64,000 nucleotides of DNA from NCBI GenBank assembly GCA_026014685.1, contig JAOZHW010000001.1, forward strand, positions 124,001 through 188,000. Reading direction: 5' to 3'. This document shows, piece after piece, positions 1 through 64,000 of the stretch. The position numbers and the translations under genes were made by a program. How positions within the stretch are numbered: position 1 is the first letter of the stretch; each line of letters starts with the position of its first letter. The DNA comes from Candidatus Bathyarchaeota archaeon. Its GTDB lineage: Archaea; Thermoproteota; Bathyarchaeia; Bathyarchaeales; Bathycorpusculaceae. The notes under the pieces were generated by a model. That model had not been told where the DNA came from. It saw only the letters and a program-made list of their open reading frames with translations, and did not search any database.

Positions 1-411
1 TTGATCCGTGCCTGCAGATGTGCCTGTAATCTGCCAGCTTGCGGTAGCGGTTCCAGTTGGTAGTGATCCAATATTGTAGGTTGGATTGGATACTGAAAAA
101 TGGTTATTCTGCGAGGACAAGGTTGCGGCTACATTTGACAACTGGGTATACTTTGGGGAATTGTTTATGTTTTGAAGCACAACGGTTACAGTTAATGTTT
201 GACCAACCTGAATAGATGAAGGAACATTGTTCTGAGCAGCGGTTTCAACGAAATCTATTTGCTGGTTATACGCGTTGCCATGGCAGCTGCTACATGGGTT
301 AGATGATATAGAGAAAGCAGGAGCTAGAAACAGAGAAGCAAATAACGTCAACATAACAGCTAATAGAATGTAGGAAAATCTATCATGAAAATATGTTCGA
401 TGACCACGCAT
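1..411 (-). CDS. Secreted protein with one CxxCH motif (5' part only)
   Basis: The reading frame starts at an ATG at 411 and runs off the left edge of the window, giving 137 residues. Residues about 14-35 form a hydrophobic signal peptide or anchor (ILLAVMLTLFASLFLAPAFS). Just after it comes CSSCH, the c-type heme attachment pattern CxxCH. The rest is Ser/Thr/Asn-rich with beta-type alternation, like an extracellular Ig-like or NEW3/CARDB-type domain. A TATA box lies about 50 bases upstream. The motif is seen directly; heme attachment is inference, because one CxxCH in a Cys-poor protein could also bind another metal. The C-terminus is not visible, so the family cannot be named. Confidence 0.75.
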   Translation of the reverse strand, partial: MRGHRTYFHDRFSYILLAVMLTLFASLFLAPAFSISSNPCSSCHGNAYNQQIDFVETAAQNNVPSSIQVGQTLTVTVVLQNINNSPKYTQLSNVAATLSSQNNHFSVSNPTYNIGSLPTGTATASWQITGTSAGTDQ

Positions 412-459
412 TTTGCCCGTCTCTATGGCTGTCCTGTTTCATTGAAATTAAAAGCCCCG

Positions 460-469
460 TTTTTATATG
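460..469 (-). promoter_or_regulatory. TATA box for the CxxCH protein gene
   Basis: Read on the minus strand this is ACATATAAAAACG, a good archaeal TATA match about 50 bases upstream of the ATG at 411, leaving room for a leader of about 25 bases. Confidence 0.5.
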
Positions 470-648
470 TTCTTGCAACAGCTGATTTTTGAAAAGAAGG
501 ACACAAATAGCAAAAATAAACATAGATGAGTTAGTAGCTCTTTATGCATCAGGTTTAATAGGTCATCTAAATATTGAAAACTAAACCTTAAACGAAAGCT
601 TTGATAAACATAACATCAATAAGTCACTTCAAAGGTGTCTATGTTCAT

Positions 649-1179
649 ATGCGATGCGAAGTTTGCGGTAGAAAAATCCACTCCGACCCCATACGAGCCA
701 ACATCGAAGGTGCAACCCTGACCGTTTGCGTCGAATGCTCCAAACACGGCAAAATCGTCTACGCAGACGCGGCGGCTTCGCAGCCCAGCCCAACCAAATC
801 CTACACCAAAATCCCAACGATTATGAAGAAGCCTCCAGTGGCGCAGGTGCAAATCACTACCGAACTTGTCGATGACTACGCCACTAAAATCCGTGTGGCA
901 CGCGAAAAACTGGGTTTCTCACATGAGGATTTAGGCAAAAAAATCAACGAAAAAGCCTCACTGCTACGGCACATTGAAACCGGCAAGGTAGCGCCTAATA
1001 ATCAGCTTGCAGGTCGTTTGGAGCATGCCCTAAAAATCAAGCTTATGGTTCCAATCGCAGATGAAAAAATCACGGCAGCAGTACCCCAGAAGGTGGCTGG
1101 TGAAGGTTTGACTTTGGGGGACCTCATCGATATGAGTAAAGCAGATGAGGAGGCTTCCAGCAAACGAAAGCCATCTTAG
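649..1179 (+). CDS. Multiprotein bridging factor 1 (MBF1) homologue
   Basis: A 176-residue protein with an N-terminal zinc ribbon (Cys3, Cys6, Cys27, Cys30) and a Cro/C1-type helix-turn-helix at about residues 75-130, the domain order of archaeal MBF1. MBF1 is a conserved factor linked to transcription and ribosome-associated functions. The ATG at 649 is preferred over the TTG at 601 because the zinc ribbon begins there and AAAGGTG lies 12 bases upstream. The Lys/Ser-rich tail overlaps the apparent 5' extension of the downstream hflX. It is first in a run of six information-processing genes on the same strand. Confidence 0.9.
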   Translation: MRCEVCGRKIHSDPIRANIEGATLTVCVECSKHGKIVYADAAASQPSPTKSYTKIPTIMKKPPVAQVQITTELVDDYATKIRVAREKLGFSHEDLGKKINEKASLLRHIETGKVAPNNQLAGRLEHALKIKLMVPIADEKITAAVPQKVAGEGLTLGDLIDMSKADEEASSKRKPS

Positions 1180-1190
1180 TCCAGCGACGA

Positions 1191-2432
1191 TTGAACCGTG
1201 AAGAATCCAGTTTACCTGAACTCAAGAGCTTAGCTCAAACAGCGGGCTACGTTATCGTCGGTGAAATGGAGCAGACAAGACGACCCGACGCACGCTACCA
1301 GATTGGTAAAGGCAAAGTGGAAGAACTCGCCAAGATGGTGCAAGAGTTAGGCGCTGAAAAAATAATTTTCGACAACCCTCTGCGGACACTCCAAAACTAC
1401 AACCTAGCCAAAGCCACCCGTGTCGAAGTCATGGATCGCTTCCAGCTTATCTTGGAACTCTTCAGAAGACGCGCCACCACAACAGAGGCGCAACTACAAA
1501 TTCAGCTAGCTACCTTGCAAAACGAGCTTAAGCATGCCCGAGAAAAAGTCCGCCTCTCCAAAGGCAGCGAACAACCCGGCTTCATGGGTTTAGGCGCCTA
1601 CGAAGCAGACGTTTACCGAGATGCAATAAAACTTCAGGTTCAAACCATACGCAAAAAACTTGCACGTATCCGAGAAAAGAGGGTTCTGCAGCGGGAAAGA
1701 CGCACAGAGTTAGGTTTCCTCACCGTTTCCTTGGCCGGGTATACGAGTTCAGGCAAAAGCACCCTCTTCAACGCATTAACAGCAGAAAACGCCTTAGTTG
1801 ACAAGTCCCTGTTTACTACATTATCGACGCAGACGCGTATGATAGAGTTTTCTAACCGCAAATTCCTTCTCACCGACACTGTGGGTTTCATCGACCGTTT
1901 ACCCATCGCGCTGATTGAGGCGTTCCACTCGACGCTGGAAGAAACCATATTCTCTGATTTAATCGTGCTCTTGGTTGATTTCAGTGAGCCTCTTGACACC
2001 ATCAAAAAGAAGAACAATGTGTGCCTTGACACAATTAACCGCCTTGGAGCCTCAGGCATTCCCATGGTAACTGCGCTTAACAAAATCGATCTCATCAAAC
2101 CCGAAGAACGCCTGCAGAAGCTTGAAGCCCTCAAGGGATACGTCAAAAACCCCATTATGCTCTCCGCGAAACGTCAAATCAACCTTGAAGAGCTAAAAAA
2201 ACACATCCTGCGCGTCCTCGAAAACTATCAAGCCGCCCAATTCAGCATACCTCTCTCAGGTAACGTGATGCCGTTTATTTCGTGGCTTCACCAGAAAGCA
2301 GATATCCACAAAGAAGAATTCACAAACGACTCCGTCAACGTAAGCTTTGAAGCTAACCCCTCGGTGATGGAGCAAGTGAAAAGGAAAGTGCAAGACCTCA
2401 ATGGAAAATTCCAACTCCCCCCCAAACAGTAA
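1191..2432 (+). CDS. hflX: HflX-family ribosome-associated GTPase
   Basis: HflX is a GTPase that binds the large ribosomal subunit. From the TTG at 1191 the protein is 413 residues: an N-terminal HflX domain, a Glu/Arg-rich helical region at about 85-170, then the G domain with G1 GYTSSGKST (183-191), G3 DTVGFI (229-234) and G4 NKID (297-300). The frame is open upstream, and codons 1167-1190 encode KAILVQRR, which resembles the usual first strand of HflX. No ATG, GTG or TTG lies between the stop at 1146 and 1191, so the true start may be non-canonical. The 3' end overlaps trm56 by 32 bases. Confidence 0.92.
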   Translation: MNREESSLPELKSLAQTAGYVIVGEMEQTRRPDARYQIGKGKVEELAKMVQELGAEKIIFDNPLRTLQNYNLAKATRVEVMDRFQLILELFRRRATTTEAQLQIQLATLQNELKHAREKVRLSKGSEQPGFMGLGAYEADVYRDAIKLQVQTIRKKLARIREKRVLQRERRTELGFLTVSLAGYTSSGKSTLFNALTAENALVDKSLFTTLSTQTRMIEFSNRKFLLTDTVGFIDRLPIALIEAFHSTLEETIFSDLIVLLVDFSEPLDTIKKKNNVCLDTINRLGASGIPMVTALNKIDLIKPEERLQKLEALKGYVKNPIMLSAKRQINLEELKKHILRVLENYQAAQFSIPLSGNVMPFISWLHQKADIHKEEFTNDSVNVSFEANPSVMEQVKRKVQDLNGKFQLPPKQ

Positions 2433-2988
2433 CCCCCATAAAATCGTGGTCCTACGTTGGGGGCACCGTGTGCAGCGAGATGTGCGGTTGACGACGCATG
2501 TGGCTTTGACTGCTCGGGCGTTGTGTGCTTCTGGGTTCATTCTTGCCGACACCACCGACCCCCACATCGAAGAGACCATAGCCAAAATCAGCAAAGCTTG
2601 GGGCGGCAACTTCCACTTCGAAATGGGCACACCTTGGAAAAAGGCGGTTAGGGAATGGAAAAACAAAGGCGGCATCATCGTACACCTAACCGCATACGGC
2701 GAAAATATCCAAACCAGCGACGTCATACAGCGAATCAAGGCACAGGGCAAAGATGTTATGCTGCTGGTTGGCAGCCAGAAGGTTCCAGGCGAATTCTACT
2801 CCGAAGAAGTATCAGACTTCAACGTTGCGGTGGGAAATCAGCCGCATTCGGAGTGTTCGGCGTTGGCGATTTTTTTGGATCGCTACTTTGAAGGCAAAGA
2901 ACTGGCTCAACCTTTCGAAAGAGCCAAAATCTCCATCGTACCTAAAGCGCGGGGTAAGCTAATTAAAACCTCAAAAGAAAAGAGTTAG
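2401..2988 (+). CDS. trm56: tRNA (cytidine-56 2'-O)-methyltransferase aTrm56
   Basis: This archaeal SPOUT methyltransferase adds the 2'-O-methyl group to C56 in the T-loop of tRNAs. The 195-residue product opens with KIVVLRWGHRVQRDVRLTTH, very close to the family's N-terminus, and carries the C-terminal SPOUT-knot signature around VAVGNQPHSECSALAIFLDR. The ATG at 2401 is the only start upstream of the conserved first strand, so the gene overlaps the 3' end of hflX by 32 bases, which implies coupled translation. The family is restricted to archaea. Confidence 0.92.
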   Translation: MENSNSPPNSNPHKIVVLRWGHRVQRDVRLTTHVALTARALCASGFILADTTDPHIEETIAKISKAWGGNFHFEMGTPWKKAVREWKNKGGIIVHLTAYGENIQTSDVIQRIKAQGKDVMLLVGSQKVPGEFYSEEVSDFNVAVGNQPHSECSALAIFLDRYFEGKELAQPFERAKISIVPKARGKLIKTSKEKS

Positions 2989-3051
2989 CTTCGCAAGAAG
3001 AGTTTTATTTTAGCAAGATGCAGTATTATGGTATCAAAAGGACTTTAGAGC

Positions 3052-3564
3052 ATGTTATCGACTATTGATGATTCAACCTTAACTAAGGTGGCTTTGGCGT
3101 TAGGTGAAGAAGACGCCGTTAAACTTATCGAGCACTTAAAAGGCGTAGACGAAATCACTGACGACGAAATCGCGAACAAAACAGGCATACGACTAAACAG
3201 TGTCAGAAAAATCCTCTACAAACTCTACGACCACTCACTAGTCAGCCTCCGCAGAACCCGCGACCCCAAAACAGGCTGGTTCATATTCCACTGGAAACTC
3301 CAACCTGACCAACTTGAAGGCTTCATTCTAAGCCAAAAACGCCGCGTACTCGAAAAGCTTAACGTACGGCTAGATTACGAAAAGAACCATGACTTCTACT
3401 ACTGCGGCAGCCAAGAATGCAAACGCATTCCCTTCGAAGAAGCAGTCGAACTAGTGTTTCACTGTAGTGGATGCGGCAAACCGTTGGTGCACTTTGCAAA
3501 CGAAGTTATGATTGAGCGGCTTTCTGCGAAAGTGGAAATTTTACGCAAGGAACTAGGCGAGTAA
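3052..3564 (+). CDS. tfe: Transcription factor E, alpha subunit (TFE)
   Basis: This 170-residue protein has an N-terminal winged helix (about 10-90) that helps open promoters with RNA polymerase, and a C-terminal zinc ribbon with Cys118, Cys123, Cys138 and Cys141. The first pair is spaced by four residues rather than two. Length and domain order fit archaeal TFE-alpha, the homologue of the TFIIE-alpha N-terminus. An AT-rich TATA-like stretch at about 3003-3012 suggests its own promoter. The HD gene begins one base after the stop codon. Confidence 0.92.
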   Translation: MLSTIDDSTLTKVALALGEEDAVKLIEHLKGVDEITDDEIANKTGIRLNSVRKILYKLYDHSLVSLRRTRDPKTGWFIFHWKLQPDQLEGFILSQKRRVLEKLNVRLDYEKNHDFYYCGSQECKRIPFEEAVELVFHCSGCGKPLVHFANEVMIERLSAKVEILRKELGE

Positions 3565-3565
3565 G

Positions 3566-4096
3566 GTGAGCAAGCGGCTTCCGAGCAGGGAGCAAGCCAT
3601 CCAGCTTCTCAAAGACCACAACTGCCCACCCCAAGTCATAAACCACTGCTTAGCCGTAACTCAGCTTGCGCTGGAAATCGGAAGTAAACTGCAGGCAAAA
3701 GGCGTCAAGGTCAATTTAGAATTGGTGGAAGCAGGTGCATTGCTGCATGACATTGGGCGCTCCAAGACTCACCATGTTGACCACTCATTGGTCGGTGCCC
3801 AAATTGCGCAGCAAATCGGTTTACCTCAATCTATAATTAACATCATAAAGCGGCATGTCGGCGCAGGCATCACTGAAGAAGAAGCCGAATGGCTCGGCTG
3901 GCCTAAAGACAGCTATATGCCTCAAACCATAGAAGAAAAAATCGTATGCTACGCAGACAAACGCATAGACCACGACAAAGTCGCGCCGATTGAAACCGAA
4001 ATCGAACGCCTCCAAAAGCAGGGTATGGCGGAAGCTGCAGAAAGAGTTAGAAACCTCCACAACGAAATAACACACCTATTAGGCGAAACCCCATGA
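3566..4096 (+). CDS. HD-domain metal-dependent phosphohydrolase
   Basis: A 176-residue protein of the small archaeal HDIG type (TIGR00295-like). His27, the His61-Asp62 pair in LLHDIGRSKTHHVDHS, His97 in KRHVGAG and an Asp in ADKRID are laid out as metal ligands. Such proteins hydrolyse phosphate esters, often nucleotides, but the substrate cannot be read from sequence. It starts with GTG one base after tfe and shares ATGA with the next gene, so tfe, this gene and the DUF2110 gene look like one operon. Confidence 0.8.
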   Translation: MSKRLPSREQAIQLLKDHNCPPQVINHCLAVTQLALEIGSKLQAKGVKVNLELVEAGALLHDIGRSKTHHVDHSLVGAQIAQQIGLPQSIINIIKRHVGAGITEEEAEWLGWPKDSYMPQTIEEKIVCYADKRIDHDKVAPIETEIERLQKQGMAEAAERVRNLHNEITHLLGETP

Positions 4097-4866
4097 CGAA
4101 CTTAACGTTATTTGTTAAGGCATTCAATGAAGGGCAACTTAGACAGGTAGATGAGCTTCTGCAAGAACAATTCAAAGACTTAGATGTAGAAGCCAAAGTT
4201 GTTGCCAATCCCGTCAGCAAGTGGGTTCAGGTTTTCCTCGAAGGCGAAGACGAAGTAATCGCGGCTGCTTACGCCCGAAAAGAGATTGGAACCTGCCCCG
4301 TCAGCCTCGACAACATCGAAGTCGGCTCTGTGCTGCGAGGTTATGTTTCAAAGGTTGATGAAAGCAGGGGACAGCTAACGGTGGATGTCGGGGTTTTTGA
4401 GCCAAAAGTTACTCAGGCAACTCTACCGCTGGTGACGTTGCGATCTCAACTCTCTACAGGCAAAGATGCGGGGCTTAAAGCAATCGGTGAAGCATACGGC
4501 ATCGCAGAAGGCATGCCAATCAGTGTCAAAGTTACCTCAAAAGAGGCGGAGAGCTTAACGGCTGAACTTTCCTCAGAGCAAGTGGAGAAGCTCAAAGGTT
4601 GGCAGCAATCTCTTCTGGATCGGCTAATCATTTTGCGTGCCCCTAAAGAGTTAGTTACCTCTACATTGGAGCGGACGCGTCTTGACCGTGATGTGATTGA
4701 TGTGGAGCAGTTGGGGTTTTTTGAGTTTGCTTTGACGTGCAAGTTGGGGACAGATGCGCGAGGTTTGGTTCCGCGGGTGGGTCGTTATATGCGGAATGCT
4801 GTTTTTGTGGTGTTTAATGCGGAGCGGAGCCTGATTTTTGTGGGTGGACAGGGATTAAGCTTATAA
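4093..4866 (+). CDS. DUF2110 family protein
   Basis: A 257-residue protein matching the archaeal DUF2110 family, which lies next to tfe in several archaeal genomes (recalled, not searched). The centre (VGSVLRGYVSKVDESRGQLTVDVG) looks like an OB-fold or S1-like strand set, followed by a helical part and a conserved C-terminal strand region (FFEFALTCKLG). No catalytic motif is apparent. The start overlaps the HD gene by ATGA. The context suggests a role in transcription or RNA metabolism, which is inference. Confidence 0.8.
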   Translation: MTNLTLFVKAFNEGQLRQVDELLQEQFKDLDVEAKVVANPVSKWVQVFLEGEDEVIAAAYARKEIGTCPVSLDNIEVGSVLRGYVSKVDESRGQLTVDVGVFEPKVTQATLPLVTLRSQLSTGKDAGLKAIGEAYGIAEGMPISVKVTSKEAESLTAELSSEQVEKLKGWQQSLLDRLIILRAPKELVTSTLERTRLDRDVIDVEQLGFFEFALTCKLGTDARGLVPRVGRYMRNAVFVVFNAERSLIFVGGQGLSL

Positions 4867-4931
4867 TTGGGTGCAGAATAGTTAGACGAATTAGTATAAT
4901 AAAATCTGTTAACTAGAAGGGAGAGGGGAAA

Positions 4932-5099
4932 ATTACACAAACAACAGACAGAGGAGACAATAGAAGAAAATACCGAATCGACATCGGCGCCTACGGCAGC
5001 ATAGGCATCGAAGCACCCACCAAAGAAGAATGCCTAGAACTCTTCAAAGAAGTCACCCGAACAAGGCGCGACTCGAGAATAGACGAAGCCATCAGATAA
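4932..5099 (+). CDS. Possible 55-residue protein with an ATT start
   Basis: An open frame ends at the TAA at 5097 and encodes a compact, charged mini-protein (RRKYRIDIGAYG, then APTKEECLELFKEVTR). It has no ATG, GTG or TTG. The best start is ATT at 4932, preceded by a purine-rich GGGAGAGGGG stretch at 4919-4928, and a TATA-like AGTATAATAAAA lies at about 4892. The codon pattern looks coding, but without a normal start it may be a remnant. No family recognised. Confidence 0.3.
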   Translation: MTQTTDRGDNRRKYRIDIGAYGSIGIEAPTKEECLELFKEVTRTRRDSRIDEAIR

Positions 5100-5157
5100 A
5101 ATCAGGGAACTGCAAACTACCGCTTCTATCCTCAGTCAAAGAAGTGTAGATTGCGGT

Positions 5158-5325
5158 TTAAAGCACGTCATGTTCCTCTTTACAGTGCGCTTCAAAGTCA
5201 GCTTTCGAGTCGTAGACTTCCTGGTCGATTGGACACTTGAATTTTTTATCTTTCGTTATTTCTGGTTTAGGCACGGTTACGCGTGGAGCGGTGCGTTTTA
5301 GGTTTTTCTGGTCATTTTTCGGCAT
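5158..5325 (-). CDS. 55-residue zinc-finger-like mini-protein
   Basis: ATG at 5325, stop at 5158, with a strong GGAGGTGA ribosome-binding site six bases upstream. The N-terminal half is basic and Pro-rich; the C-terminal half is finger-like: FKCPIDQEVY, then DFEAHCKEEH. The spacing resembles a C2H2 finger in which the second Cys is replaced by Asp (CPID) and His-Cys-x3-His closes the site. Zinc binding is inference. The ribosome-binding site and codon use support a real gene. Confidence 0.65.
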   Translation of the reverse strand: MPKNDQKNLKRTAPRVTVPKPEITKDKKFKCPIDQEVYDSKADFEAHCKEEHDVL

Positions 5326-5440
5326 CAAGTCACCTCCAACTGGACACTTGACTGCATAATTACCATTCCATGCGGGCAGACTGCTCTTAAGAATATGTGA
5401 CTGTACCCTTCCAGCAACAGCAAAAAGAAAAGAGGGAAAA

Positions 5441-5884
5441 TTAGGCAGCGATTTGGGTTTTGACTGCTTGTTTGCGGTGGTGAACGACTAAGCCGAGTGC
5501 AGCGCCTATGATAACGGGTATGGCGATGCCGATTGCAGCGAAAACCATTGAGTAGTCGGGGGTGGCTTGTGCGGATAGGAGGTTTGCGTCTTCAGCGCCC
5601 GGAACCATTGCTTTAGCGTCGTCGCCTTGGATAGTGTAAATTACGTCGTCACCATAGCCAACGGGGGTGTCAGGTGCGGTTGCGTTGCCATCACCTGAAG
5701 AAACATTGCCGTCGGCGGCTTTAGCTGCAGCGTCAGCGTCAACTGAGGGTTCAGGTAACGCTGAGGGGTCGGGTGCTGCTGGTTCGATGGTGCCTGTTTC
5801 CTGTGCTGACGCCACTGAAAAAAGGGCGCTACTTAGCAGGACGGCGGCTAATACGGATAGGGCTAGTTGGTTTGTTTTTTGCAT
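5441..5884 (-). CDS. Secreted or membrane-anchored Ala/Asp/Pro-rich protein
   Basis: A 147-residue protein with a signal peptide (residues 1-27, ending at SVASAQ), a low-complexity acidic Ala/Pro/Asp/Gly segment of about 80 residues, and a C-terminal transmembrane helix (about 113-135, MVFAAIGIAIPVIIGAALGL) followed by basic residues. The layout predicts a type I membrane protein facing outward. No enzymatic motif. It may be a small surface or cell-envelope stalk protein (inference). Confidence 0.7.
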   Translation of the reverse strand: MQKTNQLALSVLAAVLLSSALFSVASAQETGTIEPAAPDPSALPEPSVDADAAAKAADGNVSSGDGNATAPDTPVGYGDDVIYTIQGDDAKAMVPGAEDANLLSAQATPDYSMVFAAIGIAIPVIIGAALGLVVHHRKQAVKTQIAA

Positions 5885-6009
5885 GCTTTTTCCTCACGTT
5901 TAAGGTTGAACATGTGATGTGAGAAGTCGAATTTAGCACCAAGCATGCGAACAAGCCGTCCAAAAACTGGAACCAACAAAAAAGAGAGAAAAAAGGTGTT
6001 GTACTGGAC

Positions 6010-6369
6010 TTAGATGCCCAGTATTTGTAAGCTTAAGCCGATGCCTAAGCCGATCAGCGCCAGAATGAATACGATGACCATGAAGATGATGACCGCTACG
6101 ACCGCAATCGCGAAGGCTTTGAGCCAGCCGCAGTCAAAGAAGTGTTTGATTAGCCCCAGCCAGACAAAGAACATGATTATTGATGCGATTATGCCGCCGA
6201 TGAACCAGCCGATGACTGTGCCGATGATGATGCCTAACACGACGATCCAGATGGCGTCAGTGAATTTTGCTTTATCTTTGCCCGCTAAAGACCTGCCTAC
6301 AATCCACAAGATGGGTGCAATGACGATGATGGCAACGACTATCTGTATCAAAAGCCCAATAATATCCAT
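6010..6369 (-). CDS. Small four-helix integral membrane protein
   Basis: A 119-residue, almost entirely hydrophobic protein with about four membrane segments (about 4-25, 40-62, 63-80, 85-115), one charged loop (AGKDKAKFTD), and Gly-rich helices. No transporter signature is visible. A TATA-like TTTTAAAAAC at about 6402-6412 sits just upstream on this strand, consistent with a short leader. Function unknown. Confidence 0.7.
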   Translation of the reverse strand: MDIIGLLIQIVVAIIVIAPILWIVGRSLAGKDKAKFTDAIWIVVLGIIIGTVIGWFIGGIIASIIMFFVWLGLIKHFFDCGWLKAFAIAVVAVIIFMVIVFILALIGLGIGLSLQILGI

Positions 6370-6496
6370 GTTTGTTTCTCCAATAGTGTAATTGTAGAGA
6401 AGGGTTTTTAAAATAATCGCTCACCAAACAGGCGGTAACTCGATTTTAATTAAGCAGGGCCAAGTTCTACACAATTGTTTTTTAGAATTGCAGTGG

Positions 6497-6571
6497 TGGG
6501 CCGAGCCGGACTTGAACCGGCGACCTTTGGCTCGTAAAGCCAATGTCCTAACCAAGCTAGACGACCGGCCC
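6497..6571 (-). tRNA. tRNA-Val (anticodon UAC)
   Basis: Read on the minus strand, a complete cloverleaf is visible: acceptor GGGCCGG pairing with TCGGCCC, anticodon stem TTGGC/GCCAA around loop TTTACGA (anticodon TAC), and T-arm GCCGG-TTCAAGT-CCGGC. The discriminator is A and the CCA tail is encoded at 6494-6496. No intron is present. Confidence 0.95.
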
Positions 6572-6707
6572 ACATGGACGCTGAACTCATAGAGATTGCA
6601 AGGGTTAATATTAGAATTATGTTTCTTTCATCAATTATATGCGCCAGTTTTAGATGTATCTAACTGGGGGAAACCTGCGGAATAGGGTGGCTGCAGGAGT
6701 TAACAAA

Positions 6708-7322
6708 CTATACCTTCGTTTTAGTCAACAGTTTTTCTGCAAGTTGCAGTTCCTGAACAGTATTTATGTTCACTGCCAGTTCCTGCTGGTCTAAAACGTA
6801 GATGTCTTGGTCGAGCCATTCGTCGCCGTAACGTTTGCTACCGTCTATAACGTTTATACCGACTGGAACAACATCCTGCTCGCCTTCTTTGAAAGAATAA
6901 TCTATACACATGCCAAGCCGTGCTTTAGTCTCCAGTGGAACCGCCACCGTCAAGGCAGGTTTACCGCAACGCTCATACCTCATCAAAATGTCGTCGATCA
7001 TTTCGCCCTTCACAAGGGGTAAATCAGCCGCTATCGCCAAGAACACCCCCAGCTTTAACGTTTGCACGGTGTAGCCCATGTCGCTAACGTAGTCTTTACC
7101 CGGGGTCTCTATAACTTGGACGCCTAGTTGCCGCATTAAAGTGGTCGTTTTGGGGGTTGAGGTGGATGTGGCTACGATGATGCAGTCAACTTTTTTGGCT
7201 TGCTTCAAAGCCTCAAGGACGTATTCGATTACGGGTTTGCCGCAGACTTCGATGAGGGGTTTTTCTTGGGCAAGTTTCATGCGGGTGCCCTTGCCGCCTG
7301 CCATTACGAGAGCTACAACCAT
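6708..7322 (-). CDS. cobY: Adenosylcobinamide-phosphate guanylyltransferase CobY
   Basis: CobY is the archaeal replacement for the guanylyltransferase activity of bacterial CobU: it transfers GMP from GTP to adenosylcobinamide phosphate. The 204-residue product has the nucleotidyltransferase fold with the GTP-binding start VMAGGKGTRM (residues 6-15), the conserved EKPLIEVCGKPVIEYV, and a C-terminal NINTVQELQLAE segment typical of the family. The start overlaps the 3' end of cobS by 10 bases, and cobT-like lies further upstream, which confirms the pathway. Confidence 0.92.
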   Translation of the reverse strand: MVVALVMAGGKGTRMKLAQEKPLIEVCGKPVIEYVLEALKQAKKVDCIIVATSTSTPKTTTLMRQLGVQVIETPGKDYVSDMGYTVQTLKLGVFLAIAADLPLVKGEMIDDILMRYERCGKPALTVAVPLETKARLGMCIDYSFKEGEQDVVPVGINVIDGSKRYGDEWLDQDIYVLDQQELAVNINTVQELQLAEKLLTKTKV

Positions 7323-8095
7323 GCTACCACCGCCAACAGTACAACCACGCAGACCATCCGTGTTAACTCGTTTGTGGCGCCGAATACGTCTCCTGTGACC
7401 CCTTTGAAGTGTTTATGGGCTACTGCAACCATGGCTAATCCACAGATCACAGCAGCTAAGACTACAAAGACTCCTTTTAGCCATAACAGCGGCACAGCAA
7501 CAAGAAAAGAAACCGCAAGAGCCGCAACTAAACGCAGGGTTCCGCTTGTCCCATGCATGTGGGCGAGGAATGAAGTGTTCATACCTTGGTGAACGGATTT
7601 GCCTGCCCAAGCAGCCACCACCATAGCTAGTTTAGCGCATAACTCGACAACGATTAAGGCAGGGAAAATCAGCGGAACCGCCAAACCCGCAACTGTTACG
7701 GTTCTGCCCAGTTCTGTAAACGCAAATGCTGTAACAAGGTAAGTCATCAGGGTTAAGCCGATGGCACCTGCGCCCGTGAGCTGGTCATGCATGACAGCGA
7801 TTTTTTTCTCCGCATCACCATGTACCATGATGCCGTCGCCGAAATCCAGCAACCCATCAGCGTGATGCAGCCCCGTCATCCACAACAAAAGCGCCAACGC
7901 CAAAGCACCCACAACGATGCTGGGTAAGACTTGAAGCGCAACCCAACCAAACAAACCCGCCAGCAAACCCAAAAAAGCGCCGATTAGGGGGAAAGCCCAC
8001 ATGTTTTTGGCGCAGTCCGTGAGGAGGTTTTCGTCCATCTGCACTGGGAAAACGGTTAAGAAAGAAAGAAGATTCTTAAGTTGCTTAAGGGCCAA
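7313..8095 (-). CDS. cobS: Adenosylcobinamide-GDP ribazoletransferase CobS
   Basis: CobS joins adenosylcobinamide-GDP to the alpha-ribazole nucleotide at the membrane, the last condensing step of cobalamin assembly. The 260-residue protein has about six to seven transmembrane helices and the family signature HADGLLDFGDGIMVHG (about 78-93), followed by KKIAVMHDQLTGAGAIG. The start is TTG at 8095, seven bases after the cobT-like stop, within a four-gene minus-strand operon (Dph6-like, CobT-like, CobS, CobY). Confidence 0.92.
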   Translation of the reverse strand: MALKQLKNLLSFLTVFPVQMDENLLTDCAKNMWAFPLIGAFLGLLAGLFGWVALQVLPSIVVGALALALLLWMTGLHHADGLLDFGDGIMVHGDAEKKIAVMHDQLTGAGAIGLTLMTYLVTAFAFTELGRTVTVAGLAVPLIFPALIVVELCAKLAMVVAAWAGKSVHQGMNTSFLAHMHGTSGTLRLVAALAVSFLVAVPLLWLKGVFVVLAAVICGLAMVAVAHKHFKGVTGDVFGATNELTRMVCVVVLLAVVAWL

Positions 8096-8102
8096 CCGTG
8101 TC

Positions 8103-9191
8103 TCACTTTGCTTGCATCAGTGAGGCATAGTTACGCTCTATCTCCTTAAGAAGAATATGCTTGTCAACTGCGCCGCCGGTTTTCGCCATAGCTGCGATTG
8201 AGGCTCCTCCTGCGCCGACGCCCTCTTTAACTAAGCCTGTTTCGTAGATTTGAAGCCCAGGATACTTAGAGGGACCAAAATCCAAGTCTGCGGCTAAGAT
8301 GGGAACTTCGGAGAATTGCTTGACGATGCCGCATATGTCAGAGGATTTGTCTTTGGCTACCCAGCGTGTGGTGCCGATTGCGGCGTTGCAGAGGGCTTTG
8401 GGTTCGAGTGCGTTTATGACTGCAAGGACTGCGGTCATCTGAGTGCCGCCCGCCATTAACACGGGGGCTTGGCGTGTGCCACCTATGACTAAGCCTGCCA
8501 GAGCCGCCATCATGGGGTCGCCCACCGCGGAAACCGCTTTTATTGGGTCGCCTTTGAGGCTGCCGAACTTTTCTCCAGCTGCCTTCAAACCCGCCGAAAC
8601 CACCTCAGCCTTCAAGCCATGCGGGTTGTTCGGTAAGGTGCTGCTTACTTTGCCCATTGCATCTACACCCAGCGCCGTCAAAACACCCAATGCTGTTGTG
8701 GTGCCGCCAGGGATGCTTTCGCCGATAACGAGGTAATCTGCAGTTTTTGCCAGTTGTTCACCGACGACTTTGGCGCGTTCGATGACTTCTTCGACGTTGT
8801 CGACGCTGTCGCCGCTTCGAATGTCACGTCCAGGGCTGCCGTTAACGTCGATGTAGGGGATTTGGGGTTTAACTTTGACTCCCCCATTCACGATGATTAC
8901 AGGTATGTCCGCTAAGTGTAATGCCGAGGTAGTTATGAGGGCAGGTGTGGGGATACCGTCGGGAGTGATGGGGACGCCTTGGATGGATTTGCATTTACCC
9001 AAAAGCAGCAACTCCGCGTCTGCGGGTGGGGTGAAGTCGGTGAAGTCCGGGTTTGCGCCTGCCGCTGAGAGACCTGGGATTTTGCCGGTTTCAGTGGTGG
9101 CGATTGTGGCTATGAAGAGGGGATTTTTGCCTTCGATTTCTTCAAGGAAGGCTTTAGCTTTCAATTCATTATTCGCAAATAAGACATCCAT
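8103..9191 (-). CDS. cobT: CobT-like nicotinate-nucleotide phosphoribosyltransferase (TIGR00303/UPF0284 type)
   Basis: A 362-residue protein of the archaeal CobT-related family, proposed to activate the lower-ligand base as alpha-ribazole phosphate. Conserved segments include IGESIPGGTTTALGVLTALG (about 155-174), SSTLPNNPHGLK, and the Gly-rich LAGLVIGGTRQAPVLMAGGTQM. Its position directly upstream of cobS and cobY supports a nucleotide-loop role. The exact base used cannot be told from sequence. Confidence 0.85.
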   Translation of the reverse strand: MDVLFANNELKAKAFLEEIEGKNPLFIATIATTETGKIPGLSAAGANPDFTDFTPPADAELLLLGKCKSIQGVPITPDGIPTPALITTSALHLADIPVIIVNGGVKVKPQIPYIDVNGSPGRDIRSGDSVDNVEEVIERAKVVGEQLAKTADYLVIGESIPGGTTTALGVLTALGVDAMGKVSSTLPNNPHGLKAEVVSAGLKAAGEKFGSLKGDPIKAVSAVGDPMMAALAGLVIGGTRQAPVLMAGGTQMTAVLAVINALEPKALCNAAIGTTRWVAKDKSSDICGIVKQFSEVPILAADLDFGPSKYPGLQIYETGLVKEGVGAGGASIAAMAKTGGAVDKHILLKEIERNYASLMQAK

Positions 9192-9203
9192 CTTTGTTCA
9201 CGC

Positions 9204-9872
9204 CTACTTTGGGGTTACTTTCCACTTTCTGATTTCTAAGTACCCAAAGCCATTATCTAAGCGTTTCTTTTCGGTCTCCAACAACTCGATTTTCTGCTTG
9301 AAGTTGGGACCGTCGGTGATTACGGTATGGTATTCACCGCCTTCTCCGCAGGGGTCAACGCCGGGCAGCTTTTGAATGTCGTCGTAGAATTGGCGGTCTA
9401 AGACGCGGCCCAGCCAGTCGAGGCTCAATTCCCTGTTTGTGCGTACGACGGTGGCTTTGAAGCCTGTTTTGAGGTAGTCAAGGTAAATCTGTTTGGTGTC
9501 GCCCATCCAGAGCGGTTTAACTGGAACTAAGCCGACTTCTTTGCAGATTCGGTTAAGCCAACCTTCCTCGTGGCCCGCGACCTCGTAGATGTCGCCTGTG
9601 ACTAAGCCTTCGGCGCCTTGAGCTTTGAAGTTTGAGAGGACGGCTTTGAAGTCAGCCTCGTAAGTTGCTGCAGAGGTGGTTTTTTTCAGAAGTGGAACGC
9701 CTATGGCTTTTGCTTGGGCGTCGATTATTCCTGTGGGTATCATGTGGAAGTTGGATTTCTCTTCACTCATCATCATAGTTAACAGTGATAGGACTTGGTG
9801 TCCTTGTTGGGTTGCGAGGTAATTTGCGTAGCAGCTGTCTTTGCCGCCGCTCCATGAAGCTATAACTTTCAT
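9204..9872 (-). CDS. Dph6-family ATP pyrophosphatase (diphthine-ammonia ligase-like)
   Basis: A 222-residue N-type ATP-PPase with the P-loop SWSGGKDS at residues 6-13, the central TSAATYEADFKAVLSNFKAQGAEGLVTGDIY block, and the C-terminal GVDPCGEGGEYHT motif, all diagnostic of the Dph6 family. Dph6 amidates diphthine on EF-2. Archaea often carry more than one paralogue, so a role in another amidation, perhaps tied to the cobalamin genes it precedes by 13 bases, cannot be excluded. Confidence 0.85.
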   Translation of the reverse strand: MKVIASWSGGKDSCYANYLATQQGHQVLSLLTMMMSEEKSNFHMIPTGIIDAQAKAIGVPLLKKTTSAATYEADFKAVLSNFKAQGAEGLVTGDIYEVAGHEEGWLNRICKEVGLVPVKPLWMGDTKQIYLDYLKTGFKATVVRTNRELSLDWLGRVLDRQFYDDIQKLPGVDPCGEGGEYHTVITDGPNFKQKIELLETEKKRLDNGFGYLEIRKWKVTPK

Positions 9873-10120
9873 TTCAAATTTCCCCTGTATATTGGTTATT
9901 AACAGTTAAGCAGTGAAATAAGATTTTACTTGCCAAACATTTAGCCATGACACTGTTGATTAAACCTTTGGTTAGAACAAGCAGGCTTTTCTTTATGTTT
10001 AGCAAATTTTCCACCACAACCTGTTTGGTTGGTTTATCCAACCTTTTCATATAAGGCTTACGGAAAAAACCCTCACAACACTTAAAACACACACCGCCAA
10101 CTAAAAACCGAGGCAACCCC

Positions 10121-10591
10121 ATGAAAAACCCACCACTACTAACCTACCTTGAACAAAGAGGCATCACCCTCCAAGACCTAATCGACAGCGCACTGGAAAT
10201 GTACGTACCACACCCCGGCATCGAAACCCCACAAAAAGCCACCGAACTCCTCAAAGAAGAATTTCTCGACATACTAACCGACGTGAATGTCTCAACACTC
10301 ATCGTTGCAGCGTTTCATGCACAACAAGAAGCCGAAAACGGACGAATTCCCGGTTTAACAGTGGAAAGGTTCATGGGTAGACCGGGGCTGGTGGCGGACG
10401 AACTCATCGGCATAGCCATTGCCACCTACATCGCAGGCTCAAAAGGCATGTTTGAGTTTGTACGCTTCGATCAAGCAAAACCGGGCATACTCAAAAAACT
10501 GCCGCCACTCACTAACGACGCGATTGGGGCATTAGTTGCAGGCGCCTCATCAAACGTATACACCAAAGCCCTTAAAACTATAAGCCAATAA
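10121..10591 (+). CDS. cobZ: PgpA-like alpha-ribazole phosphatase (CobZ candidate)
   Basis: A 156-residue protein of the PgpA/YutG phosphatase fold, recognised by DELIGIAIATYIAGSKG, then KPGILKKLP and DAIGALVAGASSNVYTKAL at the C-terminus. In archaea a PgpA-like protein, CobZ (characterised in Methanosarcina mazei), removes the phosphate from the alpha-ribazole nucleotide. The divergent cobalamin operon 250 bases away makes CobZ more likely than phosphatidylglycerophosphatase. The function is inferred from family and context. Confidence 0.75.
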   Translation: MKNPPLLTYLEQRGITLQDLIDSALEMYVPHPGIETPQKATELLKEEFLDILTDVNVSTLIVAAFHAQQEAENGRIPGLTVERFMGRPGLVADELIGIAIATYIAGSKGMFEFVRFDQAKPGILKKLPPLTNDAIGALVAGASSNVYTKALKTISQ

Positions 10592-10599
10592 CCCAAAAA

Positions 10600-11256
10600 T
10601 TACTGTACTTGCTTAAACGCAGAAAAAACACCGTGGCAGTCACAAGCAGTTCCCACAACAAAGCATTTTCGGTGTTCAGCCCATTTAAAAAAGTCCAGAA
10701 TTTCCTCACCTTTAAGCGCACCTAAACCCGGCGCCATAGAATAACTTATCAAAATACATGCCTCTGGACATGCAAACTTCATTAGTTTAGTCATCGTGCA
10801 CGGCTTCTTCACCTTTGAAGTGGGACACATCTCGGGCATAGCGCAGTTATCTATGCAGTGGTGGTCTCGGTTGAAGCTAAGCACGATTTTTCCTTTTCCC
10901 GCCGCCAAAACCACAATCGGCGGCAGCCTAGCAAGAATACTGTCAACTGCTTCCGGCCAAGGAACCAGATTGAATTTAAGTTTTGCCATATCCGCAGCGA
11001 TGTGCAACGGGGCAGTTGGAAAAACATATTCAGGCTTAAGCCGCTCAACGAGATCAACTGCTGTGGCTAAGTCTCCTTGGACAAAACCTTCTTTAGCAGA
11101 ATGAGGAACGCCGCAGGTTTTGAGTTTAAAGGTTTGAACCGCAGAGCAGTCAGAGTTTGTGTCCACCACTATGAAGCTTTTCTGTTGACTTCTGAGCAAT
11201 TTGATTGCTTCGCACCCGTATTTCCCGCCGCCAACGATTAGATTCAACTTTTTCAC
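10600..11256 (-). CDS. Unknown protein: Rossmann-like N-terminus plus Cys-rich C-terminus
   Basis: A 218-residue protein. The N-terminus (LNLIVGGGKYGCEAIKLL, then a strand ending in VVDTNSD) is a classic dinucleotide-binding beta-alpha-beta unit. The C-terminal half carries a dense Cys set: 134, 138, 144, 153, 163, 167, 198, 205 and 207, with His132 and His133 adjacent, which suggests an Fe-S cluster or metal site. It is convergent with cobZ (eight bases apart) and beside the cobalamin genes. I do not recognise the family; an NAD-linked redox or metal-handling role is inference. Confidence 0.75.
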   Translation of the reverse strand: MKKLNLIVGGGKYGCEAIKLLRSQQKSFIVVDTNSDCSAVQTFKLKTCGVPHSAKEGFVQGDLATAVDLVERLKPEYVFPTAPLHIAADMAKLKFNLVPWPEAVDSILARLPPIVVLAAGKGKIVLSFNRDHHCIDNCAMPEMCPTSKVKKPCTMTKLMKFACPEACILISYSMAPGLGALKGEEILDFFKWAEHRKCFVVGTACDCHGVFSAFKQVQ

Positions 11257-11331
11257 TGCGCCTCTCTGGTTACCGTATTACCATAAGCTTAATAATAGTT
11301 TGGCGCTTGAGGGTTTAGGCGTTGGCTCTCC

Positions 11332-12486
11332 ATGGCTAAAACTCGCCTCTGCATCGTCACACACACGTTTCTGCCCCATGTAGGCGGCATAGAGATAGTA
11401 ACCAACGAGCAGAGCAAACGGCTTATTCACAAAAATTACGCTCCAACAATCGTAACTAACAGAATTAACACACCCAAACATTACGTGGTTGACGGGGTTC
11501 CAGTAGACTGCTACGAGTCGTTAAACACTGGGTTCCGCTTAGGCATTCCATATTCGATTCCGACTGTGGGCAGCTTCCCGACGTTCACCAAAGCCGTCAA
11601 AAACAGTAACATAGTTCACGCTCACGGTCACCCATACCTCACCTCACTTTTAGCAGGCAGATTCGCCAAACTCTACGGCAAACCCTTCGTTTTAACCCAG
11701 CATAACACTTTCATAGACTATAACAACATCTTCAACGAAGTCGAAAAATTCAACGATGTCTCAGTGGGCAAACAGAACCTCAGAAACGCAGACAAAATAA
11801 TCTGCATAAGCAGCGCCACCAAAGACTACGTTTTACGCTTAGGGGCAAAACCAAGCAAAGTCCAAGTTATCTACAACGGAGTGGACTTAGCGAGGTTCCG
11901 ACCAATCAAGGGCAAAAAGGAAGAGATGCGCAGAAAACTCGGCATCCCAAAAGACGCCGTTGTAGTTTTAACTGTTAGGCGTCTGGTTTACAAGAACGGC
12001 GTCGACACCCTCCTAGACTGCGCGAATATAGCTGTAAAGAAGAACCCAAAAATCTTTTTCGTCGCGGTTGGCAAAGGCCCAGACTTGGAGAACGTGCGAG
12101 CGCAGGTAGCTTCGTTGGGAATAAACGGCAATTTCAAACTAACAGGGTTTGTAAGCGACACCGATTTAGCCTCTTACTACAACTTGGCAGACATGTTTGT
12201 GTTGCCCTCAAAGTCGGGTGAAGGGTTGCCTTTGGTTGCTCTTGAAGCCATGGCGTGCGGTGTACCCGTGATAGCCACCGAAGTAGGTGGAATCGCCGAG
12301 ATTCCTGTGCGCGAATTTGGCAAGTTAGTGCCGCCTAATCAGCCCCAGAGGCTGGCAGAAGCTGTTTTGGAGTTCGCAAAGGCAGGTTTCTCTCGTCAAG
12401 AAGAGATGCGTGCAAACGTTGAGAAAAGGTTCAGTTGGGATGCGAACGTTGAACAGTTGATGAAAATATACGAAGAGCTTATTTAA
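11332..12486 (+). CDS. GT4-family glycosyltransferase
   Basis: A 384-residue GT-B-fold enzyme. The acceptor domain has HVGGIEIVTNEQSKRL near the N-terminus and NIVHAHGHPYLTSLLA. The nucleotide-sugar domain contains IYNGVDLARFRP, VRRLVYKNGVD and the EX7E motif in GEGLPLVALEAMACGVPVIA. It probably adds a hexose to a lipid-linked glycan or surface polymer; the sugar is not predictable. Followed 45 bases later by a GT2 gene, suggesting a small N-glycan or envelope locus. Confidence 0.9.
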   Translation: MAKTRLCIVTHTFLPHVGGIEIVTNEQSKRLIHKNYAPTIVTNRINTPKHYVVDGVPVDCYESLNTGFRLGIPYSIPTVGSFPTFTKAVKNSNIVHAHGHPYLTSLLAGRFAKLYGKPFVLTQHNTFIDYNNIFNEVEKFNDVSVGKQNLRNADKIICISSATKDYVLRLGAKPSKVQVIYNGVDLARFRPIKGKKEEMRRKLGIPKDAVVVLTVRRLVYKNGVDTLLDCANIAVKKNPKIFFVAVGKGPDLENVRAQVASLGINGNFKLTGFVSDTDLASYYNLADMFVLPSKSGEGLPLVALEAMACGVPVIATEVGGIAEIPVREFGKLVPPNQPQRLAEAVLEFAKAGFSRQEEMRANVEKRFSWDANVEQLMKIYEELI

Positions 12487-12531
12487 CATTATAACGGAAA
12501 CAATATAGCCCTCTAAAGCGGATGTTAGCTG

Positions 12532-13266
12532 ATGACATCGAAAGTTGAACTGGTCTCGGTTGTAATACCCACGCTCAACGAAGCAGGAACAATCCGGCAA
12601 GCCATCGACACCATAAACAACTGTGTCACTTACCCAAAAGAAATCATAGTGGTAGATGGCAACTCAACCGACGGAACCCTCGAAATCGTAAAAGACACAA
12701 ACGCCAGACTAATCATTGAGCCCCGACGCGGCTATGGCCTAGCACTCCGGACAGGCATGAAAGCAGCAAAAGGCAACATCGTAATAATGGTGGACGCGGA
12801 TGGAACCTACGAGTTCAGACACATCGACCGCCTCGTTGATCGCCTGCTGGAAAAAGACGCAGATATGGTTTTGGCGACTCGCATGTATGACCCAAACAAA
12901 GCCATGGGTTTTCTGAATTTTCTGGGAAACAAAGTCATAACCTTCACCTATGACTTCTTCTACAGCCAATTCCTAAGCGACACCCAATCAGGTTTTCGCG
13001 CCATCTCTCGCGAAAAACTCGACAGCGTACGCTTCAAAGAAACGGATATGCCCTTTGCGACAGAGATGCTTATCCAATTCGCCAGAGAGGGCTACAATAT
13101 GGTTGAGATTCCCACCACTTACAAGCCCCGAACGTATGGCAAAACAAAGCTTAAGCCGTTTCAATCGGGAATTAGGATATTTAGCACGATATTTAGGGGG
13201 TTCTTGGATGCAAAGACGTTTAGAGTCTGTTATGCACATTGGAAGAAAAATAGGTTTAAGCGATGA
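12532..13266 (+). CDS. GT2-family glycosyltransferase (dolichol-phosphate mannosyltransferase-like)
   Basis: A 244-residue GT-A enzyme with SVVIPTLNEAGTI near the N-terminus, IIVVDGNSTDGT, the metal-binding DAD at residues 88-90 (MVDADGTYEF), and DTQSGFRAISREKL typical of polyprenyl-phosphate glycosyltransferases. It lacks the C-terminal membrane helices of some DPM1 homologues. It probably charges dolichol phosphate with a sugar for glycan assembly. Its 3' end overlaps the start of the next membrane protein. Confidence 0.9.
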   Translation: MTSKVELVSVVIPTLNEAGTIRQAIDTINNCVTYPKEIIVVDGNSTDGTLEIVKDTNARLIIEPRRGYGLALRTGMKAAKGNIVIMVDADGTYEFRHIDRLVDRLLEKDADMVLATRMYDPNKAMGFLNFLGNKVITFTYDFFYSQFLSDTQSGFRAISREKLDSVRFKETDMPFATEMLIQFAREGYNMVEIPTTYKPRTYGKTKLKPFQSGIRIFSTIFRGFLDAKTFRVCYAHWKKNRFKR

Positions 13267-13732
13267 CAAAGGAGTAACCGTAGCGGTTCTGGTCGCCTTA
13301 GCTGTCATCGCCTCCGTTGTGGTAGGCTACTACGTTTTGTTTCCTCCACCGCCTGAATCCTACAACAGCCTCGCAATACTTGACACCCAACAAAAAGCCA
13401 TCGACTACCCCACCGTGTTAATCGCAGACAAAAACAGCACTTTCAGCGTCTACGTCAACGCCACAAATCACACAATAGACAACCTAAACTATCGAGTTCA
13501 AACCAAAATAACAAAAAACCTGCCTGCAAACTTCCCCAACGGCCTACAAGTCACCCCAGCATACACCTACGACTTCTTCTTACAGAAAGGAAAAAGCAAC
13601 CAGACACTTGTTACCCTAACACAGAACGAGGTAGGAAGTTACGCGGTGGTGTTTGAACTTTGGTATGAAAGTGAAGGCGTCTTCGTGTTTACGGGGAACT
13701 ATTGTCTGCTAAACATAGAGGTCATTGCTTAA
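13208..13732 (+). CDS. DUF1616-like membrane-anchored surface protein
   Basis: From the ATG at 13208 the product is 174 residues (an alternative ATG at 13232 gives 166). A single transmembrane segment (about 28-45, VAVLVALAVIASVVVGYYVL) is followed by an outward-facing beta-rich domain with FSVYVNATNHT and a conserved VFELWYE strand, resembling the extracytoplasmic part of archaeal DUF1616 proteins. The open frame extends back to 13055, but that part lies inside the GT2 gene. Overlap by 59 bases suggests cotranslation with the glycosyltransferases. Confidence 0.7.
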   Translation: MQRRLESVMHIGRKIGLSDDKGVTVAVLVALAVIASVVVGYYVLFPPPPESYNSLAILDTQQKAIDYPTVLIADKNSTFSVYVNATNHTIDNLNYRVQTKITKNLPANFPNGLQVTPAYTYDFFLQKGKSNQTLVTLTQNEVGSYAVVFELWYESEGVFVFTGNYCLLNIEVIA

Positions 13733-13760
13733 CTCTACGCTTATCTGAACCGGTTAATCG

Positions 13761-13787
13761 GCTTTATATAAGGGGAGGGGAGGTAGC
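13761..13787 (+). repeat. Partial copy of the TATA/G-rich intergenic element
   Basis: TTTATATAAGG followed by GGAGGGGAGGTAGC. This nearly matches intergenic sequence at 51463 (plus) and 23987 (minus), with one extra G. A short hairpin (CTGC-AAA-GCAG) and a T-run follow at about 13786-13804. The second conserved box seen in the other two copies is not evident here. Confidence 0.6.
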
Positions 13788-13884
13788 TGCAAAGCAGATG
13801 TTTTTTCTTGCTTGCTATGCTGGTTTGTAATCAGTGTTGGGCTGAGAAAAACTTATATTTCAAGCTTTAATTGTTGAATTCCAG

Positions 13885-13893
13885 CTTATACTT
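13885..13893 (+). promoter_or_regulatory. TATA box of the thermosome gene
   Basis: CTTATACTTA about 30 bases upstream of the ATG at 13922 fits a leaderless or near-leaderless archaeal promoter. A second TATA-like CTTATATTT lies at about 13852. Confidence 0.5.
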
Positions 13894-13921
13894 AAAAACA
13901 TAAAAAATTGGTGAATATGTT

Positions 13922-15598
13922 ATGTCACAAGGTGGAGGAAACATCCCCGTCCTCGTATTGAAAGAAGGCACAGGAAGAAGCACTGGCCGTGAAGCTCAGA
14001 AAAACAACATTATGGCTGCTAAAATCGTTGCTGAATCAGTGAAAACAACGCTTGGACCGTGCGGCATGGATAAGATGCTGGTCAGCGGTATCGGCGACGT
14101 TGCAATAACCAACGACGGCGCAACCATCATGAAAGAACTCGATGTACAGCACCCCGCGGCAAAGATGCTCGTCGAAGTCGCCAAGGCACAGGATAAAGAA
14201 GTCGGCGACGGAACCACAACCGCAGTTATCCTCTCAGGTGAACTGCTCGCAAAAGCAGAGGCACTTCTGGACAAGAACATTCACCCAACTGTCATAATCG
14301 AAGGCTACAAAAAAGCAAGCGAAAAAGCCCAAGAAATCCTCAATTCCATAGCGATGCCAATCGCCTTCGAAGACGACAAAACTCTAAAAGAAGTCGCAAT
14401 CACCTCCATTTCAAGTAAAAGCATCAACGTTGCAGAGGACCACTTTGCAAAAATCATCGTGGACTCAGTTAAACAGGTCGCTGAGAAAGTTGACGGCAAA
14501 TACGTCGCAGACATCGACCTAATCAAAGTCATAAAGAAACATGGTAAAAGCCTCGACGAAACCGAACTCGTCAAAGGCATGGTTCTCGACAAAGAAATCG
14601 CTAGCTCGGGCATGCCTAAACTGGTTGACGGCGCAAAAATAGCACTCCTCAACGCTAAACTTGAAATTGAGAAAACCGAGTTTGACGCAAAAATCAACAT
14701 CGAAAGCCCCGACCAGATGAAGATGTTCCTTGACGAAGAAGAACGCATGATAAAAGACATGGTAACCGCAATCACCAAGTCAGGCGCAAACGTTGTTTTC
14801 TGCGAGAAAGGCATCGACGATATGGCCCTGCACTTCCTCGGAAAAGCAGGCGTCATCGCAGTGAAAAGCGTCAGCAGCGGCGACATGGAGAAACTCGCCA
14901 AAGCCACAGGCGCCATGATCGTTGCCTCAGTCAAAGAATTAAACGCAGACGTCTTAGGCAAAGCAAAACGTGTTGAAGAAGTCAAGATCGGCGATGACAA
15001 ACTAATATACATCCGCGACTGCAAGAACCCCAAAGCAGTAACCATCGTCATCCGAGGAGCATCCAACCACGTCACTGACGAAGCAGAACGCAGTCTCCAC
15101 GATGGTCTCTGTGTTGTCCGCAACGTTATCGAAGACGGCAAAATCGTCGCAGGCGGCGGTGCACCCGAAGCAGAACTCTCCAAAGGACTCCGCGCTTACG
15201 CAGTTAAAGTCGGTGGCAGAGAACAACTGGCCGTGGAAGCCTTCGCCGAAGCAGTTGAAGAGATTCCACTCACACTGGCAGAAAACGCAGGCTTAGACCC
15301 CATAGATATAATGGTTGCACTGCGCGCTCAACACGAGAAAGCTGACAGCAAAACCTTCGGCATAGACGTCACCACAGGCAAAATCGTCGACATGTGCCCC
15401 AAGATGATTGTTGAACCACTGCGCGTCAAGCAGCAAGTCATCAAATCCGCAACCGAAGCCACCAACATGATCCTCAAGATCGACGACCTCATCAGCATTA
15501 AAGGCGGCGGAAAAGCGCCTCCGATGCCTCCAGGAGGAATGGGCGGCGGAATGGGAGGTATGGGTGGCATGGGCAGTATGGGTGGAATGCCCTACTAA
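13922..15598 (+). CDS. thsA: Thermosome subunit (group II chaperonin)
   Basis: A 558-residue subunit of the archaeal group II chaperonin, the double-ring ATP-dependent protein-folding machine. It has the equatorial signatures [12 protein letters not shown] and [10 protein letters not shown] (about 93-102), a full apical domain, [16 protein letters not shown], and the flexible Gly-Gly-Met tail (about 538-556) that points into the cavity. It stands alone with its own promoter and a T-rich 3' end. The a/b/c subunit letter is not decided. Confidence 0.95.
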
Positions 15599-15770
15599 AC
15601 CCAAACAACATTCTTTCTTTACTTTTGTTATTTGTATGTTGAATCAAGTTTATTATCTGATTTTTGGATAATTTGAGAGTGTTTCTGCATATTTGCCCAA
15701 TTGATCTTCTTGGCAAAATGGGTGAATAAAAAAGAAAGGGCCACCATTTGGCGGCTGGAAATTGCGTCGG

Positions 15771-16052
15771 CTATTTGTTTCTGGAAAACCTTACGAATTT
15801 TTTGTTCGGAAAATCGTTACTTATTGTGAAGCCGCGAATTTGTTGTTCTTGGCCTTTTTTGGTCATGAAGACTTTTCCTTCTGGAGTCATGGAGATTAAA
15901 CCGCTTCTTTCCATCACGTCTAGAACTGCGCGATAGCCGATTTTTGCATCTTCTATGGATATTGCCGTTTTTTCGTCGAATGCGTTTCTTTGTTTTAGGG
16001 CGGTTTCTATTTTGAACCGCGAACTTGCTATTATTCCCCTAGATTCTAACAT
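15771..16052 (-). CDS. Small winged-helix-like protein of unknown function
   Basis: A 93-residue basic protein. The middle (EDAKIGYRAVLDVMERSGLISMTPEGKVFMTKKGQE) has the helix-helix-beta-wing pattern of archaeal winged-helix regulators, ending with a basic tail. It could be a DNA-binding regulator; no named family recognised. Divergent from the ThyA-type gene at 16200, which shares the intergenic region. Confidence 0.6.
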   Translation of the reverse strand: MLESRGIIASSRFKIETALKQRNAFDEKTAISIEDAKIGYRAVLDVMERSGLISMTPEGKVFMTKKGQEQQIRGFTISNDFPNKKFVRFSRNK

Positions 16053-16199
16053 GTTGTTCCCCCACTTGCTGCTTTGAGAGCAGTGCCTTCTCTAAAATCA
16101 GACAGACTAATAAATATTGTTACTCAAGATATTATAGACTAATTTGTTTTCCAGCCAAAAACAATAAAATCCACCCAAAACAATCACTCTACAGAGAGC

Positions 16200-16928
16200 A
16201 TGAAACACCTAAAAATCGCCGCCTTCGACTGCCCAGACGCATGGTTTAAAGCCCTAAACGCCATCTGGCGAGAAGGCGACACCTTCCCAGTCGGCTTCGG
16301 CTCCGAGGAAACCGAAACCAAAAAACTCAACCTCACCATAGAAATCACTCACCCAGAAAATCGCCCACTTGTCAGTGACAAAGCCCCCTGCGACTTCAAG
16401 TATGTCCAGGGTTATGCTTTGGAGTACCTTTGGTGTGGAGAGAAAAAGGAAGATGAAACCTACACCTATGGCAGCCGCCTCAACACCCCCCTAAACCAAG
16501 TTGAAGAGGCAGTAAAACGCTACATCGAAGAGCAGCGTGACCGCCAAGTCACCATGGTCATCCGACGCCCCGAAGACATCCAAAAATTCGACGCTAAAGG
16601 CAACAAAAGCGAGCCCCCCTGCCTCAGCCTCATCGACACCGAAATCCTCAACGGCCAAATGCACCTAACCTGCTACTTCCGCAGCTGGGACGCATACGGT
16701 GGTTTGCCCGCCAACATAGCTGGATTGCAGCTTTTTAATGAGGCGTTTGTGTCAGAAATCAACGAACGTGGCAACCTTGCGCTCAAAACTGGCAAACTGG
16801 TTTTCCACTCCAAAAATTGCCACATCTACCAACGCCAATACCCGCTGATAAAGGAGCTTTTAGAACCCAAAGACAACTCAAAAAGCCCTCGATTGGCAAC
16901 CACCCTCAAAGGGCAACATCCTCTTTAG
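16200..16928 (+). CDS. thyA: Archaeal thymidylate synthase (ThyA fold)
   Basis: A 242-residue protein with the ThyA core: the nucleophile context EPPCLSLI (Cys141) and LTCYFRSWDAYGGLPANIAGLQ (about 156-177), matching the RSND/GxPxNIA block that binds dUMP. It lacks the long bacterial inserts, as in short archaeal enzymes. It would methylate dUMP to dTMP with a reduced-pterin C1 unit, possibly a methanopterin derivative given Ftr at 37595. A dCMP hydroxymethylase-like activity is the alternative. It stands alone; a possible TATA lies at about 16163. Confidence 0.75.
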   Translation: MKHLKIAAFDCPDAWFKALNAIWREGDTFPVGFGSEETETKKLNLTIEITHPENRPLVSDKAPCDFKYVQGYALEYLWCGEKKEDETYTYGSRLNTPLNQVEEAVKRYIEEQRDRQVTMVIRRPEDIQKFDAKGNKSEPPCLSLIDTEILNGQMHLTCYFRSWDAYGGLPANIAGLQLFNEAFVSEINERGNLALKTGKLVFHSKNCHIYQRQYPLIKELLEPKDNSKSPRLATTLKGQHPL

Positions 16929-17021
16929 AATCAACGTACACTCTCTGAGATGACCGGCCTTACATTATATATAGAACGAAGAGGTTTTGACGCTCTGCCC
17001 GCAGACTCCTTTGTTAGGGAA

Positions 17022-17762
17022 TCAAGTTTGGATTTTAGCAACGGCTTCTAGTTTATGAGCGATGGTGGTGAGGTCCGTTGCGATTTGGTCGGGTTTCTGT
17101 TTGCTGTCTTGTAGGTCTTTTAGGCTGTTAAACTGTGAAGGCACAAACACCGTCCTCAAACCTGCGTCTTTTGCTCCTTTGATGTCTTCGATTGGGCTGT
17201 CGCCGACGAAAACCGCGTCCTTCGCATTTACTTCCAAGCGTCCTAAAAGCGTGTGGAAAATGTCGGGGCAGGGTTTTCTGCAGCCAACTTCGTCGGAGAC
17301 CACGATGGCGTTGAAATATTTGTGGATGCCGACTTTTCGCAGGCTTTCATGTATGACGGGGGCGTGGGTGAAGTTGCTGATTAAGCCAACTTTGGTTTGG
17401 GCTGAGGTCTGCTCCAGCAACTGTTTGGCGCCTTCGCGCAACTCAATGGTGTCAATAAAATCTTGGAAGAATACGTTCAAGGCTGTTTTGATGCATTCAT
17501 CTTCCGGTGTAACTCTATACCCCAAGCTGCACAGTGCCTCCGCAACCCACACGGCGTTGGTGACTTCTTTGTATTCTTCGTAGCGGATTCGGCGGTATTT
17601 GAGGTGGGCGATGTGGTAGGCGTCTAAGAATTTGGTTTTGGATATGTCGAAGCCTTCGGCGACGAGGGCTGAGAAGAGTTTGTTTTCTGAGGCGGTCATG
17701 CTGTAGCCGCGGCAGTTGACGAGTGTGCCGATGTAGTCGAATATGACTGCTTTGTAACTCAT
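17022..17762 (-). CDS. HAD-superfamily hydrolase (subfamily I)
   Basis: A 246-residue HAD protein with motif I FDYIGTL (nucleophile Asp9), motif II ISNFT, motif III Lys in GCRKPCPDIF and motif IV VFVGDSPIEDIKGA. The usual second Asp of motif I (DxD) is Ile, so the general acid/base is missing, which could lower or change phosphatase activity. Its start overlaps the upstream Mrp-type gene by four bases, so it is cotranslated with the nickel-handling genes. Substrate unknown. Confidence 0.85.
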   Translation of the reverse strand: MSYKAVIFDYIGTLVNCRGYSMTASENKLFSALVAEGFDISKTKFLDAYHIAHLKYRRIRYEEYKEVTNAVWVAEALCSLGYRVTPEDECIKTALNVFFQDFIDTIELREGAKQLLEQTSAQTKVGLISNFTHAPVIHESLRKVGIHKYFNAIVVSDEVGCRKPCPDIFHTLLGRLEVNAKDAVFVGDSPIEDIKGAKDAGLRTVFVPSQFNSLKDLQDSKQKPDQIATDLTTIAHKLEAVAKIQT

Positions 17763-18499
17763 TTTCTTGGTTCCTTCTCTGCTTTTTTGAGGAGCTCAAT
17801 TGTTTTGCCCACTGCGGTGTTGAGTAGCTTGCTGGGTTTGCCTATTGCAGCCTCCACTTGTGGGTCGTAGGCAACTGAACCTAGATACTTTGCTCCAAGT
17901 TTTCCAGTTTCCTGTTCGATAGTTTTTGAAGTGTCTATCTTCATGTTTTCAATGACGCCGACTATTGGCATTTTTAGTTCATGTAGTAATTGGACTTGTT
18001 TTTTGACAACTTCGAAAGCCAAAAGTGAGGGTGTGGTAACTATTAAAAATTCGATTCGTTTAACCAGTCGAACTAGGTCTAGGACGGCGTCGCCGATGCC
18101 TGGCGGCATATCTATAATTAGAAAGTCCAGTTGTCCCCATTGAGTGACAGATAAGAGTTCGATTAAAGCGTTGGAAACGTCGGCCCCACGCAAGGGAGTT
18201 GCCTTATCGCCCACAAAGTAAACCAGAGACATAAACTCTAAACCCTCAACGGTTGCTGGTACAATGCCTTTGTCTTCTGTGGGCTGAACTGAGTTGGGAA
18301 CGCCTAAAATGATGTGAGTTGAAGGACCAGTGAAATCTACATCGAACAAGCCGACTCGGCAGCCTTCTTTTGCCAGCGAGAGCGCCAGTGCTGTTGCGAT
18401 CATGCTTTTGCCTACGCCGCCTTTTCCGCTGGAAACAGCTACAATTCGCTTTACTCCAGCTAAACGGGTGCTAATTACCGGGGGTCGTGAGTCAATCAC
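17759..18499 (-). CDS. Mrp/MinD-type ATPase, probable archaeal HypB equivalent
   Basis: A 246-residue SIMIBI ATPase with the deviant Walker A GKGGVGKS (25-32), LFDVDFTGPSTH and LIIDMPPGIGDAVLDL. Fe-S-carrier Mrp/NBP35 proteins have a CxxC after the VENM segment; here the segment reads VIENMKIDTS with no Cys pair. It overlaps hypA by four bases. In Thermococcales an Mrp/MinD-type ATPase serves as HypB and binds HypA for nickel delivery to NiFe hydrogenase, so the same role is proposed here (inference). A general Mrp function is the alternative. Confidence 0.8.
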   Translation of the reverse strand: MIDSRPPVISTRLAGVKRIVAVSSGKGGVGKSMIATALALSLAKEGCRVGLFDVDFTGPSTHIILGVPNSVQPTEDKGIVPATVEGLEFMSLVYFVGDKATPLRGADVSNALIELLSVTQWGQLDFLIIDMPPGIGDAVLDLVRLVKRIEFLIVTTPSLLAFEVVKKQVQLLHELKMPIVGVIENMKIDTSKTIEQETGKLGAKYLGSVAYDPQVEAAIGKPSKLLNTAVGKTIELLKKAEKEPRK

Positions 18500-18900
18500 T
18501 CATTTTTGACTCCTTTAATGTCCTCAAGCCAGACTCCGCGGCCGCTTGCGATTTCAAAGTCTGGGCTGCCACATTTGGGGCACTTAACGTAGGAATGTGC
18601 CACTTCGGGCACGAAGTGGATGGCTTCTGCGGTGGCTTTGTCGAGGTTTTTTTGGTTGTACTGCCAAGTGGTAGCGCAGACACGGCACTTCAGGTTGGAT
18701 TTGGCTTTTAGGATGCGGAATTTTGTGCTTTTAAAGATGCCATCACCCATTTGTTTGAGGGCGAAACGCAGAATTGGTGGTTCAACCTGCTGAAGCGCCC
18801 CGACTCTGATGGTGACTTCCGAAACCGCGCAGAGGTGCTCTTGCTCAGCGATTTGCCGTGCCGACGCGAGGATGCCTTCAGCGAGTGCCCATTCATGCAT
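18496..18900 (-). CDS. hypA: Hydrogenase nickel-incorporation protein HypA
   Basis: A 134-residue HypA: the N-terminal MHEWALAEGI with the nickel-binding His2, and a zinc site of Cys72, Cys75, Cys107 and Cys110. HypA passes Ni2+ to NiFe hydrogenase with HypB. The insert between the Cys pairs is about 30 residues, the long form typical of archaeal HypA. First gene of a three-gene operon with the Mrp-type ATPase and the HAD protein. Its presence implies a NiFe enzyme elsewhere in the genome. Confidence 0.93.
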   Translation of the reverse strand: MHEWALAEGILASARQIAEQEHLCAVSEVTIRVGALQQVEPPILRFALKQMGDGIFKSTKFRILKAKSNLKCRVCATTWQYNQKNLDKATAEAIHFVPEVAHSYVKCPKCGSPDFEIASGRGVWLEDIKGVKNE

Positions 18901-18997
18901 AACTTAACTTACGCGGTTTGGGCAAATAAAAGAATATTGCAGAATAAACCTTAGAATCAAGTTTAAACCGAACAGCAACCTTTTAACTAGTAAGGCT

Positions 18998-19576
18998 ATG
19001 GTGTTTTCTTTGCAAAAACAAATCAAGGTTCTTGCTTTTGCTGGAAGCATCCGCAGGGGATCCTACAACAGGGCACTAGTTCAGGCAGCAGTCGAAGTTG
19101 CACCCCCAACCGTTTCGGTGGAGGTTTTCGATTTAGAGGGTATTCCATTGTACAACGCTGACTATGAGAATTCGCCGCCACAGCGAGTCGTTGAGTTTAA
19201 GAACAAAATCCGAGAAGCCGACGCTCTCCTCATCGCAACCCCAGAGTACAACTTTTCAATTTCAGGTGTGCTAAAAAACGCCCTCGACTGCGCTTCGCGC
19301 CCTAAAGAGGGCAACCCACTCGAAGGCAAACCAGTGGCTATAATGAGTGCCTCCACAGGCAGGTTCGGAGGAGCCAGAGCTCAGTATCATCTGCGGCAAA
19401 CTTTTGTGTTCCTAAACATGCACCCTATCAACCGCCCAGAAGTGATGCTTTCGGATGCAGCGGCCAACGTGGATACAAATGGAAAGGTAACTAACGAGTA
19501 TACTCGCCAATTAATCAGGCAATTGCTTGAAGCGTTAGCGGCTTGGGTTTTCCAGCTTAAAACTAAATCACAATAG
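18998..19576 (+). CDS. NAD(P)H-dependent FMN reductase
   Basis: A 192-residue flavodoxin-like reductase: KVLAFAGSIRRGSYNRALVQAA at the N-terminus binds the FMN phosphate, and ATPEYNFSISGVLKNALD is the family signature that contacts the flavin. These enzymes transfer hydride from NAD(P)H to FMN, quinones or azo compounds. TTTAAACC at about 18961 may be its TATA box. Electron acceptor unknown. Confidence 0.88.
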   Translation: MVFSLQKQIKVLAFAGSIRRGSYNRALVQAAVEVAPPTVSVEVFDLEGIPLYNADYENSPPQRVVEFKNKIREADALLIATPEYNFSISGVLKNALDCASRPKEGNPLEGKPVAIMSASTGRFGGARAQYHLRQTFVFLNMHPINRPEVMLSDAAANVDTNGKVTNEYTRQLIRQLLEALAAWVFQLKTKSQ

Positions 19577-19652
19577 ATTCAAAGTGCTTCTGTAGCTATT
19601 GTGCAAAGACTTAAAATCTTCTGTCATCCACGTTAAGGCTTGGCGAACCCAC

Positions 19653-20945
19653 ATGAAAGTCATAGCTGACCTGCACATACATGGCCGATACAGCCGCGCA
19701 ACCAGCGAACAGATGAGTTTACCCGAAATCGCGAAGTACGCCAAAATCAAAGGTCTCAACCTCGTCGGCACAGGCGACTTCACCCATCCAATGTGGCTCA
19801 AAGAAATCCGCGGAACCCTCACTCCCGAACAGGACACTGAGCTGTTTAAACTCGCCGAAGGGGATTCGCCTGTTCGGTTTATGCTTCAAACCGAAGTCTG
19901 CACAATCTTCGATTATCAAGGTGAATCCAGAAAGGTTCACCACGTCATTTTAGCGCCCAGCTTGGAAATCGTAGACCAAATCAATGAGCGCCTCAAACGT
20001 TTCGGTGACTTAGCTTCCGACGGCAGACCAATACTTGACTGCTCCGCGCCCCAACTAGTAGAAGAAGTCATGGCGGTCAGCGGTGACAACATGGTTTTTC
20101 CAGCTCATGCTTGGACTCCGTGGTTTAGCATCTTTGGTGCGTTTAGCGGCTTTGACACTGTCGAGGACTGCTACCAAGATATGACCAAACACATCCACGC
20201 GCTCGAAACTGGGCTCTCTTCCGATCCGCCTATGAATTGGCGGCTAAGCAAACTCGACCGTTACGCTTTGGTTTCTAACAGTGACTGTCACAGTTTCTGG
20301 CCTTGGCGCATCGGCCGAGAAGCTAACGTCTTTGACCTCCCAGACTTAACCTACGACCATGTAGTTTCCGCCATATCCGACAATGATCCCGAACGCTTCA
20401 AGTTCACCATCGAAACTGACCCTGCCTATGGCAAATACCACTGGACAGGACACCGCAACTGCAAAGTAGCCCTCTCACCGACTGAAGCCATCAAATTCGG
20501 CAACATTTGTCCCGTATGCAGGCGAAAACTCACAAAAGGCGTAGAACAAAGAGTAGAGGAACTCGCTGACCGACCCGCAGACTACAAACAGCCAAACGCC
20601 CCCGGGTTCAAACATCTTCTACCGTTGTCGGAGGTCATCTGTGCCGTGTTAGGAACTGATTCGCCAGCCATACAAGCCGTCTGGAAAGTTTACAATGCTC
20701 TTGTAGAGCGGTTCGGCGACGAATACACTGTGCTGTTGGATGCGCCGTATGAAGCGATGGCTTCTGTTGTGGATGCACCGTATGCGCAGGCGGTGGTTAA
20801 GGTGCGGGATGGCACGGCTAAGGTGACGCCGGGCTACGATGGAGTGTATGGGCAGCTGGTTTTGGGTTCAGATGTGCCAGTGGTTAAGCCGAAGCCGCCT
20901 CAAGCGCCGAAAGTGCAGCAGCGAAGCATGAGCGACTTCTGGTAG
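19653..20945 (+). CDS. Endonuclease Q (PHP-domain DNA repair nuclease)
   Basis: A 430-residue PHP-fold protein starting KVIADLHIHGRYSRATS (His8, His10 as metal ligands) with SNSDCHSFWPWRIG further on and a C-terminal Cys-type zinc site (NCKVAL, then CPVCRRKL). This is the layout of EndoQ, which nicks 5' of deaminated bases in DNA. The last eight residues, QRSMSDFW, match the PCNA-interacting PIP box (QxxhxxFW). The ATG at 19653 is chosen over 19599 because the PHP strand starts there. Confidence 0.88.
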   Translation: MKVIADLHIHGRYSRATSEQMSLPEIAKYAKIKGLNLVGTGDFTHPMWLKEIRGTLTPEQDTELFKLAEGDSPVRFMLQTEVCTIFDYQGESRKVHHVILAPSLEIVDQINERLKRFGDLASDGRPILDCSAPQLVEEVMAVSGDNMVFPAHAWTPWFSIFGAFSGFDTVEDCYQDMTKHIHALETGLSSDPPMNWRLSKLDRYALVSNSDCHSFWPWRIGREANVFDLPDLTYDHVVSAISDNDPERFKFTIETDPAYGKYHWTGHRNCKVALSPTEAIKFGNICPVCRRKLTKGVEQRVEELADRPADYKQPNAPGFKHLLPLSEVICAVLGTDSPAIQAVWKVYNALVERFGDEYTVLLDAPYEAMASVVDAPYAQAVVKVRDGTAKVTPGYDGVYGQLVLGSDVPVVKPKPPQAPKVQQRSMSDFW

Positions 20946-21086
20946 CTTCGTGGTTCGCTCTTTTGGTGCGGGTGTCTGTCTATCTTTTGGAACAGCTTTT
21001 GGATTGAAAAAGCTTTAATGTTGTTGTGGCGCATTGTATGTGAGCGGTTGAGGCAGACAACATGCTATTCGGGCAGATGAGGCAGA

Positions 21087-22397
21087 ATGCCTGACGGTAA
21101 AGAGGAAATCTACTCTATTATGTTCACGTCCCTTAAGCATCCAGCCCGCCGAAAAATTCTCCGAGTGCTGGCCGACAAGCCGCTGACGTTTTCAGAAATG
21201 CTTGAGTTGCTGGGGATTTCCAGCTCCAACTTGACCTATCACCTTGAAAACTTGGGTGAACTGGTTTCTAAAGATGAAAACGGGGTTTACCGTTTGTCCA
21301 CTTTTGGGCAAGCCTCTGTTAACACAATGAAAGTTGTTGAGGAAGCCCCAGAGGTTCAACCTAAAAAAGGCAACCACACCACACGTAAATGGCGCCTTAC
21401 CGCAGTGGCACTTCTTATTGGGATAATTGTCTGTGCAAGTTTGACTGCCGCGGAATTCGCAGTTTTGAGTCAAGCAATCAATGAACGTGATACAATAAAA
21501 TCTGAATATGATCAACTGCTCTCTTGGACGAGCACAACTAACCAAGCGATTGATTTTCTCCAAAAAGTCGTCCAGTTAGACACCTCGAAATATCAAGCTA
21601 CGCTGTTAAGCCGAGAAGTGGAGACAAGGAAGGATTTGGGTGGAATTAGTGAGGAGAAAATCCGTTACTCTCTAACAGGTACTGACAGTGGGGGTGCGGC
21701 AAGCAGGTTAATCGTTTCGTTTAATTTCCGTAACTGTGACTTTTACCGATACCAACTCATAGTTGAAGAAGGGGCACCCATCTATGCTCAAGCTCAGTCG
21801 CCTTTCGTGATGGACGCAGCGAAAAACATAGTTGACCGATTAAAGGAGTATAGTACTGGCTCTTACTTGGTTAACATGAGTCAACTTATATCGCGGGCAA
21901 GCAACGCTGACAACATAGAAATCAAAGAGGGCAACATCAAACTGACTGCAACCGTTAGCGGCGGTAAAGGTGAAGTTTTAATGCAATACACCGAGAACGG
22001 CGTGGATTTTGCTGTTAAAGGTTTAGAGTTGGTTTTTGAGAATAACGTGTTGAAGCAGTTGACTGACGGGTGGAGGCTGTTTACTATCGGAAATGCTGAT
22101 CTCAAGATTTCCAGCGACCGCGCTGTAACGTTAGCTAAAAACGCCCTAAAGGGCTACACATGGACTTACAACGGCATCGTCGTTTCCAGCTACCAATTCA
22201 ACCCTGAACCAGCTTCAGTCGTTTTCCATCCAACAACTAAAAACGACCTTGCACTTTACCCGCAGTGGACGGTAACCTTCTACTTAGACAAGGTTTATGC
22301 AGGGAACATTTACATGCTTTCTGTTCCAGTTTGGGCTGACACTGGGGAAATTGGGCAGATAGAGCCACGTAACAGTCCTCAAACTTTTGGCAGCTAA
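21087..22397 (+). CDS. Membrane-anchored winged-helix regulator with an outer domain
   Basis: A 436-residue protein. Residues 8-80 form an ArsR-like winged helix (LKHPARRKILRVLADKPLTF, then SNLTYHLENL). A Lys/Arg-rich linker leads to a membrane helix (about 105-130), and about 300 residues follow that would lie outside the cell, with beta-rich repeats (NIEIKEGNIKLTATVSGGKGE). The fusion suggests a one-component sensor that binds DNA directly from the membrane. Signal and targets unknown. Confidence 0.8.
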   Translation: MPDGKEEIYSIMFTSLKHPARRKILRVLADKPLTFSEMLELLGISSSNLTYHLENLGELVSKDENGVYRLSTFGQASVNTMKVVEEAPEVQPKKGNHTTRKWRLTAVALLIGIIVCASLTAAEFAVLSQAINERDTIKSEYDQLLSWTSTTNQAIDFLQKVVQLDTSKYQATLLSREVETRKDLGGISEEKIRYSLTGTDSGGAASRLIVSFNFRNCDFYRYQLIVEEGAPIYAQAQSPFVMDAAKNIVDRLKEYSTGSYLVNMSQLISRASNADNIEIKEGNIKLTATVSGGKGEVLMQYTENGVDFAVKGLELVFENNVLKQLTDGWRLFTIGNADLKISSDRAVTLAKNALKGYTWTYNGIVVSSYQFNPEPASVVFHPTTKNDLALYPQWTVTFYLDKVYAGNIYMLSVPVWADTGEIGQIEPRNSPQTFGS

Positions 22398-22518
22398 ACC
22401 AGTCAGCTTTCCCTTTTTGAGAAGTCGTTTACTTATTGAAGCTTTATAACGTCGGCTGCTCAATTTTTTGGTGAACCAACTTGTACACAGCTAAACCCCT
22501 CTTGCGGAGATAACATAG

Positions 22519-22944
22519 ATGAGTGAAGGCATAGTTGAGGAAATTTTAGGCAAATACCGCGTAGTCGCAATAGTAGGTGTATCGGACCAAATCGGCAAAC
22601 CCAGCCACCGAGTAGCAGCATACCTAAAAAAACATGGATACCGCATCATCCCCATAAACCCCAACATAAACGGGTTATTCGGAGAAAAAAGTTACAACAG
22701 CCTCGCAGACATTCCTGAACACATACAACGCACCATAGACATCGTGGATATTTTTAGGAAAAGCGAAGACGTCCCCCCGATAGTTCAGCAAACCATAAAG
22801 ATGAAGGAAGCAGTGGGGCGGCCGTTTGTTGTTTGGATGCAACGCGGCATCGTAAACGAGGCGGCTGCGCAGGTGGCTCAACAGGCGGGTTTAGTGGTGG
22901 TTATGGATAAGTGCCTTATGGAGGAGCATCTACATCTTAGATAA
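22519..22944 (+). CDS. CoA-binding-domain protein (YccU type)
   Basis: A 141-residue protein covering a single CoA-binding Rossmann domain: VVAIVGVSDQIGKPSHRVAAYLKKHGYRIIPINP near the N-terminus and FVVWMQRGIVNEAAAQVAQQAGLVVVMDKCLMEEH at the end. Similar stand-alone proteins resemble the N-terminal part of ADP-forming acyl-CoA synthetases. The physiological role is unknown. CTTTATAACG at about 22440 may be the promoter. Convergent with the winged-helix/VIT1 gene. Confidence 0.88.
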   Translation: MSEGIVEEILGKYRVVAIVGVSDQIGKPSHRVAAYLKKHGYRIIPINPNINGLFGEKSYNSLADIPEHIQRTIDIVDIFRKSEDVPPIVQQTIKMKEAVGRPFVVWMQRGIVNEAAAQVAQQAGLVVVMDKCLMEEHLHLR

Positions 22945-22946
22945 GT

Positions 22947-23810
22947 TTAGGCGGCGCCCAGTAGAAGCGAAGCTATGGTTGCGATTATAACTATCGTTAA
23001 AGTCTCAGCTAAGGTGATTTTCCAGTTTACACGTGTCTTCTTTGAGCGGTACCGAACAAGGAAGATGCCGACGATGGCGCTAACCATCACAAGCGAGAAA
23101 CCTATATTGTAGTAGGGCGGCAGCAGCAGGTACGTGGCGATGGGGATAATACCTGCTATGAAGGTGGTTACTCCGCAGACGATGGCAGCGTAGAGGTTGG
23201 AGCGGTGAATTTGTTTGCTTAGCAACGTGAACAGTTTCTGTACCAGTAGAAGGGATTTGTCGCGTTCTTTCTTGTCAGGTATGTCGCTTAGGCTGTAGTT
23301 CATGAGGTTCTGCAGGGTCATGATGTCGTTTAGGTCTTCCGTTATGCCGCCGAGGAGGAAGCTGGAGAAGTTGGTTATGGCTACTGCGCTCAGGGTGAGG
23401 AATGCGGCGAAGATTATGGCGGGTTGATTAGACAGAAAAGTTGAGGTTCCAGTTAAGGTTGCTATGAACGCTGACAGAATGACGACGAGGCTTGTTATAG
23501 AGCCGTCTACGAGACCCGCAACGACCTCCATGATGGGTTCCTTTTTTAGCAGGAGGCTTTCCCATTCTTTGCCGAGTTTTTGACCCTGAGGTGTAAGCCG
23601 GACGTATTCCCCGCGTTCTTCTATAAGATGCTCGCTGGACATTTCTTTGAGCGCCTTGTCGAGTTCACCCATGTCTATGCAGGCGTAACCCACGCAGACG
23701 CGGTCAAGGCGGTTTTTGAGGGTGCTTTTTTTTAGTTTAGCGCCTTTAGTAAGGTTAAGTAATACAATAACCCGAATAACATCAGGTAACTCTTGAATTT
23801 CAAACGACAC
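22947..23810 (-). CDS. Winged-helix domain fused to a VIT1/CCC1-type metal transporter
   Basis: A 287-residue protein. Residues 1-90 look like a winged helix (PDVIRVIVLLNLTKGAKLKKSTLKNRL, then SSEHLIEERGEYVRLTPQGQKLG). The rest has about five membrane helices with VVAGLVDGSITSLVVILSAFIA and VTTFIAGIIPIATYLLLPP, the hallmarks of Fe/Mn transporters of the VIT1/CCC1 family. The cytoplasmic segment between helices is shortened to about 50 residues. A DNA-binding-like domain on this transporter is unusual; it could be a metal or protein sensor instead. Confidence 0.75.
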   Translation of the reverse strand: MSFEIQELPDVIRVIVLLNLTKGAKLKKSTLKNRLDRVCVGYACIDMGELDKALKEMSSEHLIEERGEYVRLTPQGQKLGKEWESLLLKKEPIMEVVAGLVDGSITSLVVILSAFIATLTGTSTFLSNQPAIIFAAFLTLSAVAITNFSSFLLGGITEDLNDIMTLQNLMNYSLSDIPDKKERDKSLLLVQKLFTLLSKQIHRSNLYAAIVCGVTTFIAGIIPIATYLLLPPYYNIGFSLVMVSAIVGIFLVRYRSKKTRVNWKITLAETLTIVIIATIASLLLGAA

Positions 23811-23939
23811 TCAGTTGGCACCGTTACAAATGTCAACGAAAAATACACCGAAAGCAATTAATAACTTTTTTCACCTAACCCAAAAAATCTGATATTACAA
23901 ACTATAGCTCCGGTCATACCGAAACGTCTACAGAGAAGC

Positions 23940-23987
23940 AAACCACGCGACGTCTCAAAGCTGACCTCCCCTCCCTTATATAAAGCC
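23940..23987 (-). repeat. Full copy of the two-box TATA/G-rich element
   Basis: On the minus strand: GCTTTATATAAGGGAGGGG then AGGT, 17 bases, then GCGTGGTTT. It matches the copy at 51463-51509 in sequence, box spacing and total length (47 bases from the GC of box 1). It lies in the 196-base gap upstream of the winged-helix/VIT1 gene and points toward it. A short inverted repeat (CGGT-ATG-ACCG) and a T6 run follow on the same strand at about 23882-23920, so a short RNA is possible. Confidence 0.65.
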
Positions 23988-24006
23988 GAAAATGAAAAAC
24001 GCTGCT

Positions 24007-24366
24007 TTAGCGGGTATAGGGTTTTTTGGGTTTACGGTTTACTGTTCTGACTGGTTCCCAGATGCACTCAGAGTATGAGCCGGGCACAATCAAAGACAGA
24101 AACGCGGCACGCAACTCAGCCGACTCTTTAACTTCCACAAAGCCTCGCTCCCATTGCTCAGCGTCCGCTAAACTGTCAAACTTCCACATCGCAGTAAAAC
24201 CGCCCACTTTGCCGCCATATTTGTGACTTAAAACCCTCATCGACTTCGCTCCGCGGAAAAGGCGAGGCTGCTTTTTCATCAACGCCACCAGCTTCTTGCC
24301 CCATTCGTTGTGCTCTTTGAGTTTGTCGGGTTTAACTACGTATGTTCTCACGATAAAAACAGTCAA
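24007..24366 (-). CDS. Small dimeric alpha/beta-barrel protein (ABM/NIPSNAP-like)
   Basis: A 119-residue protein with a beta-alpha-beta pattern typical of ferredoxin-like monooxygenase (ABM) folds: TVFIVRTYVVKPDKLKEHNEWGKKLVALM, then GGKVGGFTAMWKFDSLADAEQWERGF. No catalytic residues can be assigned. These proteins can be heme-degrading or quinone monooxygenases or simple binding proteins. The basic tail (NRKPKKPYTR) is a local feature. Confidence 0.6.
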   Translation of the reverse strand: MTVFIVRTYVVKPDKLKEHNEWGKKLVALMKKQPRLFRGAKSMRVLSHKYGGKVGGFTAMWKFDSLADAEQWERGFVEVKESAELRAAFLSLIVPGSYSECIWEPVRTVNRKPKKPYTR

Positions 24367-24443
24367 TTTTGTTCCCCAATCCTAATGGGTTTTGTTCTTA
24401 AAATCGGTTGCTTTTTCAATTCTAACGTAGGCAGTTTTTCTTG

Positions 24444-24770
24444 CTAACTTGGATTATTGGATTCTTTGTTTTGAATTGGCAAGGGCTGAGAGGACTTTTT
24501 TCGGCTCATGAATACTCCAACGGCTAAGGTGACGAGTTCAACAGCGAACAAAGAACCGACACCAACAATACCAGCCATCTTTCTATTCGATAGTGTGGAA
24601 ATAAATCCTGCTCCAAAAATAACCGAACCTAAAGCGCCAATCAAAATCAGTATGATTCCAATCAATCGTTTCTTTGTCGGTAGAAAACGGGAAAGCCCTA
24701 ATCCGACAACAAGGATCACTATTGGAACAATTATAACAATCAATCCGTATGCAGCATCTGTTGACGCCAT
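24444..24770 (-). CDS. Small three-helix membrane protein
   Basis: A 108-residue protein with three predicted membrane helices (about 8-28, 36-58, 68-88), short basic loops (LPTKKRLIG) and a polar tail. No family recognised. Divergent from the phospholipase-like gene across a 121-base AT-rich gap that holds TTTATTAATTTTTG and other TATA-like stretches. Confidence 0.6.
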   Translation of the reverse strand: MASTDAAYGLIVIIVPIVILVVGLGLSRFLPTKKRLIGIILILIGALGSVIFGAGFISTLSNRKMAGIVGVGSLFAVELVTLAVGVFMSRKKSSQPLPIQNKESNNPS

Positions 24771-24891
24771 AGCCCTCTCTCCTGCCAGGCATTTAGACAG
24801 TTTAGGTTTATTAATTTTTGTAATAAGTAATTTTTAATAACCCTTTTAAGGGGTAAGCGCTAAACAAAAAACGTTGAGGAAGCATTAAGCG

Positions 24892-25902
24892 TTGAATCGG
24901 AAACTAACTAAACGAATCCTGCTACTTCTATGCACATTCTCATTACTGATGGGTGCAGAACCCGTTTTGGGCTGGAGCAACGGCGGCTACTCCGCAGACC
25001 CCACCCAACCCGACTATGGCACCCACGACTGGATAGCTCAACACGCACTGGACTTTTTGCCCGCAGCGGAGAAACAGTACCTAACCAGCAACCTCAACAC
25101 TTACCTTTTCGGCACAGAACTACCTGACCTGCCCGCTAGCCAAGGCGGGATCGGCGACACCACCAAACACCACGTCTACTACTCAGCGACAGGCACATTA
25201 ACAGACGACGCCTCCGCGCAGAGAGCAACTGCAATGTACAACCAAGCCCTAAACTACCTAAAAACCAACGACCCAGCCAACGCCGCCAAATCAGCTGGAG
25301 CCATGACCCACTACATCGCTGATTTAGCTGTCTTCGGTCACGTTATGGGTTCCTCGACGGCTTGGGGTACCGAAACGCATCACAGCGACTACGAAACCTA
25401 CGTCAACACCCGAACCGACAGCTACCAAGACACCTTTAACACCTATTTGCACTACGACGGCAGCCTGACTGTTCTGTCCGCGTATGATGCAACGGTTAAT
25501 TTGGCTTATAACACGGTTTTTGGCGGCTCAAACAATTTGGGCTGTGTCTGGATGGATACTCACTACGATTGGAGCAACACGACGTTTAGTGGTAGATGTG
25601 GTGAGTCGTTGAATTTGGCGGTGAATGCAGTGGCAGATGTTTTGCATACACTCTACCTTGAAGCAAACCCATCAACTTCCCCGACTGCTACTCCAACCCC
25701 AACTCCAACTCCGACAGCTACTGCAACACAGGCACCCACGCCCACGACGACAACTACACCTACCGCTACAGTCCAACCTGTCTCGCCTTCCCCGCAAGAA
25801 ACACCCATAACACCAGAGTTCCCAGTTACGCAAAGCCTGATGGTGGCGTTGGCGGCTATTTTGGTGTTAGCGGTGGTTCATAAAAAGAAAACAAAAAATT
25901 AG
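24892..25902 (+). CDS. Secreted zinc-dependent phospholipase C/S1-P1-like protein with C-terminal anchor
   Basis: A 336-residue protein (TTG start) with a signal peptide (1-27) predicted to leave Trp28 as the mature N-terminus, as in zinc phospholipases C where that residue is a metal ligand. His-rich segments follow: THDWIAQHALDFLP, MTHYIADLAVFGHVMG, THHSDYE. A Thr/Pro-rich linker of about 60 residues precedes PEFPVTQSLMVALAAILVLA and a Lys-rich end, resembling a PEF-CTERM-like surface anchor. It probably hydrolyses phosphoesters outside the cell; the substrate is unknown. Confidence 0.8.
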   Translation: MNRKLTKRILLLLCTFSLLMGAEPVLGWSNGGYSADPTQPDYGTHDWIAQHALDFLPAAEKQYLTSNLNTYLFGTELPDLPASQGGIGDTTKHHVYYSATGTLTDDASAQRATAMYNQALNYLKTNDPANAAKSAGAMTHYIADLAVFGHVMGSSTAWGTETHHSDYETYVNTRTDSYQDTFNTYLHYDGSLTVLSAYDATVNLAYNTVFGGSNNLGCVWMDTHYDWSNTTFSGRCGESLNLAVNAVADVLHTLYLEANPSTSPTATPTPTPTPTATATQAPTPTTTTTPTATVQPVSPSPQETPITPEFPVTQSLMVALAAILVLAVVHKKKTKN

Positions 25903-28900
25903 TGGCTAAATGTGGTAGGGACTTGTTTGGGGAGTGTTATTTCGAATCTTGTGCCCTGCCCTGGTATGCCTGTTTCTTGGATAGACCAGCCGTAAGCTTC
26001 AATCATCTTCTTAACCAACTTCAAGCCTAACCCTGAACCGCCCGTGGTGAAGCTGCCTGAGAAAATTTTCGCTTTGTTTTCTGGAGCTATCCCTACTCCG
26101 TTGTCTTCGTAGATGAGTTTTATTTGTGAACCATTGGAGATGTTGTAGAGTTTTATTTGGGTAGCGTTTTTGCCGTGTTTGAGTGTGTTGTCGATGAGGT
26201 TATAGAAGAGTTGACTTAGCATCGTATCTGCAGTTACCGTTAATCCTGCGCAGTGGTTAATTACTCTTAAAGGAAGGTTGGGGAACAACGCCACCGCTTT
26301 GTTGAAGCTGTCAGCTGCGTTAATGGGGGTTTGTTCTTCAACCCCTATTTTTTCGTATAAGCGACTGAACTCAAAGAGTTTATCGGATTGCTGAATAGCT
26401 GACTCTATTGCTTCCACATACTTGATTAATTCCGTGTTATCTTTCAGATGCTTCTTTAACAGGTAAGCGTTACCTTGCGCAACTGCAAGCTTGTTCTTTA
26501 CATCATGCCGCGTTAAACTGCCGACGACCTGTAGTTTTTCGTTTAAAGCCCTCAACTTGGTGTTAGCTGCGTTCAGTTGAGCCAAGGTTTTTGAGACTTC
26601 TTGCTCTCGTTCTTGGAGAGTTTTTAGGCTCCAACTATTGTTAAGGGCAATGGCAGCGTAATCTCCAAAGGAAGCCGCCATCTTGGCGTCGCGATCAGTG
26701 AAATCCGTCGGCTTATTTGCCAAACCAATTAAGCCCACTGCTACGCCTTTGATTATCAGAGGCGCAAACATAACATTAGACAGATGCACATGCCCATCGG
26801 GGAGATATTTTGTCCAGTCACTTGCCGAAAAGTTATTTTCATAAACTGCTTTGCCTGTGCGGTAAGCTGTTTCCCTTAGACCACGGATTGGCATGGGGAG
26901 GCTTTCGTCTACAGTGCACTTTAAACCTCCTGCGTCGAGGAAGAGAACTTTGTTTTCAGAGCCATCATCCGACAAAAGAGCCACATAACCCGCGGTGGCG
27001 CCTGTGAGTTTTTTGCAGGTGTCAAAAAGTTTTCGTGCGGCCGCTTCAAAGCTTTGATTCCTCAACAAAGAACGCGCGCCTTCTAGAAGTAGTTCCCGTT
27101 CAGTGGCTGTTTTTTGGAGTTCTTCGTGTTCTTTTTTGCTTTCCGTTATGTCGATGAATACTGTGGCAAATTGGTCTTTTTGGGGGGAGAAAACCGAAAT
27201 TAAGAAATATTTCTGCATCGGCGGGAAATAGGTTTCAAACGCGTAGCTTTCGCCTGATTTAGCGACTTTAGCGTAAATGTCTAGGTATGGGGCGGGGTTT
27301 GTGCCGTAGAGGATGGAAGCTCTCTGTCCAACGGCTTGATTACGCTTTAAGCCTGTGATTTTTTCATACGCAGTGTTTACGTCTAAAATTTTGTAATCAA
27401 CCGCGTCTCCTTTGTCATCGTACATTACTTCATGGAGGCAAACACCCTCGGACATCTCCGAAAACAGAGATTTGTACTTCTTTTGACTGAGCGCTAACTC
27501 TTTTTCTAAAGCTCTCCGCTCAGTTATGTCACGGAAAATCAGCACCACACCCATTATGCGGCGTTTGTCGTCGAAGATGGGTGCTCCGCTGTCATCTATG
27601 GGGATTTCACTGCCATCTTTCCTTACCAGAAGAGTGTGGTTAGCTAAACCGACGATGTGCCCTGTTTTAATTACTTTAGCAACAGGGTCTTCGACTGGCA
27701 GACGGCTCTCTTCGTTGAGTATCCTAAACACTTCAGCCAAAGGTTTACCTAAAGCAGCCTTGTTTGACCAGCCAGTGAGTTCTTCAGCCACCTTATTCAT
27801 GAACTCGATTCTGCCTTTGGCGTCGGTGGTGATGACAGCGTCGCCTATGCTTTTTACTGTGGTTGCCCACTGTTGCTCTTTGGAGCGCATTAACTCTTCG
27901 GTTTTCTTGCGTTCGGAGACATTGCGGGCTATACTCAAGATTGCCTCTTTACCGTTATACGTAATGAGGCTGGAGCTTATTTCAACAGGAATTTCAACTC
28001 CAGATTTGGAGGTGTGTACGGTTTCGAAAACACGCCGCTTCTTAGCAGGCAAACTATGAATTAAGTCAGCCACCTGTTTTTTGGTTAATCTTTTATCTAT
28101 ACCGCCAATGCCTATCTTGAGCAACTCGTCTTTTGAGTACCCCAAAACTTCAACAGCAGCATCATTAACTTCCAAAACGTTCCCCTGAAAATCAAGAACC
28201 CAAGCTGTCTCAGTCATACCGTTAATGAGGCTCTGATACGTGTTTAAACTATCTTTAAGCAGGTCCTGCGTTTTTTTAAGCTCAGTTATATCAAAAATAT
28301 AATGCGCATAGAGGGTTTCACTGTAGGGCACCCAAACGCCACGGTAAAATTTGCCGTCATATTCCACTTCAAGCATCTGAGGCGTATTAGTTTCCCAAAC
28401 CTTTGGCGCCAAGCAAAACGGACAAGGCGTATCTCGTTGGGCACAAGTGTTATAGCAGGTGCGGCCGGGAAGGGCGCCTTGGTCTTGGGCGATTTTGTTT
28501 GAGAAAACTATTTTTCGTGTGTTCTTTTCTAAAATTAAAGCAGTGCAAGGAAAATTGTCTAAGAGGATGTTGCGGAGTAATTCTTCCTCTTTTGTCCTAA
28601 TTTGAGCGGTTCTCCGTGCATGTGACAAACGTATTCCGTGGGCAAGTTCGCCAAAGACGGTTTCAGGGTTGCCTTGCTTGTTGATGTAGCCATCTGCGCC
28701 CAAGTTGAGCGCTTGAATAGCCACTTCCTCTCTGCCTTTACCTGTGAAAAGTATGAAGGGGATACTGTTTTTTTGATCTTGCCGCAAAATTTTAAGGAAA
28801 TCTAACCCGTTTTTGATGGGCATCTCATAGTCAGAAACTATAACATCAAAATTTTGTTTTGCAAGCAATGAGATGGCTTGGTCCACGCTTGAGGCGGGTT

Positions 28901-29024
28901 CTATGAGTAAATGATCGTTTATGTCAAGCAGCATCAGTTTGGAAAGGTCTAAAAACGACGAATCATCATCCACATGTAGAACTCTGATAACAGCACTGTT
29001 CCCTAACTGATTCGAATCGCCCAT
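25899..29024 (-). CDS. Hybrid histidine kinase: receiver, PAS domains, GAF, kinase core
   Basis: A 1041-residue cytoplasmic kinase. It starts with a receiver domain (VLHVDDDSSF, phosphoacceptor in IVSDYEMPIKNG), followed by about four PAS domains, the first holding a Cys cluster (TCYNTCAQRDTPCPFC) that could bind metal or sense redox state. A GAF domain (about 660-810) precedes the phospho-His motif LTRHDVKNKLA and an ATPase domain with DNTLKHG, NGVGIA and GGSGLGL. No membrane helix is evident. Its stop overlaps the convergent phospholipase gene by four bases. Confidence 0.9.
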   Translation of the reverse strand: MGDSNQLGNSAVIRVLHVDDDSSFLDLSKLMLLDINDHLLIEPASSVDQAISLLAKQNFDVIVSDYEMPIKNGLDFLKILRQDQKNSIPFILFTGKGREEVAIQALNLGADGYINKQGNPETVFGELAHGIRLSHARRTAQIRTKEEELLRNILLDNFPCTALILEKNTRKIVFSNKIAQDQGALPGRTCYNTCAQRDTPCPFCLAPKVWETNTPQMLEVEYDGKFYRGVWVPYSETLYAHYIFDITELKKTQDLLKDSLNTYQSLINGMTETAWVLDFQGNVLEVNDAAVEVLGYSKDELLKIGIGGIDKRLTKKQVADLIHSLPAKKRRVFETVHTSKSGVEIPVEISSSLITYNGKEAILSIARNVSERKKTEELMRSKEQQWATTVKSIGDAVITTDAKGRIEFMNKVAEELTGWSNKAALGKPLAEVFRILNEESRLPVEDPVAKVIKTGHIVGLANHTLLVRKDGSEIPIDDSGAPIFDDKRRIMGVVLIFRDITERRALEKELALSQKKYKSLFSEMSEGVCLHEVMYDDKGDAVDYKILDVNTAYEKITGLKRNQAVGQRASILYGTNPAPYLDIYAKVAKSGESYAFETYFPPMQKYFLISVFSPQKDQFATVFIDITESKKEHEELQKTATERELLLEGARSLLRNQSFEAAARKLFDTCKKLTGATAGYVALLSDDGSENKVLFLDAGGLKCTVDESLPMPIRGLRETAYRTGKAVYENNFSASDWTKYLPDGHVHLSNVMFAPLIIKGVAVGLIGLANKPTDFTDRDAKMAASFGDYAAIALNNSWSLKTLQEREQEVSKTLAQLNAANTKLRALNEKLQVVGSLTRHDVKNKLAVAQGNAYLLKKHLKDNTELIKYVEAIESAIQQSDKLFEFSRLYEKIGVEEQTPINAADSFNKAVALFPNLPLRVINHCAGLTVTADTMLSQLFYNLIDNTLKHGKNATQIKLYNISNGSQIKLIYEDNGVGIAPENKAKIFSGSFTTGGSGLGLKLVKKMIEAYGWSIQETGIPGQGTRFEITLPKQVPTTFSH

Positions 29025-29063
29025 TACCCCGCTGTCCCTCTGGCAAGATTACGTTTGTTTAAT

Positions 29064-29073
29064 GTATAAAAAA
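29064..29073 (-). promoter_or_regulatory. TATA box of the histidine kinase gene
   Basis: Minus-strand TTTTTTATAC lies about 40 bases upstream of the ATG at 29024, a spacing that fits a leader of about 15-20 bases. Confidence 0.45.
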
Positions 29074-29126
29074 CCTTACGGATTTAGCGTTCACAGTAGC
29101 CATTGTATGGTTTAAATTTTTTCAGG

Positions 29127-29175
29127 TGTGCATTACTAAAACATACATCTGTGCATTACCAATGCATACTATTGG
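29127..29175. repeat. Direct and inverted repeats upstream of the kinase gene
   Basis: TGTGCATTAC occurs at 29127-29136 and 29150-29159, followed by a perfect inverted repeat CCAAT-GCATACT-ATTGG at 29159-29175. They sit between tRNA-Gly and the kinase promoter. The form suggests regulator-binding sites; part may instead end the tRNA transcript. Confidence 0.45.
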
Positions 29176-29193
29176 AAATCGTAGAATTTGTGG

Positions 29194-29266
29194 TGCGGTT
29201 GCCGGGATTTGAACCCGGGTGGCCAGCTTGGGAAGCTGGAGTCCTACCGAGCTAGACTACAACCGC
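29194..29266 (-). tRNA. tRNA-Gly (anticodon CCC)
   Basis: On the minus strand: acceptor GCGGTTG/CAACCGC, D-stem GTCT/GGAC, anticodon stem CCAGC/GCTGG with loop TTCCCAA (anticodon CCC), and T-arm CCGGG-TTCAAAT-CCCGG. The discriminator is A, with CCA encoded at 29191-29193. No intron. Confidence 0.95.
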
Positions 29267-29414
29267 AACGTCACAGTTGGCGATATTTTGTTGTTGGTGT
29301 TGGGTAATATATTGGTTCCTAAGCAGTTCTGCTTTGATGATATAGTTTATATCTCGCCGTTTTTACTGAGTGCCTTGTGTATAGTTAAAGTACGGTACTC
29401 TGGAGGGGAAGGGA

Positions 29415-29786
29415 TTGCGAAAAACAGTACTCATCGTTGACGACGATTCAGGCATAAGAAAAGCGTTCGCCCGTATACTCCAGAGGAACGGTTACACCGC
29501 TGATGTAGCTTCAAACGGAAAAGAAGCACTGCAAAAAGTAACCGCCAAAAAATACGATGCTGCCTTAGTTGACATTTGCCTTCCTGACCTGAACGGGTTA
29601 GAGCTTCTTGATCAAATGCAGAGGGCACATCGCAACATGGTTATAATTGTTATAACGGGTAATCACATAGAATCCAAAGAAGACATAAAGGCAGACGAAT
29701 ACCTCCTAAAACCAGTAAACCCCGAGGACCTCATTAGATTAATCGAACAAAAAATCGCCCAAAAACAAGCAACCTTAGGAGTCTAA
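29415..29786 (+). CDS. Single-domain response regulator
   Basis: A 123-residue CheY-like receiver with the acidic pocket VDDD near residue 8-11, phosphoacceptor Asp in ALVDICLPDLNG, Thr in IIVITG and Lys in YLLKPVNPEDL. There is no output domain, so it works by protein contact, perhaps with the hybrid kinase 390 bases away on the other strand. The start is TTG preceded by GGAGGGG. Confidence 0.9.
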   Translation: MRKTVLIVDDDSGIRKAFARILQRNGYTADVASNGKEALQKVTAKKYDAALVDICLPDLNGLELLDQMQRAHRNMVIIVITGNHIESKEDIKADEYLLKPVNPEDLIRLIEQKIAQKQATLGV

Positions 29787-29841
29787 ACAAAATCGTTATC
29801 AGACAGCAACCACAACTTTAGCGTGCAAGGAGCCAACAGAG

Positions 29842-30924
29842 ATGCCCAAAAATTACACGTACACTGATGCAGGCGTCAACCGAGCACAGCGCCACGAATC
29901 CAAAAAAGCACTCGCATCCCTCAAAGAAACCTACAAACACATAGGATTCGGCGGCATCATGCGGCTACCCTACGGCAACCTCTTCCCCATAGACGACAAC
30001 ACTTTTCTTGATCTTGAAATCGAAGGCGTCGGCACCAAAGTCCTAATCGCTGAACTCGCCGACAAACACGACACCATCGGCGTGGACGCAGTGGCTATGG
30101 TTGTCAATGACGTAATTCGATCGGGCGCTAAACCGCTTGCACTTGCAGACAACATTCACGCAGTCGCCAGCGAACCCAAACTCGTCAACGCATGGTTAAA
30201 AGGCATCATAGCAGGCGCAGAGGAATCCCTGTGCCCAGTTGTAAACGGCGAAACAGGTGACGTTGCAGAAATCATAAGAGGCATCAAGCCCAATTCAGGG
30301 TTTGACATGGTGGTTTCATGTGTTGGCAAAGTTGAAAAGCAAAACGTAATCACGGGCGAAGGCATCAAACCCGGAGACCCCATCATCGGCTTACCCAGCA
30401 GCGGCGTCCACAGCAACGGCATCACGTTGGTACGCAAAATCCTATTCAAACAGTGGGGAGGCAAATACGAAGCCACCGACATCCCCCAAGGTTTGGAACG
30501 TGAAGTGGCGTTGGAAGTTTTGGAACCCACAAAAATTTACGTCCAACCCCTCCTCAAACTAGCCCGCGAAGTAAAAATCAAAGGCGCAGTTCACATAACC
30601 GGCGACTCCTACACCAAATTCAACAACCTCGCAAACTACTCGCCTGGAATCGGCTTCCGTTTTGACAATTTCAATCCGCACCCGATTTTTGGGTTAATTC
30701 AAAAGACCGCAGCAGAGTTAGGCTACACAATCACCGACGAAGAGATGTTTAAGACTTTTAACATGGGTTGGGGTTTTGGCATCATCGTGGACAAAACCGA
30801 CATCGACAAAGCCATGAACACTCTTGAACAGGACAGCGTAAAACCGCAACGCATCGGCAAAGTCACAGACAAAGAACGCGTCGTCGAGATAAAACACGGC
30901 GAGAAACGTCTAATTTTGACGTAA
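29842..30924 (+). CDS. purM: Phosphoribosylformylglycinamidine cyclo-ligase PurM
   Basis: PurM closes the imidazole ring: FGAM + ATP to AIR, the fifth step of purine synthesis. The 360-residue product has TYTDAGVNRAQRHESKKAL, GVGTKVLIAELADKHDTIGVDAVAMVVND and GLPSSGVHSNGITLVRK, all conserved in AIR synthetases. An upstream GGAGCC is a possible ribosome-binding site. It is followed by purS, purL and purQ, whose enzymes make its substrate. Confidence 0.95.
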   Translation: MPKNYTYTDAGVNRAQRHESKKALASLKETYKHIGFGGIMRLPYGNLFPIDDNTFLDLEIEGVGTKVLIAELADKHDTIGVDAVAMVVNDVIRSGAKPLALADNIHAVASEPKLVNAWLKGIIAGAEESLCPVVNGETGDVAEIIRGIKPNSGFDMVVSCVGKVEKQNVITGEGIKPGDPIIGLPSSGVHSNGITLVRKILFKQWGGKYEATDIPQGLEREVALEVLEPTKIYVQPLLKLAREVKIKGAVHITGDSYTKFNNLANYSPGIGFRFDNFNPHPIFGLIQKTAAELGYTITDEEMFKTFNMGWGFGIIVDKTDIDKAMNTLEQDSVKPQRIGKVTDKERVVEIKHGEKRLILT

Positions 30925-30950
30925 AGTTTTGCATTGTTTGTGACGAAAGC

Positions 30951-30958
30951 GTTTAAAT
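30951..30958 (+). promoter_or_regulatory. TATA box of the purSLQ operon
   Basis: GTTTAAAT about 28 bases upstream of the purS ATG at 30983, the spacing expected for a leaderless transcript. purSLQ therefore probably has its own promoter in addition to readthrough from purM. Confidence 0.55.
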
Positions 30959-30982
30959 CCTCACAGCATAATTTACTGACTC

Positions 30983-31234
30983 ATGAAATACGCTGCCAAA
31001 ATAGAAGTCAGCCTCAAACCCGGACACAGCAACCCGGAAGGCGAAACCACCGCGCGACTCCTAATCGAACTCGGCTACAAAGTCCAAGCAGTAGACGTCA
31101 GCAAAGTCTACACCGTCTTCTTAGAAGCAAAATCCTCTGCCGAGGCAAAAGCAAAAGCAGAAGAAATGAGCAAACGCCTCTTAGCTAACCCCACAAAAGA
31201 CAACTATACAATCAGCGTCGTCGAACAGAAATGA
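30983..31234 (+). CDS. purS: FGAM synthase subunit PurS
   Basis: An 83-residue PurS, the small subunit that bridges PurL and PurQ in the three-part FGAM synthase. KYAAKIEVSLKPGHSNPEGETTARLLIELGY is the typical first half and the C-terminal VEQK closes a ferredoxin-like fold. It overlaps purL by ATGA. Confidence 0.93.
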   Translation: MKYAAKIEVSLKPGHSNPEGETTARLLIELGYKVQAVDVSKVYTVFLEAKSSAEAKAKAEEMSKRLLANPTKDNYTISVVEQK

Positions 31235-33615
31235 GCAGCAAACTAGTTATCCAAAGAAAAAACAGTCCAGTTCTCGAGTTCGCCATAGCTAAAGCAACCA
31301 AAACACAGCTATCAGAAATCAACAGTGAACTTGCATTGGGCTTTAGCGCCGAAGAACTTGACTTAATTCAAGCTTACTTTAAAAAAGAAAAACGCAACCC
31401 CACCGACGTTGAACTCCAAACCATAAGCCAAACCTGGAGCGAACACTGCTGCCACAAAACCTTCAAAGGCAAAATAAAAATCGGCAACAAAACCATCAGC
31501 AGCCTCTTCAAAACCTACCTCGCCAAAGCCACCAAAGAAATAAACGCCCCATGGTGCTTCAGCGTTTTTGAAGACAACGCGGGCATAGTCAAATTCGAAA
31601 AAGGCTATGGCATCGCGGCAAAGGTAGAAACACACAATCATCCTTCTGCGGTGGAGCCGTTCGGCGGCGCAGCCACAGGAACTGGCGGCGTTATCCGAGA
31701 TATTTTAGGCGTCTGGGCTGACCCTATCGCGTGCACCGACGTGTTGGGTTTTGGTCCACTAGATTACGATTACGCCAAACTTCCTGCAGGTGTAAAGCAC
31801 CCAAAATACGTTTACATGGGCGTCACTGCAGGAATCAGCGCCTACGGAAACAACATGGGTATCCCAACCGTCAACGGCGCCATATACTTCGACGACAGCT
31901 ACACAGGCAACGTCGTCGTCTACTGCGGCTGCATCGGGCTACTCCCATTAAACAAGTACATTAAAAACGCTAAAGTCGGCGACTATATAGTTTTAATAGG
32001 CGGCAAAACAGGCCGCGACGGCATCCACGGCGTCACCTTCGCCTCAGCCGAACTAACCGAAAAATCCGAAGAAATCAGCCGCCCAGCCGTTCAAATCGCC
32101 GACCCAATAGAAGAAGAAAAAGTCAAACGCGCCGTCATAGGAATACGCGACTTACAGTTAGGTGCGGCGATTACCGACATCGGCGGAGGAGGCTTATCTT
32201 CAGCAGTCGGCGAAACAGCAGAACGGTTTGGCTGCGGCGTCTCAGTCGACCTCGCCAAAGTACCGCTGAAGTATCAGGGACTGGCGCCTTGGGAAATTTA
32301 CCTCTCCGAATCACAAGAACGCATGCTGCTAGTTATTCCACCCGAGAACTTGGAGAAGGCGATGGAGGTTTTCGAGAAAGAAGACGTCATAGCCACAGCA
32401 ATCGGCAAACTCATACCCGAGAGGCGTCTGCAACTCAGCTACAAAGAAGAATTGGTTGCTAACATAGACATGGAGTTCATGTTTAGCCCTTGCACGATAA
32501 CCAAAACCGCATCCATCGAACCGCCTAAACTCACTGAACCTGAATTTTCCGAGCCAAAAAACCTAACGGAAACCCTCATGCAGCTACTTGCGGCACCAAA
32601 CATCGCCAGCAAAGAAGCAATCATCCGAACCTACGACCACGAAGTCAAAGGCAACACAGTGCTAAAGCCCCTACAAGGTGACTACGCTGGTCCAAACGAT
32701 GCAGCAGTGCTTAAACCCATTGATAACTCAATAAAGGGTTTAGCGATTAGCTGCGGCATGAACCCCAACTACGGCAAAATCGACCCATACTGGATGGCGG
32801 CATCCGCGATAGATGAAGCAATCCGAAACAACATCGCGGTCGGCGGCAGAAGAATAGCTCTGTTAGACAATTTTGTCTGGGGCAACCCTGAGAAGCCAGA
32901 ACGCCTCGGCGCGCTAGTAAGAGCCTGCGAAGCCTGCTATGACGTCGCCACCAACTTCCGCACACCGTTCATTTCAGGCAAGGACAGCCTCTACAACGAA
33001 TCCCCACTGGGACCCGTTACCCCCACCCTACTCATCACAGCCGTCGGCGTCGTCCCCGACATAAACAAAACCATCTCAGCAGACCTCAAAGCTGCGGGCA
33101 ACTTGCTCTACATAGTCGGCGACACATACCCCGAACTCGGCGGCAGCGAATACTACAAACTCAAAGGCTACCTCGGCAAATCTGTCCCCAAACTTCACGC
33201 CTCCAAAGCCAGAAAAACCTACTACAACCTCACCAAAGCCATGGGCGAAGGCATCGTCAAATCCTGCCACGACCTCTCGGAGGGCGGTTTAGCGGTGGCC
33301 GCGGCAGAGATGGCGTTTGCAAGTGGATTAGGCTTAGAAATCGACCTAAAGAAGGTGCCATGCAAAGACGTGGAACGCGACGATTTTGTGTTGTTCTCGG
33401 AGTCTAACAGTCGCTTCCTAATCGAAATCGCACCAGAAGACCAAGAACTCTTCGAGAAACTAATGGGCAAATACAGCGCCCAAATCGGCAAAGTCACCAA
33501 GCAACCGAAATTAGTGATTAAAGGCTTAAGCGGCACAACCGTCATCGAAGCCACATTGGACAAGTTGCGGTACAGCTGGAAGAAAACCCTCAACCCACAG
33601 GAGGCATCTCAATGA
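31231..33615 (+). CDS. purL: FGAM synthase large subunit PurL
   Basis: The 794-residue catalytic subunit of FGAM synthase, which uses ATP and PurQ-derived ammonia to convert FGAR to FGAM. Features include QTWSEHCCHKTF near residue 70, VETHNHPSAVEPFGGAATGTGGVIRD, ITDIGGGGLSSAVGE, and in the second half SGKDSLYNE and SCHDLSEGGLAVA. The size fits the short PurL type that needs separate PurS and PurQ. Overlaps purS and purQ by four bases each. Confidence 0.95.
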   Translation: MSSKLVIQRKNSPVLEFAIAKATKTQLSEINSELALGFSAEELDLIQAYFKKEKRNPTDVELQTISQTWSEHCCHKTFKGKIKIGNKTISSLFKTYLAKATKEINAPWCFSVFEDNAGIVKFEKGYGIAAKVETHNHPSAVEPFGGAATGTGGVIRDILGVWADPIACTDVLGFGPLDYDYAKLPAGVKHPKYVYMGVTAGISAYGNNMGIPTVNGAIYFDDSYTGNVVVYCGCIGLLPLNKYIKNAKVGDYIVLIGGKTGRDGIHGVTFASAELTEKSEEISRPAVQIADPIEEEKVKRAVIGIRDLQLGAAITDIGGGGLSSAVGETAERFGCGVSVDLAKVPLKYQGLAPWEIYLSESQERMLLVIPPENLEKAMEVFEKEDVIATAIGKLIPERRLQLSYKEELVANIDMEFMFSPCTITKTASIEPPKLTEPEFSEPKNLTETLMQLLAAPNIASKEAIIRTYDHEVKGNTVLKPLQGDYAGPNDAAVLKPIDNSIKGLAISCGMNPNYGKIDPYWMAASAIDEAIRNNIAVGGRRIALLDNFVWGNPEKPERLGALVRACEACYDVATNFRTPFISGKDSLYNESPLGPVTPTLLITAVGVVPDINKTISADLKAAGNLLYIVGDTYPELGGSEYYKLKGYLGKSVPKLHASKARKTYYNLTKAMGEGIVKSCHDLSEGGLAVAAAEMAFASGLGLEIDLKKVPCKDVERDDFVLFSESNSRFLIEIAPEDQELFEKLMGKYSAQIGKVTKQPKLVIKGLSGTTVIEATLDKLRYSWKKTLNPQEASQ

Positions 33616-34430
33616 AAACCGAAGACATCAAAGTCTGCGTCTTACGCGTCGGCGGAACCAACTGCGACGCAGAAACCCAGCGCGCATTCCAAGAACTCGG
33701 CGCCCAAGCAGAAACCCTCCAAGTCAGCGAACTAATCAAACGCCACAACCTACTCGACTACGACGTGCTCGTCTTTCCAGGGGGCTTCTCGTTTGGCGAC
33801 TACGTACGCAGCGGCGTCATATTTGCAAGGCATCTCTCAGCGCATTTGGGCAAAGAAATCGAGATGTTCGTCGCAGAAGGCAGACCGATCCTGGGCATAT
33901 GCAACGGTTTCCAAATCATGGTTGAATACGGTTTACTGCCTGGGTTTGAAGGCATAAGCTCATACCCCGAAGCCACCCTAACAACGAATGAACCTGCAGG
34001 ATTCAAATGCAAATGGGTCTACCTAAAACATGAGAACCGCGGCAGTTGCGCCTTCACATCCGCTATACCCCAAGGCAAAATCATACGGCTCCCAATCGCC
34101 CACGGCGAAGGCAGATGGCTATTTCCCAAAGAAAAAGAAGACGCGCTTCTCCAGAGGCTTATCGACGAGGATATGCTGGTGTTGCGTTACTGCACCAAAG
34201 ACGGCGAAGCCGCAGACGGCAAATACCCCGCTAACCCCAACGGCAGCTTCCACGACATCGCAGGCATCTGCAACAGCGAAGGCAACATCTTTGGCTTGAT
34301 GCCGCATCCTGAGAGGGCGATGTATTGGTGGCAGCAACCTGACTGGACAAGCCAACAGAGCAACCTGCAGTACGGCGACGGAAAACTAATCTTTCAAAGC
34401 ATCATAGACAAATTAACTAAAACCTGCTAA
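33612..34430 (+). CDS. purQ: FGAM synthase glutaminase subunit PurQ
   Basis: A 272-residue class I glutamine amidotransferase supplying ammonia to PurL. It has FPGGFSFGDYVRSG, the nucleophile elbow GICNGFQ, and the His-x-Glu pair in MPHPERAMYWW. It is longer than many bacterial PurQ proteins, with an extra C-terminal part. Last gene of the pur operon. Confidence 0.95.
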   Translation: MKTEDIKVCVLRVGGTNCDAETQRAFQELGAQAETLQVSELIKRHNLLDYDVLVFPGGFSFGDYVRSGVIFARHLSAHLGKEIEMFVAEGRPILGICNGFQIMVEYGLLPGFEGISSYPEATLTTNEPAGFKCKWVYLKHENRGSCAFTSAIPQGKIIRLPIAHGEGRWLFPKEKEDALLQRLIDEDMLVLRYCTKDGEAADGKYPANPNGSFHDIAGICNSEGNIFGLMPHPERAMYWWQQPDWTSQQSNLQYGDGKLIFQSIIDKLTKTC

Positions 34431-34553
34431 GCTTTTAGTTGTTGCCGCCGGTTTCTTTTGTTTCATCTTCTCCGTTTGTGTATATAGAAAAAATAGCGAG
34501 TTTTAATTTATCCATCGAATGCACTAAACTTATTAATTGAGCCCATACTGCAT

Positions 34554-34919
34554 ATGTTGAGGCTTAGATGCATGTCTCTATCAGCGAAACTAAAAACCTT
34601 CAGCAGTGCACAACTCGGCGCCATCGGCTTCTACGCCTTCACAGGTTTGCTGCTTTTGGTTTTTCTGCCGCTGAGTGGCTTTCCACCTCATCTTGCTTTC
34701 CTCGGAGTTTTAAGCCTAATCACCGCCTACAGCCAGTTTATGCGTCGGTTCTGGGGAAACTGGTTGGTTTTCGTCGTGTTTGTTACAAATTCTGGTTTTG
34801 CCCTCTACACGCTTTACGCCATAGGCTTCAGTAACCTTCTAGTTGCTTTGGCGATGGTGACTTTTGCGTCGCTAACTTGGGTTACGACAGCTTCTTTGCT
34901 GATTAAACGGAAATTCTAA
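34554..34919 (+). CDS. Small four-helix membrane protein
   Basis: A 121-residue protein (ATG at 34554, or 34572 for a 115-residue form) with about four membrane helices after a short polar N-terminus (SAKLKTFSSAQLGA). No conserved catalytic residues. TTATTAATTG at about 34530 could be its TATA box, in which case 34554 or 34572 would be read with almost no leader. Its stop overlaps the convergent moeA stop by four bases. Confidence 0.65.
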   Translation: MLRLRCMSLSAKLKTFSSAQLGAIGFYAFTGLLLLVFLPLSGFPPHLAFLGVLSLITAYSQFMRRFWGNWLVFVVFVTNSGFALYTLYAIGFSNLLVALAMVTFASLTWVTTASLLIKRKF

Positions 34920-36139
34920 GCCTTTCCAGCTGTGCCCCTCAAAAGACGAACCAACACTTCTTGGTCTACATCCAAAAAATGTTCGTTCTCTGCGATTTCC
35001 ACAAACCCGTCGGCTTCCACCAAAGCTGAAACCTCGCCGCATGTCTCAACTGGATCGGCAATTAACCGGCATTGTTCATCAAACGCCAACTTGACCAATG
35101 AGAAGGTTCGGCTGCCTTTAGCGCTAAACAACTTTGAACCCGCAAACGCCCTAACAGTCTTCAAATCCGAAACGGGTCTGCCGCATAAACGTTGCAGAAT
35201 CGAGCGGGTAAACAGTTGAAACATTATAAGTGCCGCTGATGGATTACTGGGAAACAGAAAAACAGGCTTCTCGCCAACAAAACCAATCACCGTAGTTTTG
35301 CCTGGTTTAACTGCAACTCCGTTGACTACGACTCCAGGTTTGCCCAGCAAATCAACAATTTCTGATGCGTCCACGGTTGAAGTGGCTACAACCATATCAG
35401 ACGACGCAGAGGCTGCCCGCAGAGCCCGCTCAATAGCAGCTTTGTTGTTGGGAAACGCTCCGAAGTAGATGGCTTTCGCGCCGCACTCCATAACAGCCGT
35501 ACATATGCTGTATGCGTTGACGTCAAAGCGTTTTCCAGTTTGGAGGGGTTTGCTGAGTTCGTTGACTTCGTCCCCGATTGAGAGGACTGCAACCATTGGA
35601 TATTTTAGAACTTTAACCTGTTTGAAGCCTAACGCAGCCAAAACCCCTATTTCTGCGGCGCCTAAAACTTGCCCTTTTTTTAGTACCAAAGCGCCTTTCT
35701 GGATGTCTGAACCCTGCTTGCGAACATTCTCCCAAGCACAAACAGGACTAAAAAGGTGCAACACATCATCTTCGCGTTCAACATCCTGCGCCGCGACAAC
35801 TGCATCTGCGCCCATTGGGAGAACTGCGCCAACAGAAACTTCAACCGCTTCGCCTTTAGTTAAAGCGACTTTGGGTTGCTCGCCAACGGCGATGGCACCT
35901 GCAACTTTCAGGACAGTTGGGGCTTCTTCGTTTGCCTCTGTGGATTCTTGGGAGTTTAGAGCGTACCCGTTAACTGCTGAGGTGTTGAAACTTGGCAGGT
36001 CAAGCGGTGAAACTATGTTTTCGCTTAGCACTCGGTTGTTGGCTTCTAAGAGCACCGCTTCCTCTTCACCTAAAAAGGCAGGTTTAAAGTTGATTTCGAT
36101 GGTGTGTTTGGCTTCCTCGTAGGTTAACAGTTTTGTCAT
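34916..36139 (-). CDS. moeA: Molybdopterin molybdenumtransferase MoeA
   Basis: MoeA inserts molybdate or tungstate into adenylated molybdopterin. The 407-residue protein has LDLPSFNTSAVNGYAL near residue 45, GAVLPMGADAVV, SIGDEVNEL, and VAVKPGKTTVIGF. The usual LPGNP loop reads FPSNPSAA. The cofactor would serve formylmethanofuran dehydrogenase or other tungsten/molybdenum enzymes, fitting the Ftr gene nearby (inference). Confidence 0.9.
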   Translation of the reverse strand: MTKLLTYEEAKHTIEINFKPAFLGEEEAVLLEANNRVLSENIVSPLDLPSFNTSAVNGYALNSQESTEANEEAPTVLKVAGAIAVGEQPKVALTKGEAVEVSVGAVLPMGADAVVAAQDVEREDDVLHLFSPVCAWENVRKQGSDIQKGALVLKKGQVLGAAEIGVLAALGFKQVKVLKYPMVAVLSIGDEVNELSKPLQTGKRFDVNAYSICTAVMECGAKAIYFGAFPNNKAAIERALRAASASSDMVVATSTVDASEIVDLLGKPGVVVNGVAVKPGKTTVIGFVGEKPVFLFPSNPSAALIMFQLFTRSILQRLCGRPVSDLKTVRAFAGSKLFSAKGSRTFSLVKLAFDEQCRLIADPVETCGEVSALVEADGFVEIAENEHFLDVDQEVLVRLLRGTAGKA

Positions 36140-36278
36140 GGCGACTCACTGTAGCAGACACTGCTCTAGACGTAAAAACGTATCGAGAATTCCCCATTGT
36201 TTTTAAACAGAAAAATCCAAATCAAGACCAGAGTTGGATGACGTTGACTTCATAAATACACACAGAAGCATACAATAC

Positions 36279-36392
36279 ATGCACAGCCCCAACTATAGTG
36301 AATCCCTTCTCAATTTTAGCCCAGACTACAAAGTCAGCATAGCAAACTACTGCTTCAAGAAACTGCAGATTCCAAAGCCCAACAGTGATTAA
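36279..36392 (+). CDS. Possible 37-residue protein
   Basis: An ATG-initiated frame of 37 codons (starting HSPNYSESLLNFSP) in the gap between moeA and the DUF2096 gene, with ATAAATAC about 25 bases upstream. The codon pattern is plausible but there is no homology I recognise. Its stop overlaps the convergent DUF2096 stop by four bases. Confidence 0.25.
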   Translation: MHSPNYSESLLNFSPDYKVSIANYCFKKLQIPKPNSD

Positions 36393-36913
36393 GCTGGTTT
36401 GGTTTTTTCAGCCGCCATTTTCTTGACGAAAGTTTTGAGGTCCTCTGCCTGCCCGTGAACCACCAGTTTGCCATCCTTCTGTGGCATGATTTGCAGGTTC
36501 TGAGCTTTGGCGATTTGATGAATTTTCTCCTTCGACCACTCGCCCATCGGTTCCACACGCACCCACTTTTGGTCTCTGGGCACACCCGTCACAAACTTCT
36601 CCTCAGCCTTCACTTTACTGGGTTTAGGACAACAGGATGCATTGACTGCCTCAAGCTTCCTTAACCAATCATCAACTTTTTCTGTGCCAAACACTTTTTC
36701 CCCTTCGTTAACTATGTAGGCTTCGACGTTGGCGAGGTATTCTTCGGCTTTGTGCAATGAGTCTCCGTGGCTGCCCTCGGTGCAGGCTAACTCTATTAGG
36801 GATTTGGCTGTTCGCAGGTCTTCAACCACTTTTGTGGGGATGTCTATGCCTGATTTTTTCAGCTCCAGCATCATGTCTTCAAGCAGTTTCCATGACGCCA
36901 AGTTACTACCCAT
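36389..36913 (-). CDS. DUF2096-like archaeal protein
   Basis: A 174-residue soluble protein. The N-terminal half is helical (SWKLLEDMMLELKKSGIDIPTKVVEDLRTAKSLIELAC), then a Cys-Cys-Pro linker (ASCCPKPSKVK) and a C-terminal alpha/beta part (WVRVEPMGEWSKEKIHQIAKAQNLQI). It resembles the archaeal DUF2096 family by memory. Function unknown; the C-terminal part could be a small RNA- or protein-binding fold (inference). Confidence 0.65.
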   Translation of the reverse strand: MGSNLASWKLLEDMMLELKKSGIDIPTKVVEDLRTAKSLIELACTEGSHGDSLHKAEEYLANVEAYIVNEGEKVFGTEKVDDWLRKLEAVNASCCPKPSKVKAEEKFVTGVPRDQKWVRVEPMGEWSKEKIHQIAKAQNLQIMPQKDGKLVVHGQAEDLKTFVKKMAAEKTKPA

Positions 36914-37032
36914 TGTAGGTTCCTCTGTATAGTTTAGGCGGTCTGCGAATTTAAGGATTAATTGTGAAACCGCTTTTAAAGGGGGATTAGGTTCTCTAAA
37001 GCGAAATAAACACCGATAAAAATGGATTCAGT

Positions 37033-37461
37033 GTGAGTAACATAAAAATTCTTCCGCTGTTCATTGTTGTCGATGTTTGGGTGACTGTGTTGGTCAAGAA
37101 GCTTCATGTACCTGCCGTATTCAAAAGAGCCATAAAACAAACCTTTTCTAAGCCTGCCACAGAGAGGTACCCCCAAGAGAAGCCCAAGCTGCCTGAAAAA
37201 TACCGTGGCGAACCCTGCTTTGATTTTAACGCTTGCATCGGCTGCGGGTTATGCGCAAGGGATTGTCCTGCCAAAGCTCTTGAAATGGTTGCTGTTGAGG
37301 GGAAACGTCGCCCACAGATCAACCTGTCTAAATGTGTGTTTTGTTATCAATGCGCCGAAACTTGTCCAAAGAAAGCGGTTAGCACTTCATGCGTCTACGA
37401 GTTGGCAACCACTGATAAATCCAGTTTAGTTATCAAACCCAAAGCATCCTGTAAGCCATAG
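37033..37461 (+). CDS. 2[4Fe-4S] ferredoxin-like protein (hydrogenase subunit EchF-like)
   Basis: A 142-residue protein with two full clusters: Cys68, 71, 74, 78 and Cys101, 104, 107, 111 (CIGCGLCARDCP and CVFCYQCAETCP). The preceding KPKLPEKYRGEPCFDF is typical of the NuoI/EchF-type ferredoxin subunit of energy-converting hydrogenases and complex I. Here it stands alone, GTG start, about 130 bases before ftr. It may carry electrons for C1 metabolism (inference). The last Cys lies in a short tail. Confidence 0.82.
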   Translation: MSNIKILPLFIVVDVWVTVLVKKLHVPAVFKRAIKQTFSKPATERYPQEKPKLPEKYRGEPCFDFNACIGCGLCARDCPAKALEMVAVEGKRRPQINLSKCVFCYQCAETCPKKAVSTSCVYELATTDKSSLVIKPKASCKP

Positions 37462-37552
37462 ATTTGCAGCTTAACCGCGCTTTTACATTTAATCAACTGG
37501 ACGTTTGTTTAGCCTAATCAGCCAAGTTGAAATCAATAAAAGCATGAAAACT

Positions 37553-37563
37553 CTTAAATTATA
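37553..37563 (+). promoter_or_regulatory. TATA box of ftr
   Basis: CTTAAATTATA about 35 bases before the ATG at 37595. It argues that translation begins at 37595 and not at the upstream in-frame starts at 37505 or 37544. Confidence 0.55.
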
Positions 37564-37594
37564 CAAGACCCCAAGAAGATGCAAGGTCTTGTCA

Positions 37595-38602
37595 ATGTCA
37601 GCGAATAATAAGCCGTTTGAAATCCAAGGTTTCGACGAAAGCGAAAAGATGTATCTTGTCAAAACAGCCAACGGCGTCGTGAAGGTACACGATACCTTTG
37701 CAGAAATGTTTCCGCTTTGGGCTGGCAGAGTCCTCATAACAGCTGCTAACGAGAAATGGGCGCAGATCGCAGCGTCTGTTACCACTGGATTTGCAACCAG
37801 CGTCATCGCTGCATCAGCGGAAGCAGCCATAGAACGCATGGTTCCCGCAAGCGAGACACCTGACAAAAGACCAGGTATACTTATTCAGATTTATAACAAA
37901 GACCGCTTTGAACTTAAACATCAACTCATGGGACGCATCGGACAATGCACCATGACCTGCCCAACCACCGCGGCTTTCAACGGACTCACAGGCAAACGTG
38001 TGTTGCTTATCGGTAGCAGTCTGCGTTATTTTGGCGATGGCTTCCAAAAGAAAACCATGGTTGGGGGACGCAAATGCTGGAAAATCCCCGTAATGGAAGG
38101 CAACTTTATAGTTGAAGACGGTTTTGGAGCCATGGAGGCAGTTGCAGGTGGCAACTTTATGATCTTCGCTAAAACAGCCGCGGAATGCCTTGCAGCTTCA
38201 GAAGCAGCAGCCGACGCCATCCGCGCTCAAGTTCCCGACGTAATCATGCCGTTCCCTGGCGGATTATGCCGCTCTGGAAGCAAAGCAGGTTCACTAAAAT
38301 ACAAGCTTAAAGCCTCAACCAACCACACCTATTGCCCAACTCTGCGCTCCATAGTTCCCGACACTGTGGTTCCAGAGGGTTGCGAAAGCGTCCTAGAAAT
38401 AGTCATCAACGGTTTAACGTTGGATGCCGTTAAGAAGGCCATGGCAGTTGGTGTACAAGCGGCTATTGCTTGTCCAGGTGTGATGAAGATTTCTGCAGGG
38501 AACTACGGTGGCAAGCTTGGTCCGTTCAAGGCTTACCTAAAAGAGGCCATCGGAATCCCAGAACCAGCACCTGCCGCGGCGCCGAAAGCAGCTAAAGCTT
38601 GA
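37595..38602 (+). CDS. ftr: Formylmethanofuran:tetrahydromethanopterin formyltransferase Ftr
   Basis: Ftr moves the formyl group from methanofuran to H4MPT (or the reverse), the second step of the methyl branch in archaeal CO2 reduction. From 37595 the protein is 335 residues. It has VKVHDTFAEMFPLWAGRVLITAANEKWAQIAA and TGFATSVIAASAEAAIE, the Ftr N-terminal core, and FPGGLCRSGSKAGS. An N-terminal extension of about 25 residues precedes the usual start. Implies H4MPT-linked C1 metabolism. Confidence 0.92.
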   Translation: MSANNKPFEIQGFDESEKMYLVKTANGVVKVHDTFAEMFPLWAGRVLITAANEKWAQIAASVTTGFATSVIAASAEAAIERMVPASETPDKRPGILIQIYNKDRFELKHQLMGRIGQCTMTCPTTAAFNGLTGKRVLLIGSSLRYFGDGFQKKTMVGGRKCWKIPVMEGNFIVEDGFGAMEAVAGGNFMIFAKTAAECLAASEAAADAIRAQVPDVIMPFPGGLCRSGSKAGSLKYKLKASTNHTYCPTLRSIVPDTVVPEGCESVLEIVINGLTLDAVKKAMAVGVQAAIACPGVMKISAGNYGGKLGPFKAYLKEAIGIPEPAPAAAPKAAKA

Positions 38603-38678
38603 CCCGATGTTTTTTAGTCGGAACTTTTATTTTCCCCCACATAACAAAAGTATCAGATAATTGGTTTAGTGAAGTTGT

Positions 38679-39947
38679 TTGAGTACCCCAAAAAGAAGCT
38701 CTCTGGAACTATTCAGACTAAGAAAAACAATCAACGAGTTAGCTAAAAAAGAAGGTAGCCACACCGAACTCATCACCATCTACGTGCCACCAGACAAACA
38801 AATCAGCGACGCACTCAACCTGCTACGTAACGAGTACGGCACAGCCAGCAACATCAAATCCAACGTCACCCGCAAAAACGTACTGGACGCCATCGTCAAA
38901 GCCCAACAGAAACTCAAACTCTTCAAGAACCCAGGCGAAAAAGGCATAGTCATCTTCACAGGTGCATTGCCACAGGAAGGCGGTGGCCCCGGAACGGAAC
39001 GCATGGAAAGCTACGTGATCGTTCCGCCTGAACCGATTAGGATTTTCCTCTACCGCTGCGACAGCCGATTCCACACCGAGCATCTGCAGGAGATGCTGCG
39101 GGAGAAAGAGGCATATGGCATTTTACTTGTTGACGCAAACAATGCTACCATAGCCACGTTGCAGGGAAAACACCTCCAAATTGTCATGCAAATGTACAGT
39201 GGTGTAACCGGAAAAACCCGTGCAGGTGGGCAATCAGCCAGACGATATGAACGTTTACGAGACATGCAGCTAAACGAGTACTACACACGTGTCGGTAACC
39301 ACGCTAACGAAGTTTTCTTACCCATGGAAAACCTCAAAGGCATCATCCTCGGCGGTCCAGGCCCAACTAAGTATGATTTCCAAAAAGGTAACTACCTAAA
39401 CTACCAACTGCAGAGCAAAATTCTCGACGTCGTGGACACCGCTTATGTGGAGGAGCAAGGCGTTAAAGAAGTGGTCGACAAAGCGCCTGAAATCATGAAA
39501 AAAGTCCGCTACATCGAAGAAAAAGAGCTCATGCAAAAGTTCCTCTACGAAGTCGGCCACGACAGTGGATTAATCACTTACGGTGAAGCCGAAGTTCGAA
39601 GATTAATGAACTCTGGCGCGGTGCGAACTGTGCTTATGTCAGAAGAAATCGACATGAAACGTGTCACCGTAAAATGCAGCGCATGCAACTACCAAGAAGA
39701 ACACACGGTAAAAGGCAAAGACCTTGCAGCATTCGAGCAGGGCTTAGTTGGAAAACCATGCGGCGGCTGCAAAGCGCCCTCGATGGTGATTGTAGATAAA
39801 AAGGACATCGTAGATGACTTCGCTGACCTCGCGCAACTAACCAACACAGAAATCGAAGTAATCTCAGGGGAAACCGAAGAAGGACAGATGCTCAAAAACG
39901 CCTTCGGCGGCATCGCAGCGTTCCTCCGTTTTAAGCTACAAAACTAA
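38679..39947 (+). CDS. prf1: Peptide chain release factor aRF1
   Basis: A 422-residue class I release factor. NIKS (58-61) reads all three stop codons and GGQ (183-185, in RAGGQSARRYER) triggers peptide release. The C-terminal domain has a Cys-type zinc site (KCSACNYQEEH, then PCGGCKAPS), kept in archaeal aRF1. Starts with TTG; an upstream AT-rich stretch may be the promoter. Confidence 0.95.
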   Translation: MSTPKRSSLELFRLRKTINELAKKEGSHTELITIYVPPDKQISDALNLLRNEYGTASNIKSNVTRKNVLDAIVKAQQKLKLFKNPGEKGIVIFTGALPQEGGGPGTERMESYVIVPPEPIRIFLYRCDSRFHTEHLQEMLREKEAYGILLVDANNATIATLQGKHLQIVMQMYSGVTGKTRAGGQSARRYERLRDMQLNEYYTRVGNHANEVFLPMENLKGIILGGPGPTKYDFQKGNYLNYQLQSKILDVVDTAYVEEQGVKEVVDKAPEIMKKVRYIEEKELMQKFLYEVGHDSGLITYGEAEVRRLMNSGAVRTVLMSEEIDMKRVTVKCSACNYQEEHTVKGKDLAAFEQGLVGKPCGGCKAPSMVIVDKKDIVDDFADLAQLTNTEIEVISGETEEGQMLKNAFGGIAAFLRFKLQN

Positions 39948-39994
39948 TCTACCAGAGGATACTTTATTAGATAAAAAGTAGTTGACGCTAAACA

Positions 39995-40891
39995 ATGAAG
40001 AAGACAATTGCAGCTATTGTAATAATTTTTATAATAATTTCAGTCATTGGTGGAACAACAATATACCTATCGCAGACAAACATGAATTCTAATTCTGTGA
40101 TTACTGAACCGCCTGAAAGCAAAAAAATTGATATTTACATCAATCAAACTTCTTTTAAGTACATTTCATACGGTGACCCGACTTCTGTTGATAATAGCAA
40201 CATAGGTAATACTGTGATTAAACTAACAATATGGTTCTACGCTGATGGGGTTGACCAACTCAGTACTAAAGATTTTCAATTTACAGATATTATGGGCAAC
40301 CCCTTTAAGGTTATTAATTCATTTTCTGACCAAATCAAAAGGGGTGAGCTATACAATTATAGTTTGTGTATAGAAGGACGAATTGACCCCAACTATCGAG
40401 TAACCCTAAATAGCACAGCTACATATGCAGTACCAAACGGCAATTCGTGGGTTTGGGTACCTTTGGAACCTAATATTTTCTTTAAAAACTCGGTGTCACC
40501 AAATCCAACACCATACCCATATGATGTTCAAATTACTTATGGATACCCTTACTACGAATTCCTAAATTCTAATTCTGATACAACAAGGAAAGTTTACTTT
40601 AAAGTTCATTTAAGTTCCGATAGCCCTAATCCAAAAATTCAATTGGAAAAGTTCTATTTAGTATACAATGGTCAACAATTAGACAGTAATGTTGTTAACA
40701 ATACGTCAAGCGGTGTTGCGTTACCGTGGGGTGGCAAATATGATTTCTCGGGTTATAATTATAATAGTGCAGTCTTCCAAGTTTCTTTCAGTTTTAATGA
40801 CCCTATCAATGTTAATTATGGAAATAGTCTCAAGCTTGGATATGGAGATGCTATTAAAATCGAGTGGATTCATGTAGATTTCTGGCTATAA
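39995..40891 (+). CDS. AT-rich secreted or membrane-anchored protein of unknown function
   Basis: A 298-residue protein with an N-terminal signal anchor (about 4-25, IAAIVIIFIIISVIGGTTIYLS) and a Ser/Asn/Tyr-rich outer part with beta character. No domain recognised; a DUF4352-like immunoglobulin fold is possible. Codon use is clearly more AT-rich than the aRF1 and polB genes on either side, so it looks like part of a recently acquired or fast-evolving segment. Confidence 0.75.
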   Translation: MKKTIAAIVIIFIIISVIGGTTIYLSQTNMNSNSVITEPPESKKIDIYINQTSFKYISYGDPTSVDNSNIGNTVIKLTIWFYADGVDQLSTKDFQFTDIMGNPFKVINSFSDQIKRGELYNYSLCIEGRIDPNYRVTLNSTATYAVPNGNSWVWVPLEPNIFFKNSVSPNPTPYPYDVQITYGYPYYEFLNSNSDTTRKVYFKVHLSSDSPNPKIQLEKFYLVYNGQQLDSNVVNNTSSGVALPWGGKYDFSGYNYNSAVFQVSFSFNDPINVNYGNSLKLGYGDAIKIEWIHVDFWL

Positions 40892-41281
40892 TCGTTATTG
40901 TTTGGGGCATTTACTTGAATTCACGCAAACCACAATAAGTATCTAGCAAATCATCTCCAAAACTCTTAAGGAACACATTCTTTTCAGACCTTTGAGGTAT
41001 CAAATGTGTAAAAGATAAAACGAGACAAAAGTAGAAAAAGAGTTAGACATTTTACTACAGTCTCCCTGAAGCATCGAAAAGGTCTTGGATGAGAATTTGG
41101 AGCATATGAGACTTGAAACTTTCAAGGCTTACTTTACTGGATTTATGCATACAAGGGAACAAGCCGTAAAAGTTGTTAAGCAATTCCTTAGATGAGTCGA
41201 AGAAATCCTGCACAAGAAAATCTCGTGAACTACACGCTTTTTTCTTGTGCTTTTTTATAATACACTATTGCTTGTATCTTA
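40892..41281. other. AT-rich intergenic segment with broken frames
   Basis: About 390 bases without a convincing gene. A short frame at about 41106-41195 encodes RLETFKAYFTGFMHTREQAV and stops; the codons before it are interrupted by stops in all frames. It may be the remnant of a small gene. The 3' part carries a strong hairpin terminator. Confidence 0.5.
41210..41256 (+). terminator. Hairpin terminator with T-run
   Basis: A perfect 11-base inverted repeat, GCACAAGAAAA and TTTTCTTGTGC, encloses a nested CGTG/CACG stem and is followed by six T residues. It can fold as one long hairpin and would end plus-strand transcripts from the AT-rich island just before the convergent gene at 41282. Confidence 0.7.
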
Positions 41282-41971
41282 TTAGGTTAGTCTGTCGAGT
41301 TTGAAATCTCTTTTTTCTGCTTCCCATACTGCTATCTCGACATCTCTTGCTCTCCATTGCATACCAGACTTTAAACTAAGTAAGCTTGAGTATTTTCTAC
41401 AGAAGTTTGTCCATTCCAGATATGTATTCCAATTTTGTTCGTTCAGTCCAAGCCAACCATCACTTCTCTGTAAAAAGCTTGATGCACTTGTTTTCCAGTA
41501 GTTTGATTTATTTCTGTTCCACCATTTACCAATTATTTTATCAACCATCGGGAATAAGGTCGGATTGTAGAATGATAGAAAGGTTACAGGGGTCGCAAAA
41601 CCGTTTGGTTGACCACATGCTATTCTAAAGTGTTCAATGTTTTTGTAGGTTGGATTTGATGACAATTGAATTAGTCTACTTTTGAATTCATTCCAATTAT
41701 TCTTATCTTCTAACAGCTTAAGTAGACTGTTGGTAAGTTTATCTCTTGAAGTGTGGCTTCCATAATTCTTCCAGTAGCAGACTTCACCAGTTACGGCAAA
41801 TGTGTTTGTGTTGAGTGATGATCTGAACTTTTCTTCGAATTCAGATGTGTTCTTGTTGGTTATCAATTGGTTAAAGAAGTCCTTGTAAGCGTCTCTTAAT
41901 GGATAGTTACTGAGGTCTACAGTCCAATCATATTTTTCGCGAGATTTGCTCCAACTTTCTATTTCATTCAA
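41282..41971 (-). CDS. Unknown protein of an AT-rich accessory island
   Basis: A 229-residue Trp- and Asn-rich, mostly helical protein. The segment CGQPNGFATPVTFLSFYNPTLFPMVDKIIGKWW resembles the conserved core of helical, HhH-glycosylase-like proteins of restriction or repair loci, where a similar fYNPxxFPmvDk stretch occurs (weak inference). No catalytic Lys-Asp pair was confirmed. AT content is far above the neighbouring housekeeping genes. No partner gene of a known defence system lies beside it. Confidence 0.7.
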   Translation of the reverse strand: MNEIESWSKSREKYDWTVDLSNYPLRDAYKDFFNQLITNKNTSEFEEKFRSSLNTNTFAVTGEVCYWKNYGSHTSRDKLTNSLLKLLEDKNNWNEFKSRLIQLSSNPTYKNIEHFRIACGQPNGFATPVTFLSFYNPTLFPMVDKIIGKWWNRNKSNYWKTSASSFLQRSDGWLGLNEQNWNTYLEWTNFCRKYSSLLSLKSGMQWRARDVEIAVWEAEKRDFKLDRLT

Positions 41972-42107
41972 AGAGTATATTCCTTCTTTTCCTCAATCTA
42001 CTTAACATTGGTTTAAGTAATTGGTGAATAGTTACTGTTTTTCTGTGTGGATTGGAAACGTTCGTATAGCGTTGATTTCTTTCACCGTTTGAATTTGGTA
42101 TTGTCGA

Positions 42108-42284
42108 TTACTGAGAATTTCTCTGTTTGCTAACAATCTTATCGACTTCTTTTTCCAAATTGAGCCTGTTGGCGATTTCTTGGTTGGTCGCTTCACAATT
42201 ATAGTAGATATTTATCAATCTTCGCTTGATTTTCGGGTGACTTGGGAATGGTGTGGGACATTTTTCCGTTACGATAATAACCAT
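42108..42284 (-). CDS. 58-residue helix-turn-helix-like mini-protein
   Basis: An ATG-initiated frame of 58 codons encoding a basic protein: a Cys/Pro segment (TEKCPTPFPSHPKIKRRL) then ATNQEIANRLNLEKEV, which has the pattern of a DNA-binding helix-turn-helix. It could equally be the decayed end of a longer gene: the flanking 136 and 189 bases contain frames with stops and no clear gene. Compositionally part of the AT-rich island. Confidence 0.4.
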   Translation of the reverse strand: MVIIVTEKCPTPFPSHPKIKRRLINIYYNCEATNQEIANRLNLEKEVDKIVSKQRNSQ

Positions 42285-42473
42285 TGAAATTCAATCCATA
42301 TGCTGACATTCGAATGATTTAGCAATGAAGCCATTATACTTCCATAATTCATTCAGTCTCACCTCTAAGGTGTTGGTTTTCCCTCATAACATTTGCGATT
42401 AAATCTCAAATCACCTGTGAAAAAGTTCTACGATTTAAAGGTAACATCAATATATAACAAATCGGTGGCGTCT

Positions 42474-45239
42474 TTAATCGCCTAAGAAACTGGCAAGCCT
42501 CGTTAACCCAATGATTTCCTCAAAGTTCAAACCCAACGCATCCAGCACTTGGTCAAAGGTCGCCTGCAGATAAGCTACATACTTGTCCACATCAATCTCG
42601 TTGCGGCTGGCTAACTCTACGGGTTTAACGCCAGAGTTATCTTCACCTGAAGCACTGCGAGACGACGTGGGTTTGATCACTTTAACGAAGCTGATGAGGT
42701 CACCTGCTCGGAGTTCCTTGCCGCTTTTCTGCAAAATCCTCGCCGCCTTGACGTGTTGAGGTGTGGTTTTGGTGTAGCTTGCCAATTCGTCGCCTAAGAC
42801 GACGTGGAAGGCGAGTTCGCTGTTGTCTTTCCATTCTCGGCGTTTGAGCGTGTTGTAGCGGTCGCGTACGATGTTGGCGATGTCTTTTTTGGCTTTCTCG
42901 AAGTCTTCAGGGTTTTTAACTTGGGCAAGCCGTGCCTTCATCTGGTTGAACGCGTCTTTGATGAATAGGGGGATATGTTTCTTTTTGCCCGTTAACCCCT
43001 TCACGTCCACTGTGCCGTCTTCGAGCACTCCGAGATAGTTCTTTTTGCGACTGCTGAAAACGGCGTAGCGGTAGGTTTTTTCCATGTCTATACCCATGCC
43101 TAGTTCGTGTTCGGTGTAGTGGATTACGTCTTCGATCTGTTCTTTGCTGGGGTTTTTGAGGAAAACGCTGTCAGTGTCGCCGTAGAGTACCTGTACGCCG
43201 ACGGATTTGGCGTGGCTAAGGATTTGGGTGATGCTGTAGCGTCCGATGGCTGCAGTGGCTTCCGCGACAGGTGGGCAGTAGAGGTCAAAGCTGTCCGCGC
43301 CGAACACGCCGTAACTCGCGTTTAAAATGACTTTGAGTGCGCCCTGTGCGATGCCATACCAGCTACGTAGCTCAGGCGGGAGGGTTTTGTCTTTGGCGCG
43401 GCTCTTGTACCATCGCACACGCAAATCCCGAAGCGAACCGATAAGGAGGCTTTCGAGGGCGCGTTTTTCAGTGCAAACCCAGTGCTGTGTGTCGGGGATG
43501 GTGTGTCCTTTGCAGCCGGGGTGGTTGCAGCAGATGGATTGGTAGCCTAAATTCCAGACTTTGATGATGCTGGGGTATAGGCTTGGAAAGTCCATGACCG
43601 CGACGTTGAAGTGGACGCCGGGGGTGGGTTCGACGACGATTGCGCCTTTGTATTTTTTGCCCTTGATGACGGCGGTTGTGCTGGTTTTGCCTTTTTTGGT
43701 TAGGATGTCTTCGGCGTTGGGGATAAGCAGGTGCTTTTTGCGGTGTTCCCGCTGCATAAAGTTGCGTATCCAGCGGCTGACGCCTTGTCGGCTGACGTCT
43801 TCCATGGGCATACTGGCTATACGTGCCAACACTAGCATGAGCTTCATGGCTGAATCGTTGTCGTGGCTGGTTAGCTTGTAGGTGATTTCTGAGTCTCGGA
43901 AGCAGTAAGCGATGAGTTCGCTCTGGTCAAGGTCACCGAAATCCTTTTCCAGATGAATCTTTTGCGTGCCAATCAAGGCGCAGCCGACGTCGTCGAGGCT
44001 GACGTCTTTGTATTTGCCGCCGTAAGCGTAAATCTGCACAGAGCGGTTGAAGAAGAACTTGTAGAGGTCAATGTGGATGCCATAACGCAATAGGCAGACG
44101 CGTTTGCCGATTTCTATGGGGATGTCTTTTTTGGTGAAGCCAAGGTTGGCGGCGCGGTGCGCGAGGTATCGGAGGTCGAAGTCGTCGCCGTTAAACGTCA
44201 AGATAAAGGGGAAATCGTTTAGGACATCGAAGATTTTGTGGAGGAGTTCTTCTTCGGTTTCGCAGAACACAACCTCGATGCCTGCTGTTAGTTTAGGGTC
44301 ACCTTCGATCATGCCGTCGCGTTTTAGGACGAGTACTTTTCTGTCGCCGTCGCTGCTGTAGACTGAGCAAGCCATAACGGGGCAGGCCCCTTCACGCGCG
44401 TCGGGCACACGGTTAGCCAGCGGCGAGTAGACTTCGATGTCTATGGCTGCCCTTCGAAACTGAGGCGCAGGGTACTCCAGCAGTTCAGCCCACATCTCAG
44501 CGTACTCCTGCTCCTCTTTAGTGCAGTCCTTAAAGATTTCTCGGATTTTGGCAAGGTTCTCAGCTGCCGTGTTATCTACCACGGGTTGCAGGTTGCCGTT
44601 TTTTACCTCGTAAATCATGCCTGGCAAGAGTCCGCGGTCGAAGATGTAGGATTGATAGTATTTGATTTTGGATTCCCAAATTTTGGTGTCACTGTCGTTG
44701 ATTCGGGTTCCGAGGACTTTTGCGTGGTCTTCGGGGATGATGTCTCGAATGGTGCCTGTGGCTCTGCCGCCGATTGCTAAGGGGTCTTTGGCTACGATTT
44801 TGGTTACTTGAATTGGTTTGTCATTTAAGGGGTCCCATCTTTCTTCTGCTTGGAAACTGTCAAAGCCCTCATGGGTTGTGATGCGCCCGAACTTTTCCAG
44901 TTCCTGTGGCGACAAATTAGTAATGCAATACGGTAAATGCCCAGTATTATCGTACCAGAAATAGAGTTGCCCCGACACTGGCTCATAGAGCTTCACAACC
45001 GCCTTCTTCTGTCGCCCATCATACGAGGCTGAAACAAAATACGAAGGAGGAAGATTCAACGGCGCAATCGGCGGTAAAACTCGGGGTGTGCGTTCCCGCT
45101 TTTTGGGTTCAGCCGCTTCTGCCGCAACTGGGGTTTGGGGTGTGGGAGGCGCTCGGGTTTGTGGCGTCGCCGCCTTTTGGGGTGGAGTTTTGGCTGGTTT
45201 AGGGGTTCCCCAGAAACTGTCTAAGCTTTGTTGCGGCAT
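42474..45239 (-). CDS. polB: Family B DNA polymerase (PolB)
   Basis: A 921-residue replicative-type polymerase. Exonuclease motifs: AAIDIEVY (Exo I), FNGDDFDLRYLAHR (Exo II), YCFRDSEITY (Exo III). Polymerase motifs: DFPSLYPSI (A), KVILNASYGVFG (B), YGDTDSVF (C). Before the core is a Pro/Ala-rich tail of about 75 residues that begins QQSLDSFW, a good PIP box (QxxLxxFW) for binding the PCNA clamp. Archaeal PolB usually has its PIP box at the C-terminus, so this placement is notable. Confidence 0.95.
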   Translation of the reverse strand: MPQQSLDSFWGTPKPAKTPPQKAATPQTRAPPTPQTPVAAEAAEPKKRERTPRVLPPIAPLNLPPSYFVSASYDGRQKKAVVKLYEPVSGQLYFWYDNTGHLPYCITNLSPQELEKFGRITTHEGFDSFQAEERWDPLNDKPIQVTKIVAKDPLAIGGRATGTIRDIIPEDHAKVLGTRINDSDTKIWESKIKYYQSYIFDRGLLPGMIYEVKNGNLQPVVDNTAAENLAKIREIFKDCTKEEQEYAEMWAELLEYPAPQFRRAAIDIEVYSPLANRVPDAREGACPVMACSVYSSDGDRKVLVLKRDGMIEGDPKLTAGIEVVFCETEEELLHKIFDVLNDFPFILTFNGDDFDLRYLAHRAANLGFTKKDIPIEIGKRVCLLRYGIHIDLYKFFFNRSVQIYAYGGKYKDVSLDDVGCALIGTQKIHLEKDFGDLDQSELIAYCFRDSEITYKLTSHDNDSAMKLMLVLARIASMPMEDVSRQGVSRWIRNFMQREHRKKHLLIPNAEDILTKKGKTSTTAVIKGKKYKGAIVVEPTPGVHFNVAVMDFPSLYPSIIKVWNLGYQSICCNHPGCKGHTIPDTQHWVCTEKRALESLLIGSLRDLRVRWYKSRAKDKTLPPELRSWYGIAQGALKVILNASYGVFGADSFDLYCPPVAEATAAIGRYSITQILSHAKSVGVQVLYGDTDSVFLKNPSKEQIEDVIHYTEHELGMGIDMEKTYRYAVFSSRKKNYLGVLEDGTVDVKGLTGKKKHIPLFIKDAFNQMKARLAQVKNPEDFEKAKKDIANIVRDRYNTLKRREWKDNSELAFHVVLGDELASYTKTTPQHVKAARILQKSGKELRAGDLISFVKVIKPTSSRSASGEDNSGVKPVELASRNEIDVDKYVAYLQATFDQVLDALGLNFEEIIGLTRLASFLGD

Positions 45240-45362
45240 CCTCTCTCTGAACCTTCGCTCCCACTATGATGTAACCAAACTAAAATCTTTACCGCAGCGC
45301 CGTCTCCCAAATCTTTGTTGCCAACCGAACCTGCCTGAACGCCCTTTTTAACGTTGAACAGC

Positions 45363-45932
45363 TTATTTTATGAGTTCAAGAATTTTGTCCCAAGATTTTT
45401 GGGCGTCTTTGGGTTTCTTGGTGCGCTGAAAATGGAAGCACTCGACGTTCAAGCCTTGGCAACTTATCAGGTTCCGCTTTAAGTCATCTACAAACAGTAC
45501 TCTACCGCCTGCGGTTTTTGTGACGTAATCGACCTGTGCGCGTTTGCTGGGAAACCTGTCGCGGGTAACAACTTCTTTGATGTAGCTACTGAGCCCCTGT
45601 TGGTTGAGGTAGACTTGGATTACTTTGGCTGTCTGCATCGAAACAACGTAAACGGGCATCTGTTTTTCTTGGAGACTTTTTAGAAATTCACCGATAAACG
45701 GCACCAGTTGCGTGTTTTTGAGGGCTTCTAACTCGATGTTTTCGATTTCGGCGCTGACTTTCTGGTAGATTGGCACTCCAAAGTTGGCTTCGTAGAATGT
45801 TAGGAGGCTTTTGATGTCTTGGCCTGCGGTTTTTGAGATTTTCCGTATCACTTCGTTCCAGTCTACTTCGAGGTTAGCTATGACGCCGTCGAAGTCCAAC
45901 GCAACCGCAACGATTTTTACGCTACTCGCCAT
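45363..45932 (-). CDS. HAD-superfamily phosphatase
   Basis: A 189-residue HAD protein with a complete motif I (ALDFDGVIANLE), a Ser in VVSMQ, Lys in PSKRAQVDYV and an acidic motif IV (VLFVDDLKRNL). A small helical cap follows motif I. It overlaps the upstream ATP-grasp gene by 16 bases and is the last gene of a three-gene operon. Substrate unknown; a sugar phosphate made in the same pathway is plausible (inference). Confidence 0.85.
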   Translation of the reverse strand: MASSVKIVAVALDFDGVIANLEVDWNEVIRKISKTAGQDIKSLLTFYEANFGVPIYQKVSAEIENIELEALKNTQLVPFIGEFLKSLQEKQMPVYVVSMQTAKVIQVYLNQQGLSSYIKEVVTRDRFPSKRAQVDYVTKTAGGRVLFVDDLKRNLISCQGLNVECFHFQRTKKPKDAQKSWDKILELIK

Positions 45933-46999
45933 GTCTGCGCCTCATGTTCAAGCATAACGCCTGCATCTAGCTGCCGCACCAGCAGGTAGTTTTCTGGGAA
46001 AAGGTTGTGGGTGGGTAAGGCTCCGTCAGTTTCGCCTTCCAAAGTCAGTTTAAGGTACTGGTAAGCTAAGTTGAGTTCGGGTTTGTTGAAAGCTTTTGCG
46101 AAGGCGTAACCCCAGAGGGGGGCGGTGGTGTGCCATTTGCCGTCTACCTCGGTGACGACGCAGTTGCCTTTGGCGTCTTCTTTTATGTCAGTCGAGTAGA
46201 AGCCGTGCGGCTCTGGGTCAAGGGCTTTGACTGAGTCCACGCCGACGCGGTCAATTTTCTCGTCTATCACGGTGCGGGCGATTGTTGGGGTGCCTGTGAT
46301 GCCTGAGAGCGAGATGTGCTTAAGGAAATACTCCAATCGCTCCCTACAGTAAGACGTCACGAGTTTTCCCTTGTACCAGAGCGAATCAAACGCCAAATCT
46401 CTTCCAGACAGGAATTCTTGCGCGACAAAATCCGAAACCTTACATCTCCCCTGTAGCGTGTTAAGCTGCACCCAGTGCCGCGCCTGTTCAACGTTCTCTA
46501 CCTTCAAGCCCAACCTGCCGCCTGCGCCCCGCCGCGCCCTAATCCACAGCGGACACCCAATCTCCGCAAAAGCCCTCTCGACATCGGCGAAGGTTTTGAC
46601 TTCTACGGTTTTGGGCACCCGAACCCGTTTTTTGTGCAGGGCGTTGTGGATGAAGAGTTTGTCAGGCATGATGGCGACGGGTTTGGGCAGGTAGGTTTTG
46701 ACGTTTTTGAATTGTGCGAGGTTTTCGGCGACGATTTGGGCTTCGCTGCTTGGGTGGGGGTGGAGGAATTCGATGTTGTGGGTTTGGATGATTTTTTGTA
46801 GGAGCGGTATGAAGGTGGGGTCGTCGTGTCGGGGCGAGTGGTAGCGGGTGTCAGCGTCGGGGAAGTTTAGGAAATGCGGGTTGTGGTCGGTGCATGCCAC
46901 GAAGGGTTTCAGCTTTTTCTGCTGCTCCGCCAACCGCAAGGCACGGATGAAGCTGATGCCACCTGAACCGCCTGCCCCAGTCACCAAAATGTTAGTCAT
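45917..46999 (-). CDS. ATP-grasp ligase (CarB-like)
   Basis: A 360-residue protein with an N-terminal Rossmann-like pre-ATP-grasp domain (ILVTGAGGSGGISFIRAL), a central ATP-binding part (CPLWIRARRGAGGRLGLKVEN), and an acidic metal-binding end (CVVTEVDGKWHTT). It would join a carboxylate to an amine or similar nucleophile using ATP. It is cotranslated with a deacetylase (4-base overlap upstream) and a HAD phosphatase (16-base overlap downstream). Confidence 0.8.
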   Translation of the reverse strand: MTNILVTGAGGSGGISFIRALRLAEQQKKLKPFVACTDHNPHFLNFPDADTRYHSPRHDDPTFIPLLQKIIQTHNIEFLHPHPSSEAQIVAENLAQFKNVKTYLPKPVAIMPDKLFIHNALHKKRVRVPKTVEVKTFADVERAFAEIGCPLWIRARRGAGGRLGLKVENVEQARHWVQLNTLQGRCKVSDFVAQEFLSGRDLAFDSLWYKGKLVTSYCRERLEYFLKHISLSGITGTPTIARTVIDEKIDRVGVDSVKALDPEPHGFYSTDIKEDAKGNCVVTEVDGKWHTTAPLWGYAFAKAFNKPELNLAYQYLKLTLEGETDGALPTHNLFPENYLLVRQLDAGVMLEHEAQTWRVA

Positions 47000-47799
47000 G
47001 GCTGTGTTGCCTCTTGTACCTGATTAAAGGCTTCTTTTCCAGTTAAAAACGTTATATCCCCTCTGTCAACGAGTTGCTTGATGAGTTGGGGGTAAACTCT
47101 GCCGCCCCGCATCATGACGGCGTTGTCATGCCAAAGCAGCGTGAGGATTTCTGCACCTGCCGCATAAAGCTGGTCTACAGTTTTAACGATGAAGGGCACG
47201 ATGGTTTCTTCGGTTTGCCCCATGTATGTGAAGAGGTAAGCGTCCATAAATGTGATGGGGAAAACTACGACGCCGTCGCGGGTTAGGTGCCCTGTGTTTC
47301 GGGGGTCGATGTGGTGTTTATCAAACGAGATGGATGAATCGTACTTTATGCCTGCTTTGGCGAAGTTTGGGTAGGTGTTTTCGGTGAGTTTTAGGCAGTG
47401 AATTCTGCAGCCAACAATTTGGGTTCCCGCGGCCCTCTCGATGAGCGCTTTTTCTTTGTTCACGTCTTGTTGGGTGGCGGTGTTGTTGGCGTGCAACCCC
47501 ACTTCCCAACCATGAGTTAAAAGGTCGCGGATGGTGTGGCTGTACTCGCTCACTTCGCAGCCGTCGTCGTAGATGGGTCTGAAGAAGAAGGTTGAGCGGA
47601 TGCCAAATTCCTCTTCAATCTCCCTGACCCTTGGAACGCCGAAGTAGGGGTTAAAGTCTTCAGTTTGGACTTTTTGGATGATTTCTGAGGAAAACCTGTC
47701 TTGCCTTGCCAAAACGTGTGTTTTGCCGGGGCCTCTGAGTGGCCAGTCAACGTCGTGGGTTAAGATGAGTTTGCGTTGACTTTTAGGCGTCGACTTCAA
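46996..47799 (-). CDS. Polysaccharide deacetylase-family (NodB-like) protein
   Basis: A 267-residue protein with LTHDVDW near residue 13 (the Asp and metal site), FFFRPIYDDG, and GWEVGLHANNTA (second metal His), all from the NodB/CE4 fold. No signal peptide, so it acts in the cytoplasm, unlike cell-wall deacetylases. First gene of the operon with the ATP-grasp and HAD genes. It may deacetylate or hydrolyse a C-N bond in a small sugar or amide (inference). Confidence 0.82.
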   Translation of the reverse strand: MKSTPKSQRKLILTHDVDWPLRGPGKTHVLARQDRFSSEIIQKVQTEDFNPYFGVPRVREIEEEFGIRSTFFFRPIYDDGCEVSEYSHTIRDLLTHGWEVGLHANNTATQQDVNKEKALIERAAGTQIVGCRIHCLKLTENTYPNFAKAGIKYDSSISFDKHHIDPRNTGHLTRDGVVVFPITFMDAYLFTYMGQTEETIVPFIVKTVDQLYAAGAEILTLLWHDNAVMMRGGRVYPQLIKQLVDRGDITFLTGKEAFNQVQEATQP

Positions 47800-47910
47800 A
47801 GAGTGAGGGTCTCCAGTGGTTGTATTTTGGTTTGGGCTAAATAAACCTGCTCAAAACCTAAAGAAGGAGGCTCCGCTTGGGGAACCCGCAATTTGGCTTA
47901 AAACTTGGGT

Positions 47911-48093
47911 TTATTCGGTGTAGAGGCCGTTTAGTGCGTCATGCACCGATTTAAGTTGTGGACCGTGTTTTTGGCGGCGGTGGCTGTCTACTTCTTTTTT
48001 GGTATCAAAGATTTTGCCACATTCGGCACACATGTACTGTCCCGCTCGGGTTTGGGGGGTGCTTCGACGCTTAACTAGTTGACTTGAATTCAT
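47911..48093 (-). CDS. 60-residue C2H2 zinc-finger mini-protein
   Basis: ATG at 48093 preceded by AGGAGAAT. A single classical C2H2 finger, YMCAECGKIFDTKKEVDSHR then QKHG (Cys-x2-Cys-x12-His-x4-His), lies between a basic N-terminus and a short acidic C-terminal helix. Such mini-proteins occur widely in archaea and may bind nucleic acid or protein. Isolated, divergent from the RsmB-type gene. Confidence 0.8.
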   Translation of the reverse strand: MNSSQLVKRRSTPQTRAGQYMCAECGKIFDTKKEVDSHRRQKHGPQLKSVHDALNGLYTE

Positions 48094-48312
48094 CTGTAAT
48101 TCTCCTCTAAATTAGAAAAGGAAAACTTCGATAAGCTGATGTGTGCGACAAATTTTGTACACACTCCTCCCTCTGCGCCTGAACAGCCATCTTCAACTTT
48201 TCTATCGGCATTGAAAATTGATAAAGCTATGTGGCTGTTTACATGCAGTTACAGCTGCCGTTGTTGTATTGCTTATTTAGGGCGATGCCTTTGGTTGGAG
48301 TGTGAACAGAAT

Positions 48313-49668
48313 TTGTTGCGGGAAGCTTGGACAATCGCTATAGAAACATTGAGTTGGATGGAGTTGCGCCGCTTAAACGAGCGTTCAGCGTTGGTGCGCA
48401 CAACTAAGCAGTTGGGCATAAGCAACCCGCAGGCCATGCGCCTCGCATACGGGCTGGTTGTTGAGACCACACGACGCAAAAACCTAATCGACAAACTCAT
48501 AAACACCGTGGTGGCGCCCAAAAAACTCGCCGAATACAACCAAGGAGTACAAGCGTTTCTGCGGCTCTACGTTTACCAAACCCGCGTCGCCAAGAACTGG
48601 GGCAAAATCCACCTCAGAGAAGCCGAAAACATCGCCAGCTTAGGCAGAGCCATTCTATGCTGGGAAGTCATGCGCGAAGTGGAACCCTATCTGGGTTTTC
48701 TGTTAACCCGCCAACTTGCACCCATCCTCGACGCCGCCAGCGAAACCGAGCGGATCGCGCTTGAAACCTTCCACCCCACATGGTTCGTCGAATACCTAAC
48801 CAAACTCTTCGGCAAACAAGAAGCCACCGCCTTCTTCAAAGGCAGCCTCAACCCCCCACCCACATACATCCGCATCAACACCCTTGCCGCTCCAGAGGAG
48901 GAAATCGTAGCTAAACTCGCCGCGGAAGGTGTAAAACTTGAAAAAGTCGAACCCCTAAAATACACCTACAAAGTTTTAGAGCTAAAAGCACCCCTCAACA
49001 CGTCACCCAGCCTCAAAGCAGGCCTATTTTACGTGCAGGACAAAGCAAGCTGCTTCGCCACCCAAGCAGCCAACCCCACCCCCAACAGCGTCGTATTCGA
49101 CATCTGCGCAGCTCCAGGAGCCAAAACCACCTTCATCGCCCAACTCATGGGCAACCAAGGCAGAATCATCTCCGTGGACTTCTCAGCCAAACGCATGCGC
49201 ATTTGGCAGAAGGAGACGGCTCGGATGGGCACAAAAATCGCGGAGCCAGTTGTGGCGGATGCGCGGGTTTCGGTGCCGCTGGTCGGGGAGGCTGATTTGT
49301 TGGTCTTAGATCCGCCTTGCACCAGTTCAGGCGTGTTTGCCAAGCAGCCCTCTGCAAAGTGGCGTCTCAGCCCCAAGTCGATTGCGAACATGAGCAAAAT
49401 TCAGCTTCAAATGATTAACAACTGCGCCGACAAAGTCAAAGCGGGCGGCTTCCTCGCTTACTCCACCTGCAGCATCACACTCGAAGAAAACGAAAGCGTA
49501 ATCGAGCAGTTCCTAAAAACCCACCCCGAATTCCGCTTAGTGGAGATTGAACCCAAAATCGGCGTCCCCGGACTCAACGGCTTAACCCAATGCCAACGCC
49601 TCTACCTCCACATGCATGGCTGTAACGGCTTCTTCATAGCCAAACTACAAAAACAACAATCAACCTGA
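48313..49668 (+). CDS. RsmB/NOL1/NOP2/Sun-type m5C RNA methyltransferase
   Basis: A NusB-like helical N-terminal domain (RTTKQLGISNPQAMRLAYGLV) is followed by a SAM-methyltransferase with FDICAAPGAKTTFIAQL, the motif IV Cys in LDPPCTSSGVF and the motif VI Cys in YSTCSITLEENE, the two-cysteine signature of RNA m5C enzymes. It methylates a tRNA or rRNA cytosine; the site is unknown. The frame is open back to 48139, but the part before 48313 is Cys-rich and unlike the family; TTG at 48313 or 48316 is the likely start (451-452 residues). Confidence 0.87.
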   Translation: MLREAWTIAIETLSWMELRRLNERSALVRTTKQLGISNPQAMRLAYGLVVETTRRKNLIDKLINTVVAPKKLAEYNQGVQAFLRLYVYQTRVAKNWGKIHLREAENIASLGRAILCWEVMREVEPYLGFLLTRQLAPILDAASETERIALETFHPTWFVEYLTKLFGKQEATAFFKGSLNPPPTYIRINTLAAPEEEIVAKLAAEGVKLEKVEPLKYTYKVLELKAPLNTSPSLKAGLFYVQDKASCFATQAANPTPNSVVFDICAAPGAKTTFIAQLMGNQGRIISVDFSAKRMRIWQKETARMGTKIAEPVVADARVSVPLVGEADLLVLDPPCTSSGVFAKQPSAKWRLSPKSIANMSKIQLQMINNCADKVKAGGFLAYSTCSITLEENESVIEQFLKTHPEFRLVEIEPKIGVPGLNGLTQCQRLYLHMHGCNGFFIAKLQKQQST

Positions 49669-50238
49669 CCCAAAATCGCCTAGTGTTCTCTGCGGCGACT
49701 CCTTTCTGTAGAGCGGGTAAGATACTTTGTTACCGTCTACCTGTGCCAACTCGTTTAGTTGGTGGGTTATGGTGTCGGTTTTGCTTATGATATGCAGCAC
49801 CAGCACATGCCGCGCCACCAGTGCGTCGCTGATTAGGATTCGGTGGCATTTCCAAGGCAGCGCCTCCGCACACATCAGGGCAAGGCGGTTTTCCCGCGCC
49901 AACGCCACCACCTTGAGCAACGCCTCAGTGAACTCTTTGGTCTGCATGTAGTCGGCGTACCCGCGGAAGCTGGCGTTTTCCAAGGCGAGGTTGATGCTGT
50001 TTCGACTTGGGTGGCGTAAGCCTCCGATTTCGGGCAGATGGATGTATTTGATGCCGTGGGGTTTTAGGTGTTCGGGGAGGGCTTCTTTGTTGAATTGGGG
50101 GTTGTGGCGGCTGTGTGGGACAGTTCGGACATCTATAACCAGCCCGATTTGGTAGGTTTGGAGCAGCTCAGTGAACTCGTCAAGTGTTCGCGTCGAGTGC
50201 CCGATGGTGAAAACTGTCAGTTCGGTTTCTTTGCTCAA
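49660..50238 (-). CDS. DUF488 family protein
   Basis: A 192-residue protein with the DUF488 markers TIGHSTRTLDEFTELLQ, VIDVRTVPHSRHNPQFN and ALMCAEALPWKCHR. The family is widespread and its function is not settled. The C-terminus ends with PQRTLGDFGSG, a partial PIP-box-like pattern (QxxLxxF). Convergent with the methyltransferase, overlapping by nine bases. Confidence 0.88.
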   Translation of the reverse strand: MSKETELTVFTIGHSTRTLDEFTELLQTYQIGLVIDVRTVPHSRHNPQFNKEALPEHLKPHGIKYIHLPEIGGLRHPSRNSINLALENASFRGYADYMQTKEFTEALLKVVALARENRLALMCAEALPWKCHRILISDALVARHVLVLHIISKTDTITHQLNELAQVDGNKVSYPLYRKESPQRTLGDFGSG

Positions 50239-50296
50239 ACCTAACCCTCAAAGCTACATTATGGCTAGCTGGATATAAGAATCAAACCTAAACAGG

Positions 50297-50406
50297 CATA
50301 TTTGACGCCTAATATCCAACCTATGCACTGCACCTATAGATGGAATAGCGCCGCACCAACATATTTGGAGCCTATTAGCTACTCTATGCAGAAACCTATA
50401 GATGGA
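50297..50406. repeat. Imperfect direct repeat, about 48 bases, two copies
   Basis: Copies at 50297-50344 and 50360-50406 both start CATATTTG and end CCTATAGATGGA with a shared CTATGCA in the middle; the period is 63 bases. Immediately after lies an inverted repeat CTTGAC-8-GTCAAG (about 50421-50442). They fill most of the 248-base gap before the frameshifted surface-protein gene. Confidence 0.6.
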
Positions 50407-50486
50407 GGCTGGTTCAGAAACCTTGACAAGACTTAGTCAAGAAACCTAAACAAGAAGCCTTTAATTTGCAACCCCCGCCAGTGTTC

Positions 50487-51402
50487 ATGTGGCTGGCAAA
50501 CTTGACCAAAACCGTCGCTTTAGCCCTCATACTGGTTCTGGCAGCAACGAACCTAATGATGGTGGGGAGTAGCTCCGAGCAGTCGATACCTAAACCGTCA
50601 ATACCAGAATTCACAATCAAGTATGTTCATGCAAGTTACAGTACAACCACAACCGACCCCCTACACGGGTCAAACCACAACCACCCAGCATCCCAACAGA
50701 ACCATACAAGTAACCATAACAAACCAGCCCACAATAGACAACAGTCACCCAATCTATTACAATATTCGTGTTCGACCGCATTTTGAGGGCGACTGGACGG
50801 AACTATACCCCATTTGGAAGTTGCCTAATACACGATACAATTGGGAGACAAAAACATGGACCTACTCCCAGTACCTTTACACAAAAGAAATGTCGCTACC
50901 GCTTCAAACACCCATCCAATCAAGCGGCCAATACACCACCATAACATTGCCTCTAGACGAAAACCCCCGATACCCTCTAAATAATCTGCCAGACAATGCC
51001 AAATTGGACTTCCAAGTTGAAGCATTCGTTGGGCACGACGCTCAAAGTTGGGCGATTCAGCATCCGCTAAACCCTGAATACGGCGGATACTTCGTGGATT
51101 CAGTGGCTTATGACAGTGATAGCGGCTGGAGCGGCACCCGAACGATAAGCTTACCTGATGGTTCTGTTTTTGTCTCTACGCCAGACCCGACAGCTTCATC
51201 TTCAGTAACGCCAACTTCGACAGCATCACCGATGGCTACGGTTTCAGAAAAATCAACATCACCTACTGCCCAATCTAACGCTGATAGTTCGGCGTTTCCT
51301 GGTTTGGAATGGGTTGAAATCGTCATCACGATGTTGCTTGCTGCTGTTGTGGTGTTGTTGGGTTTGGTGGTTGTGTATCTGCGTAAAAGGAGCCTAAAGT
51401 AG
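50487..51402 (+). pseudogene. Frameshifted surface protein gene (signal peptide and body in different frames)
   Basis: Frame 1 (from ATG 50487) gives a signal peptide (LTKTVALALILVLAATNLMM) then PKPSIPEFTIKYVHASY and drifts into low-complexity sequence, ending at 50786. Frame 2 (from about 50640 to 51402) continues with QPQPTPYTGQTTTTQ, IQVTITNQPT, YYNIRVRPHFEGDWTE, a Ser/Thr-rich linker, and a C-terminal membrane helix. Together they form one typical archaeal surface protein that I recall from related genomes. The shift is near 50630-50650. It could be a real mutation or a sequencing error. Confidence 0.7.
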
Positions 51403-51462
51403 CGGGTGTATTTGGAGTCTGTGTTCGGAAGCCAAAATGGGGGAGCTACAACCCGTTTTAGC

Positions 51463-51509
51463 TGCTTTATATAAGGGAGGGGAGGTAGCGCAAGAGAGGC
51501 GGCGTGGTT
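51463..51509 (+). repeat. Full copy of the two-box TATA/G-rich element
   Basis: GCTTTATATAAGGGAGGGG then AGGT, 17 bases, GCGTGGTTT. Same layout and length as the minus-strand copy at 23940-23987. It lies in the 338-base gap (51403-51740) before the zinc-ribbon/aEF1-beta operon. The rest of that gap holds a GTGAAC...GTTCAC inverted repeat at about 51531-51560 and the operon's own TATA box, and no gene I can support. Confidence 0.65.
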
Positions 51510-51693
51510 TTCAATGTTGGTTCTTGGTTCAGTGAACTTATAGTTGAACTTCTAGTTCACGCTTTAAAAGGAGTAGAGAAAAATTCAACTGCCCCCAAAA
51601 AGGATCTATAAAATAAACCCTAATCTAACGTCAACATACGCCTAATTCGCAGAAGAAGCGCAACCTTTAGATTAACACTTTTTTTAGGCATAG

Positions 51694-51703
51694 CAAATAT
51701 AAG
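51694..51703 (+). promoter_or_regulatory. TATA box of the zinc-ribbon/aEF1-beta operon
   Basis: CAAATATAAG about 38 bases upstream of the ATG at 51741, leaving a leader of about 12 bases. Confidence 0.5.
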
Positions 51704-51740
51704 GAACCCCGTCAAATTATTCGCAAAGAAGTGTCGTTTC

Positions 51741-51920
51741 ATGTCAGAAAAACTGTCATTGGTCACATGTACAAGCTGCGGAAAACCAATCCCGCCAGGC
51801 AGCGAATCCACAAAATTCCCGTGCCCAAACTGCGGCGAAATCCAAATTAAACGCGACGGCAAATGCCGCAAATTCGGCAGACTATACAAGTGCCCCAAAT
51901 GCGGATTCCAAGGACCATAA
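51741..51920 (+). CDS. 59-residue archaeal zinc-ribbon protein (HVO_2753-like)
   Basis: A 59-residue protein with four Cys pairs or near-pairs: CTSC (residues 10-13), CPNC (28-31), a single Cys, and CPKC near the end. This double zinc-ribbon type is conserved in archaea directly upstream of the aEF1-beta gene, as here (13 bases). Function unsettled; the linkage suggests translation. Confidence 0.85.
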   Translation: MSEKLSLVTCTSCGKPIPPGSESTKFPCPNCGEIQIKRDGKCRKFGRLYKCPKCGFQGP

Positions 51921-51933
51921 AAGGCGAAACAGT

Positions 51934-52212
51934 ATGGGCGCAATACTAGTTGTCTACAAGGTTTTCCCCGAAGACATAGTTGAAGACTTTGAACCCCTAA
52001 AAGAGAAAGTCAAAGCCATCCTTCCACAGCACAGTTCCATTGAGGGCTGGGGAACCGAGGATGTCGCTTTCGGACTCAAAGCACTACTTGTCCAGGTGCG
52101 TTTTCCAGAGGACAAAATGGGCATAGTGGAAGAATTCGAAACTGCACTTGCCAAAATTCCAGGCGTAAGCCAAGCTGAAGCCTTCAACATCCGCAGAACA
52201 AGCCGCGACTAA
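51934..52212 (+). CDS. ef1b: Elongation factor 1-beta (aEF1B)
   Basis: A 92-residue guanine-nucleotide exchange factor for aEF1A. MGAILVVYKVFPEDIVEDFEPLKEKVKAILP is the family N-terminus, with KALLVQVRFPED and FETALAKIPGVSQAEAFNI at the end. It matches the short archaeal form, equal to the catalytic C-terminal domain of eukaryotic EF1-beta. In operon with the zinc-ribbon gene. Confidence 0.95.
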   Translation: MGAILVVYKVFPEDIVEDFEPLKEKVKAILPQHSSIEGWGTEDVAFGLKALLVQVRFPEDKMGIVEEFETALAKIPGVSQAEAFNIRRTSRD

Positions 52213-52288
52213 GCGGTTCCTTACCTTTTTCGCTTAAATATTCATCTTTTTAGCTCTATCTGAATGTTTTTGACGCTACACTTTAAAG

Positions 52289-52298
52289 TTTATATATG
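52289..52298 (+). promoter_or_regulatory. TATA box of the CDC48 gene
   Basis: TTTATATATG about 58 bases upstream of the ATG at 52356; expected transcription start near 52320, with a GGAG ribosome-binding site shortly before the ATG. Confidence 0.6.
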
Positions 52299-52355
52299 TT
52301 ACCCGTCTTTTTCAAACAACAGACCTAAAACAGCAGATTATTTGGAGCCATCTAG

Positions 52356-54527
52356 ATGAGCGAAGTTCAATTACGCGTCGGAGACGCACGACAAAGAGAT
52401 GTCGGCAGAGGAATAGCCCGCATCGACCAGCGTACCATGCAGCGACTTGGCATCAGCGCTGGAGACGTTATCGAGATAGTTAACAAACGCACAACAAGCG
52501 CAATCGCTTGGCCAGCTTACAGTGAAGACCAAAACCGCGACATAATCCGCATCGACGGGTTTACACGCAAAAACAGCGGCGTAGCCATCAACGAGTACGT
52601 GGTGGTTCGACCCGCCAAAGTCAAAACCGCCATCGCATTAACCCTTGCACCGGTGGACATGAGGTTAAACGTGGATGATGACTTCACGAACTTCGTCAGA
52701 AACCGCCTCATGGAACGCACCTTAGTCGAAGGCGACACTACACTGGTTATGATGCTTGGTCACGCCATCCCATTCACGGTATCCAAAACAAGACCACATG
52801 GCATAATAAAAGTCACAACCGAAACCCGCCTAACCATACTAAACGAACCTGCACCAGAAGGCAAAGGCTTACCGCGCACAACCTACGAAGACATCGGCGG
52901 ACTCCACGACGAAATCCAACGCGTCCGAGAAATGGTTGAGTTGCCACTGCGGCATCCTGAACTGTTCCAGCGCTTAGGAATCGAGCCGCCCAAAGGCGTA
53001 TTGCTCCATGGTCCACCTGGCTGCGGCAAAACACTCCTCGCCAGAGCAGTAGCTAACGAGTCCGAAGCCAACTTTTACAGCATCAACGGACCCGAAATCA
53101 TGAGCAAATTCTACGGTGAATCCGAAGCCCGCTTAAGAGAAATCTTCCAGCAAGCCCAACAAAACGCGCCCAGCATCATATTCGTCGATGAACTCGACGC
53201 CATCGCTCCGAAACGTGAAGAAGTCACAGGCGAAGTGGAAAGACGCGTCGTCGCACAGATGCTGGCACTAATGGATGGTTTGTCAGGCAGAGGCAACGTC
53301 ATCGTCATAGGCGCAACCAACCGGCCAGGCGCACTTGACCCCGCCCTGCGTAGACCAGGCAGATTCGACCGAGAAATCGAAATCAGCGTACCAGACAAAA
53401 AAGGACGCCACGAAGTTCTCCAGATACACACCCGCGGTATGCCCCTTGCAGAAGACGTTGACTTAAACAAACTTGCAGCCATGACTCACGGTTACACCGG
53501 CGCAGACCTCTCCGCTTTGGGCAGAGAAACAGCCATGAAGGCACTACGCAGATACCTGCCACAGATTAACCTCGAAGAAGAACGCATCCCGCCCGCGGTG
53601 CTTGAAAAGATGGAAGTTACCATGGACGACTTCGTTGGCGCATACAAAGAAGTCACCCCGACCGCCATGCGCGAAGTCTACATTGAAGTATCCAGTGTAC
53701 ATTGGGACGACGCAGGCGGATTAGACGACGTAAAACAGCACCTCAAAGAAGCCGTTGAGTGGCCACTAAAGAACCCCGAGATGTTCACACGCTTAGGCAT
53801 AAGACCACCCAAAGGCATCTTGATGTACGGTCCACCTGGCTGCGGCAAAACACTCCTCGCACGCGCCGTGGCAACCGAGAGCGAAGCCAACTTTATCTCC
53901 ATAAAAGGACCTGAAGTGTTCAGCAAATGGGTCGGTGAATCCGAAAAAGCCATCCGCGAAGTCTTCCGCAAAGCCCGAATGGCAGCGCCCGCAGTGATTT
54001 TCTTAGACGAAATCGACTCACTCACACCACGCAGAGGCATGGGTATGAGCGACAGCGGGGTAAGCGAACGCGTCATCAGCCAACTCCTCACCGAAATGGA
54101 TGGCATAACCTCCCTGCAGGATATCGTGGTTATCGCTGCAACAAACCGGCCTGACATGGTTGATTCCGCTGTTATTCGACCAGGCAGGTTTGACCGCCTC
54201 ATCTACGTGCCTGAACCCGACGATAAAAGCCGTCTTCAAATCTTTAAGATCTACACTAAAGGCATGCCCATCGGCTCAGACGTTGACTTAAACCAGCTTG
54301 CCATGATGACCAAGTACTACAGCGGTGCAGACATCGAATCTCTCTGCCGAGAAGCCGCCATGCATTCACTACGTCGCGACGTGAACGCCCGCGAAGTCAC
54401 CATGAAAGACTTCCAAGATGCCATGAAAGAGATGGGTCCATCGATTACGCCAGATATGGAGAAATGGTACAAGAGCTTCATGCAGCAAATCCGACAAGTA
54501 CAAAAGCCAGCAACCCCAGTTGCATAG
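52356..54527 (+). CDS. CDC48/VAT-type AAA+ ATPase
   Basis: A 723-residue hexameric unfoldase. The N-domain (residues 1-170) starts with the double-psi barrel (LRVGDARQRDVGRGIARI). D1 has Walker A GPPGCGKT (219-226) and Walker B FVDELDAIAP; D2 has GPPGCGKT and FLDEIDSLTP. Arg-finger segments RRPGRFDREI and RPGRFDRLIY are intact. It extracts and unfolds proteins for the proteasome, whose beta subunit is at 62333. No C-terminal HbYX motif. Followed by a small gene after 12 bases. Confidence 0.96.
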   Translation: MSEVQLRVGDARQRDVGRGIARIDQRTMQRLGISAGDVIEIVNKRTTSAIAWPAYSEDQNRDIIRIDGFTRKNSGVAINEYVVVRPAKVKTAIALTLAPVDMRLNVDDDFTNFVRNRLMERTLVEGDTTLVMMLGHAIPFTVSKTRPHGIIKVTTETRLTILNEPAPEGKGLPRTTYEDIGGLHDEIQRVREMVELPLRHPELFQRLGIEPPKGVLLHGPPGCGKTLLARAVANESEANFYSINGPEIMSKFYGESEARLREIFQQAQQNAPSIIFVDELDAIAPKREEVTGEVERRVVAQMLALMDGLSGRGNVIVIGATNRPGALDPALRRPGRFDREIEISVPDKKGRHEVLQIHTRGMPLAEDVDLNKLAAMTHGYTGADLSALGRETAMKALRRYLPQINLEEERIPPAVLEKMEVTMDDFVGAYKEVTPTAMREVYIEVSSVHWDDAGGLDDVKQHLKEAVEWPLKNPEMFTRLGIRPPKGILMYGPPGCGKTLLARAVATESEANFISIKGPEVFSKWVGESEKAIREVFRKARMAAPAVIFLDEIDSLTPRRGMGMSDSGVSERVISQLLTEMDGITSLQDIVVIAATNRPDMVDSAVIRPGRFDRLIYVPEPDDKSRLQIFKIYTKGMPIGSDVDLNQLAMMTKYYSGADIESLCREAAMHSLRRDVNAREVTMKDFQDAMKEMGPSITPDMEKWYKSFMQQIRQVQKPATPVA

Positions 54528-54539
54528 TAGGATGCGTTT

Positions 54540-54770
54540 ATGCCTCAGATGAAAACTTGGAAAACACGCCCAGCGTACTATTACCTATTGGAGATTCTAA
54601 AGAAAAAAGGCGACATGACCGACGACGACCTCTACGAACAACTCAAAGACGAATACGAAGACTTAGGCTTCAAAGACTTCAACCAGTTGCTGCTAAAGCT
54701 TGAGGTAAGCGCCAAAATCCGTACCTCCTCCATGGCGCGGGGAAAACGCAGAATCGAACTAATCCAATAA
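54540..54770 (+). CDS. Small acidic protein downstream of CDC48
   Basis: A 76-residue protein: a helical, acidic N-terminal part (YYYLLEILKKKGDMTDDDLYEQLKDEYEDLG) then a basic end (SSMARGKRRIELIQ). The layout is like a small winged helix. It starts 12 bases after the CDC48 stop and is surely cotranscribed. Possible adaptor or regulator (inference); family not recognised. Confidence 0.7.
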   Translation: MPQMKTWKTRPAYYYLLEILKKKGDMTDDDLYEQLKDEYEDLGFKDFNQLLLKLEVSAKIRTSSMARGKRRIELIQ

Positions 54771-54884
54771 ACCCCCGCTCCTTCTCTTAGTTACCACATT
54801 AACAAGATCCAGTAACAACATTCGCCGGTTACTGCTCGACCATAGACGTCTACTTAAAAGTCGAAACAACCGCATTCAAAAAAA

Positions 54885-55922
54885 CTATCGCCTACTGCTA
54901 GTTAGGTTATGAACTTTTTCTGTAATCCACTGAAGGTTCTCTGGGGCGGTCTCTTTTAGCACACCGTGTCCAAGGCTAAAGATATGTCCACAATAGGGCC
55001 GCGCTGCTTCAAGCACATGTTTTGTTTTGCGTTTCATGAATTCTCCACCTGCCAAAGCAGCCGCTGGATCCATGTTCCCCTGAACCGCAACCTGCTCGCG
55101 GCATCTCCGCCATACATCCTCCAGCGGCACTCGCCAATCAACGCTCAAAACATCAGCACCGGCTTTTTGGAATTGTTCTATTAGGGCACCTGAGTCTGCG
55201 CAGAAATGTATCTTTGGAACTTTGGGGATAGAGGCGAAGATGGTGTGGGTGTATTTTGAAACAAATTGATTGTAGTCTTCACAGGATAGGCAACCCGCCC
55301 AGCTGTCAAAAAGTTGAATGGCATGCACGCCATGTTTTACTTGGAAACAGAGGTATTCTTGTACCATTTTTGTCAGTTTTTCCATAAGCAACTGCCAAGT
55401 TTCAGGCTGACCATACATGAGTTGCTTGGTTTTTACTAAATCCTTGTTCACAATTCCGTCAATCATGTAGCTGGCTAAAGTGAAGGGTGCTCCTGAAAAA
55501 CCGATAAGCGGCACAGAATCCTCCAGTTTCTGCAGGGTTAACTCGATTGTGTCACTGATGTAGCCCATGTCCCGTTCTGCGTCAAACTCTTTCAAAGCCT
55601 TAACATCATCAAGTGTGCAGATAGGTTTCTGCATCACTGGGCCAACATTTTCTTCTATCTTGAAATTGAAACCCAAACCTTCCAAGGGCAACATGATGTC
55701 TGCAAACAGAATGCAAGCATCCACTCCTAAACGGTTTACGGCGTCTATAGCTACTTCAGAAGCAAGCTCGCTGTTTTTAGCCAATTCAGTTATTTGTAAG
55801 TTGCCTTTGAGTTGTTTGTAGCTTGGCATGTATCGACCTGCTTGCCGCATAAACCAAACAGGTGTATGTGCGGGTTGTTTTCTTCTGCAGGCATCCAAAA
55901 GGGTAGTGTTATCCAGAGTCAT
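54885..55922 (-). CDS. hemE: Uroporphyrinogen decarboxylase HemE
   Basis: HemE removes four carboxyls from uroporphyrinogen III to give coproporphyrinogen III. From the ATG at 55922 the protein is 345 residues, the usual size, with the signature PVWFMRQAGRYMPSYK (22-37) and FADIMLPLEGLG. The open frame runs further upstream, but the ATG at 55922 overlaps the radical SAM stop as TGATG and the family starts there. Its MRQAGRY motif separates it from corrinoid methyltransferases. Unusual beside siroheme-pathway-like radical SAM genes. Confidence 0.9.
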   Translation of the reverse strand: MTLDNTTLLDACRRKQPAHTPVWFMRQAGRYMPSYKQLKGNLQITELAKNSELASEVAIDAVNRLGVDACILFADIMLPLEGLGFNFKIEENVGPVMQKPICTLDDVKALKEFDAERDMGYISDTIELTLQKLEDSVPLIGFSGAPFTLASYMIDGIVNKDLVKTKQLMYGQPETWQLLMEKLTKMVQEYLCFQVKHGVHAIQLFDSWAGCLSCEDYNQFVSKYTHTIFASIPKVPKIHFCADSGALIEQFQKAGADVLSVDWRVPLEDVWRRCREQVAVQGNMDPAAALAGGEFMKRKTKHVLEAARPYCGHIFSLGHGVLKETAPENLQWITEKVHNLTSSRR

Positions 55923-57007
55923 CAGGTCCCTTCTTTTGTGGGTTGGTATATGCACCAGGGTTCTTCCGCCAAGAAATCGCCCGCAAGCGCTTGTGGTTGG
56001 TGGAGTCCACCGCAGACATCTATGTAGTTGCTTGAAAGACCATATGCCCTTGCGCGACATCCGCCACAGACCTCGCGGTAGCTGCAAACGTGGCATTTAC
56101 CTTTTAGGTTCTCGAAATTTCGCATCTTTTTTAGAATCGGCGCTTGCAACCAGATTTCTTGGAAGTCTTGATCCTTAATGTTTCCTAGGGCTATGGGAAG
56201 ATAGGGGCAGGGTGTCACTTCGCCGTTTGGGTAAATTCTGCAGTAGTTGAGTCCTGCGATGCAGCCGCGGCTCCAGCGGTTGGTTTCTAAACCCATCTGG
56301 CGGGCTATTCGCATGAATTGAGGCGCACACGTTGGTTTGACAGTCAAATCACTCGATGCGTATTTTTTGAGGATCCCTCTCACCATGCCTTCGTACATGG
56401 CGGGGGAAATGTCGCTGATTGTTTTTCCTCGACCAGTCGGAACCAAAAAGAAAACATGAAAATCCCTAACACCCAAACCCTTAGAAACGGAAACCACATT
56501 ATCGATGTCACTGTAGTTCTGTTGGGTTACCGTTACGTTGACTTGAACACCCACGCCGTTTCGCATGCAAGCTTTGATGCCCTCAACTGCTTTTTGCCAA
56601 GCGTGCTGTGTTCCTCGAAGATTGTTGTGGACTGCTGGTTGGCTGGAGTCGAGGCTGATTGCGACTTTTCTGATGCCGACATCAAACAGCTTTTTGGCTA
56701 CTGTGTCGTCGATGAGTGTTCCGTTGGTGCCCATCGTTACCCTAAGTCCTTTCTGTGCAGCGTAGCTTGCAAGTTCGAAAATGTCGTTTCGTAGGAGCGG
56801 TTCGCCCCCGCTTAGAATCAAGATAGGTTTGCTGACTTTGACTATTTGGTCTATGAGGCTTTTTCCTTGGGTGGTTGTTAATTCTTCTGTTTTTGCTTTT
56901 TCTTGGGCGTTTAGGTAGCAGTGGCTACAGTTGAGGTTGCATTTGAAGGTGGTATTCCAAGAGATGATTTTGGGAAGAAAAGTGACTGATGCTGGTGTGC
57001 CGAGCAA
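55922..57007 (-). CDS. Radical SAM/SPASM protein (AhbC/AhbD/NirJ type)
   Basis: A 361-residue enzyme with the radical SAM cluster Cys23, Cys27, Cys30 (CNLNCSHC), ILSGGEPLLR, and a SPASM-type C-terminus (YCRIYPNGEVTPCPYL, then CHVCSYREVCGGCRARAYG). The RARAYG...LAEEPWC layout is that of the heme-pathway enzymes AhbC, AhbD and NirJ. Between RARAYG and the final segment lies an extra stretch of about 17 residues (NYIDVCGGLHQPQAL). Cotranslated with hemE. Which step it catalyses cannot be decided by eye. Confidence 0.85.
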   Translation of the reverse strand: MLGTPASVTFLPKIISWNTTFKCNLNCSHCYLNAQEKAKTEELTTTQGKSLIDQIVKVSKPILILSGGEPLLRNDIFELASYAAQKGLRVTMGTNGTLIDDTVAKKLFDVGIRKVAISLDSSQPAVHNNLRGTQHAWQKAVEGIKACMRNGVGVQVNVTVTQQNYSDIDNVVSVSKGLGVRDFHVFFLVPTGRGKTISDISPAMYEGMVRGILKKYASSDLTVKPTCAPQFMRIARQMGLETNRWSRGCIAGLNYCRIYPNGEVTPCPYLPIALGNIKDQDFQEIWLQAPILKKMRNFENLKGKCHVCSYREVCGGCRARAYGLSSNYIDVCGGLHQPQALAGDFLAEEPWCIYQPTKEGT

Positions 57008-57016
57008 TCTGTTAAC

Positions 57017-58183
57017 CTACTTTGGGGTGTTTGCGGCTAATATGCAGGTGGTGTCTTGGTCTTCGATGTCTTTGTTTGTCAGGTAGGCTTTGGCGCGGCA
57101 GCCGCAACAGAGCTTTTTGTATTGGCAGGAACCGCATTTGCCTTTGAGGTTTGTTTTAGTGGCGATTGATTTGAGTAATTGGTTTTCTTTTAGTTTGGCG
57201 AGGTCGTTTTGGCGGACGTTGCCGAGTTTGAATTGCTGCATAAAGTTGCAGGGTAATATGTCGCCTTTGGCGGATACGCTGATGGGTCCTTGACCTACTG
57301 GGCAAGCGCTCATGGAGCTGAGGCGTTGAATTGCATGTGCAATATCGTAGCCTTTAGCTTTGAAGTATTCAACAGCTAAGGGTGCCAGCGAGGGGCAGGC
57401 GCCGATGTCGATTTCTGCTTCGCCTTTGACGATGACTTTGTCAAAAAGATATTCAGCTAAGGTGCCCCATTGCTCAGGAGAGATTCGCCAGAACTTTGCG
57501 TTTTCGGCGCGTCCAGTTTCGATGAGGTCACAGAGGTAAAACGCTTTGACGCCTAAGCTGAGGCCTTTTTCTATTATGTAGGGTACGTTGTCGTAGGTGT
57601 AGCTGCTCACGACTGTTTTGAAGGCGACTTTTATGCCTTTTTGAATGCATTTCTGGGCGTTTTCGATTATTTTGTCGTGACTTTGGGGCAAACCAACGAT
57701 TGAATCATGTTGGGCGGCAGGACCATACAGCGAGAGAGCGATGTAGTGTACGTTGTAGCTTAGCAGGGCATCGATTTTTTGGTCGTTAAGCAGGAGCCCG
57801 TTGCTGCTTAGTACGGTGGTTATTTGGTAATCGTTGCAGAGTTTTAGGATTTCAAAAATGTCTTTTCGCAGAAGAGGCTCTCCGCCCGTTAAGAAAATGA
57901 GTGGAACGCCCATTTCGTGAAGTTGAGCCAAAAAAGAAGCGACCTCTGAGGTGTTTAATTCGCCGGTTGTGTCTTGGGTGTCGCCGATGTAGCAGTGGGT
58001 GCAGTTTAGGCCGCATTGGCGGGTGGTGTTCCAGATGACGGTGCTTATGCCGTGTTTTGTGTAGGCTTCGCGGCACCGTTTTTCTACATGGGTCATTTCT
58101 TTGCTGTAGAAGAGGGATTTTAGGTGAACCACTGGGTGTGTGTCCTGCAACTGTGCAGGCTGTTTATTATATGGGTAAAACAT
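57017..58183 (-). CDS. Second radical SAM/SPASM protein (AhbC/AhbD/NirJ type)
   Basis: Up to 388 residues. Radical SAM Cys57, Cys61, Cys64 (CGLNCTHC), FLTGGEPLLRKDIFE, and a SPASM part (CPVGQGPISVSAKGDILPCNFM, then CGSCQYKKLCCGCRAKAY). Paralogue of the next gene and nine bases from it. The annotated ATG at 58183 sits almost on a TATA box, so translation may begin at a later start such as the ATG at 58093. The pair resembles the AhbC-AhbD pair of the archaeal heme route. Confidence 0.83.
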   Translation of the reverse strand: MFYPYNKQPAQLQDTHPVVHLKSLFYSKEMTHVEKRCREAYTKHGISTVIWNTTRQCGLNCTHCYIGDTQDTTGELNTSEVASFLAQLHEMGVPLIFLTGGEPLLRKDIFEILKLCNDYQITTVLSSNGLLLNDQKIDALLSYNVHYIALSLYGPAAQHDSIVGLPQSHDKIIENAQKCIQKGIKVAFKTVVSSYTYDNVPYIIEKGLSLGVKAFYLCDLIETGRAENAKFWRISPEQWGTLAEYLFDKVIVKGEAEIDIGACPSLAPLAVEYFKAKGYDIAHAIQRLSSMSACPVGQGPISVSAKGDILPCNFMQQFKLGNVRQNDLAKLKENQLLKSIATKTNLKGKCGSCQYKKLCCGCRAKAYLTNKDIEDQDTTCILAANTPK

Positions 58184-58190
58184 ATAAAAG
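58181..58190 (-). promoter_or_regulatory. TATA box of the radical SAM/hemE operon
   Basis: Minus-strand CTTTTATATG overlaps the annotated start at 58183. A transcript would begin near 58160, which argues for a downstream start codon in the first radical SAM gene. Confidence 0.55.
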
Positions 58191-58245
58191 TTACTAAAAA
58201 CGGAAGTTTTCTAATAATTTATTCCGAATTTCGGTAAAATGTAGA

Positions 58246-58698
58246 TTATAGATCAAATGACGGCTTAATCTTCAACAATTTAGTCGTAGCAAAAACCACA
58301 ACATCACTAACCCCCGAAATCAACTCCAAACGCCTTCTCAAATCATTCAAATGCCCCAAATCACGCGTATTAACAACCGCAACAACGTCATAGCCGCCTG
58401 TGCTCTGAAAAACATGCCGCGTCTCGCTTAGTTTGGCAATTTCAGCTGATGCACTATCAAACAAGACAGGATTAATTTTAATCATAATCACCGCTGTAAC
58501 GGGAAAACCGATTTTTGCAGGATCCAAAAGCGCTGTAAATTTGGTTATTACGCCTGCTTCTTTGAGTTTTTTTACCCTGTATCTGATTGTGGCTTCGTCC
58601 ACGCCGATTTCGTTTGCTATCTCCGAAAAAGCTACACGTCCATTGCTCTGTAGCGCATTTAGGATTTTTCGGTCAACACCATCGAGGGTTGCGGGCAC
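58246..58698 (-). CDS. Lrp/AsnC-family transcription regulator
   Basis: A 150-residue regulator: helix-turn-helix LDGVDRKILNALQSNGRVAFSEIANEIGVDEATIRYRVKKL and a RAM-type ligand domain (TRHVFQSTGGYDVVAVVNTRDLGHLNDL). It lies upstream of the radical SAM/hemE operon on the same strand and may control it. It lacks the RRIGAxF segment of the AsnC-like siroheme decarboxylases AhbA/AhbB, so a regulator is the better call. Confidence 0.88.
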   Translation of the reverse strand: MPATLDGVDRKILNALQSNGRVAFSEIANEIGVDEATIRYRVKKLKEAGVITKFTALLDPAKIGFPVTAVIMIKINPVLFDSASAEIAKLSETRHVFQSTGGYDVVAVVNTRDLGHLNDLRRRLELISGVSDVVVFATTKLLKIKPSFDL

Positions 58699-58762
58699 TT
58701 GGTTTCACGAGTCAACAACTAAGCATTAATGGTTTAAAAAACTATTTTCGTGCAGTGTGAAT

Positions 58763-58773
58763 GCTTAAATAAT
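58763..58773 (+). promoter_or_regulatory. TATA box of hicBA
   Basis: GCTTAAATAAT about 35 bases upstream of the hicB ATG at 58808, spacing for a short leader. Confidence 0.5.
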
Positions 58774-58807
58774 TTCGGCGGTTGTATCTATCATGTTGGC
58801 GAGTTGA

Positions 58808-59032
58808 ATGCGAGATTTCGACGTTGTTATTCTAGAAGACGAGACAGGCGGCTACGTAGCCATAGTGCCCGCCTTGCCAGGGTGCCACACCCAAGGCGAA
58901 ACATTAGCCGAAGTGATGGAAAACGCAAAAGAAGCCATTGATCTTTATTGGGAAACTCTCTCTGCAGAAGAGAAGAAAGAGTTGTTGAAAGAAAAAGTTG
59001 TGGGCATACAAAAAGTGAAAGCTCTTGCCTAA
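58808..59032 (+). CDS. HicB-family antitoxin
   Basis: A 74-residue HicB: FDVVILEDETGGYVAIVPALPGCHTQGETLAEVMENAKEAI is the partial RNase H fold of the family. It has no C-terminal DNA-binding domain, as in short HicB forms. The gene order antitoxin-toxin and the 8-base overlap with the next gene fit type II HicBA pairs. Confidence 0.88.
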   Translation: MRDFDVVILEDETGGYVAIVPALPGCHTQGETLAEVMENAKEAIDLYWETLSAEEKKELLKEKVVGIQKVKALA

Positions 59033-59258
59033 AATTCCGCCGATTAATTCAAGCCAATTAATCAAAATTTTGGAAAAAGAAGGCTTCCACGTTATCCGTC
59101 AAAAGGGTTCACATGTTATTCTTATAAATCAAGAAAAAACAAGGATAGTTATCCCCATGCATCCGGGAAAAGACATTAAACCGGGGCTACTCAGAGCAAT
59201 ACTTCGAGAAGCAGGGATAAACAGAGAAAAATTTCTCCAACTATTAAAGGGAAGATAA
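59025..59258 (+). CDS. HicA-family toxin (mRNA interferase)
   Basis: A 77-residue double-stranded-RNA-binding-fold protein, TTG start. SSQLIKILEKEGFHVIRQKGSHVIL carries the catalytic His in the GSHxxL motif, and VIPMHPGKDIKPGLLRAILREAGI completes the fold. HicA cuts mRNA when free of HicB. Followed five bases later by cysS, so cysS may be transcribed from the same unit. Confidence 0.88.
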   Translation: MPKIPPINSSQLIKILEKEGFHVIRQKGSHVILINQEKTRIVIPMHPGKDIKPGLLRAILREAGINREKFLQLLKGR

Positions 59259-59263
59259 CCTTC

Positions 59264-60739
59264 ATGCAAGCAAACATCTACTTTTTTAACACTTTAACAC
59301 GGAAAAAAGAAGCCTTTGTGCCGCTTGAAGCGGGGAAAGCCAAAATCTACACTTGTGGTCCCACAGTTTACGATTACGCGCATATCGGTAACTTCCGCGC
59401 CTTCCTCTTCGAAGACCTTCTAAAGCGTTGGTTGACTTACCGCGGCTACAAAGTTACCCACATCATGAACTTAACTGACATAGACGACAAAACCATCAAA
59501 GGCAGCCAAAAACAAGGCATCCCACTACGCCAATTCACCGAATTCTACGTGAAAGCCTTCTTTGAAGACATAAAAGCCCTAAACATTCAACCCGCCGACG
59601 TGTACCCCAAAGCCACAGACCACATCCCCGAAATGATCCAAATAATCAAGACTCTGATGGCGAAGGGTGTGGCTTACAGGGGCGAAGACGGCTCCATCTA
59701 CTTCTCCGTCGCTAAGTTCCCCCAATACGGCAAACTTAGCCACCTAAAAGTCGGCGAACTCAAAGCAGGCGCACGAGTTAGCCAAGACGAATACGCTAAA
59801 GAAGAAGCCCAAGACTTTGCGCTCTGGAAAGCGTGGACGCCCGAGGACGGAGACGTGTTTTGGGAGACGGAGTTGGGGAAGGGCAGACCGGGCTGGCACA
59901 TCGAATGCAGTGCAATGAGCACCAAATACTTGGGCGAAACCTTTGACATTCACTGCGGCGGAGTGGACAACATGTTTCCCCATCACGAAAACGAAATCGC
60001 ACAGAGCGAGGCAGCAACGGGCAAACCCTTCGTCCACTACTGGATGCATAACGAGCACCTCCAAGTCGAAGGCAAAAAAATGAGCAAGCGCTTCGGCAAC
60101 TTTTACACGCTCCGCGACCTCCTCGCCAAAGGCTACGACCCAATCGCAATACGCTACCTACTCATGTCAACGCATTATCGGCAGCAATTCAACTTCACCT
60201 TTGAAGGGCTGGAGGCTGCGAAGTCGGCTGTGGAGAGGCTGCGGAATTTTGTGCGGCGACTCCACGAAGCCGAAGGCACAACGGCTACTGGAAAAGTTGC
60301 CACTTTAACTGCTAAGCTTGAGGCGTGCTTCGGAGGCTCCATGGACGACGACCTAAACATCGGCATCGCGTTGTCCTCGCTGTTTGATTTCGTGCGGGAA
60401 ATGAATGCTTTGCTTGACGCTAATTTGGTTAGCAAGGCTGAGGCGGCGGAGGTCGGTGGTTTGATGATGCGCATCGACACGGTTTTAGGAGTGATAGGTA
60501 ACGTGGAAGTGTACACAGTCCAAGTCAGCGATTTTATTAAGGCTACAGACTCAGTTACCGTTGAAAAATTCCGATCTGAAGAATATAATGAAATAATTGC
60601 GTTAGTTCAAAAACGTGAGGCAGCTCGAAAAGCTAAGAACTGGAAAGAAGCCGACGCCATCAGAGCCCAACTCAAAGCCATGGGCATCATACTCGAAGAC
60701 ACTGCACAGGGCGTAAGGTGGCACAAAGAGAAAGCTTAA
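59264..60739 (+). CDS. cysS: Cysteinyl-tRNA synthetase
   Basis: A 491-residue class I synthetase that charges tRNA-Cys. It has CGPTVYDYAHIGNFRAF (HIGH-type motif and the first zinc Cys), the LGKGRPGWHIECSAMS zinc region, and KKMSKRFGNF (KMSKS). The anticodon-binding helices at the C-terminus are intact. A canonical CysRS means the SepRS/SepCysS route is not the only one. The stop overlaps the convergent lplA stop by four bases. Confidence 0.95.
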   Translation: MQANIYFFNTLTRKKEAFVPLEAGKAKIYTCGPTVYDYAHIGNFRAFLFEDLLKRWLTYRGYKVTHIMNLTDIDDKTIKGSQKQGIPLRQFTEFYVKAFFEDIKALNIQPADVYPKATDHIPEMIQIIKTLMAKGVAYRGEDGSIYFSVAKFPQYGKLSHLKVGELKAGARVSQDEYAKEEAQDFALWKAWTPEDGDVFWETELGKGRPGWHIECSAMSTKYLGETFDIHCGGVDNMFPHHENEIAQSEAATGKPFVHYWMHNEHLQVEGKKMSKRFGNFYTLRDLLAKGYDPIAIRYLLMSTHYRQQFNFTFEGLEAAKSAVERLRNFVRRLHEAEGTTATGKVATLTAKLEACFGGSMDDDLNIGIALSSLFDFVREMNALLDANLVSKAEAAEVGGLMMRIDTVLGVIGNVEVYTVQVSDFIKATDSVTVEKFRSEEYNEIIALVQKREAARKAKNWKEADAIRAQLKAMGIILEDTAQGVRWHKEKA

Positions 60740-61518
60740 GCGGTTTTTCCGCTCAGATTCCACTCTTTTGATTGATATTTTTCTTTGAGTGTCTGGGCGG
60801 CTGCTTTTTCAGTTGCGGTAAGGGCGTCTTCTTGTAGCTGGATTTTGAGGATTGCCTTAAAGCCCTGAGCCAGCGCATTCGCCACCGTATCTGGGCTAAT
60901 CTTGTGTCCCAACTCGGCTTGGATGCTGGTGATTTTGCGTTTCCCAATATCCGCCGCCAAATTGCAGGTGAGGTCTTTGAGTTTTATGAGTCTAAACATT
61001 TTAGGCAAATCCACGTCGAGCAGCACTGTACCGTGTTGGAGGACTACGCCACGGCTGATGGTTTGGCTGCTGCCGCTGATTTTTTTACCTGCAACGGTTA
61101 GGTTGGGGCAGTTTTTGGCGTTTCCGCTGCTGAAATCTGCGGGGACTCCTAAGATGCGGAGTGCGTCGGTTATGGCGCCGTAGATTTTGGTGTAAACGGT
61201 GGTTACATCGGGTGTGCCTAAATCGGCGACTTTGGCGACTACGCTGTAGGTTACTTCGCCCTCAAAATCGTGGTAGACAGTGCCGCCGCCGCTAATACGC
61301 CGCACCACGTCCACGCCGAGTTGTTGGGCGGTTTCAAGATAAACTTCCGCGTCGGGGTTTTGGTTTCTGCCGATGCTAACAGCTGATGGCTGCCAACGAT
61401 AGAGCCTCAGGGTATTGGGAACTTGGTTGGCGATACGGGCGTTTAAGATGGCTTCGTCAACTGCCATATTCAATGCAGCATTCCCAGTTGATAGGGGGAG
61501 GTAGCGCCAAGTATCCAA
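60736..61518 (-). CDS. lplA: Lipoate-protein ligase A
   Basis: A 260-residue biotin/lipoate-ligase-fold enzyme with RLYRWQPSAVSIGRNQNP, the lipoate-binding RRISGGGTVYHD, and the catalytic Lys in VAGKKISGSSQ. It attaches lipoate to GcvH or 2-oxoacid dehydrogenase E2 proteins. It spans the catalytic domain plus a short C-terminal part, whereas some archaea split LplA and LplB. The TPR gene begins upstream on the same strand with one base between. Confidence 0.9.
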   Translation of the reverse strand: MDTWRYLPLSTGNAALNMAVDEAILNARIANQVPNTLRLYRWQPSAVSIGRNQNPDAEVYLETAQQLGVDVVRRISGGGTVYHDFEGEVTYSVVAKVADLGTPDVTTVYTKIYGAITDALRILGVPADFSSGNAKNCPNLTVAGKKISGSSQTISRGVVLQHGTVLLDVDLPKMFRLIKLKDLTCNLAADIGKRKITSIQAELGHKISPDTVANALAQGFKAILKIQLQEDALTATEKAAAQTLKEKYQSKEWNLSGKTA

Positions 61519-61519
61519 T

Positions 61520-62017
61520 CTACCGTTCTCCTTTTGCCATGTGCGCTTTTATGGCGGCTATGTTTCCGTCAACCATGTCAATCCACTGCTTATTCTCAGC
61601 GATATCCAATCCGCGGTTAATGAAAATTTCTTTCGCCCGCCCAAGCGCTTCCAAAGCCGCAGGCAAACACCCAAGAGTCGCCAACGCGGTGCCCTGATTT
61701 ACCTGTGCCATTAACCATCGGCCAGTGTCGGCGGGGTACTTTTCACCACATACATCATAGAAAACCAGAGCCTTGTTGGCTGCAGCGAAACTTTCAAGAT
61801 GCTTCCCCAAACGCCCCAGCGACGCAGATAAACCTGCATAGCATGAAGCCTCAAAGCGGCGGCGGTCGAACCCTTCGCAGTCTGGAAGCGACTGGCAAAG
61901 TTGCAGTGCCTTATTGTAGCTTGAAACTGACCCCTCAAAGTTGCCTTGGTGAAAAGAGTGGTCACCGTCGCGCCAGAACTTTTGCATATCCCTAATTACA
62001 TGTGAGGTTTTCATCAA
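61520..62017 (-). CDS. Tetratricopeptide-repeat protein
   Basis: A 165-residue helical protein with TPR-like pairs: FWRDGDHSFHQGNFEGSVSSYNKALQLC, then YAGLSASLGRLGKHLESFAAANKALVF and QVNQGTALATLGCLPAALEALGRAKEIF. It probably acts as a protein-interaction scaffold. It is immediately upstream of lplA on the same strand, but no functional link is evident. Confidence 0.8.
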   Translation of the reverse strand: MMKTSHVIRDMQKFWRDGDHSFHQGNFEGSVSSYNKALQLCQSLPDCEGFDRRRFEASCYAGLSASLGRLGKHLESFAAANKALVFYDVCGEKYPADTGRWLMAQVNQGTALATLGCLPAALEALGRAKEIFINRGLDIAENKQWIDMVDGNIAAIKAHMAKGER

Positions 62018-62332
62018 TTACCTTAAGCGTAAATCCGTTTTATCAACGTTTACCGATTAATCACGCATCTTACACGCATAATTTATTGCAGGTTACCAAA
62101 CAGACGCCACAAGACATTCTGTTTTGTGAAAAACAGCGTTTGGAGAGCACAGAAAACGCCGTTTTCAACAGCTAATTGCATATGACTTACCCATCAAAAC
62201 CCAGCGGTGCCTATTTAGGTGTCTTCAATGCTTCGGCGAAATATTTAATTAATGCCTTCGAAAGAATACATGATGCTACTTCCTCGTGGATGGGCATTCC
62301 GCGTAAAACGGAGTTTTAGGGAGCACAAAACA
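62018..62332. other. Divergent intergenic region with two hairpins
   Basis: A 315-base gap between the TPR gene (minus) and the proteasome gene (plus). It holds CTGTTTT-GTGA-AAAACAG (62119-62136) and directly after it GCGTTT-12-AAACGC (62136-62159), then the proteasome promoter. No gene frame is convincing. Confidence 0.5.
62241..62250 (+). promoter_or_regulatory. TATA box of the proteasome beta gene
   Basis: ATATTTAATT about 92 bases upstream of the ATG at 62333, leaving a leader of about 60 bases that carries AGGGAG as ribosome-binding site. It shows that the longer frame from 62252 is not the real start. Confidence 0.5.
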
Positions 62333-62977
62333 ATGTCACAAAACAATCCAGCTAGCCAACTAGTCCTCAAAGGAACCACAACCATAGGTGTCGTCTGCAA
62401 AGACGGCGTAATCTTAGCCTCAGACACCCGTGTAACCATGGGTTACTATGTTGCTCATAAAGCAGGCAAAAAAGTCTACAAAATCGACGACCACCTCGGG
62501 ATGACCATCGCCGGCACCGTTGCCGACGCACAGAGAGTTGTAGATATCCTAATCGCGAATGCACGCCTTTACCGTATAAACATGAACCGCCCCATGCCTG
62601 TAGCTTCTGCTGCACGACTAGTCGCAAACCTGTTGTTCTCCGCACGTTACATCCCCTTGGCAACGCAGGTGCTAGTCGGAGGCATAGATGACAGCGGTCC
62701 ACATGTTTTCAATTTAGATCCGTATGGCAGCTTAACTGAGGAAAAGATGGTTTCTACAGGTTCAGGGTCACCAGTTGCTTATGGTGTCTTGGAAGACAAA
62801 TTCCGTGAAGGCTCCACTGTCGCTGAAACCCTGCCAGTGATTGCCCGTGCAGTTAACGCGGCAATGAAGCGTGACGTTGCAAGCGGCAACAGCTACAACA
62901 TCATCACCATTAATTCACATGGTTACAAAGAGTTAACCGACGAGGAAAAAGCTAAACTGCTCAAGGCAGGAAGTTAA
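62333..62977 (+). CDS. psmB: Proteasome beta subunit
   Basis: A 214-residue peptidase subunit of the 20S proteasome. A 14-residue propeptide ending in LKG is removed to expose Thr15 (TTTIGVVCKDGVILASDTRV). The catalytic Asp and Lys are in SDTR and AGKKVYKI. It also has GSGSPVAYGVLE. It works with CDC48/VAT at 52356. Its stop overlaps the next gene by one base (TAATG). Confidence 0.95.
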   Translation: MSQNNPASQLVLKGTTTIGVVCKDGVILASDTRVTMGYYVAHKAGKKVYKIDDHLGMTIAGTVADAQRVVDILIANARLYRINMNRPMPVASAARLVANLLFSARYIPLATQVLVGGIDDSGPHVFNLDPYGSLTEEKMVSTGSGSPVAYGVLEDKFREGSTVAETLPVIARAVNAAMKRDVASGNSYNIITINSHGYKELTDEEKAKLLKAGS

Positions 62978-64000
62978 TGACTGTGGCTCGAACCCAAGAA
63001 AAAGACAAAGACAAGATAGAAATCAGCCAATACATTCTTCAAAAAGTTCCACGCGAAGCAGAAGTCACCCGCATCGAATACGAGGGACCCATGCTTGCCG
63101 TTTACACCAAAAAACCAGAAATTTTGGTTGATCAAAGCGGCATCGTCGCCGAAATAGTCGGCGTAATACGCAAAAGAATCGTCATCCGCCCTGACCCTTC
63201 CGTGCGTATTCCTGAAGCTGAAGCGGAAAAAATCACACGTGAACTTATCGCGCCTGAAGCTGAAATTACCGACATCAACTTTGACCCCAGCTTAGGCGAA
63301 ATCATAATAGAAACAAAAAAGCCCGGTTTAGTCATCGGCAGAAACGGCGCTGTACTGCAAGAAATCATCAAAAAAACCAAGTGGCGCCCTCACGTCCTTC
63401 GCAGTCCTCCCATTAAATCTAAAATCGTTACCCACATGCGACACTACCTCCACTCGGAGAGCAAAGAACGCGAACGCATCCTGCGCACTGTTGGGGAGAG
63501 GATTTTCCGACCGAAAAGCTACGACGTCGGCGACATCCGCATGACCGTACTCGGCGGCGCACAAGAAGTCGGACGCTCAGCTTTTCTAGTTAAAACCCGT
63601 GAAAGCAGTGTTCTACTTGACTGTGGTATTCACCCCGGTTCTAACAGGCCTTTTGAAGCTTTCCCACGTTTTGATTCCCCCGAATTTGAGATAGACTCGC
63701 TTGACGCGGTTGTCATCAGCCACGCGCACCTTGACCACTGCGGTTTGGTTCCGTTCCTCTACAAGTACGGCTACGATGGTCCAGTGTACTGTTCAGCTCC
63801 GACATCTAACCTTATGACTATGCTTCAACTTGACTACCTTGATGTAGCTAACAAGCAGGGTATAACACCGTATTACGATCAAAAAGACGTCCGTGAATGT
63901 GTCTTACACACTATCCCGCTTCGCTATGGCGTGGTCACCGACATCGCACCCGACATCCGCTTAACCCTGCACAATTCAGGCCACATTCTAGGCGGCGCCA
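62977..64000 (+). CDS. aCPSF1: KH-domain beta-CASP ribonuclease (5' part)
   Basis: The frame starts at the ATG at 62977 and runs past the right edge; 341 residues are visible. The N-terminus holds KH domains (GVIRKRIVIRPDP, then GLVIGRNGAVLQEII with the GxxG loop). The metallo-beta-lactamase domain starts near residue 190 (TVLGGAQEVGRSAFLV), with the zinc motif SHAHLDHCG at about 247. This is archaeal aCPSF1/FttA, which cleaves RNA 3' ends and terminates transcription. Cotranslated with psmB. Confidence 0.93.
   Translation, partial: MTVARTQEKDKDKIEISQYILQKVPREAEVTRIEYEGPMLAVYTKKPEILVDQSGIVAEIVGVIRKRIVIRPDPSVRIPEAEAEKITRELIAPEAEITDINFDPSLGEIIIETKKPGLVIGRNGAVLQEIIKKTKWRPHVLRSPPIKSKIVTHMRHYLHSESKERERILRTVGERIFRPKSYDVGDIRMTVLGGAQEVGRSAFLVKTRESSVLLDCGIHPGSNRPFEAFPRFDSPEFEIDSLDAVVISHAHLDHCGLVPFLYKYGYDGPVYCSAPTSNLMTMLQLDYLDVANKQGITPYYDQKDVRECVLHTIPLRYGVVTDIAPDIRLTLHNSGHILGGA

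Follow-up and report, generated by a model that had tools for sequence, protein, structure and literature searches.

How might an archaeon use a uroporphyrinogen III decarboxylase (HemE) whose gene lies beside two SPASM-type radical SAM genes? The siroheme-dependent heme pathway, found for example in Methanosarcina barkeri, consists of AhbA/AhbB, AhbC and AhbD, and the ahb genes alone are the usual basis for inferring heme synthesis in archaea. The locus considered here belongs to the Bathyarchaeia, which are among the most abundant archaea of sediments, and was analysed within a stretch of 64,000 nucleotides (the window). The sequence-only reading had proposed a hybrid path, in which HemE makes coproporphyrin(ogen) III and a radical SAM enzyme completes heme or a modified tetrapyrrole.

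The genes run on the minus strand (window positions 54885-58698) in the order Lrp, rSAM-A, rSAM-B, hemE, with the radical SAM genes and hemE head-to-tail (Table 1). Their description as one operon with a TGATG junction was borne out: the stop of rSAM-B and the start of hemE have a single base in common, and the TTG start of rSAM-B lies 9 nt beyond the end of rSAM-A. The GTG at 58132 agrees with the starts of rSAM-A orthologues, the ATG at 58183 given in the list of open reading frames being further upstream; the 403-aa frame listed for hemE is likewise an upstream extension of the ATG-started gene. The same four-gene order was found in two further species (three Bathyarchaeia species altogether), across which all four genes are under purifying selection (dN/dS 0.05-0.13), and the operon is thus not a chance arrangement. 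Contamination was ruled out: the operon lies within a 220-kb contig and adjoins cysS in two species. Archaeal HemE, and AhbD alongside coproporphyrin-pathway genes, are each known from before; the combination of HemE with the radical SAM pair, together with its regulation, appears to be new.

Table 1. Positions of the operon's features in the window, and of the host's own copy of the rSAM-B paralogue
Feature	Position	Strand	Family or basis
Lrp/AsnC-type regulator gene, 150 aa, first in conserved block	58246..58698	-	Pfam HTH_24, HTH_AsnC-type, AsnC_trans_reg
Putative operator TACCGAAATTCGGAA, 15-bp near-palindrome directly 3' of lrp	58222..58236	-	
rSAM-A, radical SAM/SPASM, 371 aa, GTG start	57017..58132	-	PF04055, PF13186
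rSAM-B, AhbD/NirJ2-like radical SAM/SPASM, 361 aa, TTG start	55922..57007	-	
Codons of 17-residue insertion in rSAM-B (I329-F345, C332 inside)	55973..56023	-	
TGATG stop/start overlap, rSAM-B/hemE	55920..55924	-	sequence reading
hemE, uroporphyrinogen III decarboxylase, 345 aa, ATG start	54885..55922	-	TIGR01464
700-aa radical SAM fusion protein, own copy	L118:454-2538, contig C7		

Judged from its sequence, HemE is a genuine member of its family. It scores 385 bits against TIGR01464, above the curated equivalog cut-off of 302.95, and is 37% identical to HemE of E. coli and 42.5% to that of Nonomuraea. The motifs WFMRQAGRY, FADI, GAPFTLASY and SLGHG, which we take to be those of the active site, are all present and are invariant or conservatively kept relative to Haloterrigena HemE. 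Just 3 of 151 relatives have hemE. The host genome encodes HemA/L/B/C/D for uroporphyrinogen III, its uroporphyrinogen III and cobalamin cluster being complete, as well as SUMT and SirC.

A separate ahb cluster, which would have spoken against the hybrid path, was not found. AhbA/AhbB (PF17805; in 19 of 151 relatives) gave no match at E <= 0.001 in the host genome or in G018 and G045, and there is no AhbC or AhbD orthologue elsewhere in the 99% complete host genome; ten AhbD-profile matches among its own radical SAM genes were checked against references, and none is orthologous. Nor does the host genome have a member of the ferrochelatase family (CpfC, PF00762), which leaves a gap in the hybrid path. 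A weak PF00762 match in G007 falls at the position of that genome's CbiX-CbiC fusion gene. PF02665, the one b-type cytochrome family tried as a heme consumer, is absent from all 151 relatives, and Bathyarchaeum tardum, in which rSAM-A and rSAM-B occur but hemE does not, has been reported to be without c-type cytochromes (PMC10477458).

The assignment of the radical SAM proteins to the AhbC/AhbD/NirJ type was not supported in the form proposed, neither being an AhbC, AhbD or NirJ orthologue by curated cut-off or by tree. rSAM-B scored 397 bits against the NirJ2 profile (TIGR04055) and 357 bits against the AhbD profile (TIGR04545), both with cut-offs of 500. The latter cut-off is strict for this lineage, since the AhbD of G007, as defined by its operon, likewise reaches only 391 bits; the AhbD score was dropped as functional proof, with at least two paralogues of another kind in the same genome scoring 300-359 bits. 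In the tree, rSAM-B groups with NirJ2 and a family of 700-aa proteins (support 99/97), with AhbD plus TIGR04053 as sister. By the AU test, a clade of rSAM-B with AhbD (of sulfate reducers and the same genus) was rejected (p 2.8e-9), rSAM-B with AhbD and TIGR04053 gave p 0.004, and NirJ2 with rSAM-B alone was not rejected (p 0.13; one NirJ2 sequence in the tree). rSAM-A is more distant: its best NCBIfam match is TIGR04053, at 191.6 bits against a cut-off of 395, it reaches 186 bits against TIGR04545 (cut-off 500), and every score to the AhbC, NirJ and NirJ1 profiles is far under cut-off. Its position beside AhbC/NirJ, on a long branch, has support of just 49/57, and its structure model has a mean pLDDT of 59 with the SPASM half of low confidence. 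It occurs in 7 of 257 genomes of the class; the lineage was seen in Bathyarchaeia only, and the viral contigs searched held no relative.

Both proteins carry CX3CX2C and a full eight-Cys SPASM set, spaced 21, 17, 37, 2, 5, 2 and 34 in rSAM-B and 30, 17, 37, 2, 5, 2 and 17 in rSAM-A (cysteines 40/44/47 and 246/277/295/333/336/342/345/363). Both sets of spacings fit the full SPASM motif published for AhbD, CX20-33CX17CX36-37CX2CX5CX2CX17-35C (PMC10452713); the motif is not specific to AhbD, because the 700-aa paralogue has, by eye, the same cysteine motifs. The insertion in rSAM-B, which had been singled out as unusual, is real and is present in orthologues too, at a place where the AhbD of G007 and G012 has a gap; it is not unique, a similar one being found in the 700-aa paralogue. 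The last spacing of rSAM-B, insertion included, is inside the 17-35 residues published for AhbD (PMC10452713). The C-terminal half of the 700-aa protein, a radical SAM fusion of Bathyarchaeia, is the nearest paralogue of rSAM-B. It differs in a 340-residue N-terminal region without a Pfam match and in being widespread, heme genes not nearby; it also occurs in genomes without any heme cluster.

The most telling new evidence on the role of the operon is its regulator. Orthologues of this Lrp (123 bits, vs 74 for the next paralogue) were found in 14 of 32 genus genomes, in every case directly upstream of either rSAM-A/B (4) or ahbAB-ahbC (10); the 12 genomes of the genus that lack both cassettes have none. 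A palindrome search within the window alone yielded nothing above chance. Across genomes, an operator-like palindrome is present in all 14 lrp loci with 0-3 mismatches, as compared to 5-7 after six control lrp genes; its core, CGAAATTCG, is invariant in the four rSAM-type loci, the related palindrome TTGCGGAATCCGCAA follows lrp in ahb loci, and one locus has a form intermediate between the two types. Since the Lrp orthologue and related palindromes are common to both locus types, the operon appears to replace ahbABCD.

Our preferred reading, which we hold to be about as likely as not, is that this is a heme-supply operon in place of ahbABCD, through which HemE would supply coproporphyrinogen III and rSAM-B would produce heme b, without oxygen. 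We infer its substrates, product, enzyme roles and control as follows: HemE would convert uroporphyrinogen III, from the genome's HemA/L/B/C/D, to coproporphyrinogen III, which would be oxidised and receive iron to give Fe-coproporphyrin III. rSAM-B, as an AhbD/NirJ2-like enzyme, would then turn both ring A/B propionates of this compound into vinyls, yielding heme b by an oxygen-free reaction. rSAM-A may catalyse an intermediate or parallel step, most plausibly oxygen-independent coproporphyrinogen oxidation; the CbiX-CbiC fusion, through its CbiX domain, would perhaps insert the iron; and Lrp would control the operon through the palindrome 3' of its gene. The heme-supply reading is supported by the Lrp linkage at all fourteen loci, the palindromes held in common with ahb operons of sister species, the uroporphyrinogen III cluster, the absence of AhbA/AhbB and of a separate ahb cluster, and a genuine HemE under purifying selection, as well as by the place of rSAM-B in the NirJ2/AhbD superclade, the AhbD-like cysteine spacing of both radical SAM proteins, and the precedents of the Firmicutes NirJ2 and Ahb cassettes and of the bacterial pathway that finishes with AhbD, both described below. 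It is weakened by the missing ferrochelatase, the lack of orthology between rSAM-B and AhbD, the occurrence of the pair without hemE in four relatives and of the 700-aa relative in genomes without a heme cluster, and the cytochrome findings (PF02665; PMC10477458). The hybrid path as first proposed is partly supported, in its tetrapyrrole context, but not in its assignment of the pair to the named radical SAM families.

The loci without hemE number four of seven (G009, G036, G111, G117), two of them in closed genomes that are also without AhbA/AhbB. In each, a gene for a six-helix membrane protein of 184-206 aa, possibly an importer, lies directly upstream of the pair. The supply of substrate may have been swapped: rSAM-A/B would act on a coproporphyrin-type compound that is salvaged by import in these relatives and made by HemE here. 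Excretion of coproporphyrins is common among other microbes, and hemB was not found in G009. However, G009 is a draft genome, the other three do have hemB, and the membrane protein matched nothing above threshold in Pfam or NCBIfam and gave a structure model too poor to interpret (mean pLDDT 44). We consider such a swap unlikely, if compatible with the heme-supply reading, which it overlaps in part.

It is likewise unlikely, and slightly more so, that the product of the pair is not heme b but another, modified tetrapyrrole, such as a coproporphyrin partly decarboxylated or altered in some other way, with Lrp sensing heme-type products generally. The distinct, long-branched lineage of rSAM-A, the lack of a ferrochelatase and the cytochrome report for B. 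tardum (PMC10477458) would suit this, as would the non-heme-b products of NirJ in the same superfamily (PMC12505453); the Lrp and operator linkage to ahb operons, and the near-exclusive distribution of the pair and AhbA/AhbB in the genus, are nevertheless explained most simply by replaced heme synthesis. We find it improbable that hemE joined later and is functionally separate, the pair being AhbC/AhbD-like and acting on siroheme-derived substrates. The hemE-less loci and the host's SUMT and SirC favor that view, but AhbA/AhbB, required before AhbC, are missing from six of the seven genomes with the pair, and joint function is favored by the overlapping stop and start codons and by the retention of hemE in each of its three species. 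That both radical SAM proteins are peptide maturases beside an incidental hemE is very improbable and was rejected on tree and context: SPASM domains are common among such enzymes, and unrelated paralogues in this genome likewise obtain high scores from profiles of tetrapyrrole families, but rSAM-B, which stands apart from peptide maturases, reaches only about 160 bits with the best of them as against its NirJ2 score, PqqE and GDL-type maturases join neither protein in the tree (few were included, on long branches), no gene for a precursor peptide was noted next to the pair, and the pair has its Lrp linkage.

These results suggest that some Bathyarchaeia swapped the ahb route for a bacterial-type HemE route and kept the regulator and a related operator. 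If true, archaea would have a HemE-based heme path independent of oxygen and a new radical SAM family, and the absence of ahbAB from a genome should not be read as heme-negative. A bolder version, which we consider less likely than not, is an anaerobic archaeal route without a classical ferrochelatase, in which two radical SAM enzymes receive their substrate through HemE and rSAM-A represents a new enzyme class leading from coproporphyrinogen to Fe-coproporphyrin. Such a route would exist in two interchangeable forms, one with HemE as the source of substrate and the other with import by the membrane protein.

Among known systems, the siroheme-dependent pathway also operates in anaerobic archaea, and its operons in the sister Bathyarchaeia G007 and G012 likewise have two SPASM radical SAM genes, an orthologous Lrp upstream and a related operator; it differs in using AhbA/AhbB and not HemE, and neither radical SAM protein described here is orthologous to AhbC or AhbD. 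The Firmicutes NirJ1-NirJ2-AhbAB cassettes (Paenibacillus polymyxa plasmid, Dehalobacter) contain a NirJ2 of the rSAM-B clade, 44% identical, but lack hemE, the partners of NirJ2 being an orthologue of AhbC/NirJ1 and a siroheme decarboxylase in fused form; the Paenibacillus NirJ2 gene adjoins those for NirJ1 and a fused AhbAB-like protein, and in Dehalobacter the AhbAB/AhbD/AhbC set is regarded as a heme route (PMC4751268). The hemE-hemG-hemH plasmid cassettes of haloarchaea (Haloterrigena turkmenica, Halorussus) encode an archaeal HemE, 36% identical, adjoined by oxidase and ferrochelatase genes instead of two radical SAM genes. Finally, work on bacteria has documented a coproporphyrin-dependent pathway whose last enzyme is AhbD rather than ChdC (PMC7242693, PMC10548856). 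The operon described here differs in its archaeal host, its extra radical SAM protein and the absence of CpfC, but would share the same logic: HemE would lead to coproporphyrinogen III, and a radical SAM coproheme decarboxylase would finish the path.

The host genome of the window (class Bathyarchaeia, 2.32 Mb, 99% complete) carries hemE in a block with an Lrp/AsnC-type regulator gene and two genes for radical SAM/SPASM proteins, here called rSAM-A and rSAM-B. The regulator gene is separated from the rSAM-A gene by 113 nt and the two radical SAM genes from each other by 9 nt; the rSAM-B gene and hemE share one base in a TGATG junction. The gene order and this overlap agree with the sequence-only reading, which had taken hemE and two SPASM radical SAM genes to be one operon.

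Coordinates in the window of the genes of the hemE block
Gene	Position	Strand	Place in transcription order
Lrp/AsnC-type regulator gene	58698-58246	minus	first
rSAM-A gene	58132-57017	minus	second
rSAM-B gene	57007-55922	minus	third
hemE	55922-54885	minus	fourth, last

The order Lrp-A-B-hemE recurred in two more species (related genomes G018, contig JAMDCQ010000014, and G045, QYYE01000055), and dN/dS among the species sharing it was 0.05-0.13 for each of the four genes. In a profile search the window's HemE scored above the curated family cut-off; its identity to E. coli HemE is 37%. No cysteine of the cluster motif (three) or of the SPASM set (eight) is missing from either radical SAM protein, and the spacings are those published for AhbD (PMC10452713). 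Between Lrp and cysS, on the plus strand at 58800-59265, lie two short ORFs that by eye resemble HicB/HicA and are a candidate toxin-antitoxin pair.

A single cluster in the same genome holds the genes for HemA, HemL, HemB, HemC, HemD, SUMT and SirC together with anaerobic cobalamin genes, a CbiX-CbiC fusion among them; HemB, CbiX and CbiC were identified by profile and the remaining gene names were read from sequence. Given HemA, HemL, HemB, HemC and HemD, uroporphyrinogen III should therefore be made. Profile searches of this 99% complete genome detected no AhbA/AhbB, and none of the ten matches to the AhbD profile was an orthologue of AhbC or AhbD; the siroheme route expected here is thus interrupted. 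This accords with the hybrid heme path proposed earlier, in which HemE acts with AhbC/AhbD/NirJ-type enzymes, as neither AhbA/AhbB nor a full ahb set was found elsewhere. The profile search also detected no ferrochelatase, so the textbook coproporphyrin route is without its chelatase, which leaves a gap in the hybrid path.

The operon is assigned to heme metabolism mainly because of the linkage of its regulator and a palindrome related to that of the ahb loci (the normal archaeal siroheme-route heme genes). Orthologues of the window's Lrp were present in 14 of 32 genus genomes at 123 to 308 bits, the next paralogue scoring 74 bits. In all 14 a cassette follows directly downstream: ahbAB and ahbC in ten genomes, rSAM-A/B in the others. 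At the ahb loci the lrp stop is followed by TTGCGGAATCCGCAA or a close variant, at the rSAM loci by TACCGAAATTCGGAA, TTACGAAATTCGGTA or TTGCGAAATTCGATA, and an intermediate form, CTGCGAAATCCGCAA, occurs in the ahb locus of genome G023. The best match to TTGCGRAATYCGCAA had 0-3 mismatches in 14/14 loci, as compared to 5-7 after six other lrp genes; in the four rSAM loci shuffling gave p values of 0.0003-0.005 for this pattern, which was written after the sequences had been seen. We read this as one regulator that would control interchangeable heme operons, the rSAM-A/B cassette and ahb.

Within the genus, AhbAB was present in 16 genomes and rSAM-A in 4, with an overlap of 0; the chance of no overlap is 0.05 when relatedness is ignored. 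AhbA/AhbB was present in 19/151 genomes, true hemE in 3/151 relatives and rSAM-A in 7/257 genomes of the class; no group outside Bathyarchaeia was found to have rSAM-A. The rSAM-B gene adjoins rSAM-A in all seven. Both cassettes occur in G111, a genome outside the genus, where an AhbA-AhbB-HemA-AhbC locus has no adjacent AhbD and the rSAM-A/B pair stands at a separate locus (extracted stretches L100:9586-13392 and L070:9553-11751); there rSAM-B is a candidate that could fill the AhbD role.

Four genomes have the pair without hemE: G009 and three of Bathyarchaeum type, G036, G111 and G117. In each, a protein of 184-206 aa with six predicted helices precedes the pair. This membrane protein family, placed directly before rSAM-A where hemE is missing (L068:9206-9772, L071:13841-14461), falls below every Pfam and NCBIfam threshold. 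In Bathyarchaeum-type genomes a PF00174 membrane-anchored molybdopterin oxidoreductase (L068:12969-13649) lies about 1 kb from the pair.

In a maximum-likelihood tree of 45 rows, rSAM-B formed a clade (99/97) with a 700-aa fusion family of Bathyarchaeia and NirJ2 of Paenibacillus, whose sister group (95/94) comprised TIGR04053 and AhbD both from sulfate reducers and from the same genus. The AhbC/AhbD/NirJ affinity suggested earlier was thus only partly supported: rSAM-B lies beside NirJ2 and in the sister clade of AhbD, but a grouping of rSAM-B with AhbD alone was rejected, and rSAM-A took a long branch of its own. rSAM-B may act in the manner of AhbD but, as it did not reach the curated AhbD and NirJ2 cut-offs, it cannot be assigned to either family. 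The weak point of this placement is the 700-aa protein, the nearest paralogue of rSAM-B, which is widespread in the class without heme neighbours. The paralogue also has the 17-residue insertion of rSAM-B, which can no longer be called unusual. One member, a 694-aa protein in the window's own genome (L118:454-2538, contig C7), joins an unassigned N-terminal half to an rSAM-B-like radical SAM/SPASM domain and has counterparts in many Bathyarchaeia genomes.

The simplest reading of the operon is as follows: HemE would make coproporphyrinogen III from uroporphyrinogen III, this would be oxidised and iron inserted, and rSAM-B would carry out the final step to heme b. AhbD has been described as an alternative last enzyme of the bacterial coproporphyrin route (PMC7242693, PMC10548856), and the proposed end step therefore has precedent. 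Oxygen-free oxidation of coproporphyrinogen has a precedent in CgoN (PMC10965808); for that step rSAM-A is no more than a candidate. Loci that lack hemE point to a possible other supply of substrate, perhaps, we hypothesise, by import.

Among open-licence papers on Bathyarchaeia, the main-text passages retrieved (PMC7110647, PMC10477458, PMC11697101, PMC12694404) speak of cobalamin or chlorophyll-like genes and contain no mention of this operon. HemE in archaea is not in itself new, since on haloarchaeal plasmids hemE lies next to hemG and hemH in a coproporphyrin cassette of the oxygen type (L221:6004-9408, L222:4989-9696). A Paenibacillus polymyxa plasmid (L178:7800-11007) has genes for NirJ1, NirJ2 and an AhbAB-like fusion protein; together these look like a siroheme-type heme cassette borne on a plasmid. 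Beside these systems, the apparently new elements are the HemE-radical SAM operon under the ahb regulator in an anaerobic archaeon and the rSAM-A family.
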